From Brevundimonas vitisensis (lineage in GTDB: Bacteria > Pseudomonadota > Alphaproteobacteria > Caulobacterales > Caulobacteraceae), in the NCBI RefSeq assembly GCF_016656965.1, contig NZ_CP067977.1:806001-870000 (forward strand): DNA of 64,000 nt. Direction: 5' to 3'. Numbering within the stretch: the first letter of the stretch is position 1; every line of letters starts with the position of its first letter. Positions 1 through 64,000 of the stretch are shown piece after piece. The notes beneath the pieces were generated by a model. That model was given only the letters and a program-made list of their open reading frames with translations, was not told the origin of the DNA and searched no databases. The position numbers and the translations under genes are program-made.

Positions 1-608
1 TCGGCTGGCAGGCCCGCGACACGCATCAGCATGGCGTCCGTCCCCTCCTGAGCCTCGACCGCCAGCACCAGGCCGTCACAGACGACCGCACCCTGGCCAA
101 TATCGAGTTCGCCGGACTTTTCGGCGACATGCAGCGCCTTCTTGAGATCGGCCAAGTGCGCTTCAGACGGCACGACGGCGCCCAGGGCACCGGCGGGAAG
201 GGTCTCACCGCCCAGAATGTCGTCGGCCCCCAGCACGGCATAGCCTTCGCCCTCGAAGATCGAGAGGATCTTGCGCAGCAGGGCGTCGTCCCCCTTGGCC
301 GCTGCCGCCACGATGCCGGGCAGCAGGGTCGCGCCCTTGAAATCGGGCTTCAGGGTCTTGAAGTCCGGCCGGTTGACGGTGCCGGCGAAACACACAGCCT
401 CGCATCCTGCCTTCTTGAGGGCCGACAGGGTCCGTCCGATTTCGGCCATGCCCGCATCGATTCCGGGATAGCGGGCAAGGTGGGGATCGGCGAACCCGGC
501 CAGCCGCACCACGAACACCGGCCGTCCCTCCGCCTCACAACGGGCGGCCACCGAGACGGGCAGAGCCCCGCCACCTGCGATCAGGCCCAGTTTCGCGGGC
601 GCTGTCAT
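1..608 (-). CDS. lpxI: UDP-2,3-diacylglucosamine diphosphatase LpxI (C-terminus outside window)
   Basis: LpxI hydrolyses UDP-2,3-diacylglucosamine to lipid X and UMP in lipid A synthesis, replacing LpxH in most alphaproteobacteria. Reverse translation from 608 gives MTAPAKLGLIAGGGALPVSV, with the family's N-terminal GLIAGGGALP loop. Later come an FAGTVNRPDF segment and a GQGAVVCDG segment typical of the C-terminal domain. About 202 codons are present before the window edge; the family is usually near 280 residues. The ATG overlaps the lpxA stop (ATGA), so the two are probably translationally coupled. No frameshift is visible. Identification rests on remembered family motifs and on position directly after lpxA. 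Confidence 0.9.
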   Translation of the reverse strand, partial: MTAPAKLGLIAGGGALPVSVAARCEAEGRPVFVVRLAGFADPHLARYPGIDAGMAEIGRTLSALKKAGCEAVCFAGTVNRPDFKTLKPDFKGATLLPGIVAAAAKGDDALLRKILSIFEGEGYAVLGADDILGGETLPAGALGAVVPSEAHLADLKKALHVAEKSGELDIGQGAVVCDGLVLAVEAQEGTDAMLMRVAGLPA

Positions 609-1393
609 TCGCCGGGCAGGCACAGCGGACGCTTGGCCCCCGCCCGGATGAAGGCGACGATCTCCATGATCTCGGGCAGATCGGCATAGGTGGCTTCGAC
701 CGTGTCCAGTCGATCGGCAAAGACCCCCTGCCCTTCGAACAGGTCGCGGAACGCAGCCAGCAAGCGCCGCACCGCGTCCTTGCCATAGCCCTTGCGCTTC
801 AGGCCGATCAGGTTGAGGCCGTGAAGCTGGGCGTGATTGCCCCAGGCCGAGCCATAGGGAATGACATCGCGTGTGACGGCAGCCAGCCCGCCGACGATCG
901 CCCCCTGGCCGACCCGTCCGTTCTGATGAACCGCACACAGTCCGCCGAGGAAAACCTTGTCGCCGACCTGGGCGTGCCCGCCCAGTGTCGCCTGGTTGGC
1001 CATGACCACATGGTTACCCACCACCGCATCATGCCCGACGTGCGCTCCGGTCATGAACAGGCCGTTTGAGCCGACCCGTGTGACGCCGCTGCCCTGGGGC
1101 GTTCCGCGGTTGAAGGTGCAATGCTCGCGGATTGAGTTGTCGGACCCGATTTCGAGGCGGACCGGCTCGCCCTTGTAGCCATTGTGCTGGGGGTCGCCCC
1201 CGATCACGGCGAAGGGGTGGATGATCGTCCGCTCGCCCACCGTCGTATCCTGCTGGATCACGACATGGCTGACCAGATGCACCCCGGCGGCCAGGGTCAC
1301 GCCGGGCCCGACCGTGGACCAGGGTCCGATCACCACATCCTCGGCCAGCCGGGCCGAGGAATCGACAATGGCCGTGGGGTGGATATGCGTCAT
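605..1393 (-). CDS. lpxA: UDP-N-acetylglucosamine acyltransferase LpxA
   Basis: LpxA transfers a 3-hydroxyacyl chain from ACP to UDP-GlcNAc, the first step of lipid A synthesis, in the cytoplasm. The 262-residue product begins MTHIHPTAIVDSSARLAEDV and consists of hexapeptide repeats (left-handed beta helix). GAHVGHDAVVGNHVVMANQA carries the His expected as catalytic base, and an alpha-helical C-terminal part follows. Length matches the family. The start overlaps the fabZ stop by four bases, and the stop overlaps the lpxI start. The lpxD-fabZ-lpxA order is the classical lipid A cluster. Confidence 0.96.
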   Translation of the reverse strand: MTHIHPTAIVDSSARLAEDVVIGPWSTVGPGVTLAAGVHLVSHVVIQQDTTVGERTIIHPFAVIGGDPQHNGYKGEPVRLEIGSDNSIREHCTFNRGTPQGSGVTRVGSNGLFMTGAHVGHDAVVGNHVVMANQATLGGHAQVGDKVFLGGLCAVHQNGRVGQGAIVGGLAAVTRDVIPYGSAWGNHAQLHGLNLIGLKRKGYGKDAVRRLLAAFRDLFEGQGVFADRLDTVEATYADLPEIMEIVAFIRAGAKRPLCLPGE

Positions 1394-1857
1394 GCGTCGA
1401 CCGGCTGGGCCACGGTGACGACCATGGCCATGAACTCGGCCTCGGCCGCCAGCTTGTCGTCGATATAGGTCTCGCCCTTGAACTTGTAGGCGTCGCCGCG
1501 CGCGCGGGTCACCACGACCTTCATCTTCAACTGGTCGCCGGGACGCGCCGGCTTCCGGAAGCGGACGCCGTCGATCGACATGAACATGATGACCTTGCCC
1601 TCGACCGCGACATCCATGGTCTTGGACATCAGCAGGGCCCCGGTCTGGGCCATGGCCTCGACGATCATCACGCCCGGCATGACGGGGTCAATGGGGAAGT
1701 GCCCGGGGAAATAGGGCTCGTTGTGGCTGACGTTCTTGATCCCGGTGATGGAGGTGCCGGCCACGAAGTCCTCGGCCCTATCCACCAGCAGGAAGGGATA
1801 GCGGTGCGGCAATCGGCGCATCACCTCGGCATAGTCGATCTTGCCGTCGTCACTCAT
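1390..1857 (-). CDS. fabZ: 3-hydroxyacyl-[ACP] dehydratase FabZ
   Basis: FabZ dehydrates 3-hydroxyacyl-ACP in fatty acid elongation and competes with LpxA for 3-hydroxyacyl-ACP. The 155-residue product has HRYPFLLVDR near the N-terminus, then GHFPIDPVMPGVMIVEAMAQ containing the His and Glu expected at the active site of this hotdog-fold enzyme. Length is normal. It lies between lpxD and lpxA and overlaps the lpxA start by four bases, which suggests coupled translation. Confidence 0.96.
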   Translation of the reverse strand: MSDDGKIDYAEVMRRLPHRYPFLLVDRAEDFVAGTSITGIKNVSHNEPYFPGHFPIDPVMPGVMIVEAMAQTGALLMSKTMDVAVEGKVIMFMSIDGVRFRKPARPGDQLKMKVVVTRARGDAYKFKGETYIDDKLAAEAEFMAMVVTVAQPVDA

Positions 1858-1881
1858 ACAGGGCCTCGTCTAGCAGCAGCC

Positions 1882-2886
1882 TTATCCGGCGCGCGTCTTT
1901 CCTGACGCCTGTTTGGCGAGCCAGATCGCTTCGCGCAAGGATTGTCGCAGGGGCTTGGCCGGATATCCCGACCAGGTTTCGCCCGCCGGAACGTCCGCCA
2001 ACACGCCTGCACCGCCTGCAATCCGAGCGCCGTCGCCGATGGTCAGATGGTCGCCGATGCCCGCCTTGCCCCCGAACATGACGTTATCGCCGACCGTCAC
2101 CGAACCCGAGATTCCGGTGTGCGCCGCCAGCAGGCCATTGCGCCCGATGACGCAATTGTGGGCGATCATGACCAGATTATCGATCTTGGTATTCTCGCCG
2201 ATCACGGTGTCGGCATAGGCCCCGCGGTCGATGCAGCTGTTGGCCCCCACGGTGACGCCGTCCTGGATGATCACCCGGCCCAGTTGGGGGACATCGACTG
2301 GTCCGAGAGCCGAAGGTGCCGCGCCAAAGCCCGCCTCGCCGATACGGGCACCGGCCATGATCTTCACCCGGTCGCCGATCAGGGCAAAGCCGATGGTGAC
2401 ATTGGGACCGACAGCACAGCCACGGCCGATCTGAACCCCTGGCCCAATGACAGTATTGGCCCCGATCCGCGTTCCCGAACCGATCCGGGCCCCGGGGCCC
2501 ACGACCACGCCGGGCTCAAGCACGACGGTCTCGTCTTCGGCCGCCTCGCTTGAAATGGTCCGGTCCAGCGCAATGGGACAGTGAAGAAGGGCCGACACCC
2601 TGGCCCAGGTCGCCTGCGGTTCACGCGTCGAAAGGACGGCCGCCCCGGTCGGCGCGGCATCCACCGACCCGGGGTGCACGATCACGCACCCGGCCTCTGT
2701 TTTCGCCAGCAACGAGGCCAGCTTGCGATCTGAAAGGAAGGTGACCGACTGCGGTCCGGCCGTGGCCAGGGGGGCGACGGATGTGATGACCGTGTCGCCG
2801 CCCCTTACCAGTTCCGCCCCCGTCCGCGCAGAGATTTCGGCGACCGTCAGCGGTGCCAGAGTCTCGAAAAAGCGCGGATCGGGCAC
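1882..2886 (-). CDS. lpxD: UDP-3-O-acylglucosamine N-acyltransferase LpxD
   Basis: LpxD adds the second 3-hydroxyacyl chain (N-linked) in lipid A synthesis. The 334 residues begin with the LpxD N-terminal domain (ITSVAPLATAGPQSVTFLSD at about 39-58). A long hexapeptide-repeat helix follows from about residue 120 to 310, with IDNLVMIAHNCVIGRNGLLA around the presumed catalytic His. Length is typical. The gene lies 15 bases after the skp-like gene and 24 bases before fabZ, all on one strand. The lpxD hexapeptide region resembles lpxA, as expected of paralogues. Confidence 0.96.
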   Translation of the reverse strand: MPDPRFFETLAPLTVAEISARTGAELVRGGDTVITSVAPLATAGPQSVTFLSDRKLASLLAKTEAGCVIVHPGSVDAAPTGAAVLSTREPQATWARVSALLHCPIALDRTISSEAAEDETVVLEPGVVVGPGARIGSGTRIGANTVIGPGVQIGRGCAVGPNVTIGFALIGDRVKIMAGARIGEAGFGAAPSALGPVDVPQLGRVIIQDGVTVGANSCIDRGAYADTVIGENTKIDNLVMIAHNCVIGRNGLLAAHTGISGSVTVGDNVMFGGKAGIGDHLTIGDGARIAGGAGVLADVPAGETWSGYPAKPLRQSLREAIWLAKQASGKTRAG

Positions 2887-2900
2887 GGAGCGTTGTGACC

Positions 2901-3491
2901 TTATTGTGCCTGCTGCTGGTCGACCGGCACTTGCAGGCGGTTGAAGCTCAGCGACGGCAGGGCGACGTTCAGACGCTCGATCACCGTCGGCGTGATGTCC
3001 ATGGCCGGGTTCATCAGATAGACCGACTCACGGTCCAGCAGCAGGCCGCAGCCGCGCTCCTGATAAACGGCAACGATGATCGGATCGACGGCCGTCGCGA
3101 TGGCGCGGCGCTGGACGTCCAGCGTGTAGCGCAGCTCGTTCTGGCGGGTTTGTTCCAGCTGCTGAGCCTCACGGATGCGCTGCTCGACGGCCTGGCTGCG
3201 CGACTGCAACTCGGCGGGCGGGATCGAGGCCCGACCCTGTTGCAGGGCGGTGATCTCGGTTTCGATAGACTGGGCGTAGGGAGCCAGTTCGCCGGCCACT
3301 TCCTGGGACAGGGCGTTCATCCGCGTGGACACCGACTGGCCGACGGTCGACTGGGCCAGGGTCTGGGCACCGTAATAGACGCAGACGCCGGGGATGGCCG
3401 GGCCATAGTTGGCGGGAGCCTGGGCCTGAGCGAGGGCGGACGAGGCCATGAGGGTGGCCAGAGCGAACACGCCGGAAGCGAGCAGTTTCAT
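2901..3491 (-). CDS. skp: OmpH/Skp-family periplasmic chaperone
   Basis: Skp-type proteins hold unfolded outer-membrane proteins in the periplasm on their way to BamA. The 196-residue product starts with a clear signal peptide (MKLLASGVFALATLMASSAL, cleavage near AQA). The rest is mostly a Gln/Glu/Arg-rich helical stretch (about 60-130) that would form the tentacle coiled coil. The end carries YLMNPAMDITPTVIERLN, the conserved 'DIT..VI..LN' C-terminal signature of OmpH. It sits between bamA and lpxD, the position skp holds in many proteobacteria. Sequence conservation in this family is low, so the call leans on the C-terminal signature and position. Confidence 0.88.
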   Translation of the reverse strand: MKLLASGVFALATLMASSALAQAQAPANYGPAIPGVCVYYGAQTLAQSTVGQSVSTRMNALSQEVAGELAPYAQSIETEITALQQGRASIPPAELQSRSQAVEQRIREAQQLEQTRQNELRYTLDVQRRAIATAVDPIIVAVYQERGCGLLLDRESVYLMNPAMDITPTVIERLNVALPSLSFNRLQVPVDQQQAQ

Positions 3492-3526
3492 CGTAAGCCT
3501 TTGTGCGGACAGGAACGCGCCGCGGT

Positions 3527-5986
3527 TTAGAACTGAGTGGAAGTCGAGAACCGGAAGGTCTCGGTCTTATCGAATTCTTCTTCGGCCAAAATCTGGCTGA
3601 TGTCGAAACGGATCGGACCCATGGGCGAGCGCCAGTGAATGCTGATGCCAGCCGAGGCACGCAGCGAAAGCTCATCGGCGATCGTCGCATCCGGCAGACC
3701 GGCGCTGGTCAGGGTGTAGCGATCGTCGAGCAGGCCCAAGGTGCCGATATCCACGAACAGCGAAGTACGGATGCCGTACTCTTCCGGCAGACGGTTCGGC
3801 AGGGTCAGTTCCAGCGTGCCGATGGCGTAGAAATTACCGCCCAGAGCATCGGTGGTGGTCAGGTCGCGAGGCCCCATGCCCGCCGTCTCGAAGCCGCGGA
3901 AGCTGTTGCCGCCCTTGAAGAAGCGGTCGTTGATGCGGATCGGGTCGCCGTTCCAGCCGGTGACATAGCCGGTCGAAGCCTGGGCCGTGACCACCCACTC
4001 GGGCGTGATGCCCCAATAGGCAGAGACCTCGGCCTCGGTCTTCACATAGTTCACGTCGCCGCCGATGCCGGCGAAATCCTGACGCAGCGATCCGGTCCAG
4101 CCGCGCGTGGGACGCACGGGATCGTTCCGACGATCCACCAGCAGGGTGTAGCCCGCCGAGGAGTTGAGGAAGGAGCCAACCTGGTCGCAAAGCGCGTTCG
4201 AACCCGAGCCGAAGCTTTCGCAATAGCCGTCCGGAACGATGATTTCATCCGACTTGATGAAGTAGCGCGTGCTCAGCAGCGTGTAGCCGTTCAGCGGATA
4301 GGAGATCCGCAAGCCCGCACCGGTCGAGCGATAGTCGTAGGACGAATATTCGCTGAGATCATAGCGGCTGTGGAAGACGTCGAAGCCCGCACGCAGGTCC
4401 CGGCCCAGGAATTTCGGCTCTGTGAAGCGGAAATCGACCTGCTGGCGCAGCGAGCCCCACTCGACCCGGGCCACCACGTTCTGGCCACGCCCGCGGAAGT
4501 TCCGCTCGGAGATGCCAAGGTTGATGACGAAGGAGTCGACCGAACTGAAGCCCGCGCCGACCGACAGCTCGCCGGTAGGCTGTTCCTGGACCGTGACGTT
4601 GACGATCGACCGGTCGGGCGCGGAACCGCGCGTTTCCTCGATCGTGACGTCCTTGAAGAAGCCCAGGGCCCGCAGGTTGTTGCGCGACCGTTCCACCAGG
4701 GTGCGGTTGAAAGCGTCGCCTTCCGTCAGCATCAGTTCGCGCCGGATGACCGGATCGATCGTGCGCGTATTGCCGATGATGTTGATGCGATCGACATAGA
4801 CGCGCTGACCTTCACGGATGTTGAAGGTGACGTCGACCGTGTCGGTATCGGGGTTGGCCGAATAGGTCGGGTTGATCTCCACGAAGGCATAGCCCGCCGA
4901 GCCCGCCGCATAGGTCAGAGCATCGACCGCCTGCTCGATCTTGTCGCTTTCGTACAGATCGCCGGACTGGATCGGCAGCAGCAGCTTGAGGAAGTCCGCA
5001 TTCAGCCGGTCGTTCTCGGTGACCACCTGAACGTCGCCGAAGTTATAGCGATCGCCTTCATCCACGGTGATGGTGATGCCGAAGGCCGAGTCGTTCGGGG
5101 CCAGTTCGGCAATCGAAGACACAACGCGGAAGTCGTAATAGCCGCGGTTGGTATAGAATTTCCGCAGCTGCTCGCGGTCGTAGTCCAGCCGGTTCGGGTC
5201 GTAGTTGTCGTTGGAGGTGAACAGCTTCCACCAGCTCGAGGTCTCGGTGACCATGACCTCGCGAAGTTCGCCGTCCGAGAAGGCCGTATTGCCCAGGAAG
5301 GTGATGGCCCGCACGCCGGTTTCGGGACCCTCGTCGATCTCGAAAACCACATCGACGCGGTTCTGATCCAGCTGAACGATCTGGGGCGTGACGGTTGCCG
5401 AAATGCGGCCCGACAGGCGGTACAGTTCGACGATCTTGCCGACGTCATCCTGGACCCGGGCGCGGGTATAGATGCCGCGCGGGCTGATGGTGACTTCTTC
5501 GCGCAGCTTGTCCTCGGTCAGGGCGCTGTTCCCCTCGAAGACCACCTGGTTGATGATCGGGTTTTCGACGATCTGGACGATCAGGTCGCCGTTCGGCTGC
5601 ACGCCGATCTGGACGTCGGCAAACAGGTTGGTGCGCGTCAGGGTGCGGACGGCGACGTCCAGCACAACCGGATCCACCACATTGCCGGGCTGGATGGGCA
5701 GATAGGACAGCACCGTCGTCTGGTCGATGCGCTGGTTGCCCTGCACCAGGATGCGATTGACGACGACGCGCTCGTCTTCCTGGACGGGTGCCGTCTGCTG
5801 CGGGGCCTGTTGAGGCTGGATCGCCGGGGCCGGAGGCGCGGCGGCTGTGGGCGGCGTCTGGGCCCAGGCGGGCGCGGACAGGCCGGCGGCGGCGATCAGG
5901 GCCAGGACGCTGGAGCGTCCGGCCAGCCGGAAGGAGAGCAGGTCGGTCTGGATCATACGGTAAACCATCGGGGGCTGGCGGCTCAT
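3527..5986 (-). CDS. bamA: Outer membrane protein assembly factor BamA
   Basis: BamA is the central barrel of the BAM complex that inserts beta-barrel proteins into the outer membrane. From the ATG at 5986 the product is 819 residues. It has a hydrophobic signal segment ending PAWAQ, five POTRA-like repeats (for example VVNRILVQGNQRIDQTTVLS and INIIGNTRTIDPVIRRELML), and a C-terminal 16-strand barrel. The barrel contains the family motifs VRPTRGW and KGGNSFRGFE. The last residues, TFRFSTSTQF, end in an aromatic residue as barrel proteins do. This start was chosen because it overlaps the rseP stop (ATGA). An upstream in-frame start at 6040 would lie inside rseP. Confidence 0.96.
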   Translation of the reverse strand: MSRQPPMVYRMIQTDLLSFRLAGRSSVLALIAAAGLSAPAWAQTPPTAAAPPAPAIQPQQAPQQTAPVQEDERVVVNRILVQGNQRIDQTTVLSYLPIQPGNVVDPVVLDVAVRTLTRTNLFADVQIGVQPNGDLIVQIVENPIINQVVFEGNSALTEDKLREEVTISPRGIYTRARVQDDVGKIVELYRLSGRISATVTPQIVQLDQNRVDVVFEIDEGPETGVRAITFLGNTAFSDGELREVMVTETSSWWKLFTSNDNYDPNRLDYDREQLRKFYTNRGYYDFRVVSSIAELAPNDSAFGITITVDEGDRYNFGDVQVVTENDRLNADFLKLLLPIQSGDLYESDKIEQAVDALTYAAGSAGYAFVEINPTYSANPDTDTVDVTFNIREGQRVYVDRINIIGNTRTIDPVIRRELMLTEGDAFNRTLVERSRNNLRALGFFKDVTIEETRGSAPDRSIVNVTVQEQPTGELSVGAGFSSVDSFVINLGISERNFRGRGQNVVARVEWGSLRQQVDFRFTEPKFLGRDLRAGFDVFHSRYDLSEYSSYDYRSTGAGLRISYPLNGYTLLSTRYFIKSDEIIVPDGYCESFGSGSNALCDQVGSFLNSSAGYTLLVDRRNDPVRPTRGWTGSLRQDFAGIGGDVNYVKTEAEVSAYWGITPEWVVTAQASTGYVTGWNGDPIRINDRFFKGGNSFRGFETAGMGPRDLTTTDALGGNFYAIGTLELTLPNRLPEEYGIRTSLFVDIGTLGLLDDRYTLTSAGLPDATIADELSLRASAGISIHWRSPMGPIRFDISQILAEEEFDKTETFRFSTSTQF

Positions 5987-7200
5987 GATGCGAGCCCGCC
6001 GAGGAAGGAGAACAGGCCGTTCTTCTGGAAATCGTTCCAAGTGGCGAACAACATCAAACCTGCAAGCAAAGCAAGACCGACCCGATAGCCGGCCTCCTGA
6101 ACGGCGGCTGCCACAGGCTTCTTCGCCACAGCTTCATAGGCGAAAAAGACCAGGTGACCCCCGTCCAGAACCGGAATGGGCAGCAGGTTTAGAAAACCAA
6201 TTCCGATCGAAAGTATGGCGGCAAAGCTGGTCAGCGTCCGAAGCAGGTTCAAGGCCATATAGCCCGGATCGGGGTTGGCCTTGATCGCCGCATCGGTCAG
6301 GGCTCCGGACGCCTTGGCGATGCCGACCGGCCCGCTCAGCTGGTCGCCGCTCTCGCGCCCTGTGAGAATACGCCCCAGGTAGGTGGTGGTGGTGCCCAGC
6401 ACATCGCCGACCTGCATCACGCCCTGCCCCACCGCTTCGATGGGATTATAGCGGATGTGGCGCACGTCGTCAGGGCTGGAGGCCAGGCCAAGGCCCAGGC
6501 GGCCGATGCGGACATTGCCTGCGATCGGGTCTTTGACCTGCGTCCGCTGCGGCACAGCCACCAGTTCGATCGCATTGCCGCCGCGCTCGACGCCGAAACG
6601 CACCGACGTGTTGCTGCTCAGTGACACAACACGGATCACATGCTGGCTGTCCTTGGCCGGGCGCCCATTCACCTCGGTGATGAGGTCGCCGGGACGGAAA
6701 CCGGCCGCGGCCGCCGCAGAGCCCGGCTCGACCGATCCCACTCTGGGCGGAACGACCTGCGAGCCGATGGCGCTGAAAAGCACAGTGAAGATCAGGATCG
6801 CCAGGATGAAGTTGGCGGCCGGGCCCGCCGCCACGATCAGGGCGCGCTGCCACACCGGCTTGAAATGGAAGTAGTCCCTTACGGCCTCTGGCCCATGCTG
6901 GGCTTCAATCCGGGACCGCAACTCGGCCAGTCCCGCCTGATCCGGCACGCTGGAGGCGTCCAGGTCGCCGGCGAATTTGACGTATCCGCCCAGGGGCAGC
7001 CAGGCCAGCCGCCATTCGGTGCCATGGCGATCGCGGCGGCTGACGATGGTCTTGCCGAAACCGATCGAGAACTGGTCGATCTTGGTCCCAAAGGCGCGCG
7101 CGACGCCGAAATGACCCAGTTCGTGGATGGTGACGATGACCGTCAGCACCAGCAGGAACGGCACGATGTAGATCAGGACCTGGCCCAGGACGTTCAGCAT
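5983..7200 (-). CDS. rseP: Site-2 intramembrane zinc metalloprotease RseP
   Basis: RseP cleaves membrane-bound anti-sigma factors and remnant signal peptides within the inner membrane. The 405-residue product shows the zinc motif in VTIHELGHFGVARAFG near the N-terminus. One or two PDZ-like segments lie in the middle (PPRVGSVEPGSAAAAAGFRP), and the second metal motif is in NLLPIPVLDGGHLVFF near the C-terminus. Hydrophobic segments flank both motifs. It lies directly upstream of bamA, an arrangement common in proteobacteria. The target anti-sigma factor cannot be deduced from this window. Confidence 0.95.
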   Translation of the reverse strand: MLNVLGQVLIYIVPFLLVLTVIVTIHELGHFGVARAFGTKIDQFSIGFGKTIVSRRDRHGTEWRLAWLPLGGYVKFAGDLDASSVPDQAGLAELRSRIEAQHGPEAVRDYFHFKPVWQRALIVAAGPAANFILAILIFTVLFSAIGSQVVPPRVGSVEPGSAAAAAGFRPGDLITEVNGRPAKDSQHVIRVVSLSSNTSVRFGVERGGNAIELVAVPQRTQVKDPIAGNVRIGRLGLGLASSPDDVRHIRYNPIEAVGQGVMQVGDVLGTTTTYLGRILTGRESGDQLSGPVGIAKASGALTDAAIKANPDPGYMALNLLRTLTSFAAILSIGIGFLNLLPIPVLDGGHLVFFAYEAVAKKPVAAAVQEAGYRVGLALLAGLMLFATWNDFQKNGLFSFLGGLAS

Positions 7201-7223
7201 GCCGACTTTCTAGTCTCCCGCCC

Positions 7224-8420
7224 TCAGGCCGCCCTGGCGAACCGTTCGACGACGCCCTGCGCGATCCGGCGGGCCTGCGCGTCCACGGCCAGGGCCGCGT
7301 CGCAGGCGTCTCCGATGTCGCAGGCCGTCCCCGATGCCGTCGCCCCATCAAGCGTGTCGGCGATGACTGCGGCAATATTGAGAAAGGGCAGCCGACGGTC
7401 AAGAAAGGCCAGTGCCGCCACCTCATTGGCCGCGTTGAACACCGCTGGTGCAGCGCCCCCCGCGATCAGGGCCTCGCGTGCCAGCCTCAGGGCCGGGAAG
7501 CGCTCCATGTCCGGCGCTTCGAACGTCAGTTGGCCCAGGGCCGCCAGGTCCAGCCGGGGCGCAGGCCAGGCCAGCCGGTCTGGCCAGGCCAGGGCACAGG
7601 CGATCGGCGTCTTCATGTCCGGCGGCCCCATCTGGGCCAGGGTCGAGCCGTCGATGTATTCCACCAGACTGTGGATGATCGATTCGGGATGGACCACGAC
7701 ATCGATCCGATGGGCCGGCATGTCGAACAGATAGGCCGCCTCGATCGTCTCCAGTCCCTTGTTGGCCATGGTGGCACTGTCGACCGAGATCTTGGCCCCC
7801 ATGCTCCAGTTGGGATGGGCGACCGCCCGCTCTGGCGTCACGCCGCGCAGTTGCTCCAGCGGGGTCTGACGGAACGGTCCGCCCGAAGCGGTCAGAACCA
7901 GCCGCGACACCCGCTCGGGGGCTTCGGCGGGGAAGACCTGAAAGATCGCCGAATGCTCGGAATCCACCGGGATCAGCTGCCCCCCGCCGCGCCGAACCCG
8001 CTCGATCAAAGCGGGGCCGCAGCACACCAGACTCTCCTTGTTGGCCAGAGCCAGGGTCGCGCCGGTCCTCGCCGCCGCCCAGGCCGACTTCAGGCCCGCC
8101 GCCCCGACGATCGCCGCCATGACCCAATCTGCAGGCCGCGTCGCCGCCTCGACAATCGCCGCCTCGCCCGCCGCCGCCTCGACCCCGGTACCCGCCAACG
8201 CCTGGCGCAGTTCGTCCAGGCGCGCCGGATCGGCGGTGACCGCAACGCGCGGCCGCCAGCGCCGGGCCTGCTCGGCCAGACGCGCGATGTTGGCACCGCC
8301 GGTCAGGGCCTCGACCTCGAAATGCCCGGTGCCGGCCGCCTGGGCCTGATCCATCAGGTCCAGGGTCGAGCAGCCGACGGAGCCTGTGGACCCCAGGACG
8401 GTGACGCAACGGCGGATCAT
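7224..8420 (-). CDS. dxr: 1-deoxy-D-xylulose-5-phosphate reductoisomerase Dxr
   Basis: Dxr converts DXP to MEP with NADPH, the first committed step of the MEP isoprenoid pathway. From the ATG at 8420 the product is 398 residues, the usual length. It opens with the nucleotide-binding loop [11 protein letters not shown]. Later it carries [23 protein letters not shown] (metal and substrate binding) and [11 protein letters not shown]. The frame stays open about 109 codons further upstream, but that part overlaps cdsA and resembles nothing. The chosen ATG overlaps the cdsA stop. The gene feeds isoprenoids to uppS two genes upstream. Confidence 0.96.
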
Positions 8421-9235
8421 GCCGCCTGCTCCAGCATCAGGACGATAAGGCGGCCCAGCGCCATCACCACGACCGCAAACATCAGGCCGTCGACCCGGTC
8501 CAGTAGCCCGCCATGGCCGGGAATGAGAGTGCCGGCATCCTTGACCCCGAATCGCCGCTTCAACGCCGATTCCCACAGATCGCCCGCCATGGTCGCCGCT
8601 GCGCCGGCCAGACCCAGTACCGCACCCCAGGCCGGATGGGGCAGATCCAGTTCGAACATCAGGGCGATCAGCCCGCCCGCGATCATCCCGCCGACCAGCC
8701 CGCCGATGAAGCCGGACCAGGTCTTGTTGGGCGAGTATCGCGGCCACAGCTTGGGCCCGCCCATGACGCTGCCGGTCAGGTAGGCCATGACGTCCGAGGT
8801 CCAGGTCACGAAGAACACCAGCATGATCCAGTTCAGGCCGATGACCGAATGGTCGTCACGCAGCCAGATCATCAGGATGGCGGGCCAGCCCAGATAGAGC
8901 ACGCCATAGGCGGCATCGATGCCTTCCTGGCCCAGGCGCTTGGCGAACAGAGCGGCCGCCCAGCCGCCGAACACCAGCACGACCAGGCCGACGGACATGA
9001 ATCCCAGATGCACCGGCACTGCGGCGGCGATCAGCACCAGGGCCACGGCCCCCGCGATCGGCCAGGGCCGTGCGGGCGCGCTCATCACCGCCCACTCTCT
9101 CGACAGCAGAAGGCAGGCTCCCAAGATCAGCGCCAGGAACCACAGCCCCCCCGCCCAGGTCGCCAGCACTGCGGCCGGAGCCAGAACGGCGGCCGAGGCC
9201 ACCCTTATACCGATGTCGCGGACGCTGACGGCCAT
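8417..9235 (-). CDS. cdsA: Phosphatidate cytidylyltransferase CdsA
   Basis: CdsA makes CDP-diacylglycerol from phosphatidate and CTP, the precursor of all phospholipids. From the ATG at 9235 the product has 272 residues with about seven or eight hydrophobic segments. The C-terminal CdsA signature is visible around [20 protein letters not shown] followed by DRVDG. The start overlaps the uppS stop (TGATG). A longer upstream reading would run into uppS and is rejected. Length and membrane topology fit the family. Confidence 0.95.
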
Positions 9236-10011
9236 CAGCCTTTGGCCCTTGCGGCCTTGGACGAGGCCGGATGGCGTCCCCCAAATCGCCGGTCGCGATT
9301 GTGATACTGGGCCACAGCATCGCCCAGCGCCTCTGCCCCGTAGTCGGGCCACAGCACGTCCTGAAAGACGAACTCCGCATAGGCGGCTTCCCACAGGAGG
9401 AAGTTCGACAGCCGCTGCTCGCCCGAAGTCCGCACGATCAGGTCAACGGGCGGACCGCCCGCACTGGACAGGCCCAGCGCAAAGGCTTCCTCCGTCAGGG
9501 GACCGGCGGCCTCACCCCGCGCCACCTTGTCGGCCCAGGCCTGGGCTGCGTCCACGATGTCAGCCCGTCCGCCATAGTTGAAGGCCACCTGCAGCAGAAA
9601 GCGATCATTGCCCGCCGTGTTGGCCTCCGCCTTGTCCACGATGGCGGCGATGTCGGTCGGCAGGCCGGCCCGTCGCCCCAGGATGCGGATCCGCACGCCT
9701 TCCTTCTTCAGGCGATCCAGATCGCTGCCGACATAGGCCCGCACCAGGCCCATCAGGTCCGAGACCTCCTCGGCCGGACGTTGCCAGTTCTCGGTGGAAA
9801 AGCCGAACACAGTCAGGCAGCGGATGCCGAACCGGGGGGCCGCCTGCACCGTGCGCTTCAGGGCCTGGACCCCTTCGCGGTGGCCCATGGCGCGCGGCAG
9901 TCCGCGCCGCTCGGCCCAGCGGCCGTTGCCGTCCATGATGATGGCGACGTGGTGCGGCCCCTGTGGGGGCTGACCGTCCTCGAAGGATGTCGCGGCGGTC
10001 TGCACCGTCAT
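9235..10011 (-). CDS. uppS: Undecaprenyl diphosphate synthase UppS
   Basis: UppS adds isopentenyl units in cis to farnesyl diphosphate to make the C55 carrier lipid for peptidoglycan and O-antigen. The 258-residue product contains HHVAIIMDGNGRWAERRGLP (catalytic Asp and phosphate-binding region). It also has GHREGVQALKRTV, FGFSTENWQRP and the C-terminal DLIVRTSGEQRLSNFLLWEA. All are hallmark cis-prenyltransferase motifs. It is translationally coupled to cdsA downstream and lies 32 bases after frr. Confidence 0.97.
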   Translation of the reverse strand: MTVQTAATSFEDGQPPQGPHHVAIIMDGNGRWAERRGLPRAMGHREGVQALKRTVQAAPRFGIRCLTVFGFSTENWQRPAEEVSDLMGLVRAYVGSDLDRLKKEGVRIRILGRRAGLPTDIAAIVDKAEANTAGNDRFLLQVAFNYGGRADIVDAAQAWADKVARGEAAGPLTEEAFALGLSSAGGPPVDLIVRTSGEQRLSNFLLWEAAYAEFVFQDVLWPDYGAEALGDAVAQYHNRDRRFGGRHPASSKAARAKG

Positions 10012-10042
10012 GTCAGTCAGGCTCCCGGGTCAGACGCACCCG

Positions 10043-10600
10043 TCAAACCTGCATGATCTCAACTTCCTTGACCTTCAAGGCTTCGTCGATGCGTTTGATG
10101 GCCGCGTCGGTGTCCTTCTGGACTTCCGTCTCCATCTTTTTCTGTTCGTCCTGGCTGATCTCGCCCGCCTTTTCGGCCTTCTTCAGCTCTTCATTGGCGT
10201 CGCGGCGCACATTGCGGACGGCGATCTTCTGCTGCTCGGCATACTTACCGGCCAGCTTCGCCAGCTCCTTGCGGCGCTCCTCGGTCAAGGGCGGCACGGG
10301 AATACGCAGCGTCTGGCCATCGACGATGGGATTCAGGCCCAGACCGGCCGCGCGGATCGCCTTCTCCACCGGGCCAACCATCCCCTTGTCCCAGACGCTG
10401 ACCGAAATCATGCGCGGCTCGGGCACGCTGATGGCGGCCACGGCGTTCAAAGGCGAAGTCGAGCCATAGGCCTCGACCCGCACCGGCTCCAGCAGACCGG
10501 CATTGGCACGGCCCGTCCGCAGGCCGTTGAACTCTTCTTTCAGGGCGGCGACGGACTTGTCCATCCGATCGCGGACGGCGTTCAGGTCAGGCTTGGCCAT
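10043..10600 (-). CDS. frr: Ribosome recycling factor
   Basis: RRF, with EF-G, splits post-termination ribosomes. The 185-residue length is the family standard. The product has an N-terminal helix ([20 protein letters not shown]) followed by [17 protein letters not shown], then the beta domain with [20 protein letters not shown]. The highly charged C-terminal helices contain [20 protein letters not shown]. It follows pyrH by 35 bases on the same strand; pyrH-frr adjacency is widespread in bacteria. Confidence 0.97.
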
Positions 10601-10635
10601 GGTTGTTTCTCCGGTCTTCTTGTCTTGGTCGGTCG

Positions 10636-11370
10636 TCAGGCAGCGTTGCTGATGACGGTGAACACGCCTTCGCCCGTCAGGGTCCGCCGCAGCGAATTAT
10701 CTTCGCGGATCGAGAAGACCACGATCGGAATGTCGGAATCGCGCATCAAGGCGATGGCCGAGGCATCCATGACCTTCAGATCCTTCGCCAGCACATCGTG
10801 ATAGGTCAGGGTATCGTACCGCGTGGCCGACTTGTCCTTCTTGGGATCGGCCGTATAGACGCCATCCACGCTGGTGCCCTTCAGCAGGGCGTCACAGCCC
10901 ATTTCGGCAGCGCGCAGCGCAGCCCCGGAATCGGTGGTGAAGAAGGGTGCACCCACCCCGGCGGCAAAGATGACCACCCGGCCCTTTTCCAGATGCCGCA
11001 GCGCCCGACGCCGCACATAGGGTTCGGCCACCGCATTCATGGTCAGAGCGCTCTGCACCCGCGTCTGCACGCCGATCTTTTCGAGCGCCGCCTGCATGGC
11101 CAGGGCGTTCATCACCGTGGCCAGCATGCCCATGTAGTCGGCCGTGGCGCGTTCCATGTCGCCCGCCGCCTTGGACAGGCCGCGAAAGATGTTGCCGCCG
11201 CCGATGACCAGACAGATTTCCACGCCTTCGCGCGCGACCTGGGCCACAGCCTGGGCCACGGTCGCCACGGTCTTCATGTCGATGCCGTAAGCCTGATCGC
11301 CCATCAGCACCTCGCCCGAGACCTTCAGAAGCACCCGCTTGTAACGGAACTCGGGATTGGCGTCGGGCAT
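10636..11370 (-). CDS. pyrH: UMP kinase PyrH
   Basis: PyrH phosphorylates UMP to UDP in pyrimidine synthesis. The amino-acid-kinase fold is shown by [20 protein letters not shown], by [10 protein letters not shown], and by the C-terminal [16 protein letters not shown] place the start at the ATG at 11370 (244 residues). The frame stays open to 11433, but those 21 extra codons fall in a GC-rich hairpin between tsf and pyrH. The rpsB-tsf-pyrH-frr order is the conserved bacterial one. Confidence 0.95.
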
Positions 11371-11415
11371 GGGAAATCGGTCCGTGTCGGGATTCGGCTG
11401 CTTCTTATAGACGAA

Positions 11416-11447
11416 GGGCGCGCCGGGCTTCAAAGCCCAACGCGCCC
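11416..11447 (-). terminator. Hairpin between tsf and pyrH (possible attenuator)
   Basis: GGGCGCG (11416-11422) pairs with CGCGCCC (11441-11447). An inner GGGCT/AGCCC stem (11425-11429 with 11434-11438) extends it past a two-base mismatch. It lies between the tsf stop and the chosen pyrH start. No strong T tract follows on the minus strand, so it may be a processing or partial-attenuation site rather than a full terminator. Confidence 0.5.
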
Positions 11448-11476
11448 CCCGATGACCTAAATTGGTCGATCCGGTC

Positions 11477-12418
11477 TTAGTTGCCGCCCATCATCGAGGC
11501 GACTTCCGAGGCGAAATCCGGTCCTTCGACCTTCTCCACGCCCTCGCCCAGAGCCAGGCGGACGAAGCCGGCCAGGTGCAGGCCCGGCGCGCCCAGTTCC
11601 TTGCCCGTGTCGGCGACCAGCTGTTCGATGGTCACGTCCGGGTTCATGACGAACGGCTGCTTGGTCAGCACGACGTCCTTCTGGAACTTGGCGATCTGGC
11701 CCGAGACGATCTTGTCGATCATGTTCTCAGGACGGCCTTCTTCCTTCGCCTTTTCGGTCAGGACCTGACGTTCTTTCTCGATCGCGGCCGGGTCCAGATC
11801 GTCGGTGTTCAGCGACAGGGGCGCAGTCGCCGCGACGTGCATGGCGATCTTGCGGCCCAGCTCACGCAGCGCCGTCTTGTCGCCGCCGCCGTGCAGGGCA
11901 ACCAGCACGCCGATGCGGCCCAGGCCCGGTGCCACCGCGTTGTGGACATAGCTGGCCACCACGCCTTCATCGACCGACAGGCGGGCGGCGCGGCGCAGCT
12001 GCATGTTCTCGCCGATGGTGGCGATCATGCTGGTCACTTCGTCCTGGACCGTCTTGCCGGCTTCCAGTTCGGCACCGTGCAGGCCCTCGATCGTGGCGTG
12101 GTCCAGGCCGAGCTGGGCGAAGGACTTGGCGGCATTCTGGAACAGCTCGTTCCGGGCGACGAAGTCGGTCTCGGAGTTGAACTCGATCGCGGCACCGATC
12201 TCGCCGGCACCGACTTCCTTGGACGCCACGGCGACCAGGCCTTCGGCCGCGACGCGGTCAGCCTTCTTGGCAGCCTTGGACAGGCCCTTGGCACGCAGCC
12301 AGTCGATGGCCGCATTGATGTCGCCGTCGGTCTCTTGCAGGGCCTTTTTGCAGTCCATCATGCCGACGCCAGACTTGGCGCGCAGTTCCATGACGAGGGC
12401 GGCAGTAATCTCGGCCAT
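11477..12418 (-). CDS. tsf: Elongation factor Ts
   Basis: EF-Ts exchanges GDP for GTP on EF-Tu. The 313-residue product begins [20 protein letters not shown] and continues [20 protein letters not shown], the conserved UBA-like N-terminal domain. It then has the core motif [15 protein letters not shown]. Length is normal for alphaproteobacteria. It follows rpsB after a 90-base gap that contains a perfect 10-bp hairpin. Both genes probably share the promoter upstream of rpsB. Confidence 0.97.
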
Positions 12419-12448
12419 TGTATAACTCCTTGGTCTTCGTATGCGGGA

Positions 12449-12473
12449 ACGGCCGGGGAGTTACCCCGGCCGT
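12449..12473 (-). terminator. Perfect 10-bp hairpin in the rpsB-tsf gap
   Basis: ACGGCCGGGG (12449-12458) and CCCCGGCCGT (12464-12473) form an uninterrupted stem with loop AGTTA. No U tract follows on the minus strand, so it is more likely a partial terminator or mRNA-stabilising structure that sets the ratio of S2 to EF-Ts than a full stop. Confidence 0.55.
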
Positions 12474-12507
12474 ATGTCAGTTTCACCGTCGATGAAAGCG
12501 CGCTGGC

Positions 12508-13416
12508 TTAGACCGCGGCCTTCTCGGTTTCGACGGCGTCGTTGGCTTCCGACGTGGCGGCCTGGGCGGCTTCGTCGGCGACGGCGGGTTCGGCAGCCGC
12601 TTCCAGTTCAGCGGCGACGCCTTCAGTTCCGGCCGGGGCAGCCTCAGCCGGAGCCGGCGCAGAGGCTTCGCGCAGCATCGGCTCCACCGGAGCTTCCGAG
12701 GCACCCAGGTCGATGCCCGAGGCCGACTGGCCGGCAGCCAGGCCGTCCAGGACGGCGTCGGCAATCAGGTCGCAGTAGGTCTGGATGGCGCGCGCGGCGT
12801 CGTCATTGCCCGGGATCGGATAGGTGATGCCGTCCGGATCGCAGTTGGTGTCCAGGATGGCGATGACCGGGATGTTCAGCTTGCGGGCTTCCTGGATGGC
12901 GATCGCTTCCTTGTTGGTGTCGATCACGAACATGATGTCGGGCAGGCCGCCCATGTCCTTGATGCCGCCCAGCGACAGTTCCAGCTTGTCCTTCTCGCGC
13001 TGCAGGTTCAGCAGCTCCTTCTTGACCCGACCTTCGCCGCCGGTTTCCAGCACGCCTTCCAGTTCACGCAGGCGCGCGATGGAGCCCGAGACGGTCTTCC
13101 AGTTGGTCAGGGTGCCGCCCAGCCAGCGGTTGTTCATGTAGTACTGGGCCGAGCGCTTGGCCGCAGCCGCGATCGGCTCTGACGCCTGGCGCTTGGTGCC
13201 GACGAACAGGACCCGGCCACCCTTGGCCGCCACGTCGCGCACGGCGACCAGCGCCTGGTGCATCAGCGGGATCGACTGCGACAGGTCGATGATGTGGATG
13301 TTCGAGCGCGAGCCGAAGATGTAGCGGTCCATCTTCGGGTTCCAGCGGTGCGTCTGGTGGCCGAAGTGCGCGCCGGCTTCGAGCAGGGTGCGCATGGAGA
13401 ATTCAGGCAGAGCCAT
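12508..13416 (-). CDS. rpsB: 30S ribosomal protein S2 with acidic C-terminal extension
   Basis: S2 binds the 30S head-body junction late in assembly and bridges S1. The 302-residue product begins [20 protein letters not shown] and contains [20 protein letters not shown] and [20 protein letters not shown], all diagnostic. The folded part ends near residue 235. The remaining roughly 65 residues are Ala/Glu/Pro-rich and low in complexity, an extension beyond the roughly 240 residues of the E. coli protein. A consensus-like promoter lies 123 bases upstream. Confidence 0.97.
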
Positions 13417-13538
13417 GATGTCAGTCCTTTTTCCGATTGATCCGCCGCAGGCGCTTTAAAGGTCGTCTTGACCCTCGGAACGGCCCGACCCGGGATGTCT
13501 CCCCGAACCACGCCACGCCTGCGTGTGAAGTGGGCGGG

Positions 13539-13567
13539 CATATAGGCGGCGCGGCGTCGGAAGGCAA
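13539..13567 (-). promoter_or_regulatory. Sigma-70-type promoter for rpsB-tsf
   Basis: On the minus strand TTGCCT (13567-13562) and TATATG (13544-13539) are separated by exactly 17 bases. Transcription would begin about 115 bases upstream of the rpsB ATG, leaving a sizeable 5' leader that could be a site of S2 autoregulation. The motif match is visible; activity is inferred. Confidence 0.6.
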
Positions 13568-13616
13568 GCCTCGCCAGCGCGGCGCGTGGAGCGGCGGCCC
13601 TTATGGCGCGATCAGG

Positions 13617-13979
13617 TCAGAAACTGCGCCCGTCGACGCGTTCGGCAGTCCAGGACCAAGGCTCGATGTCGGTCAGGGTGCGAACATTGATGGCGACCGT
13701 CTCGGTCCCATCGGGCATGGCCCCATAGCCGAAGGGCTGGACGCCGCAGACCGTGCAGAACTGATGGGCGATCGCGTGCTTGTTGAATCGATACTCGCCC
13801 AACCGGGCCTCACCGCTCTTCAGCCGGAAGGCGGCGCGCGGCGCAAAGGCCAGCACGAACCCCTTGCGATAGCAGTGCGAGCAGTTGCACTCCATCAGCC
13901 CGTCCAGAGCCATGTCCACTTCAAAGGCCACCGCGCCACAATGACATGAGCCCTGATGGGTCTTTGCCTCGCTCATCAC
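13617..13979 (-). CDS. GFA-domain protein (Mss4-like zinc fold)
   Basis: This 120-residue protein has the pattern of the glutathione-dependent formaldehyde-activating (GFA) family. There is [14 protein letters not shown] at the N-terminus, then [13 protein letters not shown] and [13 protein letters not shown]. The Cys pairs fit the zinc sites of the fold. Most members have no proven formaldehyde activity, so substrate and reaction are unknown. The start overlaps the dnaE stop by four bases, so it is probably cotranscribed downstream of dnaE, though no functional link is evident. Confidence 0.85.
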
Positions 13980-16900
13980 GCATCCTCCAGAAGCACCACG
14001 CCCGGTGCCGATTTCAGCGCACCGCGCACCGAGGCGTCCAGGCGGTAACGGCCCGGCAGGCGGATTTCGACCTCGCTGCGGTTCTCCAGGGCGGCGATCA
14101 GGCTTACCTCGCCCCCCGCCTTACCCGCCTCGGCGCGCGACCGGTCCAGCCGGGCCCGCAGTGCCTCAGCATCGGCCAACCGTCCCGACACATGGACCCG
14201 CAGGCCCACGCTCGCATCGTCGATGATCGTGTCCATCGGCTTGGCCTCATCGCCGAAGAACCGAACCTCTCCGTCCGAACATTTGGCGCGGATTTTCAGC
14301 ATCACGGCCGCCCCGGCCTCCAGTACCTCGCGGTACTGGCGCAGCTGTTCGGGCGGAAACAGGCACTCGAACTCGCCGGTCGGGTCCGAAAAGGTGACGA
14401 AGGCGAACTTCTCGCCGGTGCGGGCGCTGGCTCGCTCCTGCTTGCGGCGCACGACGCCGGCCATGATGAAGGCCTCATGTCCCGCCTCTGCCAGAGGTGT
14501 CGCCTCGGCCACGAAGGTCACACGCTTGCGCTTCAGCGTCGAGGTCAGGTCTTCCAGCGGGTGGCCTGACAGATAGAAGCCGACCGCCGCCAGTTCCGGG
14601 TCCAGCCGGTCCGGCCCGGCCCAAGGCTCGACACTGGCCAACCTCGGCCGCGCCGCCCCGACCTGATCGGCACCAAACAGACTGACCTGGGACGAGGCGC
14701 GCTCGGCCGCCACGCTCTGGGCATAGGCCATCAGGGTGTCCGCCTGTTCCACGAGCTGACGCCGGTTCGGGTGGATGGAGTCGAACGCCCCCGCCTTGGC
14801 CAAGCCTTCCAGCGCCCTCTTGTTCACGCTGCGCGGGTCGACCCGCTCCAGGAAGTCGAAGATATCGGTGAACCGGCCGCCAGCCTCACGAACCTCGACC
14901 ACATGACGCATGGCCTCCAGGCCGACGTTGCGGATGGCCCCCAGAGCATAGAGGACAGCCCCCTCCCCGCCCTCGTAGGACACGTCGAAGTCGGCAGAGG
15001 ACCGATTGATGTCGGGCACCCGCACCGGAACGCCGAACCGGCGGGCATCCTGGTAGAAGACCGCCAGCTTGTCGGTATTGGACAGGTCCAGCGACATGGA
15101 GGCGGCAAAGAACTCGACCGGATGATTAGCCTTCAACCAGCCGGTCTGGAAGCTGATCAGGGCATAGGCGGCTGCGTGGGACTTGTTGAAGCCGTAGCCG
15201 GCAAACTTGGCCACCAGTTCGAAGATCGACTCTGCCTTGGCCTCGGGCACGCCCTTCTCGGCGGCACCGGCGGCAAAGCGGACCTTCTGCTGGGCCATCT
15301 CCTCGGGCTTTTTCTTGCCCATGGCCCGGCGCAGCAGGTCGGCCTCGCCCAGGCTATAACCCGCCAGGATCTGGGCGATCTTCATCACCTGTTCCTGGTA
15401 GATGATGACGCCATAGGTCTCCTGCAGCACCTCGGTCAGGGTGGGGTGCAGGTAATCGACCTCGGCCCGGCCGAACTTCCGGTCGATATAGGTGTCGATC
15501 ATTTCCATCGGCCCCGGCCGATAGAGGGAGATCAGCGCGGTGATTTCCTCGATGGAGCCGCAGCGCATCTTGCGCAGGGTGTCGCGCATGCCCTGGCTTT
15601 CCAGCTGGAACACGCCGACCGTCTGACCCGAGGCCATCAGCTCATAGGTGCGCCCATCGTCCAGCGGCAGGCCGTTCCAGTCCGGGGCAGCCCCGCGTCG
15701 TTCCAGATAGGCGCGCGCCCGGTCCAGTACCGTCAGGGTCTTCAGGCCGAGGAAGTCGAACTTCACCAGACCCGCCGCCTCGACCCATTTCATGTTGAAC
15801 TGGGTGGCCGGAATGTCGGACCGGGGATCCTTGTAAAGCGGAGCCAGCTCGACCAGGGGACGGTCACCGATCACGATGCCGGCGGCGTGGGTCGAGGCAT
15901 TGCGATACAGCCCCTCCAGCTCCAGCGCGGTGTCCAGCAGCGACGCCACAGACGCCTCGGCAGCCCGCGCCTCCTTCAGGCGAGGCTCGATCTCGATGGC
16001 CTGGGCCAGGGTGGTCGGATTGGCCGGATTGTTCGGGATCATCTTGGCCAGGCGATCGACCTGGCCCAGCGGCATCTGCAGCACCCGGCCGACGTCGCGC
16101 AGCACCGCGCGCGCCTGCAGGGTGCCGAAGGTGATGATCTGGGCCACCCGATCGTCGCCATAGCGCTGCTGCACATAGGCGATCACTTCCTCGCGCCGCT
16201 CCTGACAGAAGTCGATGTCGAAGTCGGGCATGGACACCCGCTCCGGATTCAGGAAGCGCTCGAACAGCAGGCCGAACCGCAAGGGATCCAGGTCGGTGAT
16301 GGTCAGGGCCCAGGCCACCAGCGATCCGGCCCCAGAACCCCGACCCGGTCCGACCGGAATACCGTGCCCCTTGGCCCATTTGATGAAGTCCGACACGATC
16401 AGGAAATAACCGGGGAACCCCATCTGCTGGATGATGGACACCTCCCATTCCAGCCGCGTCCAATAGTCGGCCTCGGGTGCCGCGGGCGTCACCTGGGACA
16501 GGCGGACCTTCAGCCCCTCGCGGGCCTGATGGGCCAGTTCGTCCGGCTCGGATCGGCCTGCGCCCGCCTCGAACCTGGGCAGGATCGGCGCACGGGTCTG
16601 AACCACGAAGGCACAGCGCCGGGCGATGTCGATGGTGTTGTCGCAGGCTTCGGGCAGATCGGCGAACAGCTCACGCATGGCCGCCGGCGGTTTGAACCAG
16701 TGCTGGTCCGTAACCCGGCGCCGGTCGTCCTGGCCCATGAAGGCCCCGTCGGCGATGCACAAAAGGGCCTCATGCGAGCGCCCTTGCGCCTGTTTGGCAA
16801 AATGAACGTCATTGGTCGCGACCAGGGGCACGTCCTTGGCATAGGCCCATTCGACGAGACCCCGCTCGGCCACGGCCTCGCTCGGCAAGCCGTGACGCTG

Positions 16901-17452
16901 CAGTTCGACATAGAAACGATCACCGAATGCGCCGGACATCTCGGCAAGGGCCGCCTGCGCCTCGGCTGTCTTGCCCTGCACGAACAACGGGTCGACCGGT
17001 CCGTCGGGGCCGCCGGACAACAGGATCAGCCCCTCGGCGCGGGCCACCACCTGCTCCCAAGCCACGCCCGGCTCGCCGGTTTCATCCGCCGCCATATAGG
17101 CCGCTGACGACAAGGCACACAGATTCAGCCAACCGGCCTCGTTCTGGACGATCAGGACGATGGTGGGCACGCGCCCCCAGCGGGCAGATATCCGCCCGCC
17201 CAGACCGGTAACCGGCAGGGTGCAGGCCATGATCGGCTGCACGCCGGCGTCGCGCGCGTTCTCGGCAAACTCCAGCGCTCCGCACAGATTGGCCCGGTCC
17301 GCCACCGCCGCCGCAGGCATCCCCGCGTCCGCAGCCAGCCGCCCGATCTTGCCGGCCTTGATCGCGCCCTCCAGCAGCGAATAGGCCGAACGCACGCGCA
17401 GATGCACAAAGCCCCCGTCGTCGCCATGCCTGCTGTCTGCGCGCGTCACCAA
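13976..17452 (-). CDS. dnaE: DNA polymerase III alpha subunit DnaE (replicative type)
   Basis: This is the catalytic subunit of the replicative polymerase. The 1158-residue product begins with a PHP domain ([20 protein letters not shown]). The polymerase core includes [18 protein letters not shown] and [20 protein letters not shown], with catalytic aspartates. Then come [20 protein letters not shown], a helix-hairpin region and a C-terminal OB fold. Length and N-terminus fit DnaE1 rather than the shorter SOS polymerase DnaE2. The start is probably the TTG at 17452, with AGGAG eight bases upstream; a GTG one codon later is possible. It is divergent from hdaA across a 356-bp gap. Confidence 0.95.
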
Positions 17453-17808
17453 GACTGTTGCTCCTGTTCGGAGGCACGATTCCGATCGGCCACCCGCGCG
17501 CGAGCCTAACGCGTCCTAGGCGTCGCTACACGGGCGACGGTCCACAAACGCGTGGACAACTCGGCCTCAGCCCGCAGGCGTCATCAGGGCAACCTGCCAG
17601 ACCACCCAGACGAAACCGCTGCACGACGCCAGCGACAACCCATCCCGAACCCATCGCGCCATGATCGTGATCCCCAGAAGCGTGTTCTTCCTATGTTCTA
17701 TGTTTGCTTTTTGTTCTCGTCAAGCCCATCCACAGACCCGGCTCTTTGCTCCACCGTCCTCATGCCCCGGGTTGGAAACCCTGCCGATACACCTGATATG
17801 CAGCGCTT
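17453..17808. other. 356-bp divergent intergenic region between dnaE and hdaA
   Basis: No convincing coding sequence is present. The left part near dnaE is GC-rich. The right part (about 17680-17720) is T-rich on the plus strand and carries two overlapping LexA-like direct repeats, described separately. Short open frames here give low-complexity products and are not supported. Confidence 0.6.
17684..17716 (+). promoter_or_regulatory. Tandem GTTC-N7-GTTC motif (candidate LexA operator)
   Basis: GTTC (17684-17687), seven bases, GTTC (17695-17698) is an exact match to the alphaproteobacterial LexA consensus GTTC-N7-GTTC. A second near-match, GTTT (17702-17705), seven bases, GTTC (17713-17716), follows directly. 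The pair is 93 bases upstream of hdaA and 230 upstream of dnaE. Which gene it would control is not clear. Confidence 0.5.
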
Positions 17809-18483
17809 ATGACGACCCGCTCTGGCGCACCCGATCAGCTGCGACTGCCGCTCCAGGCCGACCTGCCTGCGGGCGCGGACGGCTTCGTCGTTTCCGACTG
17901 CAATCGGGCGGCGGTGCAGGCGCTGTCCGACTGGCCCAATCTCATCGGTGGGGTCATGGCTGTTTGCGGTCCAGCCGGATGCGGCAAGAGCCGGCTGGCG
18001 CGCATCTGGGCCGAGCGGACCGGGGCAATGCCGCTGGACGGGGCCGAGGCGGCCCTGGCCGATCCGTTGGAGCTTGAGGGCCGGCCCGTCCTGCTGGACC
18101 GCGCCCAGGAGGCGGACGACGAGACCCTGTTCCACCTGATCAACCTGTCCCAATCCGGTGGCGGAGCCCTGCTGCTGGTTTCGCGCGGTGCACCCAAGCG
18201 CTGGAGCGCGACCCTGCCCGATCTGCGGTCTCGCCTGGATGCCATCGTCACGACCGCGATGGAGGCGCCAGACGAGGCGGTTCTGGCGGCCATCCTGAAG
18301 GCCAGATTCGCGGAGCGTGGCATCGCCGCCCCCTCCGATGTGATCGACTATCTGGTTTATCGGATCGACCGCTCCGCCGAGGCGGCCCAGGCGGTGGTGG
18401 CTGCGCTGGACGCCCTGCACCGCCCGGTCACGCGCGCCCTGGCCCGGCAGGTGGTCGAGGCCAATAGCGAAATGTTCGACTGA
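17809..18483 (+). CDS. hdaA: HdaA, DnaA-related regulator of replication initiation
   Basis: HdaA-type proteins bind the beta clamp and stimulate ATP hydrolysis by DnaA, preventing re-initiation. The 224-residue product carries QLRLPL at residues 10-15, fitting the N-terminal clamp-binding motif. A degenerate AAA+ domain follows, with a Walker A-like [15 protein letters not shown]. There is no DnaA DNA-binding domain IV. It could instead be called a DnaA/Hda-type chromosomal replication regulator. It precedes ppk by 42 bases; in many Caulobacterales a permease gene sits in front of it, but not here. Confidence 0.88.
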
Positions 18484-18524
18484 CGACGGTTGCAGCCGTC
18501 ACGGGGACACGCCAGAACCGACCC

Positions 18525-20744
18525 ATGAGCGACACGGCCCGGATCAGCGAAAAGACCACCGGCGAAGAGGTCCCCTCCTCCCGCGCGCCGCAACTGCATC
18601 TGTCCGAAGAGGCGATGGCCTCGCCGGACCGGTTCTTCAACCGCGAATTGTCCTGGCTGGCTTTCAACGCCCGCGTTCTGGAGGAGGCGGCCAACCCGGC
18701 CCACCCCCTGCTGGAGCGGCTGCGGTTCCTGTCGATCTCGGCCAATAATCTGGATGAGTTCTTCATGACCCGCGTGGCGGGACTGAAGGGCCAGGTGCGC
18801 GAGCGCGTCCGCGTCGTCTCTCCCGACGGCCTGACCCCGGCCGAGGCGCTGGAAAAGGTCAATGAGGCGGCCGGCGTCCTGATGGCCGAACAACAGATGC
18901 GCTGGGGCCAGCTGCGCAAGGAACTGACCGCCGCCGGGATCGAGGTCATCCATTCGGCCAAGATCACCAAGACCGAGCGCGACCGGCTGGAGCCGGAGTT
19001 CCTGAACCACCTGTTCGCCGTCCTGACGCCGTTGGCCATCGACCCGGCGCACCCCTTTCCCTTCCTGCCCAATCTGGGTTTCTCGCTGGCGCTGAAGCTG
19101 CGCCGCCGCAGCGACAACCGCGTCCTCTATGCCCTGGTGCCGGTGCCGACCCAGGTCCAGCGGTTCTGGGAACTGCCCAAGGACGGTCGCTCATCGAAGA
19201 ACCGTCGCCGGTTCGTCACCCTGGAAAGCCTGCTGCTTCTGTTCATCGATCACCTTTTTCCTGGCTGCGAGGTGCTGGAGAAGGGCGTGCTGCGTCTGAT
19301 CCGCGACAGTGACATCGAGATCGAGGAAGAGGCCGAGGACCTGGTCCTGGAATACGAGGAGGCGTTGAAGCAGCGTCGCCTGGGCGAGGTGGTGCGCATC
19401 AAGATCGAGGCCTCGATGCCTGAGGACCTGCGCGCCTTCATCGTCGGCGAACTGAAGGCGGCGCCGCAGGACGTGGTGCTGGTCCAGGGCATGCTGGGCC
19501 TGGCCCAACTGTCAGAGCTGATTCCGCCCGGCCACCCCGATCTGAAGTTCCCCGGCTATGAGCCCCGCTATCCCGAACGGGTCCGCGACCAGGGCGGCGA
19601 CGTCTTTGCCGCGGTGCGCGAAAAGGACATTCTGATCCACCACCCGTTCGAGAGCTTCGACGTGGTGGTGCAGTTCCTTCGTCAGGCGGCCCGCGATCCC
19701 AATGTGATCGCCATCAAGCAGACCCTGTACCGCACCTCAAAGGACAGCCCCATCGTCGCCGCCCTGATCGAGGCGGCCGAGAACGGCAAGAACGTCGTCG
19801 CCCTGGTCGAAATCAAGGCCCGCTTCGACGAGGAAGCCAACCTGCGCTGGGCCCGGGCCATGGAACGGGCCGGCGTCCACGTCGTCTTCGGCTTCGTGGA
19901 ATACAAGACCCACGCCAAGCTCAGCGTCGTCGTCAGGCGCGAGGGCGAAGGGCTGAAGACCTATTGCCACTTCGGCACTGGCAACTATCACCCGGTCACG
20001 GCCAAGGTTTACACCGACCTCAGTCTGTTCAGCAGCGACCCAGCCCTGGGCCGCGATGCCGGGCGGGTCTTCAACTACATCACCGGCTATGCCCCGCCGG
20101 ACGAGTTGGAGGCTCTGGTCGTGTCGCCGCTGAACATGAAGGCGACCATCATCGCCCTGATCGGCAAGGAGATGTCGGCCGCCGCCCAAGGCAAGGCGGC
20201 GGCCATCTGGGTCAAGCTGAACGCCCTGGTGGACCCGGAGATCATCGACGCTCTGTACCGGGCCAGTCAGTGGGGCGTGCGCATCGAACTGGTCGTTCGG
20301 GGCATCTGCTGCCTGCGTCCGGGCGTGCCGGGACTGTCGGAGAACATCCGGGTGAAGTCGATCGTCGGCCGGTTCCTGGAACACAGCCGGATCATCTGCT
20401 TTGCCAATGGCCATGACCTGCCCCACGACAAGGCCAAGGTGTTCATCTCTTCGGCCGACTGGATGCCGCGCAATCTGGACCGGCGGGTTGAGCTGATGAC
20501 CCCTGTTCTGAACGCCACCGTCCACGACCAGATCCTGGACCAGATCATGGTCGCAAACCTTCTCGACGACACCCAGAGCTGGGTGCTGGAATCCGACGGC
20601 AGTTACCACCGCGTCGAGCCGACCGATCCCGAGCGCCCCTTCTCGGCGCACCACTATTTCATGACCAACCCCAGCCTGTCGGGTCGGGGCCGCAAGGTGA
20701 AGACCCTGCCGCGGGCCCTGCGCTACCACCGGCCCAAGGCGTGA
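18525..20744 (+). CDS. ppk: Polyphosphate kinase Ppk1
   Basis: Ppk1 polymerises the gamma-phosphate of ATP into polyphosphate. The 739-residue product has [19 protein letters not shown] at the N-terminus and [20 protein letters not shown]. The catalytic region has [18 protein letters not shown], whose His fits the phosphorylated residue, and [20 protein letters not shown]. The C-terminus has [12 protein letters not shown] and [19 protein letters not shown]. Length is typical. It overlaps ppx by four bases (GTGA), so synthesis and degradation enzymes are coexpressed. Confidence 0.97.
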
Positions 20745-22228
20745 GCGCCCTGGCATCGCCTCACCGCGAAATCGCCGTCATCGACATCGGGTCCAACTCG
20801 GTGCGGATGGTCCTCTATCGTCTGGAAGGACGTGCGGTCTGGACCGTCTTCAACGAAAAGGTACTGGCCGGTCTGGGCCGGGACCTGCGGCAGACCGGCC
20901 GCTTGTCGCCCGAGGGCCTGGAGGCCGCCCTGACGGCGCTGAAGCGGTTTGCGGCCGTGCTGGAGGGTGTTCGCCCGGAGCGCACCTTCGTGGCGGCCAC
21001 CGCAGCCGTGCGCGAGGCCGAAGACGGACAGGCCTTCTGCGATCTGGTCGCGGCCGAGACCGGACTGATCGTTCGTGTTCTCAGCGGCGAGGACGAGGCC
21101 CGCTATTCGGCGCAGGGCGTCCTGGCCGGATCGCCGGATGCCGAGGGTGTATCGGCCGATATGGGCGGCACCAGCATGGAACTGACCCGCATCGGCGATC
21201 GCCGGGTCGAGGCCGGGCTGACCCTGGCGCTGGGCCCCTTTGCGCTGATGGATCCCAAGGGGTTCGACGCCGATCGCCTGCGCCAGACCGTGGCCGAACG
21301 GCTGAAGCGGGTGCCCGACACCTATTGTGCGGCGTCTCTCCATGCCGTGGGCGGGGCTTGGCGCAGTCTGGCGCAGTTGCACATGTCGCTGTCCGACTAT
21401 CCGCTGAAGATCGTCCATCAGTATGCCATGAGCGCCGCCGACGCGCGTGACGTCGCCCGGTTTGTGGCCCGACAGTCGAAGATCTCGCTGGAGAAAATGC
21501 CTGGCGTGTCGCGGAAACGGGCCGAGACGCTGCCCTCCGCCGCAATTGTGCTGGACGGCTTGATCGACCGCCTGGGCCTGAAACAGGTGGTCTTCTCCGC
21601 CTGGGGTGTGCGTGAGGGCCTGTTGTTCGAGGCTCTCGACGAGAAGGCCTCGGCCGAAGATCCCCTGCTCGCAGGCTCAGCGGCTCTGGGCGCGCGGCAG
21701 GGTATATCGCCCACCCTGCCCGGTGCCCTGCTGGCCTGGATTCAGCCGATCTCGGCCGCCCTGCCACTGGCGTTCGGTCCCGCCCGCGACGGCCTGCTGG
21801 CCGCTGCCGCCTGTCACCTGTCGGACCTGGGGGCCCGGCTTCATCCGGACCACAGGGTTGAGTTGGTCTTCGATCAGGTCCTGCGTGCGCCCGTACCGGG
21901 TCAGACCCACGCCGAGCGCGCCTTTCTGGCCACCGTCCTGAACGCTCGATACGGCGGCGGGCCCGCCACCCCGCAGCCCGAGGTCGTCAACCGCCTTCTG
22001 GACGAGGACCAGCGCATGCGCGCCCGGGCCCTGGGACTGGCCATCCGACTGGGGTGCGACCTTTCCGGACGTTCGGCGCAGCTGCTGGCCAATGCTTCGG
22101 TGCAGGTGAAGTCCGGCACCCTCGTTCTGACCGCGACAACGGGCTATGGCGATCTGCTGCTGGGCGAGCAGACCCGTCGCCGCGCCAAGGCCCTGGCCGA
22201 CGCCTTAGGTCTCAAGCTCGAGATATAG
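20741..22228 (+). CDS. ppx: Exopolyphosphatase / pppGpp phosphohydrolase family protein
   Basis: Ppx/GppA proteins degrade polyphosphate and can hydrolyse pppGpp. The 495-residue product starts at a GTG overlapping the ppk stop. It shows the ASKHA-fold phosphate loop [19 protein letters not shown], then [31 protein letters not shown] and [13 protein letters not shown]. The C-terminal half is the helical domain. It is paired with ppk. A palindromic repeat region follows its stop and may terminate transcription. Confidence 0.93.
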
Positions 22229-22232
22229 AAAT

Positions 22233-22412
22233 GTCTCCTCCCTGTCGCGAAGCGATGGGGAGGTGGATCGGCGGCGGCAGCCGACGAGACGGAGGGGGCA
22301 ACTCGCTGTCGACGATGAGGCAAGTCCGAACTTCAGGACCGTCACGCCCCCTCCGTCACGCCGCGAAGACGCGTCGCGCCACCTCCCCACGCCTGCGGCG
22401 CAGGGAGGAGAC
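22233..22412. repeat. Inverted pair of palindromic intergenic repeats (BIME-like) between ppx and rnd
   Basis: Two copies of one element face each other. The left copy (22233-22299) begins GTCTCCTCCCTG and contains GGGGAGGTGG and GACGGAGGGGGC. The right copy (22346-22412), read on the other strand, has the same three blocks in the same order. The variable middles form small hairpins. The pair fills the gap between the convergent ppx and rnd genes and could act as a bidirectional terminator. It shares its layout (GGGGA-GGTGG, small hairpin, GACGGA-GGGGG) with the repeats around 30.6-31.1 kb. Confidence 0.75.
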
Positions 22413-22419
22413 AGGAATT

Positions 22420-23568
22420 CTACTCGATCTCGACGACCTCGACCCGAGCGCCGTTCAGGACCAGAGCGATTTCGCCACGTTTCAGCTTCAGCGCATCCTC
22501 GCCGAACAGCTGACGCCGCCAGCCTTTCAGCGCCTCGACGTCTGCCTGGTCGTCGATGGCAATCTTTTCGAGATCGGCGACGGACGAGATCAGCTTGGTT
22601 GCCACCCCGGCATTGTCGCTCTTGGCCTTGAGCAGCACTTTGAGCAGCTCGACCACGGACGGCGGCGCCGGCTGATTGTGCGCCGGACGCTCCAGACGCG
22701 GAGCATGCGCCTCCGGATCGGCCAGCACCCGCTTCAGTTCGGCACTCAGCTCCAGGCCCAGACGCGACGCGCCGAACCCCTTGGGAACGGACCGCAGCCG
22801 GTTGAAGGCCTCGGGATCGGTCGGCCCCTGGGCGGCGATTTCGTCGATGGCCTCGTCCTTCAGGATACGGCCACGGGGCTGGTCGCGCTCCTGGGCCGCG
22901 CGCTCGCGCCAGACCGCCGTCGCGACAAAGGCCGCCAGATATTTGGCGGAGTATTTCTTGGGCCGCAGCCGCTTCCACGCATTCTCGGGCGTGGTGTCGT
23001 ACAGGGCCGGATCGACCAGATCCTCCATCTCGGCCGTGACCCAGTCCAGCCGGCCTTCCTTCTTCAGGCGCTCGCGCAACTTGGGAAACAGGGCGGCCAG
23101 ATGGGTGACGTCGCCCAGGGCATAGACCAGTTGTGCATCCGACAAGGGGCGGCGGGACCAGTCGGTGAACCGGCTTCCCTTATCCAGCTCCTGCTTGAGC
23201 ATCTGGCGGACCAGAGCCTCATAGCTGACCTGATCGCCGAAGCCGGCCGCCATGGCGGCGACCTGACTGTCGAACATCGGCCTGGGCATTGCCCCCAGAC
23301 GCACAAAGATTTCGACGTCCTGTCGTGCCGCGTGGAACACCTTGACGATCGATTCGTCGCGCAGCACGTCGAGGAAGGGCGACAGATCCAGACCTTCGGC
23401 CAGCGGATCGATGATCGCGGCATGCTCGGGCGTCGCCGCCTGAATCAGGCACAGCTTGGGCCAATAGGTCGTTTCCCGCATGAACTCGGTATCGACCGCG
23501 ACAAACGGGGCCCCGGAAAGGCGCGCGCAGAATTCGATCAGCGCGTCATTGGTAGTGATCGGCGTCAT
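22420..23568 (-). CDS. rnd: Ribonuclease D
   Basis: RNase D is a 3'-5' exonuclease that trims tRNA and other structured RNA. From the ATG at 23568 the 382-residue product begins MTPITTNDALIEF. It carries the DEDD exonuclease motifs: FVAVDTEFMRETTYWPKLCL, VKVFHAARQDVEIF and the third block around YALGDVTHLAALF. An HRDC-like segment follows (DQPRGRILKDEAIDEIAAQG). The frame is open 36 codons further upstream, but that part faces the divergent purM promoter region. The gene is convergent with ppx. Confidence 0.94.
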   Translation of the reverse strand: MTPITTNDALIEFCARLSGAPFVAVDTEFMRETTYWPKLCLIQAATPEHAAIIDPLAEGLDLSPFLDVLRDESIVKVFHAARQDVEIFVRLGAMPRPMFDSQVAAMAAGFGDQVSYEALVRQMLKQELDKGSRFTDWSRRPLSDAQLVYALGDVTHLAALFPKLRERLKKEGRLDWVTAEMEDLVDPALYDTTPENAWKRLRPKKYSAKYLAAFVATAVWRERAAQERDQPRGRILKDEAIDEIAAQGPTDPEAFNRLRSVPKGFGASRLGLELSAELKRVLADPEAHAPRLERPAHNQPAPPSVVELLKVLLKAKSDNAGVATKLISSVADLEKIAIDDQADVEALKGWRRQLFGEDALKLKRGEIALVLNGARVEVVEIE

Positions 23569-23647
23569 TCGGATGCTATAGCCCCGCGGGACACGGTTGT
23601 GGCAAGAGCCGCGACGAATTCCGCCCTCTGATTCAGGCCCGTGACCC

Positions 23648-24679
23648 ATGAGCGACACCTCCGCCCCCCTGCCCAACGGCCTGACCTATGCCGATGCGGG
23701 CGTCGATATCGACGCGGGCGAAATGCTGGTGGAACACATAAAGCCGCTGGCCAAGTCGACCCGTCGCCCCGGTGCAGAAGCCTCCCTGGGCGGGTTTGGT
23801 GCCCTGTTCGACCTGAAAGCGGCCGGTTTTGTTGATCCCTTGATCGTCGCCACGACGGACGGTGTCGGGACCAAGCTGAAGATCGCCATCGAGACCGGGC
23901 GTCATGACGGTGTCGGCGTCGATCTGGTGGCCATGTGCGTCAACGACCTGCTGGCGCAGGGTGCCGAGCCCCTGCTGTTCCTCGACTACTATGCGACGGG
24001 CCGGCTGGAGATCGATGCCGCCCGCCGCGTCGTGGCCGGAATCGCCGAGGGCTGTCGCCAGGCAGGCTGCGCCCTGGTCGGCGGCGAGACGGCCGAGATG
24101 CCGGGCATGTATTCCGACGGCGACTATGATCTGGCCGGATTCAGCCTGGGTGCCGTCGAGCGGGGCCACGCCCTACCCTATCTCGATCGTCAGCAGGCTG
24201 GTGACGTCATCATCGGCCTGGCCTCCTCGGGACCGCACTCCAACGGCTATTCGCTGATCCGCAAGGTGGTCGAGCGTTCCGGCCTGAACTGGGGGGATGA
24301 CGCCCCCTTCGCCAAGGACCGGACCCTGGCCCAGGCCCTGATGGAACCGACGCGCATCTATGTGAAGCCGGTCCTGCCGCTCATGAAGGCGGGCCTGGTG
24401 AAGGGCGCTGCCCACATAACCGGCGGCGGTCTGATCGAGAACCCGCCCCGCTGCATCACTGAGGGCCTGAGCGCCTCGTTCGACTGGGACGCCTGGCCCG
24501 TCCCGCCGGTCTTCCGCTGGCTGGCCGAGGTCGGCGGCATCGACGACCACGAACTGCGCCGCACCTTCAACTGCGGCGTCGGCTTCATCCTGATCGTCGC
24601 GCCCGAGAACGTGGAAGCCGTGCTGGAAGGTCTTTTGACCGCGGGCGAAGCCGCCTTCGTCTGCGGCCAGCTGGAATAG
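23648..24679 (+). CDS. purM: Phosphoribosylformylglycinamidine cyclo-ligase PurM
   Basis: PurM closes the imidazole ring to make AIR in purine synthesis. The 343-residue product contains [48 protein letters not shown] and [16 protein letters not shown] [20 protein letters not shown], all standard AIRS motifs. Length is normal. It is usually paired with purN. Here a secreted peptidase gene separates the two, although all three are codirectional and tightly spaced. Confidence 0.97.
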
Positions 24680-24716
24680 ACGTCAAAACCGGGTCGTCTG
24701 AGTGTCTGGAGGAACC

Positions 24717-26093
24717 ATGCGTAACCTGATCCTTGCCGGTCTGCTGTTCTTGGCTCCTGTCGCGGCTCAGGCGCAAACACCGGCGGCGGTTGAGCACCCG
24801 CTGCTCCACCGTCTGGCCGCAGAGGTGCAGCCGGATCGTATGCGGGCCGACATCACGACCATGGTCGGGTTCGGAACCCGGCACACCCTTTCAGAAACGG
24901 CCTCCTCGACCCGTGGCATCGGTGCCGCGCGCCGCTGGGCCGAGCGCGAGTTCCAGTCCATCAGCGCGGCCTGCGGCGGATGCCTGGAAGTGGTGACGCC
25001 CTCCGACACCGTCACCAATGCCCGCATCCCCACACCGACCGAAGTTGTCAATGTCGTCGCGATCCAGCGCGGCACCGGGGATCCGAACCGGGTGATCATC
25101 ATCTCGGGCCATCTGGATTCGCGCGTCAGCGACGTGATGGACTTCACCTCCGATGCGCCCGGCGCCAACGATGATGCCTCCGGCGTCGCGGCGGTGTTCG
25201 AGGCGGCCCGCATCCTGTCGCAGCAGTCCTTTGACGCCACCCTGGTCTATGCCGTCCTGTCGGGTGAGGAACAGGGCCTCTTCGGCGGCAAGATCCTGGC
25301 GGACTACGCGACCGCCCAGGGCTGGCGTGTCGAGGCCAATCTAAACAATGACATCGTCGGCAACTCCGAAGGCCAGTCCGGCGTGCGCGACACCACGCGC
25401 GTCCGGGTCTTCTCCGAGGGCACCAAGACGGTTGAGACCGCGCAGCAGGCCGAACGGCGGCGCTACAACGGTGGCGAAGTCGATTCCTCGTCCCGCAACC
25501 TGGCCCGTTTCGTGGACGGCATCGCCGACCGCTACCTGGCCAATTTCGACGTGGAGATGATCTATCGCACCGACCGGTTCGGCCGCGGTGGCGATCAGGT
25601 CGAGATGCTGCGTGCCGGCTTTCCCGCTGTGCGCATCTCCGAGGGAGCCGAAAACTATGATCGCCAGCATCAGGACCTGCGCGTCGAGGACGGCGTCCAT
25701 TATGGCGACGTGATCGAAGGCGTGGACTTCGACTATCTGGCCCAGGTCACGCGCCTGAACATCGTGACCATGGCGGCCCTGGCCAATGCCCCGGCCTCGC
25801 CCCTCGGCGTCACCATCGAAGGGGCCGTCCGCCCCGACACGACAATCAAATGGCAGGCCGTGCCTGGGGCAGCTGGCTATCGCGTGTGGTGGCGGTCCAC
25901 CACAGCGCCGCAATGGACGCACAGCCGCTGGGCCGCAGATGCGACCGAGATCGTGCTGCGCGGCATCGTGATCGACGACTATTTCTTCGGCGTCTCGGCC
26001 GTTTCGGAGGACGGCTACGAAAGCCCGGTCGTCTTCCCTGGACCTGCGGGATCCTTCGTATCGGAACGCCCGGCCCCCGCGCCCGCGCCGTGA
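24717..26093 (+). CDS. Secreted M28-family zinc peptidase
   Basis: The 458-residue product (ATG at 24717, RBS GGAGG shortly upstream) has a signal peptide ending AAQAQ. The M28 aminopeptidase fold is indicated by VIIISGHLDSRVSD (first metal His/Asp) and DAPGANDDASGVAAVFEA (bridging Asp). It also has AVLSGEEQGLFGGKILADYA (catalytic Glu-Glu) and RTDRFGRGGDQVEMLRAGFP. The C-terminal 90 or so residues look like a fibronectin III-type domain (WQAVPGAAGYRVWWRSTTAP). It probably acts in the periplasm or outside the cell on peptides. Its stop overlaps the purN GTG. Substrate is unknown. Confidence 0.88.
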   Translation: MRNLILAGLLFLAPVAAQAQTPAAVEHPLLHRLAAEVQPDRMRADITTMVGFGTRHTLSETASSTRGIGAARRWAEREFQSISAACGGCLEVVTPSDTVTNARIPTPTEVVNVVAIQRGTGDPNRVIIISGHLDSRVSDVMDFTSDAPGANDDASGVAAVFEAARILSQQSFDATLVYAVLSGEEQGLFGGKILADYATAQGWRVEANLNNDIVGNSEGQSGVRDTTRVRVFSEGTKTVETAQQAERRRYNGGEVDSSSRNLARFVDGIADRYLANFDVEMIYRTDRFGRGGDQVEMLRAGFPAVRISEGAENYDRQHQDLRVEDGVHYGDVIEGVDFDYLAQVTRLNIVTMAALANAPASPLGVTIEGAVRPDTTIKWQAVPGAAGYRVWWRSTTAPQWTHSRWAADATEIVLRGIVIDDYFFGVSAVSEDGYESPVVFPGPAGSFVSERPAPAPAP

Positions 26094-26704
26094 CGCGGGG
26101 TTCGACCCACGATCCGGTCCCCGTCGGCATCCTGATCTCGGGAGCGGGGACAAATATGGGGGCCCTGGTGGCGGCGTCGCTGCGGCCGGATTGTCCCTAT
26201 CGCGTCGCGGTGGTGATCTCGAACCGTCCCGATGCGGCGGGTCTGGACCTGGCGCGGTCCGCCGGCCTGCCGACCGTGGCCGTCGATCACACCGCGTTCG
26301 GCAAGGACCGCGCGGCCCATGAGCAGGCGATCGACGCCGTCCTGACGGCACACGGCGTTCAGGTGGTTGCCCTGGCCGGCTACATGCGGCTGCTCACGCC
26401 CTGGCTGGTCGGCCGATGGGCAGGCCGGATGCTGAACATCCATCCCAGTCTGCTGCCCCTCTACCCCGGTCTGGACACCCACGCTCGCGCCATCGCGGCG
26501 GGGGACGCCGAAGCCGGCTGCACCGTTCATCTGGTGACCGAGGGCGTCGATGAAGGGCCGATTCTGGGTCAGGCGCGCGTGCCGATCCTGGCCGGAGACA
26601 CGCCCGACACCCTCGCCGCCCGGGTCCGCACAGCGGAACACGACCTCTATCCCCGCGTCCTGGCGGAGCATTGCAGACAGCAAAACGGCGTCAGCCGAAA
26701 CTGA
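26090..26704 (+). CDS. purN: Phosphoribosylglycinamide formyltransferase PurN
   Basis: PurN formylates GAR using 10-formyl-THF. I choose the GTG at 26090, which overlaps the upstream stop (GTGA) and gives 204 residues, the family length. It carries VGILISGAGTNMGALVAAS, LAGYMRLLTPWLVGRWAGR, MLNIHPSLLPLYPGLDTHAR (catalytic Asn/His) and TEGVDEGPILGQ. A longer frame beginning at 25850 lies within the peptidase gene and has no conservation. The stop codon lies inside a terminator hairpin. Confidence 0.95.
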   Translation: MTRGSTHDPVPVGILISGAGTNMGALVAASLRPDCPYRVAVVISNRPDAAGLDLARSAGLPTVAVDHTAFGKDRAAHEQAIDAVLTAHGVQVVALAGYMRLLTPWLVGRWAGRMLNIHPSLLPLYPGLDTHARAIAAGDAEAGCTVHLVTEGVDEGPILGQARVPILAGDTPDTLAARVRTAEHDLYPRVLAEHCRQQNGVSRN

Positions 26705-26710
26705 CGCCGT
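26685..26710 (-). terminator. Intrinsic terminator for ndk, overlapping the purN stop
   Basis: ACGGCGTCAG (26685-26694) and CTGACGCCGT (26701-26710) form a perfect 10-bp stem with loop CCGAAA. Read on the minus strand, the stem is followed by TTTTG, giving a rho-independent terminator after ndk. The stem contains the purN stop codon, so it may also mark the end of the plus-strand transcript. Confidence 0.75.
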
Positions 26711-26744
26711 CTTCAGGCCGAAAAGCGCGGCCCCTTAGTCTATT

Positions 26745-27164
26745 TTAGCCGACGATCTGGTCGTCGGTGAAGAACTGGGCGATCTCGATGCCGGCGTTCT
26801 CGACCGAGTCCGAACCGTGGACCGAGTTCTCGCCGATCGACAGGGCGAACTGCTTGCGGATGGTGCCCTCGGCGGCCTGTTCCGGGTTGGTCGCGCCCAT
26901 GACTTCGCGATAGCGGGCCACGGCGTTTTCGCCTTCCAGCACCTGCACCACGACCGGCTCGGCGGTCATCTGGCCGACCAGTTCGCCATAGAAGGGGCGC
27001 TCGGCGTGGACTTCATAGAATTTCTTGGCCTGGGCCTCGGTCAGATGAACCCGGCGCTGGGCGACGATGCGCAGGCCCGCGCCTTCGATCACGGCATTGA
27101 TGGCGCCGGTCAGGTTGCGGCGCGTCGCGTCGGGCTTGATGATCGAGAAGGTACGTTCGGTCAT
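26745..27164 (-). CDS. ndk: Nucleoside diphosphate kinase
   Basis: Ndk transfers phosphate between NTPs and NDPs through a phosphohistidine. From the ATG at 27164 the product has 139 residues, the family length. It opens [20 protein letters not shown] and carries the active-site motif [20 protein letters not shown] with the catalytic His. The frame continues 22 codons upstream without conservation. An AGGAG lies before the chosen ATG. It is convergent with purN. Confidence 0.97.
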
Positions 27165-27308
27165 GGAGGAGACTTCTTGTTTGGGAGTTTGAAGGTGGGG
27201 GCTTATAGACGCGCCCTCCCTAGTTTCCAACCATCTCCATTTTGTGTCCCTGCGCGAGCGCCCCGGCGCCCTGTGGCGTAAGGGACAAACCCAGGTTTTC
27301 GACGTCCC

Positions 27309-29195
27309 ATGCTCCAGATCACCGACCTGACGTTCAATGCCTGGGGACGCAAATTCCTTGTCGACGCCTCCGTCAGCCTTCCGCCAGGATCAAAGGTCGG
27401 TCTGGTCGGCCGCAACGGCATCGGCAAATCCACCCTGTTCAAACTGATCCTGGGAGAACTTCAGGCCGGGGGAGACGAGATCAGCCTGCCCAAGACGGCC
27501 CGCATCGGCTCGGTCGATCAGGAACACCCCGCCACACCGACAAGCGTTCTGGACACCATTCTGGAAGCCGATGTCGAGCGTCACGATCTGCTGACCCGGC
27601 TGGAAACCGCCGAGCCGGAGGAGATGGGCGAGATCTGGTCCCGGCTGATCGAGATCGACGCCGACGCCGCCCCGGCGCGGGCCGCCGAAATCCTGGTCGG
27701 CCTGGGCTTCGACCACGAGAACCAGCAGCGTCCCATGTCGCATTTCTCGGGCGGCTGGCGGATGCGTGTCGCCCTGGCTGCGGCCCTGTTCGCCGAGCCG
27801 GACATGCTGCTGCTGGACGAGCCGACCAACTACCTCGATCTGGAAGGCGCGCTGTGGCTGGAAGCCCGGCTGAAGAAATACCCGCACACGGCGCTGATCA
27901 TCTCCCACGACCGCGAGATGCTGAACGAGGTCTGCACCCACATCCTGCACCTGGCGAACCACACCCTCACCCTCTACACGGGCAACTACGACGCCTTTGA
28001 AAAGGCGCGCGCCGAAAAGGCCCGTCTGCAGCTGTCGGCCAAGGCCAAGCAGGACGCCGAGCGCGCCCACCTCCAGGCCTTTGTGGATCGGTTCAAGGCC
28101 AAGGCATCGAAGGCGGCCCAGGCCCAGTCCCGCATGAAGCGGCTGGAAAAGATGCAGCCGGTGGCGACCACGATCGAGGAACGCGTCGCCCCCTTCATCC
28201 TGCCCTCCCCGCCCCGTCCGCTGGCACCGCCCCTGATCCGACTGGAGCGGGCCAATGTGGGCTATGAAACGGGCAAGCCGATCCTGCGGAACCTGAACCT
28301 GCGGATGGACCTGGACGATCGCATCGGCCTGCTGGGCGTGAACGGGGCGGGTAAATCCACCTTTGCCAAGATGATCGCCGGGGCGCTCGATGTCTTCGAC
28401 GGCGAGCTTCATCGCGACAAGAAGATGCGTGTGGGCTGGTTCCATCAGCATCAGATCGAAGCCATGGATCCGACCGATACGCCGCTGGAGATCGTTCGGC
28501 GCGCCATGCCCGATGCGTCCGACAGCGCGCGCCGATCCAAGCTGGCGCAGTGGGGTCTGGGCTATGAGAAGCAGGAAACGACGGTGGCGTCCTTGTCGGG
28601 GGGCGAGCGGGCGCGCCTGTTGCTGAATCAAGTGGCGATGGATGCGCCGCACGTCCTGATCCTGGACGAACCGACCAACCACCTGGATATCGACAGCCGC
28701 CGTGCCCTGCTGGATGCACTGAACGAATATTCCGGCGCGGTCATCCTGATCACCCACGACCGATCGCTGATGGAAATGGTCGCGGACCGGCTGTGGCTGG
28801 CGGCGGACGGGACGGTTAAGCCGTTCGACGGCGACATGGACGACTATGCCAAGTTCGTCCTGGATCGCGCCAAACAGGCGGCCGCAAAGCCAAGCCAGAT
28901 CAAGGCGGAAGCTGTCGAGACCGCAGCCCCCAAACCCGTCGGCAAGCCCGAGAAGAAGAAGTCGGGCCCCTCCCCCTCAACCCTGCGCCATGCCGTCAAG
29001 AAGGCCGAGGAGCGGATTGCCGCCCTGACCGCCGACCTGGCCCGCATCGACGACGACCTGGCCAATGCCGCCGTGTCCAACCCGCGCGCCCTGGAGGGCC
29101 TGTCGCGGGCCAGGGCCAATACCGAGGCCGACATCGAAAAGGCCGAAGCCGACTGGATGGCCGCAGAAGAAGCCTTGGCGGCGGTCGCGGGGTGA
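27309..29195 (+). CDS. ABC-F family ATPase (Uup/YheS-like)
   Basis: ABC-F proteins have two ABC domains and no membrane part; several act at the ribosomal E site. The 628-residue product shows [14 protein letters not shown] and [14 protein letters not shown] as Walker A loops, signature motifs FSGGWRMR and [10 protein letters not shown], and [12 protein letters not shown] and [12 protein letters not shown] as Walker B. A charged linker ([20 protein letters not shown]) sits between the domains. The C-terminal 100 residues are Lys/Ala/Glu-rich and probably coiled, as in Uup. Without an alignment I cannot choose between Uup, EttA and YheS subgroups. Confidence 0.92.
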
Positions 29196-29196
29196 C

Positions 29197-29216
29197 GCGG
29201 CTGCGACGTCAGCCGC
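29197..29216. terminator. Short hairpin between convergent ABC-F and I78 genes
   Basis: GCGGCTG (29197-29203) and CAGCCGC (29210-29216) flank a six-base loop, spanning the gap between the two convergent stops. Neither side has a T tract. It is a weak candidate for a shared terminator. Confidence 0.4.
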
Positions 29217-29487
29217 AGTCGACGCTCTGGATGATGCCCGTTTCCTGATCGAAGCGGACATTCAGCCGATCGGGGCGGAAGTCCTTGGTCGTCGGACAGG
29301 TCGTGCAGACGATCCGCACCTCTTTGTCGGGGGCAAAAGTCACCGCCCCGACATGGCTCCCGATCAGCGAACGGGCATCCTCAGCGTTGCACTGGCCGGA
29401 AACAGGCTCAACCACGGCGCGCTCGGTCGGGGCGCAGGCTGCAGCCAGGCCTGCCACTGCGATCAGGAGGGGGGTTCTCATCCGCAT
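29209..29487 (-). CDS. I78-type peptidase inhibitor lipoprotein, copy 1
   Basis: The 92-residue product has a lipoprotein signal (MRMRTPLLIAVAGLAAAC, Cys at 18). A small domain follows that resembles the I78 serine-protease inhibitor family: a Cys near its start (SGQCNAEDARSLIGSHVGAV), then DFRPDRLNVRFDQETGIIQS and a terminal DCG. Members protect the cell from host or own proteases. The usual family lacks the CTTC pair seen just before the DFRPDRLN block. It is the last of three tandem paralogues and its start overlaps copy 2. Confidence 0.75.
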   Translation of the reverse strand: MRMRTPLLIAVAGLAAACAPTERAVVEPVSGQCNAEDARSLIGSHVGAVTFAPDKEVRIVCTTCPTTKDFRPDRLNVRFDQETGIIQSVDCG

Positions 29488-29774
29488 TTGACGTCCTCGA
29501 TGACACCCGTCGCCTGATCGAACACGATGTTCAGACGGCGCGGGTTATAGTCCATGGTCACGGCGCAGGTGGAGCAGGTGACGCGCCACACTTCTCCAGC
29601 CGGTGCCGAGGGAAGTTCGCTGCGGTTGCGGCCAACCCAGTTGCGATACTGACCCGCCTTGCACTGATCCGCCGAGTCGCTCGGCGGTACGGCACCATCG
29701 TCAGCGGCCATGGGCGCACAGGCCGACAGCACCAGGGCACTGGCGAGCCCCGAAAGGATAAGGGTGGTCTTCAT
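29478..29774 (-). CDS. I78-type peptidase inhibitor lipoprotein, copy 2
   Basis: The 98-residue product begins with a lipoprotein signal (MKTTLILSGLASALVLSAC). Its domain is paralogous to its neighbours: ADQCKAGQYRNWVGRNRSEL, RVTCSTCAVTMDYNPRRLNI and a terminal KCG. The MDY.P.RLN block is the I78 signature. As in the other two copies a C-x-x-C pair (CSTC) precedes it. It overlaps the start of copy 1 by ten bases and follows copy 3 by 23 bases, which implies one transcript. The target protease is unknown. Confidence 0.75.
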   Translation of the reverse strand: MKTTLILSGLASALVLSACAPMAADDGAVPPSDSADQCKAGQYRNWVGRNRSELPSAPAGEVWRVTCSTCAVTMDYNPRRLNIVFDQATGVIEDVKCG

Positions 29775-29797
29775 GGCGTCTCTCCCTTGTTCTGCGG

Positions 29798-30130
29798 TCA
29801 GCCGCAGCGAACCTGTTCGACCAGGTCAGTCTGCGAATTGTAGAAAATATTCAGACGGTAAGGCGAAAAGTCTTCGGTGACCGGGCAGGAGGTGCAGGCC
29901 ACCCGGCGATTGACGACCTCGACCGGCACCGGGATCTCGGTTCTTGGGCGTCCGACAAGCCACTGAAACTCGCCGGCCTTGCACAGGTCAGTGTCGGCCT
30001 GCGGCATACGGGTCCCAACGGGCTGGTTCTGCTCGGCCCGCTCTACCGTCAGGGGGGCGGGCTGCTCGGCTACGGGCGTGGACGAACACCCCGCCAGGAA
30101 GACCAGTCCGATCAGGCCGCTTTTTCCCAG
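29798..30130 (-). CDS. I78-type peptidase inhibitor lipoprotein, copy 3 (start uncertain)
   Basis: The domain reads DTDLCKAGEFQWLVGRPRTE, RVACTSCPVTEDFSPYRLNI and a terminal RCG, matching copies 1 and 2. A lipobox (GLVFLAGCSS) lies ahead of it. No ATG, GTG or TTG lies close upstream in frame. The nearest ATG is at 30250, and the 40 codons from there are a frame-shadow of holC. A CTG at 30130 would give a 110-residue product with a compact signal peptide, overlapping the holC stop by 19 bases. That start is a proposal only. Confidence 0.6.
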   Translation of the reverse strand: MGKSGLIGLVFLAGCSSTPVAEQPAPLTVERAEQNQPVGTRMPQADTDLCKAGEFQWLVGRPRTEIPVPVEVVNRRVACTSCPVTEDFSPYRLNIFYNSQTDLVEQVRCG

Positions 30131-30570
30131 CGACCCTCGGGCGACTGCTTCCAGTAGGCCAGGTCGGCCCCGGCCGCTTTCAGCGTCTTCCAGCGCTCGC
30201 GTGCGCCCATCAGCGCCGTGTCGTCCCGCCCGTCGAACAGAATGAAGCATCGGTCATAGGCCTCCGTGACGCCCAGTTCTGAGCCGTCCACGATGAACAG
30301 CGCCTGAGCAGCGTTCGGGTTCTCCTGCGATTCGGTGATCAGTATGGGCTGACGCTCGGCATGAGGGTCGCCCGACCGCCCGTGCGGCAGGAATGCGTCG
30401 TCCCGATAGGTCCATAGACGCTCGTCGATCCGCGCCGCACGGTCGCCGTCCGACGCCCGGACCACGGCCCGCCAGCCGCGATCCAGGGTCTTTTCCAAAA
30501 GACCGGGCAGCACATCGTCCAGAGACGAACGCTCCAGATGATAGAACCAAATCTCGGTCCTGGCCTTCAT
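30112..30570 (-). CDS. holC: DNA polymerase III chi subunit HolC
   Basis: HolC (chi) links the clamp loader to SSB. From the ATG at 30570 the 152-residue product begins MKARTEIWFYHLERSSLDDV and continues LPGLLEKTLDRGWRAVVRAS. It has LWTYRDDAFLPHGRSGD and QPILITESQENPNAAQALFI, typical of the family. Length is normal. The same frame is open without a stop upstream through a palindromic repeat and a DUF559 domain to 30984, so a fused protein is also possible. An alphaproteobacterial pepA-holC neighbourhood is common, and here the DUF559 segment has been added between them. Confidence 0.9.
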   Translation of the reverse strand: MKARTEIWFYHLERSSLDDVLPGLLEKTLDRGWRAVVRASDGDRAARIDERLWTYRDDAFLPHGRSGDPHAERQPILITESQENPNAAQALFIVDGSELGVTEAYDRCFILFDGRDDTALMGARERWKTLKAAGADLAYWKQSPEGRWEKAA

Positions 30571-30984
30571 GCCCTTCCCCCCTTGCGGGGGAAGGTGGCT
30601 CGCGGAGCGAGACGGATGGGGGGTGGCGACGAGGTATCCAGCGGCATGGTCCCTGATAGCCTCCAGAACGACATTGACCCTAGCAAGAATGGTTTCGTTG
30701 GCGAACCGGAGCACAGTGAACCCCTGCTCCGCCAGCCAGGCATCGCGAGCGGCATCTTCCTGCTCGCGTAGAGTGTGGACCCCTCCATCTGCCTCGACGA
30801 CCAGCCGATGCGACAGACAGCAGAAATCGACGACATAGGCCCCTAACGGAACCTGCCTGCGGAACCGCAAGCCATCGACCTGTCGATCCCGGAGATAGGT
30901 CCATAGCGCCACCTCAGCAAAGGTTACCGCCTTGCGCAGACGTCTGGCAGAAGCATGGGCGCGGTCGGAATGGTGGATCGCCAT
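30112..30984 (-). CDS. DUF559 nuclease-like domain read through in frame into HolC
   Basis: The upstream 138 codons of this 290-codon frame encode a complete DUF559 (Vsr/PD-(D/E)xK-like) domain. It begins MAIHHSDRAHASARRLRKAV and has the core VVDFCCLSHRLVVEADGGVH and GFTVLRFANETILARVNVVL. The domain has no stop of its own. The frame passes through the palindromic repeat, which is translated as TPHPSRSASHLPPQGGKG, into HolC. Either a fusion is made, or HolC starts internally and the DUF559 part is translated as a fusion or not at all. DUF559 function is not established; an endonuclease fold is inferred. Confidence 0.7.
   Translation of the reverse strand: MAIHHSDRAHASARRLRKAVTFAEVALWTYLRDRQVDGLRFRRQVPLGAYVVDFCCLSHRLVVEADGGVHTLREQEDAARDAWLAEQGFTVLRFANETILARVNVVLEAIRDHAAGYLVATPHPSRSASHLPPQGGKGMKARTEIWFYHLERSSLDDVLPGLLEKTLDRGWRAVVRASDGDRAARIDERLWTYRDDAFLPHGRSGDPHAERQPILITESQENPNAAQALFIVDGSELGVTEAYDRCFILFDGRDDTALMGARERWKTLKAAGADLAYWKQSPEGRWEKAA
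30572..30626 (-). repeat. Palindromic repeat copy A between DUF559 and holC
   Basis: CCTTCCCCC (30573-30581) pairs with GGGGGAAGG (30587-30595). A second hairpin CTCGC-GGA-GCGAG (30599-30611) follows, then GACGGATGGGGGG. It is an inverted copy of the element at 31017-31069. It is open in the holC frame, so it adds 18 residues between the two domains. Confidence 0.85.
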
Positions 30985-31016
30985 GGCAACAGGCTAAATC
31001 GGGATAAGCCGACTTA

Positions 31017-31069
31017 CACCCCCCATCCGACCCGCTCTGCGGGCCACCTTCCCCCGCAAGGGGGGAAGG
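31017..31069 (+). repeat. Palindromic repeat copy B between pepA and DUF559
   Basis: CCTTCCCCC (31047-31055) pairs with GGGGGAAGG (31061-31069). The adjoining CCCGC-TCT-GCGGG hairpin and the CCCCCCATCCGAC block match copy A in inverted orientation. Copies A and B bound a 498-bp unit (30572-31069) that contains only the DUF559 segment. Copy B lies just after the pepA stop and may serve as its terminator. Confidence 0.85.
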
Positions 31070-31077
31070 AAGATCGC

Positions 31078-32553
31078 TTACCCCTCGTAGCTGTCGGCCA
31101 CCATGCGATCGAGGGTGCGGACGCCAAAGCCGACGGCACCATCGGGGATGGTCGCACGGGTCGACTTCGACACCCAGGCGGTGGGCGCGATGTCCAGGTG
31201 GGCCCAAGGCGTGCCATTCGTGAACCGCTGAAGGAACAGCGCCGCCGTGATGGAGCCGCCCGCACGCCCGTTGCCGGTGTTCTTTACGTCGGCGATCGCG
31301 CTGTCGATGTGCTTCTCGTATTGCGGCGGCAGCGGCATGCGCCAGAAATTCTCGCCGACCTTGGCGGCAGCGGCGAAGATCGGTCCGGCCACGGCCTCGT
31401 CGTTGGCATAAAGCGGCGCATAGTCCAGGCCGACAGCCACGATGGCCGCACCGGTCAGGGTCGCCAGATCGATCATGAATTTGGGCTTGAAACGCTCCTG
31501 CGTGTACCAGAGCGCATCGGCCAGCACGAGGCGGCCTTCGGCGTCGGTATTGATGACCTCGACCGACTGTCCCGACATCGACACCACAACATCGCCGGGA
31601 CGCTGGGCGTTGCCGTCAGGCATGTTCTCGACCAGGCCCAGAACGCCGACGGCGTTCACCTTGGCCTTGCGGCCAGCCAGGGCATGCATCAGCCCGGCCA
31701 CGGCGGCGGCACCGCCCATGTCCCACTTCATGTCCTCCATGCCGTCAGCCGGCTTGATGGAGATACCGCCGGTGTCAAAGCAGACACCCTTGCCGACGAA
31801 GGCGATCGGCTGGGCGCCGGGCTCCCCGCCGTTCCAGTGCATGACGGCCAGCTGGCTTTCGCGGCGGCTGCCCTGGCCGACCCCCAGCAGGGTCCGCATG
31901 CCCAGCTTTTCCATCTCGGCCTCGCCGAGGATTTCAACCTTCAGGCCCAGGCTTTCCAGCCCCTTCACCCGGCGGGCAAACTCGGCGGGATACAGGACGT
32001 TGGCCGGCTCGGACACCAGATCGCGCGAGAACAGGACGGCATCTGCCACTGCGGACATCGGGGTGAATGCGGCCTGCGCCGCCGCCGGGTCAGACGTCAC
32101 AACCCGCACCGTTTGGATCGAGGCGATCTTATCGGGCTTCAAGGTGGTGCGGTACTTGTCGAAGCGATAGGCGGCCAGCCGGACGGCAAAGCCGATACGC
32201 GCGGCCTGCTCGGCGCTCAGATGCCCTGCCTCGAAGGTCAGAACCTCGGCACCCGACAGCTTGACCGCGTGATAGGCCGTTCCCGCTGCGCCTTCCAGCG
32301 CCAGATCGTCGAAGGCCTCGGCCTTGCCGGCCCCGACCAGCACGACCGCGTCGGCCTCGATGCCCGAGGGAGCAGGCACCAGGCGGCTGCTGTCGGCCGC
32401 GCCGGTGAAACGGCTCTTGTCCATAGCGCGTGTCAGGGCCCCCGAAGCGGCCTGGTCATGGCTCGCCCCCGTCCCGGCCAGGGCCCGGCCCTCGTGGACC
32501 AGAAGTGCCAGCGCCTGACAGGCTCCAGCTTCGGTGACGAATTCGACGTTCAT
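31078..32553 (-). CDS. pepA: Leucyl aminopeptidase (M17)
   Basis: PepA is a hexameric cytosolic zinc/manganese aminopeptidase. From the ATG at 32553 the product has 491 residues. It shows VGKGVCFDTGGISIKPADGM, MKWDMGGAAAVAGLMHALAG and the family signature NTDAEGRLVLADAL, with metal-binding Asp and Glu and the catalytic Lys and Arg. An alternative ATG lies three codons upstream at 32562. It is divergent from lptF; E. coli has the same pepA-lptF divergence. Confidence 0.95.
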   Translation of the reverse strand: MNVEFVTEAGACQALALLVHEGRALAGTGASHDQAASGALTRAMDKSRFTGAADSSRLVPAPSGIEADAVVLVGAGKAEAFDDLALEGAAGTAYHAVKLSGAEVLTFEAGHLSAEQAARIGFAVRLAAYRFDKYRTTLKPDKIASIQTVRVVTSDPAAAQAAFTPMSAVADAVLFSRDLVSEPANVLYPAEFARRVKGLESLGLKVEILGEAEMEKLGMRTLLGVGQGSRRESQLAVMHWNGGEPGAQPIAFVGKGVCFDTGGISIKPADGMEDMKWDMGGAAAVAGLMHALAGRKAKVNAVGVLGLVENMPDGNAQRPGDVVVSMSGQSVEVINTDAEGRLVLADALWYTQERFKPKFMIDLATLTGAAIVAVGLDYAPLYANDEAVAGPIFAAAAKVGENFWRMPLPPQYEKHIDSAIADVKNTGNGRAGGSITAALFLQRFTNGTPWAHLDIAPTAWVSKSTRATIPDGAVGFGVRTLDRMVADSYEG

Positions 32554-32696
32554 GAAAAACACTCCAGCCGGACTGTGGCGGTCCGGTCTTATTCTCGAAC
32601 AACGGGAACGCGCCTTCGTGTTTCGTCGGCGCGCAGGGACGTGTATTAGATGCGCCGCAACGCCGCCGCCTGCAACCGGGCGAACTCATTCCGCCC

Positions 32697-33833
32697 ATGA
32701 CCCTGATTCAAGGCTATCTTTTCCGTCAGATCGCGCTGCCTGTCGTTGCGGCATGCGCGTCGCTGGCTGGAATCGGTATCCTGAGCCAAAGCCTCGACCA
32801 GCTCGAAATCATCGTCGAACGGGGTCAGAGCGTCTGGGTCATGGTCAAATTGACCCTGCTGGCCGTGCCGCAATTGCTGGGCGTGATCCTGCCCATCGGG
32901 TTGTTCGTCGGCGCCTTGATCGCCCTGACCCGCTTGCAGCGGGAACAGGAGCTGACCGCTGCCTATGCGGCTGGGATGAGCCGCTGGTCTCTGATTGCCC
33001 CGGCCGCGGCCCTGGCGCTCATCGTCATGGCCCTGACGCTCATCAGCAATGTGGCGATCCAGCCGTGGAGCCAGCGCGAGGCTCGTAATCAGGCCTTTGA
33101 AATTCGCACCGACCTGGCCGCCCTGCTCGTCGAGGAAGGACGCTTCGTCCAGGGGCCGAACGGCCTGACCGTCTATGTGCAGGAGATCGAACAAAACGGC
33201 CTGCTCAAGAACCTTTTCGTCTACCTGGACAACGGCGGCACGGTCACGACCTGGAATGCGGCCGAGGCGCGGTTCGGAGAGGTCGACGGCCTGCCGGTCC
33301 TGACCATGCGCGACGGGTCCATGCAGCGGCCCTCCTCCGCCGGGGTGCTGAACTCACTAACGTTCGCCAGCAATGCCATCGACCTGTCGCCTTTCGCCGC
33401 CCAGGACCAGACGATCCGCTACAAGGCTTCGGACCTGTGGATCACCCAGCTGTTCGCGCCCGACGCCGAACTGATCGAGCAGACCGGCCCACGCCGGGAA
33501 CTTTTGGCAGAGGCCCATTCGCGCCTGTCGTCGCCCCTGTATGCCCTGGCCGCCATGGCCCTGGCATTGGCCGCCATCCTGGGCGGATCGTTCAGCCGTA
33601 CCGGCTACAGCCTGCGGATCGCCAAGGCGGCGGGCGTCTTCCTCATCGTGCGGATCGTCGGCTATGCGGTGGTGGCAGCCAGCGTGTGGAACGGCTGGCT
33701 GAACCTGTTCCAGTACCTGCTTCCGATCGCGACCACCGCGATCGCGCTTCGGTTGCTGTTCAGGGCCCTCAAGCCTCAGGCCCGATCGCAGCCCCGCTGG
33801 CTGGGCCTGCTTCCCCGCAGGGTGTCGGCATGA
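32697..33833 (+). CDS. lptF: LPS export permease LptF
   Basis: LptF and LptG form the inner-membrane permease that, with LptB, extracts LPS toward LptC. The 378-residue product begins MTLIQGYLFRQIALPVVAAC. It has three N-terminal membrane segments, a periplasmic beta-jellyroll (about 110-260) and three C-terminal membrane segments. Motifs include LPIGLFVGALIALTRLQREQ and ELTAAYAAGMSRWSLI, which contains the coupling helix. It overlaps lptG by four bases. Confidence 0.94.
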   Translation: MTLIQGYLFRQIALPVVAACASLAGIGILSQSLDQLEIIVERGQSVWVMVKLTLLAVPQLLGVILPIGLFVGALIALTRLQREQELTAAYAAGMSRWSLIAPAAALALIVMALTLISNVAIQPWSQREARNQAFEIRTDLAALLVEEGRFVQGPNGLTVYVQEIEQNGLLKNLFVYLDNGGTVTTWNAAEARFGEVDGLPVLTMRDGSMQRPSSAGVLNSLTFASNAIDLSPFAAQDQTIRYKASDLWITQLFAPDAELIEQTGPRRELLAEAHSRLSSPLYALAAMALALAAILGGSFSRTGYSLRIAKAAGVFLIVRIVGYAVVAASVWNGWLNLFQYLLPIATTAIALRLLFRALKPQARSQPRWLGLLPRRVSA

Positions 33834-34951
33834 GTGCGACCTTCCTGCCCCCCTTTGCGCGCCTCGGCCGGATCGAGCGCTATGTGCTGGTCCAGCAGGG
33901 CCGGTCCCTGGCCGTCGCACTGGCCATTGTGGCCGCCCTGGTCATGCTGATCGACTTTGTCGAGATTTCCCGAGGCGTGGGTTCCGATGTGGATCTGTCG
34001 GCCCTGCGCATCCTGGGGCTGATGCTGCTGAAGTCTCCAGCAGTGATCGTGCAGCTTCTGCCTTTCGTTTTCCTGTTCGGCACCCTGGCGGCCTTTGTCG
34101 GGCTGAACCGACGCAGCGAGCTGATCGCCATGCGAGCGGCCGGTGTGTCGGCCTGGCGGTTCGTGCTGCCTGCGGCGGGTGCCGCCTTCGTCATCGGGGT
34201 GCTGACCGTCACGGTTCTCGCTCCCATCGCCTCCTCTGCCGACGGTCTGTTCCAGCGGGAACGGCAAAGGCTGTCCGGCTCGGTGCTTGGCGGCGATGGC
34301 CAGGCCATCTGGCTGCGCGAGGGTGACGAAAATCGCCAGACGGTAATCCGGGCCGAACGTCAGGATCGCGCCAGTGGCCGCCTGCTGGGCGTGACGTTCT
34401 TCATCTACACGACCGATCCGGATGGGCGCCGCACCGTGTCGGAGCGGATTCAGGCGGCCTCTGCGACGCTCAGCGCTGGCAAATGGCGCCTGCTGGACGC
34501 GGTCGGAGCCCAGCCGGGCGAGCGGCAGGTGCGCTATGCGACCCTGGACCTGCTTTCCAGCCTGGCTGACGAAGAAGCGTTCGAGCGGTTCGCCCGGCCC
34601 CAGTCCACGCCGTTCTGGTCGCTGCCTGCGCAGATCACGCGCATCGAGGAGGCGGGGTTTTCCTCGACCGCCTATCGGCTGCGGTTGCAGCAACAATTGG
34701 CCATACCGCTGATGTTCGCGGCCATGTCGATCCTGGCCGCAGCCTTTTCATTGCGGCTGATGCGGCTGGGTGATCTGGCGCGGATGATCGCCTCTGCCGT
34801 GGTGCTGGGGTTCGCCTTCTTCTTCGTCAACCAAGCGTCGGCGGCCTTTGGTTCGGCCCAGGTGATCCCTCCGATCCTGGCCGCCTGGCTGCCTCCGGTG
34901 CTGACGGCCCTCGCCGCCTTCACCTTGCTGTTCTATACCGAAGACGGCTAA
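33830..34951 (+). CDS. lptG: LPS export permease LptG
   Basis: LptG is the partner of LptF. From the ATG at 33830, which overlaps the lptF stop (ATGA), the product has 373 residues. It has LIDFVEISRGVGSDVDLSAL, LLPFVFLFGTLAAFVGLNRR and SELIAMRAAGVSAWRFVLPA, the coupling helix. The jellyroll in the middle is followed by RLRLQQQLAIPLMFAAMSIL and two further membrane segments. The open frame extends far upstream, but that part is a shadow of lptF. lptD follows after 18 bases. Confidence 0.94.
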   Translation: MSATFLPPFARLGRIERYVLVQQGRSLAVALAIVAALVMLIDFVEISRGVGSDVDLSALRILGLMLLKSPAVIVQLLPFVFLFGTLAAFVGLNRRSELIAMRAAGVSAWRFVLPAAGAAFVIGVLTVTVLAPIASSADGLFQRERQRLSGSVLGGDGQAIWLREGDENRQTVIRAERQDRASGRLLGVTFFIYTTDPDGRRTVSERIQAASATLSAGKWRLLDAVGAQPGERQVRYATLDLLSSLADEEAFERFARPQSTPFWSLPAQITRIEEAGFSSTAYRLRLQQQLAIPLMFAAMSILAAAFSLRLMRLGDLARMIASAVVLGFAFFFVNQASAAFGSAQVIPPILAAWLPPVLTALAAFTLLFYTEDG

Positions 34952-34969
34952 GCGAGCCTCTTGGTCTGC

Positions 34970-37426
34970 ATGGATTTTCGTATGCCGCGCGCACGCCGCG
35001 TCCCTAGCAAGTCAAGGCTGCTCGCCGGGGCCGCCGGACTGGTGTTCGCGCCCTGGCTGATGGCCGGTGCGGCACTCGCACAGTCTGTGCCATCGCCTGT
35101 GGTCCCCGGACCGGACGGCCTGACGCCCGACGCCCTCTATGTCGACGCCGGATCAGTGACGCGCGAGGGCGATGTCGTCACCGTGGAAGGCACACCGGAG
35201 GCACGCGCCCTGGCCCGCGCGCGCGGGCATGTCATCCGCGCTGAGCGCGTGACCTACGACCTGGCCCAGGGACTGGCGACCGCTTCCGGCCGGGCCGAGG
35301 TGATCGATCCCGAGGGCAGTGTCGCCTATGCCAGCCTGCTGGAGCTGGACAGCGACCTGCGCGCCGGGGTGGCCGTGGACTTCGCCACCCGCTTCTCGAA
35401 CGGAGCCAGCCTGATGGCTGCAACGGCCGTCCGGCGCTCCGACACGGTCAGCGAGCTGAACTACGTCATCTTCACCCCCTGTCCGATCTGCGACGAGGAG
35501 GGCAATCCCAAGGAGCCCAGCCTCTCGATCCAGGCCGAGCGGGTCGTTCAGGATGAAGCCTTGCGCGCCGTGCTTTATCGCAACGCCGTGTTCAAGCTGG
35601 GCGGCGTGCCGGTCCTGTATCTGCCGGTCTTTGCCCACCCGGATCCGACCGTCGAACGCGCGTCGGGGCTGCTGGTGCCGTCCATCAACTACGACGAGGA
35701 CCGCGGGATCAGCGTCGAGGTGCCGTATCTGTTTGTCGTCTCGCCGTCCGAGGACTGGATGGTCAGTCCGCAGATCAATACCGAGGTGGCGCCGTTGCTG
35801 AATGTCCAGTGGCGCAGGCGTTTTGCCGACGGCACGATCGTGGCGCGCGGCGGCTATACCTATGAGCGCACCTTCGGCGATTTCGACATCGATGGCGACG
35901 GCATCGACGACGTCATGACCCCGCTGGAACGCGAGCACCGAAGCTATTTCCTGGCACACGGCCAGTTTGACCCGGCTGGCCCCTGGCGCTGGGGCTTCAC
36001 GGCGGAGCGGGTGTCGGAAAAGGCGCTGTTCGATCTCTATGACGTCAGCGACCCCTATCAGGACAACGGCCTGTATTACGGAGATCAGCGCCGTCTGATC
36101 AGCCAGATCTACGGCGAGTATCAGACCCCGCGCACCTATCTGTCGGTGGCGGCCTTCACCCTGCAAAGCCTGCGCGTGGCGGTCGCCAATGAGGACGCGC
36201 CCGGCCTGAACATCTTTGAGGACGACGACACCCTGCCGGTCGTCGCCCCGCTGGTGGAAGCGCGCTGGGAGCCGGAGGGGCCCGTTTTCGGCGGACGGCT
36301 TCGGCTGCGCGGCTCGGCGGTCGCCCTGTTCCGCGAGGACTATGTCGGAGCCCCGATCTTGCGCCCTGAACTGATTGCGGCCGGTCCCACCGTCGGTCTG
36401 CCCGGCGTGGACAGCCGGCGCGTCACCGGCCAGCTGGACTGGCGCCGCACCTTCTTCTCAGCCTCGGGCGTGCGGTGGGAGCCGTTCGTCGATCTGCGAG
36501 CCGATCTCTATTCGCTGGCCGACCTGCCCCCGGCCCTGGGCGGAGAGTCCGAGACCCTGACGCGGAGCCGTGTCAGCGCAGGTCTGGATGTCAGCTATCC
36601 GCTGGTCCGGCGCTTCTCGTCCGGTGCCGATCTGATCCTGGAGCCGATGGCCCAGCTGTCGATCTCGAACAAGGCCGACCTGGACCCTCGTATTCCGATC
36701 GAGGACAGCCAGACCATCGAGCTGGACGAGACCTCCCTGTTCCGCATGGACCGCTTCCCGGGCCAGGATCTGTATGAGGGCGGCATCCGTTTCACGGCGG
36801 GCACGCGGGCGACGCTGCGCTGGTCCGATTCGCGCCATGCCAGCCTGTTCCTGGGCCGCAGCTGGCGCGATGAAGAGGAACCTGGACTTCTGGCCGTCGT
36901 GCCCAATCCGAACCCTCTGGCTCCGATCCAGCTTTATGATCCGTCCGGCCTGGCCGCCCAGACGTCCGATTGGGTGGTGCAGGGCGAGTTCGCGCCCTCC
37001 GACCGGGTTCGGGGCTGGGCGCATGCGACCGTTGACGGTTCGGGCGACGTTCGCCGTGCCGAAGCCGCCGTCGATGCCCGGTGGGGCCGCCGCAACCTGG
37101 CCAGCGTCAGCTATATCATCGACCGCTCCAACCCTGTCTCGACGGACCTCAATCGCAACTATGAGTTCGTCCAGCTGACCGGCCAGCAGTTCGTCGTCGG
37201 GAACTGGGGGATCGCGGTGACCGGGGTGGCGGATCTGGAGCGGGACATCATCACACGGTCCGAGGTTGGACTGCTGTTCGACGACGATTGCTTCCGCGTC
37301 GAGATCGGTTTCCGGCGCGACAACACACGAGTTCGCCCGTCCGGACCGTCGGAGGGCGTTTATATCCGCCTAAACCTCGCCACTTTCGGAGGTTCAGGTT
37401 ATGGACGAAGCGAAAGGCGTTGGTAG
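34970..37426 (+). CDS. lptD: LPS-assembly protein LptD
   Basis: LptD is the outer-membrane barrel that inserts LPS into the outer leaflet. The roughly 818-residue product has a signal peptide ending AALAQ. Next comes a short OstA/jellyroll domain (EARALARARGHVIRAERVTY through VIDPEGSVAYASLLELD). A large barrel starts with the conserved VPVLYLPVFAHPDPTVERAS. Cysteines occur in FTPCPICDEEG and near the C-terminus (DDDCFRVEIGFRRDNTRV), consistent with the disulphides needed for LptD maturation. The start could also be the ATG at 34982. Its neighbours lptG and surA serve the same process. Confidence 0.94.
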   Translation: MDFRMPRARRVPSKSRLLAGAAGLVFAPWLMAGAALAQSVPSPVVPGPDGLTPDALYVDAGSVTREGDVVTVEGTPEARALARARGHVIRAERVTYDLAQGLATASGRAEVIDPEGSVAYASLLELDSDLRAGVAVDFATRFSNGASLMAATAVRRSDTVSELNYVIFTPCPICDEEGNPKEPSLSIQAERVVQDEALRAVLYRNAVFKLGGVPVLYLPVFAHPDPTVERASGLLVPSINYDEDRGISVEVPYLFVVSPSEDWMVSPQINTEVAPLLNVQWRRRFADGTIVARGGYTYERTFGDFDIDGDGIDDVMTPLEREHRSYFLAHGQFDPAGPWRWGFTAERVSEKALFDLYDVSDPYQDNGLYYGDQRRLISQIYGEYQTPRTYLSVAAFTLQSLRVAVANEDAPGLNIFEDDDTLPVVAPLVEARWEPEGPVFGGRLRLRGSAVALFREDYVGAPILRPELIAAGPTVGLPGVDSRRVTGQLDWRRTFFSASGVRWEPFVDLRADLYSLADLPPALGGESETLTRSRVSAGLDVSYPLVRRFSSGADLILEPMAQLSISNKADLDPRIPIEDSQTIELDETSLFRMDRFPGQDLYEGGIRFTAGTRATLRWSDSRHASLFLGRSWRDEEEPGLLAVVPNPNPLAPIQLYDPSGLAAQTSDWVVQGEFAPSDRVRGWAHATVDGSGDVRRAEAAVDARWGRRNLASVSYIIDRSNPVSTDLNRNYEFVQLTGQQFVVGNWGIAVTGVADLERDIITRSEVGLLFDDDCFRVEIGFRRDNTRVRPSGPSEGVYIRLNLATFGGSGYGRSERRW

Positions 37427-37511
37427 CGGCGCGGATCGGGCACGCCACCTTCCCCCAAGCCTGCGTGGCGTTGGGCAGAGACCGCGCCGCTTTGAGGGTT
37501 CAGGACGAACG

Positions 37512-38888
37512 ATGCATTTGATGCGGTTTACGACGGGGGTGGCGCTGAGCGCCCTGATCGCCACTTCGGCTGCGGGCCAGACTGCGCCCCAAAATCCGCC
37601 GACACAGGAGCGTCCCCAGACGGCGCCGGCCGGTCAGGCAGCAGGTCGCGTCGATCCGGCAGCGGCAACCGCTCCGCGTGCGCCGCGCATGATCACTCAG
37701 TCGGAGTTCAAACTGGCGGACGGCATCATCGCCACCGTCAACGATCAGATCATCACCGGCTTCGACCTGCGTCAGCGCATGCTGATCCTGATCCTGATGT
37801 CGAACATCCAGCCGACCGAGGAAAACATCGGCGCAATCCAGCAGGAAGCGCTGAACGCCCTGATCGACGAGCGGCTGCAGGCCGAAGAACTTCGCCGCTA
37901 TGAGGATCTGGTCGTCAGTGACGAAGAGGTCGATGCCGAGATCGCCAATATGGCCGAAGGCGCAGGCCTGACCGGCGAACAGTATATGGCCGTGCTGGAA
38001 CAGAGCGGCATCCGCGCCGCCCCCTTCCGCGAACAGATTCGCATCGGCATCGGCTGGCGCCAACTGGTCGGCGGCCGCTTCTCCGCCCGTGCCCGCGTCG
38101 GCCGCGCCCAGGTCGAGCAGCGGATGCGCCAGGACGCCGAAGCCGCTGCCAAGCCGGCCTACCAGATCGGTGAAATCTATATCGACGCCGCCCGTGTCGG
38201 CGGCATGCAGCAGGCCGTCAACGGGGCCCGTCAGCTAATCCAGCAGATGATCCAGGGCGCGCCGTTCCAGGCGGTGGCCAGCCAGTTCTCCTCAGCCCCG
38301 TCCGCCATCCGGGGCGGCGACGCGGGATGGGTGGTTCAGGGCACGGTCCAGCCCGCCCTGCAGCAGGCGTTCGACAATCTCGACGTCGGTGAGCTGTCCA
38401 ATCCCATCGTCGTCGATGGCGGCGTCTACATCATCTACATGCGCGACAAGCGTGACGGCTCGGCCGCGACCCAGGTCTCGCTGAAGCAGGTGATGGTCGA
38501 ACTGCCCGAAAATGCGACGCCCGAGCAGGTGTCTGCCGCCAGCAGCCGACTGACCAGCCTTCAGCCGCAGCTGACGTGTGACAACATGCTTCAGCGCGCC
38601 ACCTCGGAACAGGGCCTGCTGGGCTCCGACCTGGGCGAAAGTGACGTCCGCAACCTGGCTCCTCAATTCCAGCAGGTGGCCTCGACCGGTGCCGTCGGCT
38701 CGGTCAGCGGTCCGGTTCGCACCCCGCTGGGCCTGCATCTCGTGGGCGTGTGCGGTCGTCGTCTCGGCGGCCCCCAGGCCCCGACCTATGAACAGGTCGA
38801 GCGGCGGATGCAGACCGAGGGCCTGTCTCTGCTGGGTCGTCGCTATATCCGCGACCTGCGCGCCGACGCCTTGATCGAGATGAAGTAA
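37512..38888 (+). CDS. surA: Periplasmic peptidyl-prolyl isomerase/chaperone SurA
   Basis: SurA escorts outer-membrane proteins, LptD in particular. From the ATG at 37512 the 458-residue product has a signal peptide (MHLMRFTTGVALSALIATSA). The SurA N-domain follows (DGIIATVNDQIITGFDLRQR and NALIDERLQAEELRRYEDLV), then one parvulin domain (FQAVASQFSSAPSAIRGGDA then GWVVQGTVQPALQQAF) and a second, degenerate one. An open frame extends upstream to 37401, overlapping lptD and lacking a signal sequence. The stop overlaps the pdxA start (TAATG). Confidence 0.92.
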   Translation: MHLMRFTTGVALSALIATSAAGQTAPQNPPTQERPQTAPAGQAAGRVDPAAATAPRAPRMITQSEFKLADGIIATVNDQIITGFDLRQRMLILILMSNIQPTEENIGAIQQEALNALIDERLQAEELRRYEDLVVSDEEVDAEIANMAEGAGLTGEQYMAVLEQSGIRAAPFREQIRIGIGWRQLVGGRFSARARVGRAQVEQRMRQDAEAAAKPAYQIGEIYIDAARVGGMQQAVNGARQLIQQMIQGAPFQAVASQFSSAPSAIRGGDAGWVVQGTVQPALQQAFDNLDVGELSNPIVVDGGVYIIYMRDKRDGSAATQVSLKQVMVELPENATPEQVSAASSRLTSLQPQLTCDNMLQRATSEQGLLGSDLGESDVRNLAPQFQQVASTGAVGSVSGPVRTPLGLHLVGVCGRRLGGPQAPTYEQVERRMQTEGLSLLGRRYIRDLRADALIEMK

Positions 38889-39895
38889 TGCCGGGCCCGG
38901 CGCACCGGATGCCCCTGGTCCTGTCCATGGGCGAGCCGGCCGGTATCGGGCCAGAGATCATCGTCAAGGCCTGGCAGGCCCTGCGCCGGGACGGACCCCG
39001 GTTCGCTGTTGTCGGCCATGCCGAGACCTTGAAAGCTCTGGGCTCCCCTGTCCGCAGCGTGCTGTCGGTCGGGGATGCGGAACCCGTATTCAGCGACGCC
39101 CTGCCCGTCATCGATCAACCGCTCAGCGCCCCCCTTGTGCCCGGACGGCCGGACATCGCCAATGCGGGTGCCGTGGCCGACTGGATCGCCATGGCCGTCG
39201 ACCGGGTTCTGGGCGGCGAAGCCAGCGGCCTGGTGACCGCCCCGATCGCCAAGGCTCCGCTCTATGCCGCCGGTTTCCGTTTTCCAGGCCATACGGAATT
39301 CATCGCTGAACTGACGGCCGACGTGCCCCATCCGGGAACACGGGGTCCGGTCATGATGCTGACGGCGCGCGATCTTCGGGCCTGTCTGGTGACCATTCAT
39401 TCCGCCATCCGCGATGTGCCCGAACTGGTCACCGCCGAGCGTGTCATCCGCGTCTCGCGCGTGGTGCACGAAGCCATGCGCCGCGACTTCGGCATCGCCC
39501 GCCCCCGGCTGGCCATGGCCGCCCTCAACCCCCACGCCGGCGAGGGGGGAGCGCTGGGGCTGGAGGAGATCGAGATCCTACGGCCGGTGGCTGCAGCCCT
39601 CCGAGCCGAAGGCATCGCCATCACCGACCCCCTGCCCGCCGACACCATGTTCCATGACGAGGCGCGGGCCACCTACGACGCTGCCATCTGCCTGTATCAC
39701 GATCAGGCTCTGATCCCGGTCAAGACGCTGGACTTCTGGGGCGGGGTGAACGCGACGCTCGGCCTGCCCATCGTGCGGACCTCGCCCGATCACGGCGTGG
39801 GCTTCGACATCGCGGGCCAGGGCATCGCCCGGCCCGACAGCCTGATCGCCGCCATCCGTCTGGCCGACACCATGGCGGCGGCGCGGGCGGTCTAG
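38888..39895 (+). CDS. pdxA: 4-hydroxythreonine-4-phosphate dehydrogenase PdxA
   Basis: PdxA oxidises 4-phosphohydroxy-L-threonine in pyridoxal phosphate synthesis. The 335-residue product contains LVLSMGEPAGIGPEIIVKAW and LVTAPIAKAPLYAAGFRFPG, then HTEFIAEL. It also has ALNPHAGEGGALGLEEIEIL and YHDQALIPVKTL, with metal-binding His residues. Translation could start at the first ATG or at an ATG seven codons later. It sits between surA and rsmA, as in E. coli, which supports all three calls. Confidence 0.96.
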   Translation: MPGPAHRMPLVLSMGEPAGIGPEIIVKAWQALRRDGPRFAVVGHAETLKALGSPVRSVLSVGDAEPVFSDALPVIDQPLSAPLVPGRPDIANAGAVADWIAMAVDRVLGGEASGLVTAPIAKAPLYAAGFRFPGHTEFIAELTADVPHPGTRGPVMMLTARDLRACLVTIHSAIRDVPELVTAERVIRVSRVVHEAMRRDFGIARPRLAMAALNPHAGEGGALGLEEIEILRPVAAALRAEGIAITDPLPADTMFHDEARATYDAAICLYHDQALIPVKTLDFWGGVNATLGLPIVRTSPDHGVGFDIAGQGIARPDSLIAAIRLADTMAAARAV

Positions 39896-39901
39896 TATGG
39901 G

Positions 39902-40717
39902 GTGCGGGTGACCGACCTGCCCTCCCTCCGCGAATCCCTCGACGCTCACGGCCTTTTGGCCAAGAAGAGCTTCGGCCAGCATTTCCTGCTGGACCTGAAC
40001 GTCACGCGAAAGATCACGCGTCTGGCCGGCCCGTTCGAGGGGCGGGCGGTGATCGAGGTCGGCCCCGGCCCCGGCGGCCTGACCCGCGCCTTGCTGGAAA
40101 GCGACGCCGGTCGGGTGATCCTGGTCGAAAAGGACCCTCGCTTCGTGCCGATGCTGACCGAGCTGGACGACGGCTCCGGCCGCCTGACCATCGTCGAGGC
40201 GGATGCGCTCAAGGTCGACGAGGCGGCGCTGTCGGACGGCCCGACCCATCTGGTGTCCAACCTGCCCTACAATGTCGGCACGCCGCTGCTGATCAAATGG
40301 CTGACCGGGCCCTGGTTGCCCCACGCCTTGACCCTGATGTTCCAGAAGGAGGTGGCCGAACGGATCGTGGCCGCACCTGACGAGGATGCCTATGGCCGTC
40401 TGGCGGTCATCGCCCAGGCGGTTTGCGAGGCGCGGCTGGTCATGCACCTGCCGCCCGCCGCCTTCACCCCGCCGCCCAAGGTGTCATCCGCCGTGGTCCA
40501 CCTGGTCCCCCGTGCCGACCGTCCCGATCGCGAGACGCTCAAGCGGCTGGAGCGGGTCACCGCCGCCGCCTTTGGCCAGCGCCGCAAGATGCTGCGCTCC
40601 AGCCTCAAGACCCTCGGCGGTGCCGCCCTGTGCGAGGCCGCCGGGATCGAGCCGGATGCCCGGGCCGAGGTCATCGACGGCGCGGGCTTCCTGCGTCTGG
40701 CGCGGGCCCTGGCGTGA
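39902..40717 (+). CDS. rsmA: 16S rRNA dimethyladenosine transferase RsmA (KsgA)
   Basis: RsmA dimethylates the two adjacent adenosines near the 3' end of 16S rRNA. The 271-residue product, with a GTG start, has AKKSFGQHFLLDLNVTRKIT and the SAM loop VIEVGPGPGGLTRALLE. It also has the catalytic motif VSNLPYNVGTPLLIKWL and the C-terminal FGQRRKMLRSSLK. All are diagnostic. It overlaps the next gene by four bases (GTGA). Confidence 0.96.
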   Translation: MRVTDLPSLRESLDAHGLLAKKSFGQHFLLDLNVTRKITRLAGPFEGRAVIEVGPGPGGLTRALLESDAGRVILVEKDPRFVPMLTELDDGSGRLTIVEADALKVDEAALSDGPTHLVSNLPYNVGTPLLIKWLTGPWLPHALTLMFQKEVAERIVAAPDEDAYGRLAVIAQAVCEARLVMHLPPAAFTPPPKVSSAVVHLVPRADRPDRETLKRLERVTAAAFGQRRKMLRSSLKTLGGAALCEAAGIEPDARAEVIDGAGFLRLARALA

Positions 40718-41850
40718 CGTCCGGCGTCGAACCCTTCCGCGCCATCGGCATCAGCCGCCTGGCCCATGCGCTGAAGGCCCAGGGCCGCTCAGTCATCCAT
40801 ATGGAGTTCGGCCAGCCATCGACCGGGGCCCCGCCCGCCGCCATCGCCCGCGCCCATGCGGTGCTGGATGCCGAAGCCATGGGCTATTGGGAAAGCGCGC
40901 CGCTGAAGGACCGGATCGCGCGGCTGTATGCCGATCGGTATGGCGTCACGGTCGATCCCGACGGCATCCTGCTGACCTGCGGCGCGTCGCCGGCCCTGGT
41001 CCTGGCCCTGTCGGCGCGCTTCAAGCCGGGCGAACGGATCGCCATGGCCCGGCCCGGCTATGTCGCCTATCGCAACACGGTGCGGGCCCTGCATATGACG
41101 GCGGTCGAGATCGACTGCGGCCCGGACGTGCGGTTCCAACTGACGGCGGCGGCGATCGCCGCGCTCGATCCCGCCCCCCAGGGCCTGATCGTCGCCAGTC
41201 CGGCCAATCCGACCGGCACCATCATCGCGGATCAGGAACTAGCCGCCATCGCCGAGGTTTGCCGAGGGCGCGGCATCGCCATCCTCTCGGACGAGATCTA
41301 TCACGGACTGTCCTACGTCGGCCCGGTGCCGTCGATGCTGGCCTTTGATCCGCAGGCCGCCGTCATCAACAGCTTCTCCAAATACTGGAGCATGGCAGGC
41401 TGGCGGCTGGGCTGGCTGATCGTGCCCCCGGATCAGGTGGCAGCGGCCCGCGCCCTGATCGGCAATCTGTTCCTGACCCCGCCCAGCCTGGCCCAGCATG
41501 CGGGCCTGGTGGCCATGGACCAGCATGAGGTGCTGGAGGGGCATCTCGACGTCTATCGCCGCAACCGCGCCCTGCTGCTGGAGGCCCTGCCCCGCATGGG
41601 GCTGGGCAGGATCGCCCCACCCGACGGCGCCTTCTATGTCTATGCCGACATCGGCCGGTTCAGCGACGACAGCCTGGCCTTCTGCGAGGCCCTGCTGCGC
41701 GACACCGGCGTGGCGACCGCGCCGGGCGTCGATTTCGACCCCGTGCACGGCCACCGCTTCATGCGCTTCAGCTTCGCCGTCTCCACGACCGAGGTGCAGG
41801 AAGCCTTGAGCCGGATCGAACCCTGGTTCGCCGCCCGAACGACCCCCTAG
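40714..41850 (+). CDS. Class I/II pyridoxal-phosphate aminotransferase
   Basis: The 378-residue product starts at a GTG overlapping the rsmA stop. It is a fold-type I aminotransferase: YWESAPLKDRIARLYADRYG, VASPANPTGTI, ILSDEIYHGLSY, and the PLP-binding Lys in INSFSKYWSMAGWRLGWLI. The C-terminus has GVDFDPVHGHRFMRFSFAVS. An aspartate- or alanine-type aminotransferase is likely, but substrate cannot be read from sequence. It lies at the end of the lptFGD-surA-pdxA-rsmA block, and the PLP-producing pdxA is two genes upstream. Confidence 0.9.
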   Translation: MTSGVEPFRAIGISRLAHALKAQGRSVIHMEFGQPSTGAPPAAIARAHAVLDAEAMGYWESAPLKDRIARLYADRYGVTVDPDGILLTCGASPALVLALSARFKPGERIAMARPGYVAYRNTVRALHMTAVEIDCGPDVRFQLTAAAIAALDPAPQGLIVASPANPTGTIIADQELAAIAEVCRGRGIAILSDEIYHGLSYVGPVPSMLAFDPQAAVINSFSKYWSMAGWRLGWLIVPPDQVAAARALIGNLFLTPPSLAQHAGLVAMDQHEVLEGHLDVYRRNRALLLEALPRMGLGRIAPPDGAFYVYADIGRFSDDSLAFCEALLRDTGVATAPGVDFDPVHGHRFMRFSFAVSTTEVQEALSRIEPWFAARTTP

Positions 41851-41851
41851 A

Positions 41852-42949
41852 TCAGTAGAGCCGGGCCATGTCGGCGCGCTCGAAGTCCTTCAGGTCTTCG
41901 TGACGACCCTCGCGGATTTTCTGCACCCAGTAAGGATCGGCCAGCAGCGCCCGGCCCACGGCGACCAGATCGAACTCGTCCCGCTCCAACCGCGCGATCA
42001 GTCCATCCAGCGAGGCGGGCTTGGACCCCTCCCCCGCAAAGGCGGCCATGAACTCGCCGTCCAGACCGACGGAGCCGACGGTGATGGTCGGCTTTCCGAT
42101 CAGCTTGCGGGCCCAGCCGGCGAAATTCAGGTCCGACCCCTCGAACTCCGGCTCCCAGAAGCGGCGCTGCGAACAGTGGAAGACGTCGACCCCGGCCTCG
42201 GACAGGGGCGACAGCCACTCGGTCATCTCGTCCGGAGTCTGGGCGATGCGGGCGGTGTAATCCTGCTGCTTCCACTGCGACAGGCGCAGGATCAGGGCCG
42301 TGTCCTCGCCGATGCCCTCGCGCACCGCCTTGACGACCTCGACGCCGAACCGCGCGCGGTCGGCGATGGTCGGCCCGCCCCAACGATCGCCGCGCGCATT
42401 GACCCCGTCCCAGAAGAACTGATCGATCAGATAGCCGTGGGCCCCATGGATTTCGACGGCGTCGAAACCCAGGTCCTTCGCCGCGCGCGCTGACCGGCCA
42501 AAGGCATGGATGGTGTCGGCCACGTCCTCCTCGGTCATCGGCTCATATTTCAGCTTGTCCGGTGCGACCAGGCCAGACGGACTGTCGACCTTGCCCAGCG
42601 GCTGCCATTCCTTGCCCTGGCCGCGGGCCGAGCCGACGTGCCAGATCTGCGGCGCGATCAGGCCACCGGCCGCGTGCACCGCCTCCACCACCTTCTTCCA
42701 TTCCGGCAGGGCCTCGCCGTGGAACACCGGCACCGCGGCGTCATTGCGGGCCGCCGGGCGTTCGACCACCGTGCCCTCGGTCACGATCAGACCGACCCCG
42801 CCCTCTGCGCGGCGACGATAATAGGCCGTGACGTCCTCGGTCGGGATGCCGCCTGGCGAGAACGACCGCGTCATCGGTGCCATGACGATGCGGTTGGGCA
42901 GGGTCAGGGACTTGACCGTGAACGGGCGGAAAAGGGCGTCGACGGACAT
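41852..42949 (-). CDS. Old yellow enzyme-family NADH:flavin oxidoreductase
   Basis: OYE-type flavoproteins reduce activated C=C bonds. The 365-residue product has LPNRIVMAPMTRSFSPGGIP, GLIVTEGTVVERPAARND, APQIWHVGSARG and the substrate-binding EIHGAHGYLIDQFFWDGVNA. The TIM barrel ends in FDLVAVGRALLADPYWVQKI. There is no iron-sulphur cluster or second flavin domain, so it is the short OYE type (NemA/XenB-like). It is convergent with the aminotransferase gene with one base between stops. The physiological substrate is unknown. Confidence 0.92.
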   Translation of the reverse strand: MSVDALFRPFTVKSLTLPNRIVMAPMTRSFSPGGIPTEDVTAYYRRRAEGGVGLIVTEGTVVERPAARNDAAVPVFHGEALPEWKKVVEAVHAAGGLIAPQIWHVGSARGQGKEWQPLGKVDSPSGLVAPDKLKYEPMTEEDVADTIHAFGRSARAAKDLGFDAVEIHGAHGYLIDQFFWDGVNARGDRWGGPTIADRARFGVEVVKAVREGIGEDTALILRLSQWKQQDYTARIAQTPDEMTEWLSPLSEAGVDVFHCSQRRFWEPEFEGSDLNFAGWARKLIGKPTITVGSVGLDGEFMAAFAGEGSKPASLDGLIARLERDEFDLVAVGRALLADPYWVQKIREGRHEDLKDFERADMARLY

Positions 42950-43029
42950 GGCGGCTCCTCAGGAATCTGGAACCGCCAAGGTGGGCCTCAGGGTTTCATT
43001 TGGAAACCCTCTGCCTGACTTTTTCTCGA

Positions 43030-44097
43030 TCAGACGACCAGCGCAGCGGCTAAGCTGGCCGCAATGGCGTTGAACCGCGCGGCGACCTCCCCGTCTGGAT
43101 GCGCGACCACCACGGGCCTCCCGGCATCGCCGCCTTCGCGTATCGAAGCGTCCAGCGGCAGGTCCCCCAGATAGGCCACGCCCAGCCGTCCGGCTTCGGC
43201 CTCTGCTCCGCCGCGGCCGAAGACTTCGCCGGTCATATTCTCGATCAAACCCAAGGTAGGCGCACCGACCTTCTGGAACAGGGCACGGGCGCGCCGCGCA
43301 TCGGCCAGGGCAACCTCCTGCGGCGTCGAGACGATCACCACCCCGTCCAGCGGGGTCTTCTGGATCAGGCTCAGGTGCACGTCGCCGGTCCCGGGCGGCA
43401 GATCGACAACCAGCACATCCAGCGGCGCCTCCTGCGTGCCCCAGCGGGTCTGGGTCAGCATCTGCGTCAGGGCCTGGGACGCCATCGGGCCGCGCCAGAC
43501 CATGGCGTCCTCGGCCTTGGTCAGCAGTCCCACCGACATGGCCGCCAGCCCCCAGGCCCGCGCCGGCACCATGGCGCCGTTCACATAGTCGGGCTTGCCC
43601 GATATCCCCAGCATGGTCGGCAGCGACGGCCCATGGACGTCCGCGTCCAGCAATCCGACCGACAGTCCGCGCGCTGCCAGGGCACAGGCCAGGTTGACCG
43701 AGACCGTCGACTTGCCGACACCGCCCTTGCCGCTGGCCACGGCCAGGACCCGCCGGACATGGGCGGGGCGATCGGTCGGCACCGGGGCCTTGGGCCGCCC
43801 CTGATCCACCGCCTGCGGGGACAGCGATGCCGTCCGCCGGGGCCTGGCCTCCACGGCTTGCGACGTCAGCACCACCGAGACCCGCGCCATGCCGGGCATC
43901 GCCGCCAGCGCCGCCTCGGCCGCATCGCGCACGGGGGCATAAAGGGCCGTCTGATCGGACGGGACTTCGATGACGAACCCGGCCCGGTCCTCGCCCACGA
44001 CTAGCCCCTGCACCAGACCCGAGGCATTCAAACCCTGGCCCGTGCGCGGGTCGACAATAGTATCCAGAACGGTCAGGACGGTGGCGCGGTCAATCAC
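43030..44097 (-). CDS. mrp: Mrp/NBP35-family iron-sulphur cluster carrier ATPase
   Basis: Mrp (ApbC) proteins bind and transfer Fe-S clusters. The 355-residue product starts at a GTG. It has an N-terminal DUF59/MIP18-like domain (VLTVLDTIVDPRTGQGLNAS), then the deviant Walker A VASGKGGVGKSTVSVNLA. LLDADVHGPSLPTMLGI and VVDLPPGTGDVHLSLIQ follow. The C-terminal C-x-x-C usual in Mrp is not present: the segment after LIENMTGEVFGRGG lacks cysteines. This may mean weaker or no cluster binding. It is divergent from miaA. Confidence 0.9.
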   Translation of the reverse strand: MIDRATVLTVLDTIVDPRTGQGLNASGLVQGLVVGEDRAGFVIEVPSDQTALYAPVRDAAEAALAAMPGMARVSVVLTSQAVEARPRRTASLSPQAVDQGRPKAPVPTDRPAHVRRVLAVASGKGGVGKSTVSVNLACALAARGLSVGLLDADVHGPSLPTMLGISGKPDYVNGAMVPARAWGLAAMSVGLLTKAEDAMVWRGPMASQALTQMLTQTRWGTQEAPLDVLVVDLPPGTGDVHLSLIQKTPLDGVVIVSTPQEVALADARRARALFQKVGAPTLGLIENMTGEVFGRGGAEAEAGRLGVAYLGDLPLDASIREGGDAGRPVVVAHPDGEVAARFNAIAASLAAALVV

Positions 44098-44177
44098 AGG
44101 TCAGGGCTCCCGGCCCTTGCGAGACGGGCCGCGCGCGTTCTATCGCCCCCGCAGTCGACTAGCGAGCCCCAACACCC

Positions 44178-45065
44178 TTGTCCTTGTGCGCCCCCGTCAC
44201 CCTGATTGCCGGACCGACCGCCTCGGGGAAGTCGGCGCTGGCGCTGGACCTGGCCCGGCGGACGGGGGCCCTGGTCGTCAATGCCGACAGCCAGCAGCTG
44301 TATGCCGATCTGCGCGTCGTGACGGCTCGCCCCTCCGTCGCCGACGAAGCCCTGGCCGACCATGCACTGTACGGTCAGGTCGACGGGGCCGAGGCCTGGT
44401 CCGTGGGTCGCTGGGTCCGGGCCGTGCAGCCCCTGCTGGATCAGGCGATCGGCGGCGGTCGGCCTGTGGTTCTTGTCGGTGGAACAGGCCTTTATTTTCA
44501 TGCCCTGACGCGCGGCCTGGCGGATATTCCGGCCGTCGATGACGCCACGCGCGAGGCGGCAACGGCGCTCTATGACCAAGAGGGCGAGGCCGCATTTCGG
44601 GCCCGCCTGGCCCGTGTTGACGCCCGTGCCGCCACCGTCCTGGCCGCGAACGATCGCCAACGTCTGACCCGTGCCTTCGCCGTTCACGCCCAGACCGGCC
44701 GCAGCCTGTCGGACTGGCAGGCGGACACCGTGCCGATCCTGGCCGCCGACGATTATCGCGCCCTGGTGATCGAGCCGGACCGAGAGGTCCTTTATGCCCG
44801 CTGCGACGCGCGGGTCGACGTCATGGTGGATGAAGGGGCACTGGAGGAGGTCGCGGCCTTGACGGCACGCCACCTGCCCGCGTCCCTGCCGGTCATGAAG
44901 GCGGTGGGCGTCCGCGAACTGGCCGCCCATCTGTCGGGCCAGACCTCGTTGTCGGCAGCCCTCGACGCCATGCGCCAGGCCACCCGCAACTATGCCAAGC
45001 GCCAGCTGACCTGGTTCCGCAATCAGACACCCGATTGGCCCCGCAGCGCGAACAACCACGTGTGA
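44178..45065 (+). CDS. miaA: tRNA dimethylallyltransferase MiaA
   Basis: MiaA adds the isopentenyl group to A37 of tRNAs that read UNN codons. The 295-residue product has the P-loop TLIAGPTASGKSALALDLA, VVNADSQQLYADLRVVTARP, LVGGTGLYFHALTRGLADIP and MRQATRNYAKRQLTWFRNQT, all family motifs. The assigned start is a TTG. It is divergent from mrp. Confidence 0.95.
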   Translation: MSLCAPVTLIAGPTASGKSALALDLARRTGALVVNADSQQLYADLRVVTARPSVADEALADHALYGQVDGAEAWSVGRWVRAVQPLLDQAIGGGRPVVLVGGTGLYFHALTRGLADIPAVDDATREAATALYDQEGEAAFRARLARVDARAATVLAANDRQRLTRAFAVHAQTGRSLSDWQADTVPILAADDYRALVIEPDREVLYARCDARVDVMVDEGALEEVAALTARHLPASLPVMKAVGVRELAAHLSGQTSLSAALDAMRQATRNYAKRQLTWFRNQTPDWPRSANNHV

Positions 45066-45131
45066 CTTGATTTCCGAACGCCCAGCGCGTTTTCTGACAC
45101 TGCAAAATTTTCAGTTTGGTCGGAGTATCCC

Positions 45132-45449
45132 ATGAGCCTCGCCGTTGTCTTCGCGTCCATGTTGGCCCTGTCAGGATCTCTGACCCAGGACCCGCCAGCC
45201 ACCAATGTGCCCGAACTCGAAGTCGCTCCTCCGCGCGCATCCACTGACGACCGCGACCCGGAGCGGATGATCTGCAGGACGGAATCGGTGGTCGGCACCA
45301 ACCGTCGCCGCCGCGTCTGCATGACGGCTCGCGAGCGGGACGAGCGGCGCGAAAGCTCCTCCAGTGCCCGCGACCGCCTTGATCGCAACCTGGATCCGAA
45401 CGCCGGCAACCCGGCCAGTTCGAGCCCTAGTCCCTTCCTGGGCGGATAA
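45132..45449 (+). CDS. Small secreted protein of unknown function
   Basis: The 105-residue product begins MSLAVVFASMLALSGSL, a likely signal peptide. The middle carries MICRTESVVGTNRRRRVCMT, with two cysteines 15 residues apart, followed by a charged, Arg/Ser-rich stretch (ARERDERRESSSSARD) and a disordered Pro/Ser-rich end. The paired cysteines could form a disulphide in the periplasm. I recognise the 'CRTE...R.VCMT' pattern as recurring in alphaproteobacterial hypothetical proteins but know no function. A RBS-like GGAG precedes the ATG. It is convergent with the kinase gene. Confidence 0.7.
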   Translation: MSLAVVFASMLALSGSLTQDPPATNVPELEVAPPRASTDDRDPERMICRTESVVGTNRRRRVCMTARERDERRESSSSARDRLDRNLDPNAGNPASSSPSPFLGG

Positions 45450-45464
45450 TCCCGAAGACCTGCT

Positions 45465-47159
45465 CTAGTGGGTCATGAGCGCGATCAGCAGCAGAACCAG
45501 AAGGACGGCGCTGACCCCCTGCCAGAAGCGGGCGGGATCCCGTTCCATCAGGCTCAGCCCCTGGACGGGTGGCGCAGCGATCGCACTGCCGCTCTCCAGG
45601 ACATAGATCAGCTCCTCCACATCGGCGAAGCGATCGTCGGGCTGGACACTGAGCGTGCGCAGGATCGCTGCTTCCAGCCAGGCGGGCATGTCGGGCCGGT
45701 GGACCGTTGGGCGGACCGGACGGTCGAAGGTCATGCGGGTGAAGTCCTCATCCTGACCGCACGGATAGTCGCCGACGAACAGCCGATATAGCGTCACCCC
45801 GAGCGCATACTGATCGGTCAGGGCGTCACCGGGATGCCCCGCATACATTTCCGGTGCCTTGTAGCCATGCGTCCCCGGCGCTTCGGCCTCCGCGAACTCG
45901 TCGATGCGCGGCAGGCGCGCGACCCCCAGATCGATCAGCTTCAAGCCGCCGCCGGTTTCCAGGATGACGTTGTCGGGCTTGATGTCGCGATGGGCGATCC
46001 CCTTGCGATGCAGGGCCGCCACGGCTTTCGACAGCCGGATGGCAATCTCGACCCCCTGCGGAATGTCGAAGGTTTCCTCGGCCAGACGCGCATGCAGGGT
46101 CTGGCCGACATAGAGCGGCTGGGCGACATAGAGGCGGCTCTGGCGGCCGGCTTCCAGAGTCAGGGTCTTGCCGACAAACGGGCTGTCGATCCGCTGGCCG
46201 ATGAAGCTTTCGCGCAGGAAGGCACCGCGCGCGCCCTGGGCCGACAGCAGGGCCGGCTTGGGGAATTTCAGCACGACCGCTGCGCCGCCCTCCCCGTCTC
46301 GTCCCTGGAACACGCGGGTATATTTCCCATCAGACAGCAGCCGCTCCAGACTAAAGCCGTCGATGTTGTCCCCGGCTTTGGGCGGCGGCAGGATGGGCAG
46401 GCCCTCTGCCTCTGCGCCCAGGGCATCGCGATCCGGCGCTCCCAGTCTGAGGATATCGATCACCACGGCGGTCGCATTGTCGCGCGTGCCCTGCGCGCCC
46501 GCATGATCCACGATGGCTTGCGCATCCGCATCGGCCGAGGCTCGCCGCCCCAGCAGCCGCGTCAGATCCTGCGGCGTCACTGCCCCGTGAACGCCATCGG
46601 TCGTCAGCAGCAGCCGGTCGTGAGGTTTCAGCGCGACCACACGCTGGTCCAGCCGCACCTCCGCCTCGATGCCCACGGCGCGATACAGCACATGGCTCAA
46701 TCCCGGCTGGGCCAACACATGATCTTCGGTCAGCTGCGCCAGGACGCCGTCGCGGAAATGCCAGGCGCGGCTGTCGCCGACATGCAGGACCACCGCCTCG
46801 CGTCCGCGCAGCACCAGGGCAGTAAAGGTGGTGGCAGCCCCCGTCATGGCCGGATCGGTTCGACTGCGCGAATGAAGCCAGCGATTGAAACCCATGAGGG
46901 ACGACACGCCTGCCGCGGCGATCCCGCCCAGCGGGCTCTTGGCCAGATAGCCATCGATGAAACTGCGTGCGGCCAGTTCCGACGCGATCCGCCCGCCTTT
47001 GGATCCGCTGACCCCGTCGGCCACCACGGCGACGATGCCGTGCAGAGCCTGCTCGGCCGGATTACCGACATGAACGGCCCCGAAATCCTGGTTGTCGGCG
47101 CGCGGGCCCTTTGCCGTCGCAAAGCCCGCCGCGATCTCCAGCCGTGCGTCCGAACTCAT
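45465..47159 (-). CDS. Bifunctional PP2C phosphatase-serine/threonine kinase, membrane-anchored
   Basis: The 564-residue product joins two opposing activities. Residues 1-235 are a PP2C phosphatase (VVADGVSGSKGG, VLHVGDSRAWHFRDG, TTDGVHGAV, GTRDNATAVVID). Residues 260-520 are a Hanks-type kinase (VVLKFPKPALL with the ATP-binding Lys, IAHRDIKPDNVILETGGGLK, LIDLGVARL and GTHGYKAPEMYAGHPGDALT). The last 20 residues are one membrane segment, so the catalytic domains face the cytoplasm. DLG replaces the usual DFG. The organisation is known in proteobacteria, but the substrate is not. It is divergent from the ssrA promoter. Confidence 0.9.
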   Translation of the reverse strand: MSSDARLEIAAGFATAKGPRADNQDFGAVHVGNPAEQALHGIVAVVADGVSGSKGGRIASELAARSFIDGYLAKSPLGGIAAAGVSSLMGFNRWLHSRSRTDPAMTGAATTFTALVLRGREAVVLHVGDSRAWHFRDGVLAQLTEDHVLAQPGLSHVLYRAVGIEAEVRLDQRVVALKPHDRLLLTTDGVHGAVTPQDLTRLLGRRASADADAQAIVDHAGAQGTRDNATAVVIDILRLGAPDRDALGAEAEGLPILPPPKAGDNIDGFSLERLLSDGKYTRVFQGRDGEGGAAVVLKFPKPALLSAQGARGAFLRESFIGQRIDSPFVGKTLTLEAGRQSRLYVAQPLYVGQTLHARLAEETFDIPQGVEIAIRLSKAVAALHRKGIAHRDIKPDNVILETGGGLKLIDLGVARLPRIDEFAEAEAPGTHGYKAPEMYAGHPGDALTDQYALGVTLYRLFVGDYPCGQDEDFTRMTFDRPVRPTVHRPDMPAWLEAAILRTLSVQPDDRFADVEELIYVLESGSAIAAPPVQGLSLMERDPARFWQGVSAVLLVLLLIALMTH

Positions 47160-47199
47160 GCGTGGATCCCCCGCCTCAGAACAGACTTCACTTCAACGC

Positions 47200-47228
47200 T
47201 TGGATGCAAGCGGTTCCAGCCCTATATT
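47200..47228 (+). promoter_or_regulatory. Promoter of ssrA
   Basis: TTGGAT (47200-47205) and TATATT (47223-47228) are separated by exactly 17 bases. Initiation would be near 47235, which coincides with the expected 5' end of the tmRNA acceptor piece and makes that piece about 83 nt. Confidence 0.7.
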
Positions 47229-47234
47229 GGCTCT

Positions 47235-47530
47235 GTCCGGGTTCGCCCGGACTATGGCGATAAACGCGCTTGTAATAAGCGGACCGGACCCGGGTGCGAT
47301 TCCCGGCGGCTCCACCATTCCTTCCCCGCGTTATCGGCGGAGCGAGCAGGGGGCCGACTAGCATCGACGGACGTGTAAAGAGGTTGCTTTCGCCCGTACT
47401 GGCCCACCGTATCGGGCTATTTTCTAACTGCGAACGATAACTTCGCTGGAGAAGTCGCTCTCGCCGCGTAATGCGGTCGAGTGATTTCGAGACTTAAGTC
47501 CCAGGGGTTCAGATCCCTGGGCGGGGCCCG
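47235..47530 (+). ncRNA. ssrA: Two-piece (circularly permuted) tmRNA
   Basis: tmRNA rescues stalled ribosomes and tags the nascent chain. The gene is permuted, as known for alphaproteobacteria. The acceptor piece comes first (about 47235-47317), with a T-arm (GGTGCGATTCC) and a GGCTCCACCA end. A spacer of about 32 bases, presumably removed, follows. The coding piece begins at about 47350 with GGGGCCGAC. GGGGCCG pairs with CGGCTCC of the acceptor piece to rebuild the tRNA-like stem, including one G-U pair. The tag frame is 47430-47468 with TAA at 47469-47471. The 3' end of the coding piece is approximate; a CCCAGGG/CCCTGGG hairpin lies at 47500-47521. Confidence 0.93.
47430..47471 (+). other. 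tmRNA proteolysis-tag reading frame
   Basis: The resume codon GCG at 47430 opens a 13-codon frame, ANDNFAGEVALAA, ended by TAA. Its NDNFA part matches the Caulobacter tag (ANDNFAEEFAVAA), and the LAA/VAA-type ending is what ClpXP recognises. The alanine charged on tmRNA is added ahead of it. Confidence 0.93.
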
Positions 47531-47658
47531 GAGGGCGCCTGGCAACAGAAGCCCTCCACTTCCCTCATCGACACGCCCCTGAACGTATTCACCCTTATTG
47601 CCGCTTCCGAACGCGGCCCGCGACCGCTATCAGTCGCGCTCGAGGCAAAGAGGCGACG

Positions 47659-48153
47659 ATGGCGGACGATACACCCCCGATCGATGAGATGCATTATGAA
47701 CTGCTCGCACAGGATGCCTTGCGCGGGGTGATCCGCCTTGCCCTCGAAAGGGCCGCCAGTCCGGACGGTATCCCTGGCGCGCACCACTTCTACATCACCT
47801 TCGGCACTCGCCTGCCCGGCGTCTCGCTGCCGCCCGACATCCTGGCCAAATACCCCGAGGAAATGACGGTGGTGCTCCAGCATCAGTACTGGGACCTGGC
47901 GCTCGAACCCGACCGCTTTTCAGTGATGCTGAAGTTCGGCGGCATGCCCAAGGTGCTGTCTGTCCCCTACAAGGCCATCACCCGCTTCTATGATCCGGCG
48001 GTCCAATTCCTGTTGCAGTTCGATCCCCCGGCTCCTGAAGACGCGGTTGTGATCGAAGCTCCTCGCCCGGCAGCCACCGAAAAGGCTGCCCCCCCGCCCG
48101 CGGGCGACGACGGACCCAAGGTCGTCTCGCTGGACCAGTTCCGCAAGAAGTAG
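47659..48153 (+). CDS. sspB: SspB, ClpXP adaptor (alpha-type)
   Basis: SspB tethers ssrA-tagged proteins to ClpXP. The 164-residue product begins MADDTPPIDEMHYELLAQDA. The substrate-binding fold includes HHFYITFGTRLPGVSLPPDI and LKFGGMPKVLSVPYKAITRF. A disordered Pro/Ala-rich linker (about 135-152) then ends in VVSLDQFRKK, the short C-terminal ClpX-docking tail. It lies about 130 bases after ssrA on the same strand, so tag and adaptor are encoded side by side. A purine-rich AAAGAGG precedes the ATG. Confidence 0.92.
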   Translation: MADDTPPIDEMHYELLAQDALRGVIRLALERAASPDGIPGAHHFYITFGTRLPGVSLPPDILAKYPEEMTVVLQHQYWDLALEPDRFSVMLKFGGMPKVLSVPYKAITRFYDPAVQFLLQFDPPAPEDAVVIEAPRPAATEKAAPPPAGDDGPKVVSLDQFRKK

Positions 48154-48220
48154 CCGTCAGTTGACGTCAGCCCACCAACTGCCAAGGTAAAGCCCTGGAC
48201 GGCGTTGTGTGGGATCAACG

Positions 48221-48964
48221 ATGATCAGGATACTGACGGCCCTCGTGATGCTGATGGGTCTGGCCACCCCGGCCCTGGCCCAGTCGCGCTTTGATGGTTG
48301 GGCAACGGCCGTGATCGCGGCGGACTGGCGCACCAGTCGCGGCCAGCCGATCCAGGCCTTCGACAATGCCAGGCGCGACCTTGTATCGAGCTTCGTCGCA
48401 GCCGGGTTCTCGCGCGCCGACATGGTCGACTACAGCCTGCGACCGGACGTGGCCGATCCCGTCACCGCGACCCAGGCCATGGCGGGTGTCAGCAGCCTGA
48501 CCGCACGAGCCACCGCCGGCTGCCTGCTGTATTTCACCTCCCACGGCTCACCCCAGGGCATGGTCTTTGGTCCGAACCGGATGCTGGCCCCGGCCGACAT
48601 GGCCAATCTGGTGCGCGGATGGTGCGGGGCGCGCCCCACCGTCATCGTCGTCTCGGCCTGTTTCTCGGGCGTGTTCGTCGAGGGACTGAAGGGCCCGAAC
48701 CGCATGATCATGACCGCCGCGCGGCGCGACCGAGCCTCGTTCGGATGCAGCGAGGATGCGACCTATCCCTATTTCGACGGCTGCATTATCGAGTCCCTGC
48801 CGACCGCGACCGATTTCGCCGACCTGGCCCACGCCGCGGGGGCCTGCGTCTCAAGACGCGAACGCGAAGAGGGCCTGACCCCCGCCTCCGAGCCCCAGGT
48901 CTGGATCGGCTCCGAGATGCAGCTGCGCTTGCCGACCCTGCGGTTCCGACGCGCAGTCGATTAG
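48221..48964 (+). CDS. Secreted C13 (legumain-like) cysteine peptidase
   Basis: From the ATG at 48221 the 247-residue product has a signal peptide ending PALAQ. A caspase-like clan CD fold follows: the catalytic His lies in LLYFTSHGSPQGMVFG and the catalytic Cys in VIVVSACFSGVFVEGLKGPN. Both sit at the ends of hydrophobic strands as in bacterial C13 peptidases. NRMIMTAARRDRASFGC is also typical. Clan CD enzymes often cut after Asn, Asp or Arg, but the substrate here is unknown. It is convergent with the Hpt gene with four bases of stop overlap. Confidence 0.85.
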   Translation: MIRILTALVMLMGLATPALAQSRFDGWATAVIAADWRTSRGQPIQAFDNARRDLVSSFVAAGFSRADMVDYSLRPDVADPVTATQAMAGVSSLTARATAGCLLYFTSHGSPQGMVFGPNRMLAPADMANLVRGWCGARPTVIVVSACFSGVFVEGLKGPNRMIMTAARRDRASFGCSEDATYPYFDGCIIESLPTATDFADLAHAAGACVSRREREEGLTPASEPQVWIGSEMQLRLPTLRFRRAVD

Positions 48965-49314
48965 CCACGCAGACCGCGCAGCATCAGCTCATGACGATAG
49001 GCGGCGACGTCGCCCAGCACCGCATCCAGTGCATCGCGCACCCGCTCCAGCAGCGGCGCCGCCATCGCCTTGTCCGCGTCTTCAGCCGCCTGACAGGCCT
49101 GGGCCAGGGTCCCGGCACCGATCCCCGCCGCTGCACCGCGCACCGTATGGGCGGCGTCTCGCCAACCGTCGGAGCGTACATCCAGCATCGGCGACCACAG
49201 GGCGGCCTGCTCAACGAACAGCGCCAGCACCTCCTCCGTCACCGCGTCGTCCCCTGCGGTCATGGCCTCCAACACCGCGAAGTCGACAGCCCCGCTCAGG
49301 TCGCGCCGCGCCAT
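48961..49314 (-). CDS. Histidine phosphotransfer (Hpt) domain protein
   Basis: The 117-residue product is a single Hpt four-helix bundle. The phospho-accepting His lies in WRDAAHTVRGAAAGIGAG, matching H-T-x-K/R-G-x-x-x-x-x-G with Arg in place of the commoner Lys. Such proteins relay phosphate between a hybrid kinase and a response regulator. No kinase or regulator gene is nearby. It is different from the essential relay protein ChpT, which is larger. It follows the permease gene with its start at the permease stop. Confidence 0.85.
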   Translation of the reverse strand: MARRDLSGAVDFAVLEAMTAGDDAVTEEVLALFVEQAALWSPMLDVRSDGWRDAAHTVRGAAAGIGAGTLAQACQAAEDADKAMAAPLLERVRDALDAVLGDVAAYRHELMLRGLRG

Positions 49315-50765
49315 CAGGCCGCCGTCTCCTCACCCTTGGCCAGCCGCGAATTCCACGCCGACCAGCCGAAGTAGATCACCAGTCCGATCACGTTCCACAG
49401 CAGGAAATACCACTGGGTCGAAGGACGCAGGCTGAGGAAGAAGACCACACAGCCGACGATGGTGACCCCACCAACCAGCCACCATAGCGGAGCTTTGAAC
49501 AGGCGTTTGCGGCCGGGATCGCGCAGCCTCAGCACGATCAGGCACACCCCTACCGCAGCGAAGGCGGCCAGCGTCCCGGCATTGGCCAGGGACGCCAGCT
49601 CGTCCAGTCGCATGCCCCCTGCCAGGGCCCCGACAACCACAGCCGTAAAGACGGTCACCAGGGCCGGCACGCCCCGCGACGAGATGCGGGCCAGACCGCG
49701 TGGCAGCAGGCCGTCGCGCGCCATGCCCAGGAAAATCCGGCTCTGCCCATACAGGAATGCCAGCAAGACCGTCGGAAGGGCGATCACGGCCGAGGCGGCG
49801 ATCCACTGGGCGGCCGTCCCCTGCCCCATTTCGCGCAGGATCAGGGCCAACGGCTCAGGGCTCTCTGCAAAGCTGGCGACGGGTCGCGCGCCGATCGCCG
49901 CCGCCGCCACCACCAGATAGAGCGCCGTACAGATAAGCATCGAGCCAACGATGCCGATGGCCAGGTCGCGCTCCGGCTTCTTGGTTTCCTCGGCCGCCGT
50001 CGAGATGGCGTCGAACCCGTAGAAGGCAAAGAAGATGATGGCTGCCGCCGCCATCACCCCGGTCTGGGCCACCGGCACGCCGGTGAACTGTTCCAGGAAC
50101 GGCAGATTGGGCGCGCCGAAGCCATTGGGCATGAAAGGCGTGAAATGGCTGGCGTCAAAGGCCGGCAGGGCGAGAGCCACAAAGGCGACCAGGGCGAGGA
50201 TCTTGATCACCACGAGCACCGCATTCAGCGTCGCGCTCTCACGCGTTCCGAGCAGCAACAGCCCCGTCACCACCGCGATGATGAAGACGGCGGGCAGGTT
50301 GACCAGCCCACCCTCGACGTGCGGCCCCGCCGCCAGGGCGGTCGGCAGCGCCATGCCCAGCCCCTCCAGAAAGCCCACCGCGTAGCCGGACCAGCCCACG
50401 GCCACAGCCGAGACGACCAGCGAATACTCCAGGATCAGGCTCCATCCGACGATCCAGGCGACCATCTCGCCCAGTACCGCATAGGAATAGGTATAGGCGC
50501 TGCCTGCGGCGGGCATGACCGTGGCCAGCTCCGCATAGGCCAGGGCCGCACAGGCGCAGACCAGACCGGCCAGCGCGAAGCTGATCATGACGGCCGGCCC
50601 GGCCAGACCGGCCCCGACCCCGATCAGGGTCAGGATACCTGTGCCGACGATGGCACCCACGCCCAGGGCCAGCAGATGCGGCCAGCTCAGCGTCGCCTTC
50701 ATGCGCGGCCCGTCGAGCGGAGCCAGCATGGTGTCGATCGACCGACGACGGTTCCAGAAGGCCAT
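49314..50765 (-). CDS. APC-superfamily amino acid permease
   Basis: From the ATG at 50765 the 483-residue product has about 12 or more hydrophobic segments. The first carries the APC substrate loop LLALGVGAIVGTGILTLIGV. Others include AYAELATVMPAAGSAYTYSY and IIFFAFYGFDAISTAAEETK followed by KPERDLAIGIVGSML. The pattern fits the cationic amino acid transporter group (YfnA/CAT-like). Substrate cannot be deduced. A longer frame exists upstream without a sensible membrane start. The following Hpt gene is immediately adjacent. Confidence 0.9.
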   Translation of the reverse strand: MAFWNRRRSIDTMLAPLDGPRMKATLSWPHLLALGVGAIVGTGILTLIGVGAGLAGPAVMISFALAGLVCACAALAYAELATVMPAAGSAYTYSYAVLGEMVAWIVGWSLILEYSLVVSAVAVGWSGYAVGFLEGLGMALPTALAAGPHVEGGLVNLPAVFIIAVVTGLLLLGTRESATLNAVLVVIKILALVAFVALALPAFDASHFTPFMPNGFGAPNLPFLEQFTGVPVAQTGVMAAAAIIFFAFYGFDAISTAAEETKKPERDLAIGIVGSMLICTALYLVVAAAAIGARPVASFAESPEPLALILREMGQGTAAQWIAASAVIALPTVLLAFLYGQSRIFLGMARDGLLPRGLARISSRGVPALVTVFTAVVVGALAGGMRLDELASLANAGTLAAFAAVGVCLIVLRLRDPGRKRLFKAPLWWLVGGVTIVGCVVFFLSLRPSTQWYFLLWNVIGLVIYFGWSAWNSRLAKGEETAA

Positions 50766-50941
50766 GTGCGTCACTCCCCCGCGCCGCTCCCCGGCGGCTG
50801 ATTCCCTGACCCTGACCCTAGCCCCTCCTGCGACAAACAGGAACGCAGCGGCAAACACCCTTGCCACCCGCGCCCAATCCCATTAGGAACGCCCCCTCCG
50901 CCGAAGCCGGTCCTGACCGTGCTGGCGACGACGATTGGTCC

Positions 50942-51017
<76 letters not shown>

Positions 51018-51081
51018 TCGTCCACCTAACCCCTTGAAATCACAAGAAGGCGCTGAACCGAAACGCCTTTTCGCAACAAAC

Positions 51082-51103
51082 CTTGTACAAAACTTGTGCA
51101 AAA
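51082..51103 (+). repeat. Tandem 11-bp repeat before the integrase gene
   Basis: CTTGTACAAAA (51082-51092) and CTTGTGCAAAA (51093-51103) are adjacent copies differing by one base. They lie 65 bases after the tRNA and 19 bases before the integrase ATG. They could be integrase arm-type sites or an operator. Confidence 0.6.
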
Positions 51104-51121
51104 TGTGCGAGGGTTTTGGCC

Positions 51122-52915
51122 ATGTCCAGCGCCTCTTTTAGAGCCAAGCGAAACGGGGTTTCGGCGCCGAAGAACGGCCTGACCCGCAATGTCCGGCTCA
51201 TCGTTCCGGCCGACGTCCAGACCATCGCCCTCGGCCTTCCCGAGACGGATGCGCGACTCGCCCTGCTCGTCCACGAGGACGGCCGGCCCAAGGGCGCCCT
51301 GATCAAGACCACGCGCCGTCGCAACGCCGAGGAGGCCGACGGCATAGGCGAGGCCCTGAGGCGCGAGTGGAAGGCCGTCTTCGCCAGCCTGCGGGCGGAG
51401 CATAAGCCCGGCGGCGTCTCTCAGGCGCGCGAGCGCATCGACGCCTGGAGGACCGAAGAGGTCGCCACGGCCCTCGGTTTCGACGTCGAGATCAGCTTGC
51501 TGGAATACAAGGCCCGCGCCGAAGCCCTGGCGTCGCCGGCCGCGGGCGTCGAGCATGGCGGCCTCGTCTGGGCCGAGCGCTATTTCGGGGAACGGCCCGA
51601 GGCCTCGCGCGGCCCGGCCATGCCACCAGAGACCTTCATGCTTCTGGATCGTCTCCAGGTTATCGAGACCAGTCCCGAGGCCTGGCGCGACATCGACGGC
51701 TTCGACACGGTGCTGAACGCCGTCCTCGGAGCGCGCTGGGCGGCGACCACGCGCACGATCGTCAGACCGTATTTCGCCAAGGCCTGGATGGAGGTGGTCC
51801 GGGCCCAAGAGCAGGAGCGCCGCTACGCCGCAACTCTCCTCGAACTGGCGCATCGCCCCGACATCGTCGTGCCCCGACACCCGACCCATGTGCCGCGGCC
51901 GGGCGACAAGAGGCTTGACGAGCTCCTGGCCGCCTATCTGGCGGCCAAGGGCGAGAACAAGGACTATCGCGCGCCCATGCGGGCCCTGAAAGAGTTCTTC
52001 GGCGAGAAGAAGCCCATCCGCGCCATCGGCCGCCAGGATGCTCGGGCTTTCCTCGCCTTCATCCAGACGGTGCCGTCCAACGCGACCAAGAAGTTCCCCG
52101 GCAAGACCCTAGCCGAAGCCGCCGAGGCCCGCATCAAAACGGGCGACCCGGCCGTCTCGGTCACGACCGTGCGCACCTACATGAACCACGTCTCCATGAT
52201 CTGGAACTGGGCGCTCGCCGAGAACGAAGCCTGGCTCGACAAGAACCCCTTCGAGGGACTGATGCCCCAAGCCGCGCCCAAGGTGCAGCGCGAGGGCTTC
52301 ACCGACGAAGAGCTCATCAAGCTGTTCGCGGCGCTGGCCCCGCACAAAGCCGAGGATCATTCGCTCTTCTGGGTGACGGCGCTGAGCCTGAACGGCGCGC
52401 GGATCTCCGAGCTTCTCCAGCTGCGCACCCATGAGGTGCGCGAGCACGACGGCGTCCACTTCCTCGACTTCGGCGAGTTCGACGATCAGGGCCTGAGGAT
52501 CGGTCAGGCCCAGTACAAGAACCAGCGCAGCATCCGCCCGGCGCCCATCCATCCTCTCGTGATCGAGGCCGGCTTCCTCAACCTCGTCGAGCGTCGCAAG
52601 GCCGCCGGCGAGGCCCAGCTGTTCCCCAAGGTGAAGCCCCGCGTCGTCGGCCAGAAGGTGGACTGGTCCCACTATCACTCAAAGCGGATCAACAAGATCA
52701 TCGACGATCACGTCTCCGACGCGCCCAAGCTGGTGGCTCACTCCTTCCGCCACATGCTGCGCGAGCGGGCCCTAGACCTCGACATCTCCCCGGAGATCAT
52801 CGACGCCATCGGCGGCTGGGCGCCCAAGACCGTCGCCGCCAAATACGGCGTCAAGCGCATCGGCATGCTCCACCGCAACCTGGCGCGGATAAAGTTCGGG
52901 GCGCTGAAGCTCTAG
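51122..52915 (+). CDS. Tyrosine recombinase (site-specific integrase)
   Basis: The product inserts and excises the element at tRNA-Lys. From the ATG at 51122 (GAGGG upstream) it has 597 residues. The N-terminal part may bind arm sites (LTRNVRLIVPADVQTIALGL). A SAM-like core-binding domain lies around 270-370, and the catalytic domain around 400-597. Catalytic residues are visible: Arg in NGARISELLQLRTHEVREHD, Lys in AQYKNQRSIR, His-x-x-Arg in VAHSFRHMLRERALDLDI, and Tyr in VAAKYGVKRIGMLHRNL. An upstream TTG at 51083 would place the start inside the 11-bp repeats and is less likely. Confidence 0.93.
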   Translation: MSSASFRAKRNGVSAPKNGLTRNVRLIVPADVQTIALGLPETDARLALLVHEDGRPKGALIKTTRRRNAEEADGIGEALRREWKAVFASLRAEHKPGGVSQARERIDAWRTEEVATALGFDVEISLLEYKARAEALASPAAGVEHGGLVWAERYFGERPEASRGPAMPPETFMLLDRLQVIETSPEAWRDIDGFDTVLNAVLGARWAATTRTIVRPYFAKAWMEVVRAQEQERRYAATLLELAHRPDIVVPRHPTHVPRPGDKRLDELLAAYLAAKGENKDYRAPMRALKEFFGEKKPIRAIGRQDARAFLAFIQTVPSNATKKFPGKTLAEAAEARIKTGDPAVSVTTVRTYMNHVSMIWNWALAENEAWLDKNPFEGLMPQAAPKVQREGFTDEELIKLFAALAPHKAEDHSLFWVTALSLNGARISELLQLRTHEVREHDGVHFLDFGEFDDQGLRIGQAQYKNQRSIRPAPIHPLVIEAGFLNLVERRKAAGEAQLFPKVKPRVVGQKVDWSHYHSKRINKIIDDHVSDAPKLVAHSFRHMLRERALDLDISPEIIDAIGGWAPKTVAAKYGVKRIGMLHRNLARIKFGALKL

Positions 52916-52982
52916 GAAACGGGTTTCCCATCGCACGTTCGGAGACGCCTTTTCGATGGTTTGGTCGAAGTCGGCGACCACG

Positions 52983-52991
52983 TGGTATAAT
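52983..52991 (+). promoter_or_regulatory. Extended -10 promoter downstream of the integrase gene
   Basis: TGG followed by a perfect TATAAT (52986-52991) forms an extended -10 element. A weak TTGGTC lies at 52961-52966 with a 19-base gap. It would start transcription about 50 bases before the gene at 53051. Confidence 0.55.
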
Positions 52992-53050
52992 GATCTACGG
53001 TCGCGCAAAGCGTTCTTGGCCGCCGGCAACAATCACGATCCGCGAACTTC

Positions 53051-53476
53051 ATGAGCCTTTCAGCCTCGCCGTCAATGCCCACCCGTTTTCACCTGATTGG
53101 ACCGTTCAGCGCTACCCTTCGCGCGACGGAGCTCGCGGACGGACGCGACCTTCCAGAGCGGCTGTTCGCCAGCCTCCTCACCCAGGGCCCTGACCTTCAC
53201 GGCCGTGGCTTTATGGAAAGCGCACGAACCTCAGGTGAGCGCCGGCCGGTGTTGTGGCGGCGAGTGGATTCAAAGGCGCTGGTCATTCCCCACAGCTTTA
53301 GCTTCAAAATTCCGGGAAGCGGCTTGGTGGAGCAGCTCGGACTTTTCGACGGTGATGACCGGCTCATGTTCTATGGCCCGCTGAAGAGCCAGCGTCAGGC
53401 GGTCGAACGGCCGGAGCTCTTCGAATTTCCCGAAGGGTCCGTTCGCCTCATGCACTCCAAGCCGATGGCGCCCTAG
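53051..53476 (+). CDS. Unrecognised element-encoded protein
   Basis: The 141-residue product begins MSLSASPSMPTRFHLIGPFS. I recognise no family. It looks like a compact beta-rich protein: RPVLWRRVDSKALVIPHSFS, FKIPGSGLVEQLGLFDGDDR and LMFYGPLKSQRQAVERPELF. There is no signal peptide, membrane segment or cysteine. An extended -10 promoter lies just upstream, so it may be expressed independently of the integrase. A second frame (53097-53384) overlaps it but has no better claim. Confidence 0.5.
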   Translation: MSLSASPSMPTRFHLIGPFSATLRATELADGRDLPERLFASLLTQGPDLHGRGFMESARTSGERRPVLWRRVDSKALVIPHSFSFKIPGSGLVEQLGLFDGDDRLMFYGPLKSQRQAVERPELFEFPEGSVRLMHSKPMAP

Positions 53477-53533
53477 CATTTGGTGTGGAAGGCACAATGA
53501 CCTAAGAAGCGGCTGACTTTTCAGGAGACGAAG

Positions 53534-54298
53534 TTGGCACGCCTTCCCACGCTCATCGACGCCCTCGCCCGATATGATCGCCGCGGCCGACCCACCATAG
53601 CCCACATCGCCCGCCAGGTGCGAGACGCGGGACTGATCGTGTCGTCCAAGCGCGGGGTGGGGGCTGCGGTCATGACCGAGAGGGACGCTGCGACCCTTCT
53701 TCTCGCCGTCTGTGGCGACAGCAGTCCGCAAGGCGCCGTCGCCGCGGTCCACAACCTGCGTTCCCTAGTGCCCGATCCTAATGACACCCTGCGCGACACG
53801 CAGCGCGAGGAAATGCCCGAGTGGATGGAGTTCTTACGGGAGAAAATCAGCTTCGCCGACGCAGTGGAAAGGCTGATCGCCAATGCACCTCTGATCGCTC
53901 AATGGCACGAAACGTACATGGAGGAGTGGGAGGAGGAAGCTCAAGGCGTCTCTGAGGCCGAGTTCTCGATGCAATGGATGGTCGTCAAATCCAACGCCGC
54001 CGGTGGGGCCTTCAGGCCTGGATATGCTCGTGCGCTTCGCATCGTGAGTTACGTCCCAGGGCTCGCCGCTGAAATCCACCTAGGTCGTCCATGGAAGCGG
54101 CTGGAGGAGATCGAAGCTTTCCATGAGCATTATGCGCCTGCCGACGCCTGGGTCGGGGCCGTGAGCGACGATGGCGCACGGAAGTCCAACTCCTCCGGCG
54201 AAACGGACTGCCTCATCACGATTGAAATCGGCCTACCGACTCTCACAGCCCTGCACGCAGCCGTGAATGACATGCCTATAGCCGCGCCGACTTCATAA
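53534..54298 (+). CDS. Unrecognised protein with N-terminal helix-turn-helix-like region
   Basis: The 254-residue product begins MARLPTLIDALARYDRRGRP, then TIAHIARQVRDAGLIVSSKR and GVGAAVMTERDAATLLLAVC. This resembles a winged-helix or helix-turn-helix module of a type I have seen in alphaproteobacterial phage and island proteins. The remainder (about 90-254) is mixed alpha/beta with an acidic helix (ETYMEEWEEEAQGVSEAEFS) and no known motif. A regulator or DNA-binding accessory role is a guess. AGGAG lies shortly before the ATG. Confidence 0.6.
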   Translation: MARLPTLIDALARYDRRGRPTIAHIARQVRDAGLIVSSKRGVGAAVMTERDAATLLLAVCGDSSPQGAVAAVHNLRSLVPDPNDTLRDTQREEMPEWMEFLREKISFADAVERLIANAPLIAQWHETYMEEWEEEAQGVSEAEFSMQWMVVKSNAAGGAFRPGYARALRIVSYVPGLAAEIHLGRPWKRLEEIEAFHEHYAPADAWVGAVSDDGARKSNSSGETDCLITIEIGLPTLTALHAAVNDMPIAAPTS

Positions 54299-54351
54299 GG
54301 AGCTTGACTCACAATAAGCCGGCATCTTAATAGGAGCTCCACTCACAATGA
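54297..54351 (+). repeat. Imperfect 21-bp direct repeat upstream of the recombinase operon
   Basis: The segments 54297-54317 and 54331-54351 match at 17 of 21 positions with a 34-base period; the shared core is AGGAGCT then ACTCACAAT. Each contains a ribosome-binding-like AGGAG. The second copy ends in an ATG (54348) where the first has ATA. It could be a recombinase-binding site, an operator or a duplicated leader start. Confidence 0.55.
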
Positions 54352-54363
54352 CGGAGCTTCTCG

Positions 54364-54627
54364 ATGCCCCTTGCCTCTCCCGTTTCCACCACTTGCGTTG
54401 GGGCGGACGATCCGCCTGCCTTCGATCCTCAGCCCATTCGCGGTGACGCCTCGTTGGGTCGCCTGCTCAGCCGGCGGCGCGAACTTGATGATCAGCGGCA
54501 TAAAGGAAGGCGTCTCGACGCCGACGACGCCCGGCTTCTGCCCCTGATGCTGTCGTTGGCGCGGATCAGCGCGCGGGCCTCTGTTCGGGACCAACCGTGT
54601 GTCGGCTGTTCGGGAGGCGCTCAATGA
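54364..54627 (+). CDS. Small protein leading the recombinase operon
   Basis: The 87-residue product has GGAG seven bases before its ATG. The N-terminus is Pro-rich. A charged region LGRLLSRRRELDDQRHKGRR then LDADDARLLPLMLSLARISA is probably helical, and the end has a CVGCSGG pair of cysteines. I recognise no family. Its stop overlaps the next start (ATGA), so it is coupled to the recombinase-like genes and may be an accessory or directionality factor. The alternative ATG at 54348 opens only a 32-codon frame in another phase. Confidence 0.45.
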   Translation: MPLASPVSTTCVGADDPPAFDPQPIRGDASLGRLLSRRRELDDQRHKGRRLDADDARLLPLMLSLARISARASVRDQPCVGCSGGAQ

Positions 54628-55262
54628 TGCCCCGCGGACGCACCGCCTCCCAGGCCGCTCCGACCACGGCCGAACGTCTCTCGGCTTGCAGCCGCTACGC
54701 TGGCCAAGCCGGGCTTCGCGTCGTCACTGTCCTCGACGACCAATACGCCGACGCCAGCTCGCGGGCTGGACAAGGGCTTAATCAGCTTGTCGAGCGTCTC
54801 TCGATCGGCGAGTTCGAAATCGTTGTCGCCTGCGCCGAGAATGGCCGGCTGGTGACCCTGCAGGCCGCAGGGAACGAGGCTTCGCAGCACACGCTCGAAT
54901 CTCTGCGCTGTGCGATCTATGCGCGTTCCGCCTGCGTGAACCAGGCCGAGCCTGACAGCGTCGCTGACCAGGTGAGCAGCTGCGAGGCCTTCGCCGAAAG
55001 CCAGGGCTGGGAGACGGCCATGATCTGCCGGGATTCGGGTGTCAGCGGCCTGTCGGGATCTCGCCCCGGCTTGGACCGCCTGATGGCTCAGGCCCGTGCG
55101 GGCGCCTACGATGTGTTGCTGGTCGAAGATCTCGACCGGCTGGCCCGGCGCGTCCCGCTCCTCCACGAGCTGGCGACGGAACTGGAGGCGCTGGGTGTCG
55201 TCCTTCACACCACGGCGGGTCCGTTTGACCGCGGCTTCATCCGCCGGGGTATCAACTCTTGA
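54624..55262 (+). CDS. Recombinase-like protein with two degenerate resolvase domains
   Basis: The 212-residue product, with RBS GGGAGG, contains two copies of the serine-recombinase N-terminal fold. The first (about 15-78) keeps only RLSACSRYAGQAGLRVVTVL and the GLNQLVERLSIGEFEIVVAC strand. It lacks the catalytic start and the D-R pair. The second (about 95-205) is almost complete, with CRDSGVSGLSGSRPGLDRL and LLVEDLDRLARR. Its nucleophile motif is Y99-A-R101-S-A103, where the canonical pattern is Y-x-R-x-S, so the serine position is Ala. No DNA-binding recombinase domain follows. It is probably non-catalytic, possibly a partner of the full-length enzyme two genes on. Confidence 0.75.
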   Translation: MMPRGRTASQAAPTTAERLSACSRYAGQAGLRVVTVLDDQYADASSRAGQGLNQLVERLSIGEFEIVVACAENGRLVTLQAAGNEASQHTLESLRCAIYARSACVNQAEPDSVADQVSSCEAFAESQGWETAMICRDSGVSGLSGSRPGLDRLMAQARAGAYDVLLVEDLDRLARRVPLLHELATELEALGVVLHTTAGPFDRGFIRRGINS

Positions 55263-55627
55263 CCGCCGCCGTTCCGGCGGACGCCCGCTACGCCATTTAT
55301 GTGCGGCAACAGGCGGTAAAGTCCCTCCAAGGCCAAATCATCCTGTGTCGCACCTATGGGGATCAGCAAGGCTGGGCTGAAGCTGGCGCCTACCAGGACT
55401 ACCAGCGCAGCGGGTCGGTTGTCATCGGACGCTCCGGCCTCTTCGAAATGCTCGGCGCTGCCGCCCGGAGAGAGTTCTCCATTCTCGTGATTAGCGACTT
55501 GAGCCAACTTGGTTGTAGCGCCGCGGACCTCCCCGGCTTTCTGATGGAGTTGAAGTACGACGGCGTCAGTGTCCATACGCCGGCCGGCGCGGCTCCGGCC
55601 GAGAGCGCTCTTCGGAGGGCCTGCTGA
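55259..55627 (+). CDS. Truncated, catalytically degenerate resolvase-domain protein
   Basis: The 122-residue product starts at a TTG overlapping the previous stop (TTGA). It is a lone resolvase N-terminal domain and aligns almost without gaps to the start of the next protein. RYAIYVRQQAVKSLQGQIIL has Gln at position 18, where the next protein has its catalytic Ser18. ISDLSQLGCSA replaces the conserved EDLDRLSRS, losing the catalytic Arg. The end overlaps the next ATG (TGATG). It therefore cannot cut DNA by the known mechanism; a structural or regulatory role, or decay, are the alternatives. Confidence 0.75.
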   Translation: MTAAVPADARYAIYVRQQAVKSLQGQIILCRTYGDQQGWAEAGAYQDYQRSGSVVIGRSGLFEMLGAAARREFSILVISDLSQLGCSAADLPGFLMELKYDGVSVHTPAGAAPAESALRRAC

Positions 55628-57756
55628 TGAACGCCTTCCCGCCGCCGGGCTCGCTCTATGCCGTCTACGCCCGCTATTCGACCGACCATCAGACCTTTAA
55701 GTCCATCGAGGACCAGCTCACCCTGTGTCGGGCCTACGCCGAGCGGCACGGATGGGTGGAGGCGGGCGCCTACCACGATGCCGCCCGTAGCGGCGCTACC
55801 ATGGTCGGCCGGGCAGGACTTTTCGACATGCTGGCCGCGGCTGACCGTCAAGAGTTCTCCATCATCCTGATCGAGGACCTTGACCGCCTCAGTCGAAGCG
55901 CGTCCGGCGCCCATGGCATGGTCGAGGAGATGGAGGCCCTCGACATCACCGTCTGCACGGTTTCGTCCGGCCCGGTGACGGACATGGAGGTGGCATTCAA
56001 GGCTGCTCATAACGCCCGCCAGCTCAAAGCCCAGGCGGAAAAGACCCGGCGGGGCCAAGAGGGCACGGTTAAGGACGGTCGCATCTCCGGCCAAGTCGCC
56101 TACGGCTACCGCAGAGTGGTGTCGCTGGATGGCAAAAACGGTCTGCGTGAAATCGATCCGGATCAGGCCAAAATCGTCGTTCGCATCTTCAACGACTACC
56201 TGTCCGGCATGACGCCGCTCGACATCGCCAAGGCGCTGAACGCCGAGGGTATCCCTGGCCCTCGCGGCGGCCGTTGGAAGCCTGGAGCGATCTACGGAAA
56301 TAGAGACACCGGCGTCGGCATCCTCCGCAACCGGCTCTACGTCGGGATCAATGAGTGGGGCCGTACGGTCACCAAGCACAACCGTCACAAGGGGACGTCC
56401 ATCGCCAAGGTCACGGCGAAGGCCGACCGCCTGGTCATCGAAGTGCCTCACCTGCGCATCCTCGACGACGAGGTGTTCCAAGCCGTCCAGGACCGGCTGG
56501 AGGCCCGTCGCTCCAACCCCTCGACCTTTCGCGACAAGCGCCGTCCCGATTATCTGCTGTCCGGCTTGGTGCGCTGTGGTGTCTGCGGCCGCCCTTACTC
56601 GGTGGTCTCCGACAAGCTGAGCTGCATTGGCTCGGCCCGCGAAGGCACCTGCGACAATCGCCGGCGCGTGGCTCGCGAGGATCTGGAGGCGATCGTCCTG
56701 ATGGGCCTGAAGGAGCGCTTGCTGCGCCCCTCCCTGATCGAACCCTATCTGGAAGCGCACCGGGTCGAGCTGGACAGGCTGAACGCCGCTCAGGCTGCGC
56801 AGTCCGAGGCCGCCCAGGCGCGCGTCAAGGAACTGACACGCCAGATCGACAACGTGATGGCCCAAGTCCTCGCGGGCCGAGCGGCGGGCCCTGCCGCCGA
56901 TGTCGCAACGCGCCTGTTCTACCAAGAGGTCGCGCGGCTGGAGACCGAACGCCAAGCGGCCGAGCGCCAAGTCCGCGCACAACTTCGCCCCGTGCCGCCG
57001 CCCATGGACGCCGAGACCGTGGTGAAACGCCTCAACGTGCTGCTGGACGACCTGCGCCTGGCGCTGGACGGAAAGGATCGCGACGCTCAAAGCGCTCGCG
57101 ACCAGTTGCGGGCCCTGATCGACAAGGTGACGATCACGCCCATCGAAGCCGCCCGCCCGGATAAGCGCGGCTGCGGCCCAGTCAGGGTCACGGTCGAGGG
57201 GCCCCTTACCGCACTGGTGGATCTCGCCGATCCAAATCGCGTCATCCAGCATTCTTCACGTCCGGGAACGATACTGGACCTCGCGATCCTGACCTTCAGC
57301 TACTACGTTGATTATATTCCGGAAGATAACCGGCTTGACGAGCAGACGTACGTCGATCTGGCTACCATCGCCCGGCTGCTGGACGATTCCGACATTCCGG
57401 TCACCCGTCGCATGATCGTCGATGCCCTCGCCGCTGCCGACGGGCGCGACCCGGGTTGCCCGCCGGATTATGAGCCCGGCAGCCCCCACGTCGCCCGCGC
57501 CCTGAATGCGACACGCTATCTCGCCAAAGCCGGTGACATTCGCGCGGTCCGCTTCGACCCTGCCCGTAGCGGATGGGTGTGGAACCATATCGACCGATCG
57601 GATGAGGCCTGGATCCAGCGAGCAATGATGGCGCCTGTTCCGGCGATGCACCTGCCTATTCCTGTGATCCGCCTTAGCGCTCCGGAAGCCGCCGTCGTCA
57701 TCATTGGCCCGCGCCAGTCCGACGGCGCGGCGCTGCCGACGATGGGGCCGATCTGA
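55627..57756 (+). CDS. Large serine recombinase (complete)
   Basis: Large serine recombinases integrate, excise or rearrange DNA through a Ser-DNA intermediate. The 709-residue product has Y14-A-R16-Y-S18-T with the nucleophile Ser18 and IEDLDRLSR at about 82-90. The recombinase domain lies around 155-290 (GQVAYGYRRV, NAEGIPGPRGGRWKPGAIYG, LRNRLYVGINEW). A zinc ribbon has Cys317, Cys320, Cys333 and Cys342, and a coiled coil lies at about 375-440. The last 200 residues are an extra C-terminal region of unknown role. It is convergent with the restriction operon. Confidence 0.92.
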   Translation: MNAFPPPGSLYAVYARYSTDHQTFKSIEDQLTLCRAYAERHGWVEAGAYHDAARSGATMVGRAGLFDMLAAADRQEFSIILIEDLDRLSRSASGAHGMVEEMEALDITVCTVSSGPVTDMEVAFKAAHNARQLKAQAEKTRRGQEGTVKDGRISGQVAYGYRRVVSLDGKNGLREIDPDQAKIVVRIFNDYLSGMTPLDIAKALNAEGIPGPRGGRWKPGAIYGNRDTGVGILRNRLYVGINEWGRTVTKHNRHKGTSIAKVTAKADRLVIEVPHLRILDDEVFQAVQDRLEARRSNPSTFRDKRRPDYLLSGLVRCGVCGRPYSVVSDKLSCIGSAREGTCDNRRRVAREDLEAIVLMGLKERLLRPSLIEPYLEAHRVELDRLNAAQAAQSEAAQARVKELTRQIDNVMAQVLAGRAAGPAADVATRLFYQEVARLETERQAAERQVRAQLRPVPPPMDAETVVKRLNVLLDDLRLALDGKDRDAQSARDQLRALIDKVTITPIEAARPDKRGCGPVRVTVEGPLTALVDLADPNRVIQHSSRPGTILDLAILTFSYYVDYIPEDNRLDEQTYVDLATIARLLDDSDIPVTRRMIVDALAAADGRDPGCPPDYEPGSPHVARALNATRYLAKAGDIRAVRFDPARSGWVWNHIDRSDEAWIQRAMMAPVPAMHLPIPVIRLSAPEAAVVIIGPRQSDGAALPTMGPI

Positions 57757-57768
57757 TCGAGCGTCAGC

Positions 57769-60700
57769 CTAGCCGTTGGTGATCAGCTGCATGAGCTGGT
57801 CGTAGTCTGCAACCTGGCTAAAGGTCACCCGGTCTGCGACGTCACGGAAATAGGCAGCTGCGCTATCGATGCGTTGCTTCTCGTCGGTTCGCAACGCCTC
57901 TTTCAGCGCGCTGCCCTTCGTTTCTGCGACGAAGTAGAGACTGCGCGTCTCGGCCGTCTCCACCGCGATGGCCCAGTCCGGGTTGTACCCACCGCCGGGC
58001 GTTGGGATTGAGAACCCCTTGGGCAGCTTGGCATAGACCACCACCTCGTCGGCGGCTTCCAGTCGCTGCGCGAAGGCGCGCTCCTTGGATGAATCCACCG
58101 CGACATGGTCGAGCACATGCTTGCCGGCCGCGAGCACCGCACCTACCGGCAGGTCGCGCCGATCGGTGTCGAAGATGGCGACGTCGTAAGCCTCGCCGGT
58201 CTTTTCGTATCGCAGGGTCTCAATGGCGAGGGCGATCTTTTCCCGCCGGATCAGTTCGGCTGTGCCGCGTAAGAACATTTCCGGGTTCTTGGAGAACAGG
58301 GCGAAGGTGTCCTGACGAACGCCTTTCAGGATGCGGCCCACCGTGCCCCGCGTCAGCCGAGTGAGCCCTGCCAGTTCTCCGACAAGGTCGTAGCGCACGT
58401 TGGTGACGACCGCCGCCTGCTCGTGCTGGAAGCGTGCCTTCTCTTCCTGGAAGCCTTTCCCAGCACGGACGTCTTCGACGCCGATGTCCGTCTTGAGTTC
58501 CGCTCCCGAGACGATGATCACCTGACGATCGACCTTGAGATCCTGATCGAGGCGACGCGTGGCCGCAGCCACCAAGCGATCCGTGTCGAAATCGGTGAAG
58601 TAGACCGCGCGCTGATTGATCCGCGACCACAGCTCCTGAAACGCCGCTTTCTCAAGGTTCGCGCGGCGCAGGCTCGGCGTGACGGTCCCATGCGCGGTTC
58701 CTGTCATCCGCGACAGGGCGCTCTGATCCAACACGGTGTCAACCAGGGCGATGACGCCCTCCGCATCCGCCGCCAAACTCTCGGGCAACGGCGGCAGGGC
58801 GTCCGTAGCCTTCGCCTCGTGCCACGCCGGAGTAATGTGGTCTCGCTCGTCGATGAAGTCGCTTCTGATCAGCCAACGATGCAGGGCATTGGCTTCGTCC
58901 CGGATAAGCTCACGAGATCCAGTCGCGGTCAGGATCGTCTTGCCTGTAAAGTAGGCGACGCTGGCTTCGCGCGGGCGCCCCTCCAGAGCCTTCGTCAGTT
59001 CCGCCTGCAAGCTCTTGGCGAAATCCTCGTAGCTTTCCGACGCCACCACCGTGAGCACGTTGATGTCGTGAACCTCGGGCCCATCCGTGCGGCGGCCGAA
59101 GTCGTCGACGCTGATGCGCAGTCCGCGCCCAACCTCCTGGCGCTTGCCGATCTCGTGGTCCGACTGCTTCAGGGTGCAGATGGTGAAGACGTTGGGATTG
59201 TCCCAGCCTTCTCGCAGGGCCGAATGCGAGAAGATGAACCGCACCGGCTCATCCAGCGACAGAAGCCGGCCCTTGTTCTTCAGGATCAGGTCATAGGACG
59301 AGACGTCCTTGGCCTCGCCCTTTTCGTCCCCCCGCGCATTGACGGGTGGGTCCGTCAGCCGTCCCGCTTTATCGATGGAGAAATAGCCATCGTGCACGCT
59401 GGCGGGATCGTCGCGCTTCACATAGGCGAACCAGGCCTCGTCAGTGGGGTCGAGCTGCGGCAGCTCGTCGATCGCGGCGGCGTATTCCTCTTCGAAAATC
59501 CTGGCGTACTCGCCCGCCACGGCGCCGGCGTCATCGTAACGGCGATACTTGGCCACCTCGTCGATGAAGAACAGCGACAGCACCTTGATCCCGCGCCGGT
59601 ACAGCAAGCGCTCGCGCTCGAAATGAGCACGGATGGTTTCGCGGATCTGGACACGCCGGACAGCGGCCTCGTCGGCCTGCCCCTGAACCCGGCCTTCCTC
59701 TAGCACCACGCCGTTGGTGAAGCTCAGGGTACGGGACACTGCATCGATGTCGGCAACGGTATGGCCCTCATAGGCGGCCAGCCCCCCCGACAAGTTGTGA
59801 AGGTCGTCACCCTTTTTGAGCCACCGGGCGGTTCTTTTGACCTTGCCCGCATTGAGGACGGTTTCGATATCGACGCGCGCCTCGGGCGGCTTGTCGGCCG
59901 AGACACGGATGTCGGACATATAGAGATAGCCGTGAACGCCGGTCAGACCCTTCACGGTGACGCCGCGGACGTTGATCCGCTTGACCAGCTTGCGAGTGTA
60001 AGCATCCAGCGCGTCTAGGCGGTGGACCAGGTTGTGGCGCGTCTTGTGGGTGGCGGAGAAGCGCAGGGCGATGGGCGCTCTGAAGCGGCTGAGCGCCTCT
60101 TGGGTCTTGGCGCCTTCCAGCCGCTGAGGTTCGTCAAGGATCAGGATGGGGTGATTGCCCGCGATCAGGTCGATCGGGCGGCGCGATTGAAAGGCGTCCA
60201 TCTCGCGGAACATCCGCAGCGTCTTGGACTCCTTGCCCTCGGCGTTCACCTCGGAGGCAAAGGCCTGCGTGTTGATGATCATGCAGTGCAGGCCGGGACT
60301 GTCCGAAAAGGCCAGGATCGGCTCAGGCCGGCCGCTGTCATAGATGAAGCGCCGGACCTTGTGCCCATAGCGTTCCTGGAAGTGCGCCTCGGTGTCCGCG
60401 AAAGTCTTGAACACCCCCTCGCGGATGGCGACCGACGGCACGACGACAATGAATTTCGACCACCCGTAGCGCTCGTACAGCCGGTACATGGTGTCGATGT
60501 AGACGTAGGTCTTGCCGGTCCCGGTCTCCATCTCAACATCGAAATTGATCGGCGCTGCTCGGGTGGAGACCAGTTTGTCCGAAGGCGGCAAATGCTCCCG
60601 CATCTGCACCCGGCGAACGTTCTCCAGCAATTGAGCTTCGCTCAGCTGCACCGCCGCATTGCGGAAGCCCGTCTCGCCGATCAGCGCCATCTGAGCTGAC

Positions 60701-60825
60701 CGCTCACGTCCCGGGTCGATCTGATAACTCAGTCCTTCGACGCGGGGCTGGCCTTCGAAACAATCGACGACGGCCTCGGCGGCCACGCGCTGATAGTCGA
60801 GCGGCTTGAACTGCTGGACGGTCAT
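57769..60825 (-). CDS. res: Type III restriction endonuclease subunit Res
   Basis: Res couples ATP-driven sliding to DNA cleavage in type III restriction. The 1018-residue product has Walker A TGTGKT at 101-106 and the helicase motif II DEPQ at 231-234. Further SF2 motifs follow (SATHKTRHNLVHRL, FSHSALREGWDNPNVFTICT and then QEVGRGLRISVD). The C-terminal PD-(D/E)xK nuclease shows Asp near 950 (NPDWAIAVE) and ETK at 968-970. Length suits the family. It follows mod with a five-base gap, as in classical mod-res operons. All key residues are intact. Confidence 0.94.
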   Translation of the reverse strand: MTVQQFKPLDYQRVAAEAVVDCFEGQPRVEGLSYQIDPGRERSAQMALIGETGFRNAAVQLSEAQLLENVRRVQMREHLPPSDKLVSTRAAPINFDVEMETGTGKTYVYIDTMYRLYERYGWSKFIVVVPSVAIREGVFKTFADTEAHFQERYGHKVRRFIYDSGRPEPILAFSDSPGLHCMIINTQAFASEVNAEGKESKTLRMFREMDAFQSRRPIDLIAGNHPILILDEPQRLEGAKTQEALSRFRAPIALRFSATHKTRHNLVHRLDALDAYTRKLVKRINVRGVTVKGLTGVHGYLYMSDIRVSADKPPEARVDIETVLNAGKVKRTARWLKKGDDLHNLSGGLAAYEGHTVADIDAVSRTLSFTNGVVLEEGRVQGQADEAAVRRVQIRETIRAHFERERLLYRRGIKVLSLFFIDEVAKYRRYDDAGAVAGEYARIFEEEYAAAIDELPQLDPTDEAWFAYVKRDDPASVHDGYFSIDKAGRLTDPPVNARGDEKGEAKDVSSYDLILKNKGRLLSLDEPVRFIFSHSALREGWDNPNVFTICTLKQSDHEIGKRQEVGRGLRISVDDFGRRTDGPEVHDINVLTVVASESYEDFAKSLQAELTKALEGRPREASVAYFTGKTILTATGSRELIRDEANALHRWLIRSDFIDERDHITPAWHEAKATDALPPLPESLAADAEGVIALVDTVLDQSALSRMTGTAHGTVTPSLRRANLEKAAFQELWSRINQRAVYFTDFDTDRLVAAATRRLDQDLKVDRQVIIVSGAELKTDIGVEDVRAGKGFQEEKARFQHEQAAVVTNVRYDLVGELAGLTRLTRGTVGRILKGVRQDTFALFSKNPEMFLRGTAELIRREKIALAIETLRYEKTGEAYDVAIFDTDRRDLPVGAVLAAGKHVLDHVAVDSSKERAFAQRLEAADEVVVYAKLPKGFSIPTPGGGYNPDWAIAVETAETRSLYFVAETKGSALKEALRTDEKQRIDSAAAYFRDVADRVTFSQVADYDQLMQLITNG

Positions 60826-60830
60826 GGCGC

Positions 60831-62792
60831 CTACAGCACCCGCACGGCGGTGTCGGGCGCGCGCTGCTTAAAGCGGCTGGCGACGTTTTCCTTGGCCGCG
60901 TCCGAGACGAAACCGTCGTCGCGGAACATGACGCGCAATGGCTTCATCGCCGCAAGAGCGTCGGCCAGCTCGGTGTCGATGCCGCCCTGCCCGTTCGCAG
61001 GCCGCGCGAAGCAAGCGATGAGGGCCGCGCCCTCGACGCCTTCGGCCGGCGGGTCGACTATCCATATCGTCCGGCCCAGCAGTTCGTCGCGGCGCACCGG
61101 TAGGGTGATGTCCACCCCCCAGCGCAGCAGTGCGCCGAAAAGCAGATCCTCGTCGGTCCGATCGTCCTTGATGTGGCTGATCAGGCCGTCGAGCATCGCT
61201 TGGGCCGCCTGATCCGGCGCGACGCGGGTGTCTTGGAAATTGCTACTGTCGATGCGGAAGGCGCGGAAGCCCGCGTCGAGTTTGCCCTTGAGGTCGGGGT
61301 TGTCGGCGAGGATTTTGGCTCCGGCGCGACGGATACGCTCCCGCGATAGCTGGGATATCGTATCGAACCGTACATCGCCCGACCTGTCCTCAGCATCAAT
61401 CTCTACCGGTGCCTGAACCAGAATGGTCCGTCTTGACCCGCCGTCCGCAGCGTTCAGGTCGATACAGGCGTGCGCCGTGGTTCCGGAGCCCGCGTAGAAG
61501 TCGACAATGATCGCGTCCTTATCGGACCGGCAGACGGCGTCTATGCTGTCGCGGATGGTCCACAGACTCTTCGGATAGGTGAAGCCCGCCCCCTCGATGA
61601 GCGTGTTTACGAGCTTGGTCCCGTACTCATTCGAGTCATATCTTTTATCGTCCCAGAGGGCCTTCTGAAGACCGAACGTTTTTCCGATTTCGATCTCGTA
61701 GCCGTACGCCGTGCGTCGCGCGCGCAGCATCTCGCGAATGCCATCCACAGATTGGCGGGCATAGCGCCACTTCCGTTCCGTTCCTTCGCGATCGATCGGA
61801 TAGACCAGGGCGAGATCGCCCTCCCACTCTGTTTGAGCAGGGTGGTAGTCATCAGAACACACATCACCGAACCCAACGATCTCGCCGTTCCTGACATGGA
61901 TTGGGTAGAAGCAGTTCTTTGCATCAGACCGCTCGGATTCCCCGCCCCAGTTTCTGAGATGACTCCAATCGACGTTCGAGGCTTCGATTACGCGATCATG
62001 AATAAGCTTTCTGCCCGCGGGTACGACGAAAAGGGCGAATTCGTTGGTGAAAGAGAAGTTTTTCCCCTGCACGCCTCGCGGATTGTGAACGAGTACGACA
62101 GGTATATATTCCTTAGCACCCTCCCCGAATATTTCCTTCAGAACTAAGTCAAGAGCTGAAACCTCGTTCTGGTCGATTGCGCATACCAAGACACCGTCTT
62201 CTGCCAACAAATTTTTTGCCAGACGGAGAGGGGCATAGATGGATGACAGCCAATCGGAATGGAATCGTCCATTCGTCTGTAGGTTCGTTGAGAGCCGGCG
62301 CCCTTCTTCATCAACGTCGCCCGATGATTCGAGAAACTCGGCGCGGCTGACCGAATAGTCGTTCTTGTATATTAGATTTCTGCCCGTGTTGTAGGGCGGG
62401 TCGATGTATATCATCTTAACCTTGCCCAGATAGGTCTCCTGCAACAGCTTCAGGGCGTCCAAGTTGTCGCCCTCAATGAACAGGTTGCGGGTGATGTCGA
62501 AGTCGACGCTGTCTTCGCGCATAGGACGCAGCGTCTTATCGATCGGCGAGTTGGCGGTCAGCAGCGCCTGGCGCTTTCCGGGCCAGTCTAACCGGTAGCG
62601 CTCCTGAGGGCCGTCAACCAAATGATCGGACAGGGCTTGGCGCAGCAAGTCAAAATCAATGACGGGCTCACCGCGATCAGACGCAGACCCGGCCGGTCCT
62701 TCAGTCGCGCATTCCGGGAACATTTCGGCCAGTCGAGCGATGTTCTGCCGCGTCAGGTCCACCGAAGTTGTAGTGAGTTTTTCGATCGGCAT
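60831..62792 (-). CDS. mod: Type III DNA adenine methyltransferase subunit Mod
   Basis: Mod supplies sequence recognition and N6-adenine methylation for the Res-Mod complex. The 653-residue product has motif IV DPPY at 131-134 (YIDPPYNTGRN) ahead of motif I at about 431-440 (DFYAGSGTTA). This is the order of beta-class methyltransferases. The variable part between them (about 230-400) is the target recognition domain, and its DNA is noticeably more A+T-rich than that of res, common for exchanged recognition domains. No simple-sequence tract for phase variation was seen. The recognition site cannot be predicted. Confidence 0.94.
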   Translation of the reverse strand: MPIEKLTTTSVDLTRQNIARLAEMFPECATEGPAGSASDRGEPVIDFDLLRQALSDHLVDGPQERYRLDWPGKRQALLTANSPIDKTLRPMREDSVDFDITRNLFIEGDNLDALKLLQETYLGKVKMIYIDPPYNTGRNLIYKNDYSVSRAEFLESSGDVDEEGRRLSTNLQTNGRFHSDWLSSIYAPLRLAKNLLAEDGVLVCAIDQNEVSALDLVLKEIFGEGAKEYIPVVLVHNPRGVQGKNFSFTNEFALFVVPAGRKLIHDRVIEASNVDWSHLRNWGGESERSDAKNCFYPIHVRNGEIVGFGDVCSDDYHPAQTEWEGDLALVYPIDREGTERKWRYARQSVDGIREMLRARRTAYGYEIEIGKTFGLQKALWDDKRYDSNEYGTKLVNTLIEGAGFTYPKSLWTIRDSIDAVCRSDKDAIIVDFYAGSGTTAHACIDLNAADGGSRRTILVQAPVEIDAEDRSGDVRFDTISQLSRERIRRAGAKILADNPDLKGKLDAGFRAFRIDSSNFQDTRVAPDQAAQAMLDGLISHIKDDRTDEDLLFGALLRWGVDITLPVRRDELLGRTIWIVDPPAEGVEGAALIACFARPANGQGGIDTELADALAAMKPLRVMFRDDGFVSDAAKENVASRFKQRAPDTAVRVL

Positions 62793-62888
62793 TTAAAGAT
62801 CCAGAGCAGGCGCGTTGCGTCTCGCGGTTTTTGGCCACCATGGCCACTTCATGGCGCCCCGGAACGGACACCGCGACAGGGGGCGGAG

Positions 62889-63854
62889 CTAGAAGCCCGC
62901 CTCCAGAGCGTAAAGTGAGAGATAGATCAACATTCGGGCGACGAGGCCACTGCCGCGCCCCCCTTCTACGCCATTCCGCACCGGCCTACCGCCCAAAGAG
63001 ATCGGAAGCTTGTTACGCCATTCCCCGCCGGCTCCTCCCGGGAAGCGGTGCCCTTGGGTACGCACGAAATCCGCAAATCGGAGCTTGGTGGCTCGGTTTG
63101 CGGACCAGAAAGTCATGGGTCGGTAGGCTTGGCTCGCCAAACTTGGTATCAAGTCGAGGTTCTGCCTGAGGAACTCTCTGATGCCGGGAAGCGCAGACTG
63201 AGTGTGCCCTCTCATGTTGTAGCCCGCGTCGGGATCAAATCGCGCCTCTATGTAGTCAGGATCAGCGCCGCCCTGTGTTGACAACCACAGTCGGAAGGCT
63301 GCTTCGCTATCCGCTGCTGGATTTCGTCTCAGCTGGGCTGGCTGCTCCGGCGTGGCAGTGTAGCTAACCCTCCCCTGAACAAGTAAATTTGTGAGGCGGC
63401 CCAAGTATCTTTGGCTAAGCCTTTCGGATCCTGATAGATAGTTATCGAACATTCTAGAAAGGGACGCGTACGTTGTCCGATCGGACGCAACGGCAAGAGA
63501 TTCAGGCCTGCTCCCGAAGCCAAATGATGTGAAGTTAGAGCTACCAAAGAACGCTTCATTGCCATTCATATACAGCTTTGTATGAACGTCTGGCATTCCG
63601 AATATCTGGACCGATCTACCAAACCGCGAACACAAGAGTAAGAAATCCCGTGGATCGTTGTCCAGCCTCAGAGGCACCGGATCAGACTGTCTTGGGAGCC
63701 GCGTTATGATACGGACACGCTGATGCTTCACCGGGTCTAGCTTCAGCAGTGGGCCTCTGCGCGCGAACGGGGCAATCAAGTCAATCCTATGACCATCTAA
63801 GACTCGGTCTAGTGTGTCTTGAGAAGGCCGATCAATCATATCATCGAATATCAT
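62889..63854 (-). CDS. Phospholipase D-like (single HKD) nuclease
   Basis: The 321-residue product has one HKD-type motif, H91-T-K93-L-Y then AFFGSSNFTS (101-110), as in PLD-superfamily nucleases that work as dimers (BfiI and NgoFVII type). The 90 residues before it form the usual PLD half (RIDLIAPFARRGPLLKL). The C-terminal part (200-321) has no second HKD but has YRPMTFWSANRATKLRFADF and GGEWRNKLPISLGG, perhaps a DNA-recognition module. It lies 97 bases upstream of mod on the same strand. It may be an additional effector of the restriction system or a separate nuclease. Its DNA is A+T-richer than neighbouring res. Confidence 0.75.
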   Translation of the reverse strand: MIFDDMIDRPSQDTLDRVLDGHRIDLIAPFARRGPLLKLDPVKHQRVRIITRLPRQSDPVPLRLDNDPRDFLLLCSRFGRSVQIFGMPDVHTKLYMNGNEAFFGSSNFTSFGFGSRPESLAVASDRTTYASLSRMFDNYLSGSERLSQRYLGRLTNLLVQGRVSYTATPEQPAQLRRNPAADSEAAFRLWLSTQGGADPDYIEARFDPDAGYNMRGHTQSALPGIREFLRQNLDLIPSLASQAYRPMTFWSANRATKLRFADFVRTQGHRFPGGAGGEWRNKLPISLGGRPVRNGVEGGRGSGLVARMLIYLSLYALEAGF

Positions 63855-63890
63855 CGCGCAATCCGCTCGCTTTAAACTAGACTATTGATG

Positions 63891-64000
63891 CTAGATGATC
63901 AGCATCTTCAGTCGATCTTGCGCCGCCCGCAGCTCCCGGTTTTTCTCGATCTGGCGCGCGAAGTCCGCTTCGCGTCTCACCGCCGACCGCAACCGTTCCA
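63891..64000 (-). CDS. C-terminus of an upstream gene, possibly DUF4391 family
   Basis: Only the last 36 codons lie in the window: a charged helix reading RRE-ADFARQIEKNRELRAA and ending KMLII before TAG (63893-63891). From memory DUF4391 proteins, which are frequently encoded beside type III mod-res genes with a helicase, end in a similar 'E.QF.RK.E.N.ELR.L' helix. That match is suggestive only. The gene is 36 bases upstream of the PLD-like gene and in the same direction, so it probably belongs to the same operon. Confidence 0.5.
   Translation of the reverse strand, partial: ERLRSAVRREADFARQIEKNRELRAAQDRLKMLII

Follow-up and report, generated by a model that had tools for sequence, protein, structure and literature searches.

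Why should a complete large serine recombinase (LSR) follow a row of catalytically defective relatives? This question was raised by an array at 54364..57756 of the window, the 64,000-nucleotide stretch of Brevundimonas vitisensis DNA analyzed here (contig NZ_CP067977.1, positions 806,001 to 870,000, forward strand). A half resolvase domain, a domain with Ala for Ser, a domain with Gln at that position, and an intact 709-aa LSR follow one another. The 700-aa LSR subfamily is called LSR-700 below, and active-site residue numbers follow gamma-delta resolvase. The features of the array are as follows:

54364..54627, plus strand: 87-aa helical ORF with the motif LLPLxLxLARLxAR, first gene of the array
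54624..55262, plus strand: half-plus-dead protein, 212 aa (221 aa if read from the GTG at 54597)
54672..54866, plus strand: domain 1, a half resolvase domain
54906..55220, plus strand: domain 2, a dead resolvase domain with Ala for Ser and with Arg8, Arg68, and Arg71 kept
55259..55627, plus strand: domain 3, the 122-aa dead domain, with Gln at the Ser position and Arg68 and Arg71 lost
55627..57756, plus strand: 709-aa LSR with the complete catalytic set
55660..56082, plus strand: active catalytic domain of the LSR (PF00239)
56158..56703, plus strand: recombinase domain (PF07508) and zinc ribbon (PF13408) of the LSR
57154..57753, plus strand: C-terminal extension of the LSR, typical of the 700-aa subfamily, with no Pfam family over the cut-off

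The preliminary description of this locus had four resolvase-type N-terminal domains in tandem over three genes, and the frames and junctions (ATGA at 54624-54627, TTGA at 55259-55262, and TGATG at 55625-55629) match it. The 87-aa ORF lies within the same region and was not discussed there; it is a conserved member of the array. PF00239 matched the 221-aa frame (4.4e-24), the 122-aa protein (2.3e-10), and the LSR (1.3e-19). Among the four domains, the full set of catalytic residues (Ser, Arg8, Asp67, Arg68, and Arg71) was present only in that of the LSR, as had been claimed, and the LSR also carries both PF07508 and PF13408. At array-type loci, 26 junctions were measured, and in 20 of them the two genes share 1 or 4 bases; locus L076 has two further 4-base overlaps beyond that count. 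These overlaps suggest that the genes of the array are co-transcribed. Matches to Pfam, profiles, and structures, together with the selection seen, ruled out chance ORFs.

Domain 1, said to lack the catalytic start, equals a half domain. A profile of domain 1 and its relatives aligned with active resolvases over residues 1-73 (hhalign probability 95.7%, E 1e-8), ending just short of D-R-L-S-R, so that this motif and the serine are both missing. Modelling with AlphaFold was not improved by adding more family members, and the apparent kinship of domain 1 to resolvases rests on profiles. Domain 2 reads Y-A-R-S-A, as reported, with D-R-L-A-R as its second motif. Its resolvase-like catalytic fold is indicated by PF00239 and by Foldseek (3bvp_A, E 5.5e-9), and its model gave a TM of 0.78, by target length, against the catalytic domain of TP901-1 integrase.

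The half-plus-dead family comprises 23 protein clusters with pairwise identities down to 43%; read from the ATG at 54624, the window's protein has the same length, 212 aa, as that of cluster P0001. Ala replaces the nucleophilic Ser in all 23 clusters, and Tyr6, Gln19, and Asp36 are also present in all 23. Arg8, Arg45, Arg68, and Arg71 are each kept in 22 of 23, and Asp67 in just 14. A serine consistently missing from homologues, which the preliminary description had named as a result that would support its reading, was found, with the remaining active-site residues mostly retained. In serine recombinases, the long helix E carries the dimer contact. This helix is absent from both dead proteins of the window, and a tail of at least 30 residues stands at its position in 19 of the 23 clusters. 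The dead proteins have no DNA-binding domain. A viral origin was rejected: neither the dead family nor the LSR had a relative in two scans of viral contigs, and no place in the phage and plasmid collections covered 80% of the half-plus-dead protein.

The half-plus-dead protein is under purifying selection, in line with the proposal to examine its dN/dS. Over three genomes, omega was 0.176 for the dead protein, 0.175 for the half domain, and 0.171 for the full domain, with 2dlnL values of 101.7, 36.2, and 61.5, respectively; when the three-genome case was simulated 60 times under neutrality, no 2dlnL exceeded 10.7. The LSR catalytic domain has an omega of 0.02, about eightfold lower than the 0.18 of the dead protein. 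By a simple Nei-Gojobori count the departure from neutrality is less marked, with 0.46-0.56 for the dead protein vs 0.07-0.31 for the LSR domain. Single-branch tests (W_dead3 11.6, L078_dead 5.5, and L091_dead 7.6) fell near or within the range of the neutral simulations. Neutral copies of six tested sequences stayed open in 25-52% of simulations (0.2 draws per site), so an open frame by itself says little here.

The 122-aa protein gave a different picture. The description of domain 3, with Gln at the Ser position and D-R-L-S-R lost, was borne out: the protein reads Y-V-R-Q-Q and S-Q-L-G-C, with Gln and Cys at Arg68 and Arg71. Conservation of its gene across elements was not seen, as it was found in one protein cluster only and its closest relatives are LSRs of its own clade. 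The 122-aa protein is a diverged local duplicate of an LSR N-terminus.

How widely the array is shared was examined at 16 LSR-700 loci. Relatives of the helical ORF precede the LSR at all 16, the half domain was found at 10, and the full dead domain at 7; the gene order fixed across elements that the preliminary description had envisaged thus did not hold. A full dead domain before the LSR was seen at 7/16 LSR-700 loci vs 1/31 loci of shorter LSRs (p 0.001, with loci treated as independent). Only the helical ORF and the LSR are present at L081, L083, L084, and L085, of which L084 and L085 are near-identical. A dead protein in genome G029 (L092_216) has no intact LSR-700 adjoining, and this locus was excluded from the 16-locus counts. 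At a related locus, G179, the half and dead ORFs are kept and the LSR is reduced to a C-terminal piece. At L078 (support 96/92) and, before a shorter LSR, at L091 (support 99/99), separate duplications lie beside the LSR from which they derive and likewise carry Ala for Ser. Dead domains have arisen more than once before LSRs, mainly those of LSR-700. LSR pieces also occur: at L076 a 193-aa piece sits between the dead gene and the LSR, with a C-terminal remnant of an L078-type LSR directly behind the LSR (95% DNA identity), and N-terminal pieces of 83 aa and 72 aa are present at L077 and L078, respectively. A candidate small-plus-large pair in G003 (L090) is actually a frameshifted LSR and was excluded from the partners.

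The helical ORF has an omega of 0.06. Searches of Pfam, NCBIfam, PADLOC, and PHROGs gave no match to it at the E-values applied, and no solved sequence matched it either; a role as directionality factor is therefore only a guess. In a sample of 372 genomes of the class, it was found in no other genome save for two weak matches inside long frames. A similar class sample had no full-length LSR-700 beyond that of the window, so this absence says little on whether the ORF is independent of the LSR.

Outside the array, the following neighbors were noted:

51083..52915, plus strand: 610-aa tyrosine recombinase adjoining tRNA-Lys (Phage_integrase 21.6 bits, under the Pfam cut-off of 27.1)
53534..54298, plus strand: 254-aa protein, family not assigned, also before the array at L077, L078, L083, and L088
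57769..62792, minus strand: type III restriction-modification pair (res, mod), likely cargo

The genome holds no second copy of the tRNA-Lys end of the island, even with 2 mismatches allowed, and a search for att sites found none.

The best reading, to which we give a probability of about 0.5, is that the dead proteins are co-translated pseudo-subunits that would bind to the catalytic domains of the LSR and hold synapsis back or shape it. A translationally coupled operon would supply a small helical protein, one or two dead serine-recombinase proteins, and the active LSR, with the ratio of dead to active chains set by the gene overlaps. The dead proteins would join LSR subunits through catalytic-domain surfaces, and could then keep the LSR from productive synapsis or tune its direction. 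We infer such a role in synapsis geometry or direction from sequence. The dead family of Brevundimonas lacks just the cutting residue and is maintained by selection, and so points to partners that do not cut, not to debris. Against this reading stand the missing helix E of the window's two dead proteins, the higher omega of the dead protein relative to the LSR catalytic domain, its weaker signal in the Nei-Gojobori count, the 9/16 LSR-700 loci with no full dead domain, and the half and dead ORFs of G179, which have no intact LSR beside them.

Debris is what the strongest alternative proposes: LSR modules would re-enter the same spot, and the dead domains would be leftovers whose GC-rich frames seldom meet stops. 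The abundant LSR pieces at L076, L077, and L078, the frameshifted LSR of L090, and the lone C-terminal piece in G179 are what such accretion and decay would leave, and neutral copies often stay open. An omega of 0.17-0.18 over three genomes, the unvarying Ala among mostly retained catalytic residues, and the recurrent 1- or 4-base overlaps argue against it, and we consider it unlikely as a general account. It nevertheless stays a serious rival, most of all for the 122-aa gene, with its single cluster and lost Arg68 and Arg71. The earlier view that simple decay is not the cause is supported for the half-plus-dead protein.

A recombinase in which the helical protein and the dead subunit or subunits are needed in every reaction, like the gin genes of GInt islands, would explain the GInt-like operon layout, in which the genes are coupled, one recombinase relative is inactive, and a helical protein is encoded at 16/16 LSR-700 loci. 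The full dead domain is absent from 9 of these loci, however, and the half domain from 6; the four loci with only the helical ORF and the LSR show that dead subunits are not needed by every member. We regard an obligatory role as rather improbable, and a restraining or tuning role fits better because 9/16 loci lack a full dead domain. That the dead proteins act elsewhere, as operon autoregulators, as immunity factors that block LSR elements on entry, or with the neighboring integrase in place of this LSR, is still less probable: at 12/16 loci another integrase, either a tyrosine recombinase or a further LSR, is encoded within ~4.5 kb (one more is broken) and MerR-like or 254-aa proteins lie upstream at some, but the dead genes overlap the LSR gene rather than the other integrase, and several dead domains have the adjoining LSR as nearest relative.

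LSRs are now employed for inserting genes into genomes, and how their synapsis and direction are controlled is a key issue for such enzymes. If pseudo-subunits dock on the LSR as proposed, selected natural nucleophile knock-outs would be a new type of control, a built-in partner derived from the enzyme, and serine recombinases would converge on a multi-subunit layout known from tyrosine recombinases. Tentatively, these LSRs might act as hetero-oligomers with dedicated pseudo-subunits, the latter produced by repeated local catalytic-domain duplication and nucleophile loss and held at an overlap-set ratio; the operons would then be a serine-recombinase counterpart to those of GInt and SE, the strand-biased circularizing integrative elements.

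Among known systems, the 709-aa protein shares its catalytic, recombinase, and zinc-ribbon domains with LSRs and phage serine integrases (TP901-1, phiC31, and SPbeta YokA), but differs from these three in its ~200 extra C-terminal residues and in the dead relatives in its operon. The Ser-to-Ala change in the dead domains is of the same sort as that in the S12A mutants of phiC31 integrase structures, going by the titles of the Foldseek matches. To our knowledge, the accessory proteins of serine integrases are unrelated to the integrase itself. No inactive serine-recombinase partner was found among titles and abstract openings in open-licence PubMed Central. The CcrA, CcrB, and CcrC cassette recombinases also have serine recombinase genes side by side, but both proteins of a Ccr pair are complete enzymes. 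Matches to CcrB in NCBIfam were weak (40 bits for domain 2 and 59.9 bits for the LSR, against a CcrB cut-off of 900), and the best, 59.9 bits, places neither protein in CcrA, CcrB, or CcrC, whose equivalog cut-offs are 700-900 bits.

The closest likenesses are with tyrosine recombinase systems; since the array encodes serine recombinases, only the way of working is compared. In the GInt islands (Bardaji et al. 2017, PMC5385486), all four genes, ginABCD, are reported to be essential, even though the catalytic set of GinC is incomplete. The gene set of GInts is fixed, whereas that of the array varies. The SE operon, intA-tfp-intB-srap, likewise has overlapping genes and, between the active recombinases, a relative without the RHRY motif, Tfp; a tfp knock-out was reportedly unobtainable, and the need for Tfp is less directly shown than that for GinC (PMC10214605). 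SE differ from the array in having tyrosine recombinases and two active enzymes, and were described from Gammaproteobacteria. What the array shares with both is an inactive recombinase relative in the same operon, its own co-transcription being suggested by the gene overlaps.

Four overlapping genes on the + strand occupy 54364-57756 of the window:

54364-54627, + strand, helical ORF, 87 aa
54624-55262, + strand, half-plus-dead protein, 212 aa (221 aa from the GTG at 54597)
55259-55627, + strand, 122-aa protein
55627-57756, + strand, large serine recombinase (LSR), 709 aa

The gene coordinates bear out the stop/start overlaps (ATGA, TTGA and TGATG) given in the preliminary description, and its domain assignments hold as well. 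Within the 212-aa protein, a half resolvase domain is followed by a full-length one that reads Y-A-R-S-A. In the 122-aa protein the motifs read Y-V-R-Q-Q and S-Q-L-G-C, with Gln at the serine position and D-R-L-S-R gone, and among the array proteins the complete catalytic set is found solely in the LSR. Domains lacking catalytic residues are called dead here. Cluster P0001 (54 contigs) matches the dead protein of the window at all but 2 of 212 positions, and P0107 (56 contigs) matches the 122-aa protein except for the start residue.

An LSR matching that of the window nearly to its end was found at at least 16 loci in 390 family genomes (LSR-700 loci); two best candidates per genome were scored, so more loci are possible. 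One of these LSRs (G003) is frameshifted. Regions around these loci and a few others were fetched for context comparison. The proposed gene order was conserved only in part: the helical ORF lies ahead of the LSR in all 16 loci (E ≤8.4e-12), whereas the half domain does so in 10 and a full dead domain in 7 (window, L076, L077, L078, L087, L088 and L089). Both profiles were seeded from these same loci; matches outside the seeds were L076, L077, L078, L084, L085 and L090 for the helical ORF and L078 (2.2e-5), L082 and L090 for the half domain. Because L084 and L085 are near-identical, the loci do not count as fully independent. The comparison set was 31 shorter-LSR loci, the best other matches of the LSR searches. 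Neither the half domain nor the helical ORF was detected there at E 1e-5 in the ~1.5 kb upstream of each (no upstream sequence for L097), and one locus, L062, which is the same genomic place as L091, has a dead domain (Y-T-R-S-A). The serine is gone from 8/9 full upstream domains in LSR-700 loci; that of L087 keeps Ser and has lost Arg8. Ser, Arg8, Arg68 and Arg71 are kept in 16/16 aligned LSR catalytic domains (15 LSR-700 loci, with L085 left out, plus L091). Overlaps of 1 or 4 bases were seen at 20 of the 26 measured array junctions, a count that omits junctions with an unresolved start. In L076, a 193-aa LSR piece (PF07508, without the catalytic domain) lies between dead protein and LSR, with a 4-base overlap with each.

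A single-sequence search with the 212-aa protein gave five clear homologues beyond its own cluster, one labelled Brevundimonas. In a profile search (7,994 candidates scored), 23 clusters stood at E ≤4.1e-68 among the best 120 of 847 matches, followed by two half-domain-only proteins (1.5e-31 and 4.5e-26) and, from ~1e-25, other recombinases. The serine is Ala in 23/23 clusters, and Tyr6 (23), Arg8 (22), Gln19 (23), Asp36 (23), Arg45 (22), Arg68 (22), Arg71 (22) and Asp67 (14) are kept, residues being numbered as in gamma-delta resolvase. Judged by sequence, the half-plus-dead protein is a family and no accident. Helix E is the dimerising helix of serine recombinases, and the C-terminal tail is long enough for part of it in 19/23 clusters. 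P0007 (285 aa), outside the family, has two tandem resolvase-like domains, neither with a clear Y-x-R-x-S.

By profile comparison, the half domain matched active resolvases over residues 1-73 with 95.7% probability, and we take it to be a serine-recombinase domain ending before the D-R-L-S-R motif. Its 10-row profile, run against 388 family genomes with 14 candidates scored per genome, returned the ten seed loci, a new locus in G179 (8e-12) and 18 weaker matches, six of them LSR catalytic N-termini: the best two (8e-7, G217) and those in G120, G139, G383 and G007. AlphaFold gave the half domain block-mean pLDDT mostly of 50-74, and lower in a second model. Domain 2, the full dead domain, received a good model, which matches the catalytic domain of TP901-1 integrase.

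In a tree of 42 domains (119 columns, serine column included), the dead domains of L078 and L091 were each sister to the LSR of their own locus (support 96/92 and 99/99), and the 122-aa protein grouped with three LSRs, those of L076, L077 and the window itself, on a branch that is not starred (91/82). The relatives of domain 2 were placed apart, their own grouping being weak (63/93). The best tree holds eight state changes, and the starred branches alone require three; several branches are long and of unsure placement. Dead partners therefore arose more than once, and L078, L091 and the domain 2 family all underwent the same Ser-to-Ala change, with Arg8, Arg68 and Arg71 kept.

Selection was estimated with a codon model written for this analysis (F3x4, fixed trees), the dead protein being compared over the window, L076 and L077. 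The proposed purifying selection was recovered for the half-plus-dead protein (omega 0.176; 2dlnL against omega 1, 101.7) and for its two domains (0.175 and 0.171; 36.2 and 61.5). The helical ORF gave 0.06 (37.2) and the LSR catalytic domain 0.021 (171.2). In 60 neutral simulations of the dead protein over the three genomes, omega averaged 1.02 (least 0.56) and 2dlnL was ≤10.7. Since neutral simulations reach that value, the single-branch tests are weak for the 122-aa protein (11.6) as for the dead domains of L078 (5.5) and L091 (7.6). Nei-Gojobori dN/dS, a count that ignores codon bias, was lower for the LSR domain (0.07-0.31) than for the dead protein (0.46-0.56), and synonymous changes are close to saturation in these comparisons. 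The intact frames, previously advanced against decay, are indeed open, yet in such GC-rich DNA an open frame is by itself weak evidence.

Without a DNA-binding domain, the dead chains could not occupy an att half-site alone. Most likely, they would pair with LSR catalytic domains and restrain or tune synapsis, and the overlap of the genes would set the ratio of dead to LSR chains. Alternatively, the dead domains may be leftovers of earlier LSR copies, left by accretion and decay. The 122-aa protein falls in a single cluster (in a search reaching solely relatives with common 5-residue words), best matches LSR N-termini outside its own gene in a genus search, retains fewer catalytic residues and may be degenerating. 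In G179 (19 kb fetched), half and dead ORFs remain while the LSR is down to a C-terminal piece, and the rate of evolution is far higher in the dead protein than in the LSR. These points keep accretion and decay alive, though we consider it improbable. That the full dead domain is obligatory for recombination is less likely, because 9/16 LSR-700 loci are without one. The helical protein, present in 16/16, would fit an obligatory role better and may be an accessory or directionality factor. It had no match to known families and, in a 372-genome class sample, was found in no other genome save for two weak matches inside long frames.

Some ~3.2 kb, from MerR gene to LSR end, is common to L080, L082 and L090 at 78-79% identity, and the match ends at gene ends. 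The L076 LSR is followed directly by DNA that shares 95% identity with L078 and contains the tail end of an older LSR; modules therefore displace one another or stack up. A divergent MerR-type regulator gene (~205 aa; PF13411 match in L080) precedes the helical-half-LSR operon in L079, L080, L082, L086 and L090, ~0.5-1.2 kb upstream of the LSR. Twelve of the 16 LSR-700 loci have a further recombinase, a tyrosine integrase or a second LSR, no more than ~4.5 kb away (window, L077, L078, L079, L080, L081, L083, L084, L085, L086, L087 and L088), and L090 has a broken one. Eight of the twelve were put through Pfam, the window and L085 integrases scoring below its cut-off, and the other four were assigned by homology or eye. 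With such neighbours, the LSR may be a second recombinase of islands. In L077 and L078 (G073 and G076), two different LSRs (589 aa and ~700 aa) are near neighbours next to a gene for an rlmD-like RNA methyltransferase (identified by eye); a 254-aa protein, the helical ORF and the dead array lie between the two LSRs. Among the cargo in the window is a type III restriction system. Almost the same tyrosine integrase beside tRNA-Lys (window 50942-52915) is found in G114 (L086), followed by another LSR-700 module; a small gene follows the integrase in the window and the LSR in L086. Given the shared integrase, swapped module and moved gene, the tRNA-Lys site appears to be a hot spot at which modules are exchanged. 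Elsewhere in the window's genome, two equal-score resolvase genes lie 20 kb apart (G000:C1:2448173-2448607, -; 2468254-2468688, +), an opposed pair that could flank an invertible or composite segment.

In open-licence PubMed Central literature, searched by title and abstract opening, no serine-recombinase counterpart with an inactive partner was found. Among tyrosine-recombinase operons, the strand-biased circularizing integrative elements (SEs) carry intA-tfp-intB-srap with gene overlaps, Tfp is without the catalytic motif, and a tfp knock-out was unobtainable (PMC10214605). The window array is like the SEs in its overlapping genes and its inactive recombinase relative, there Tfp.
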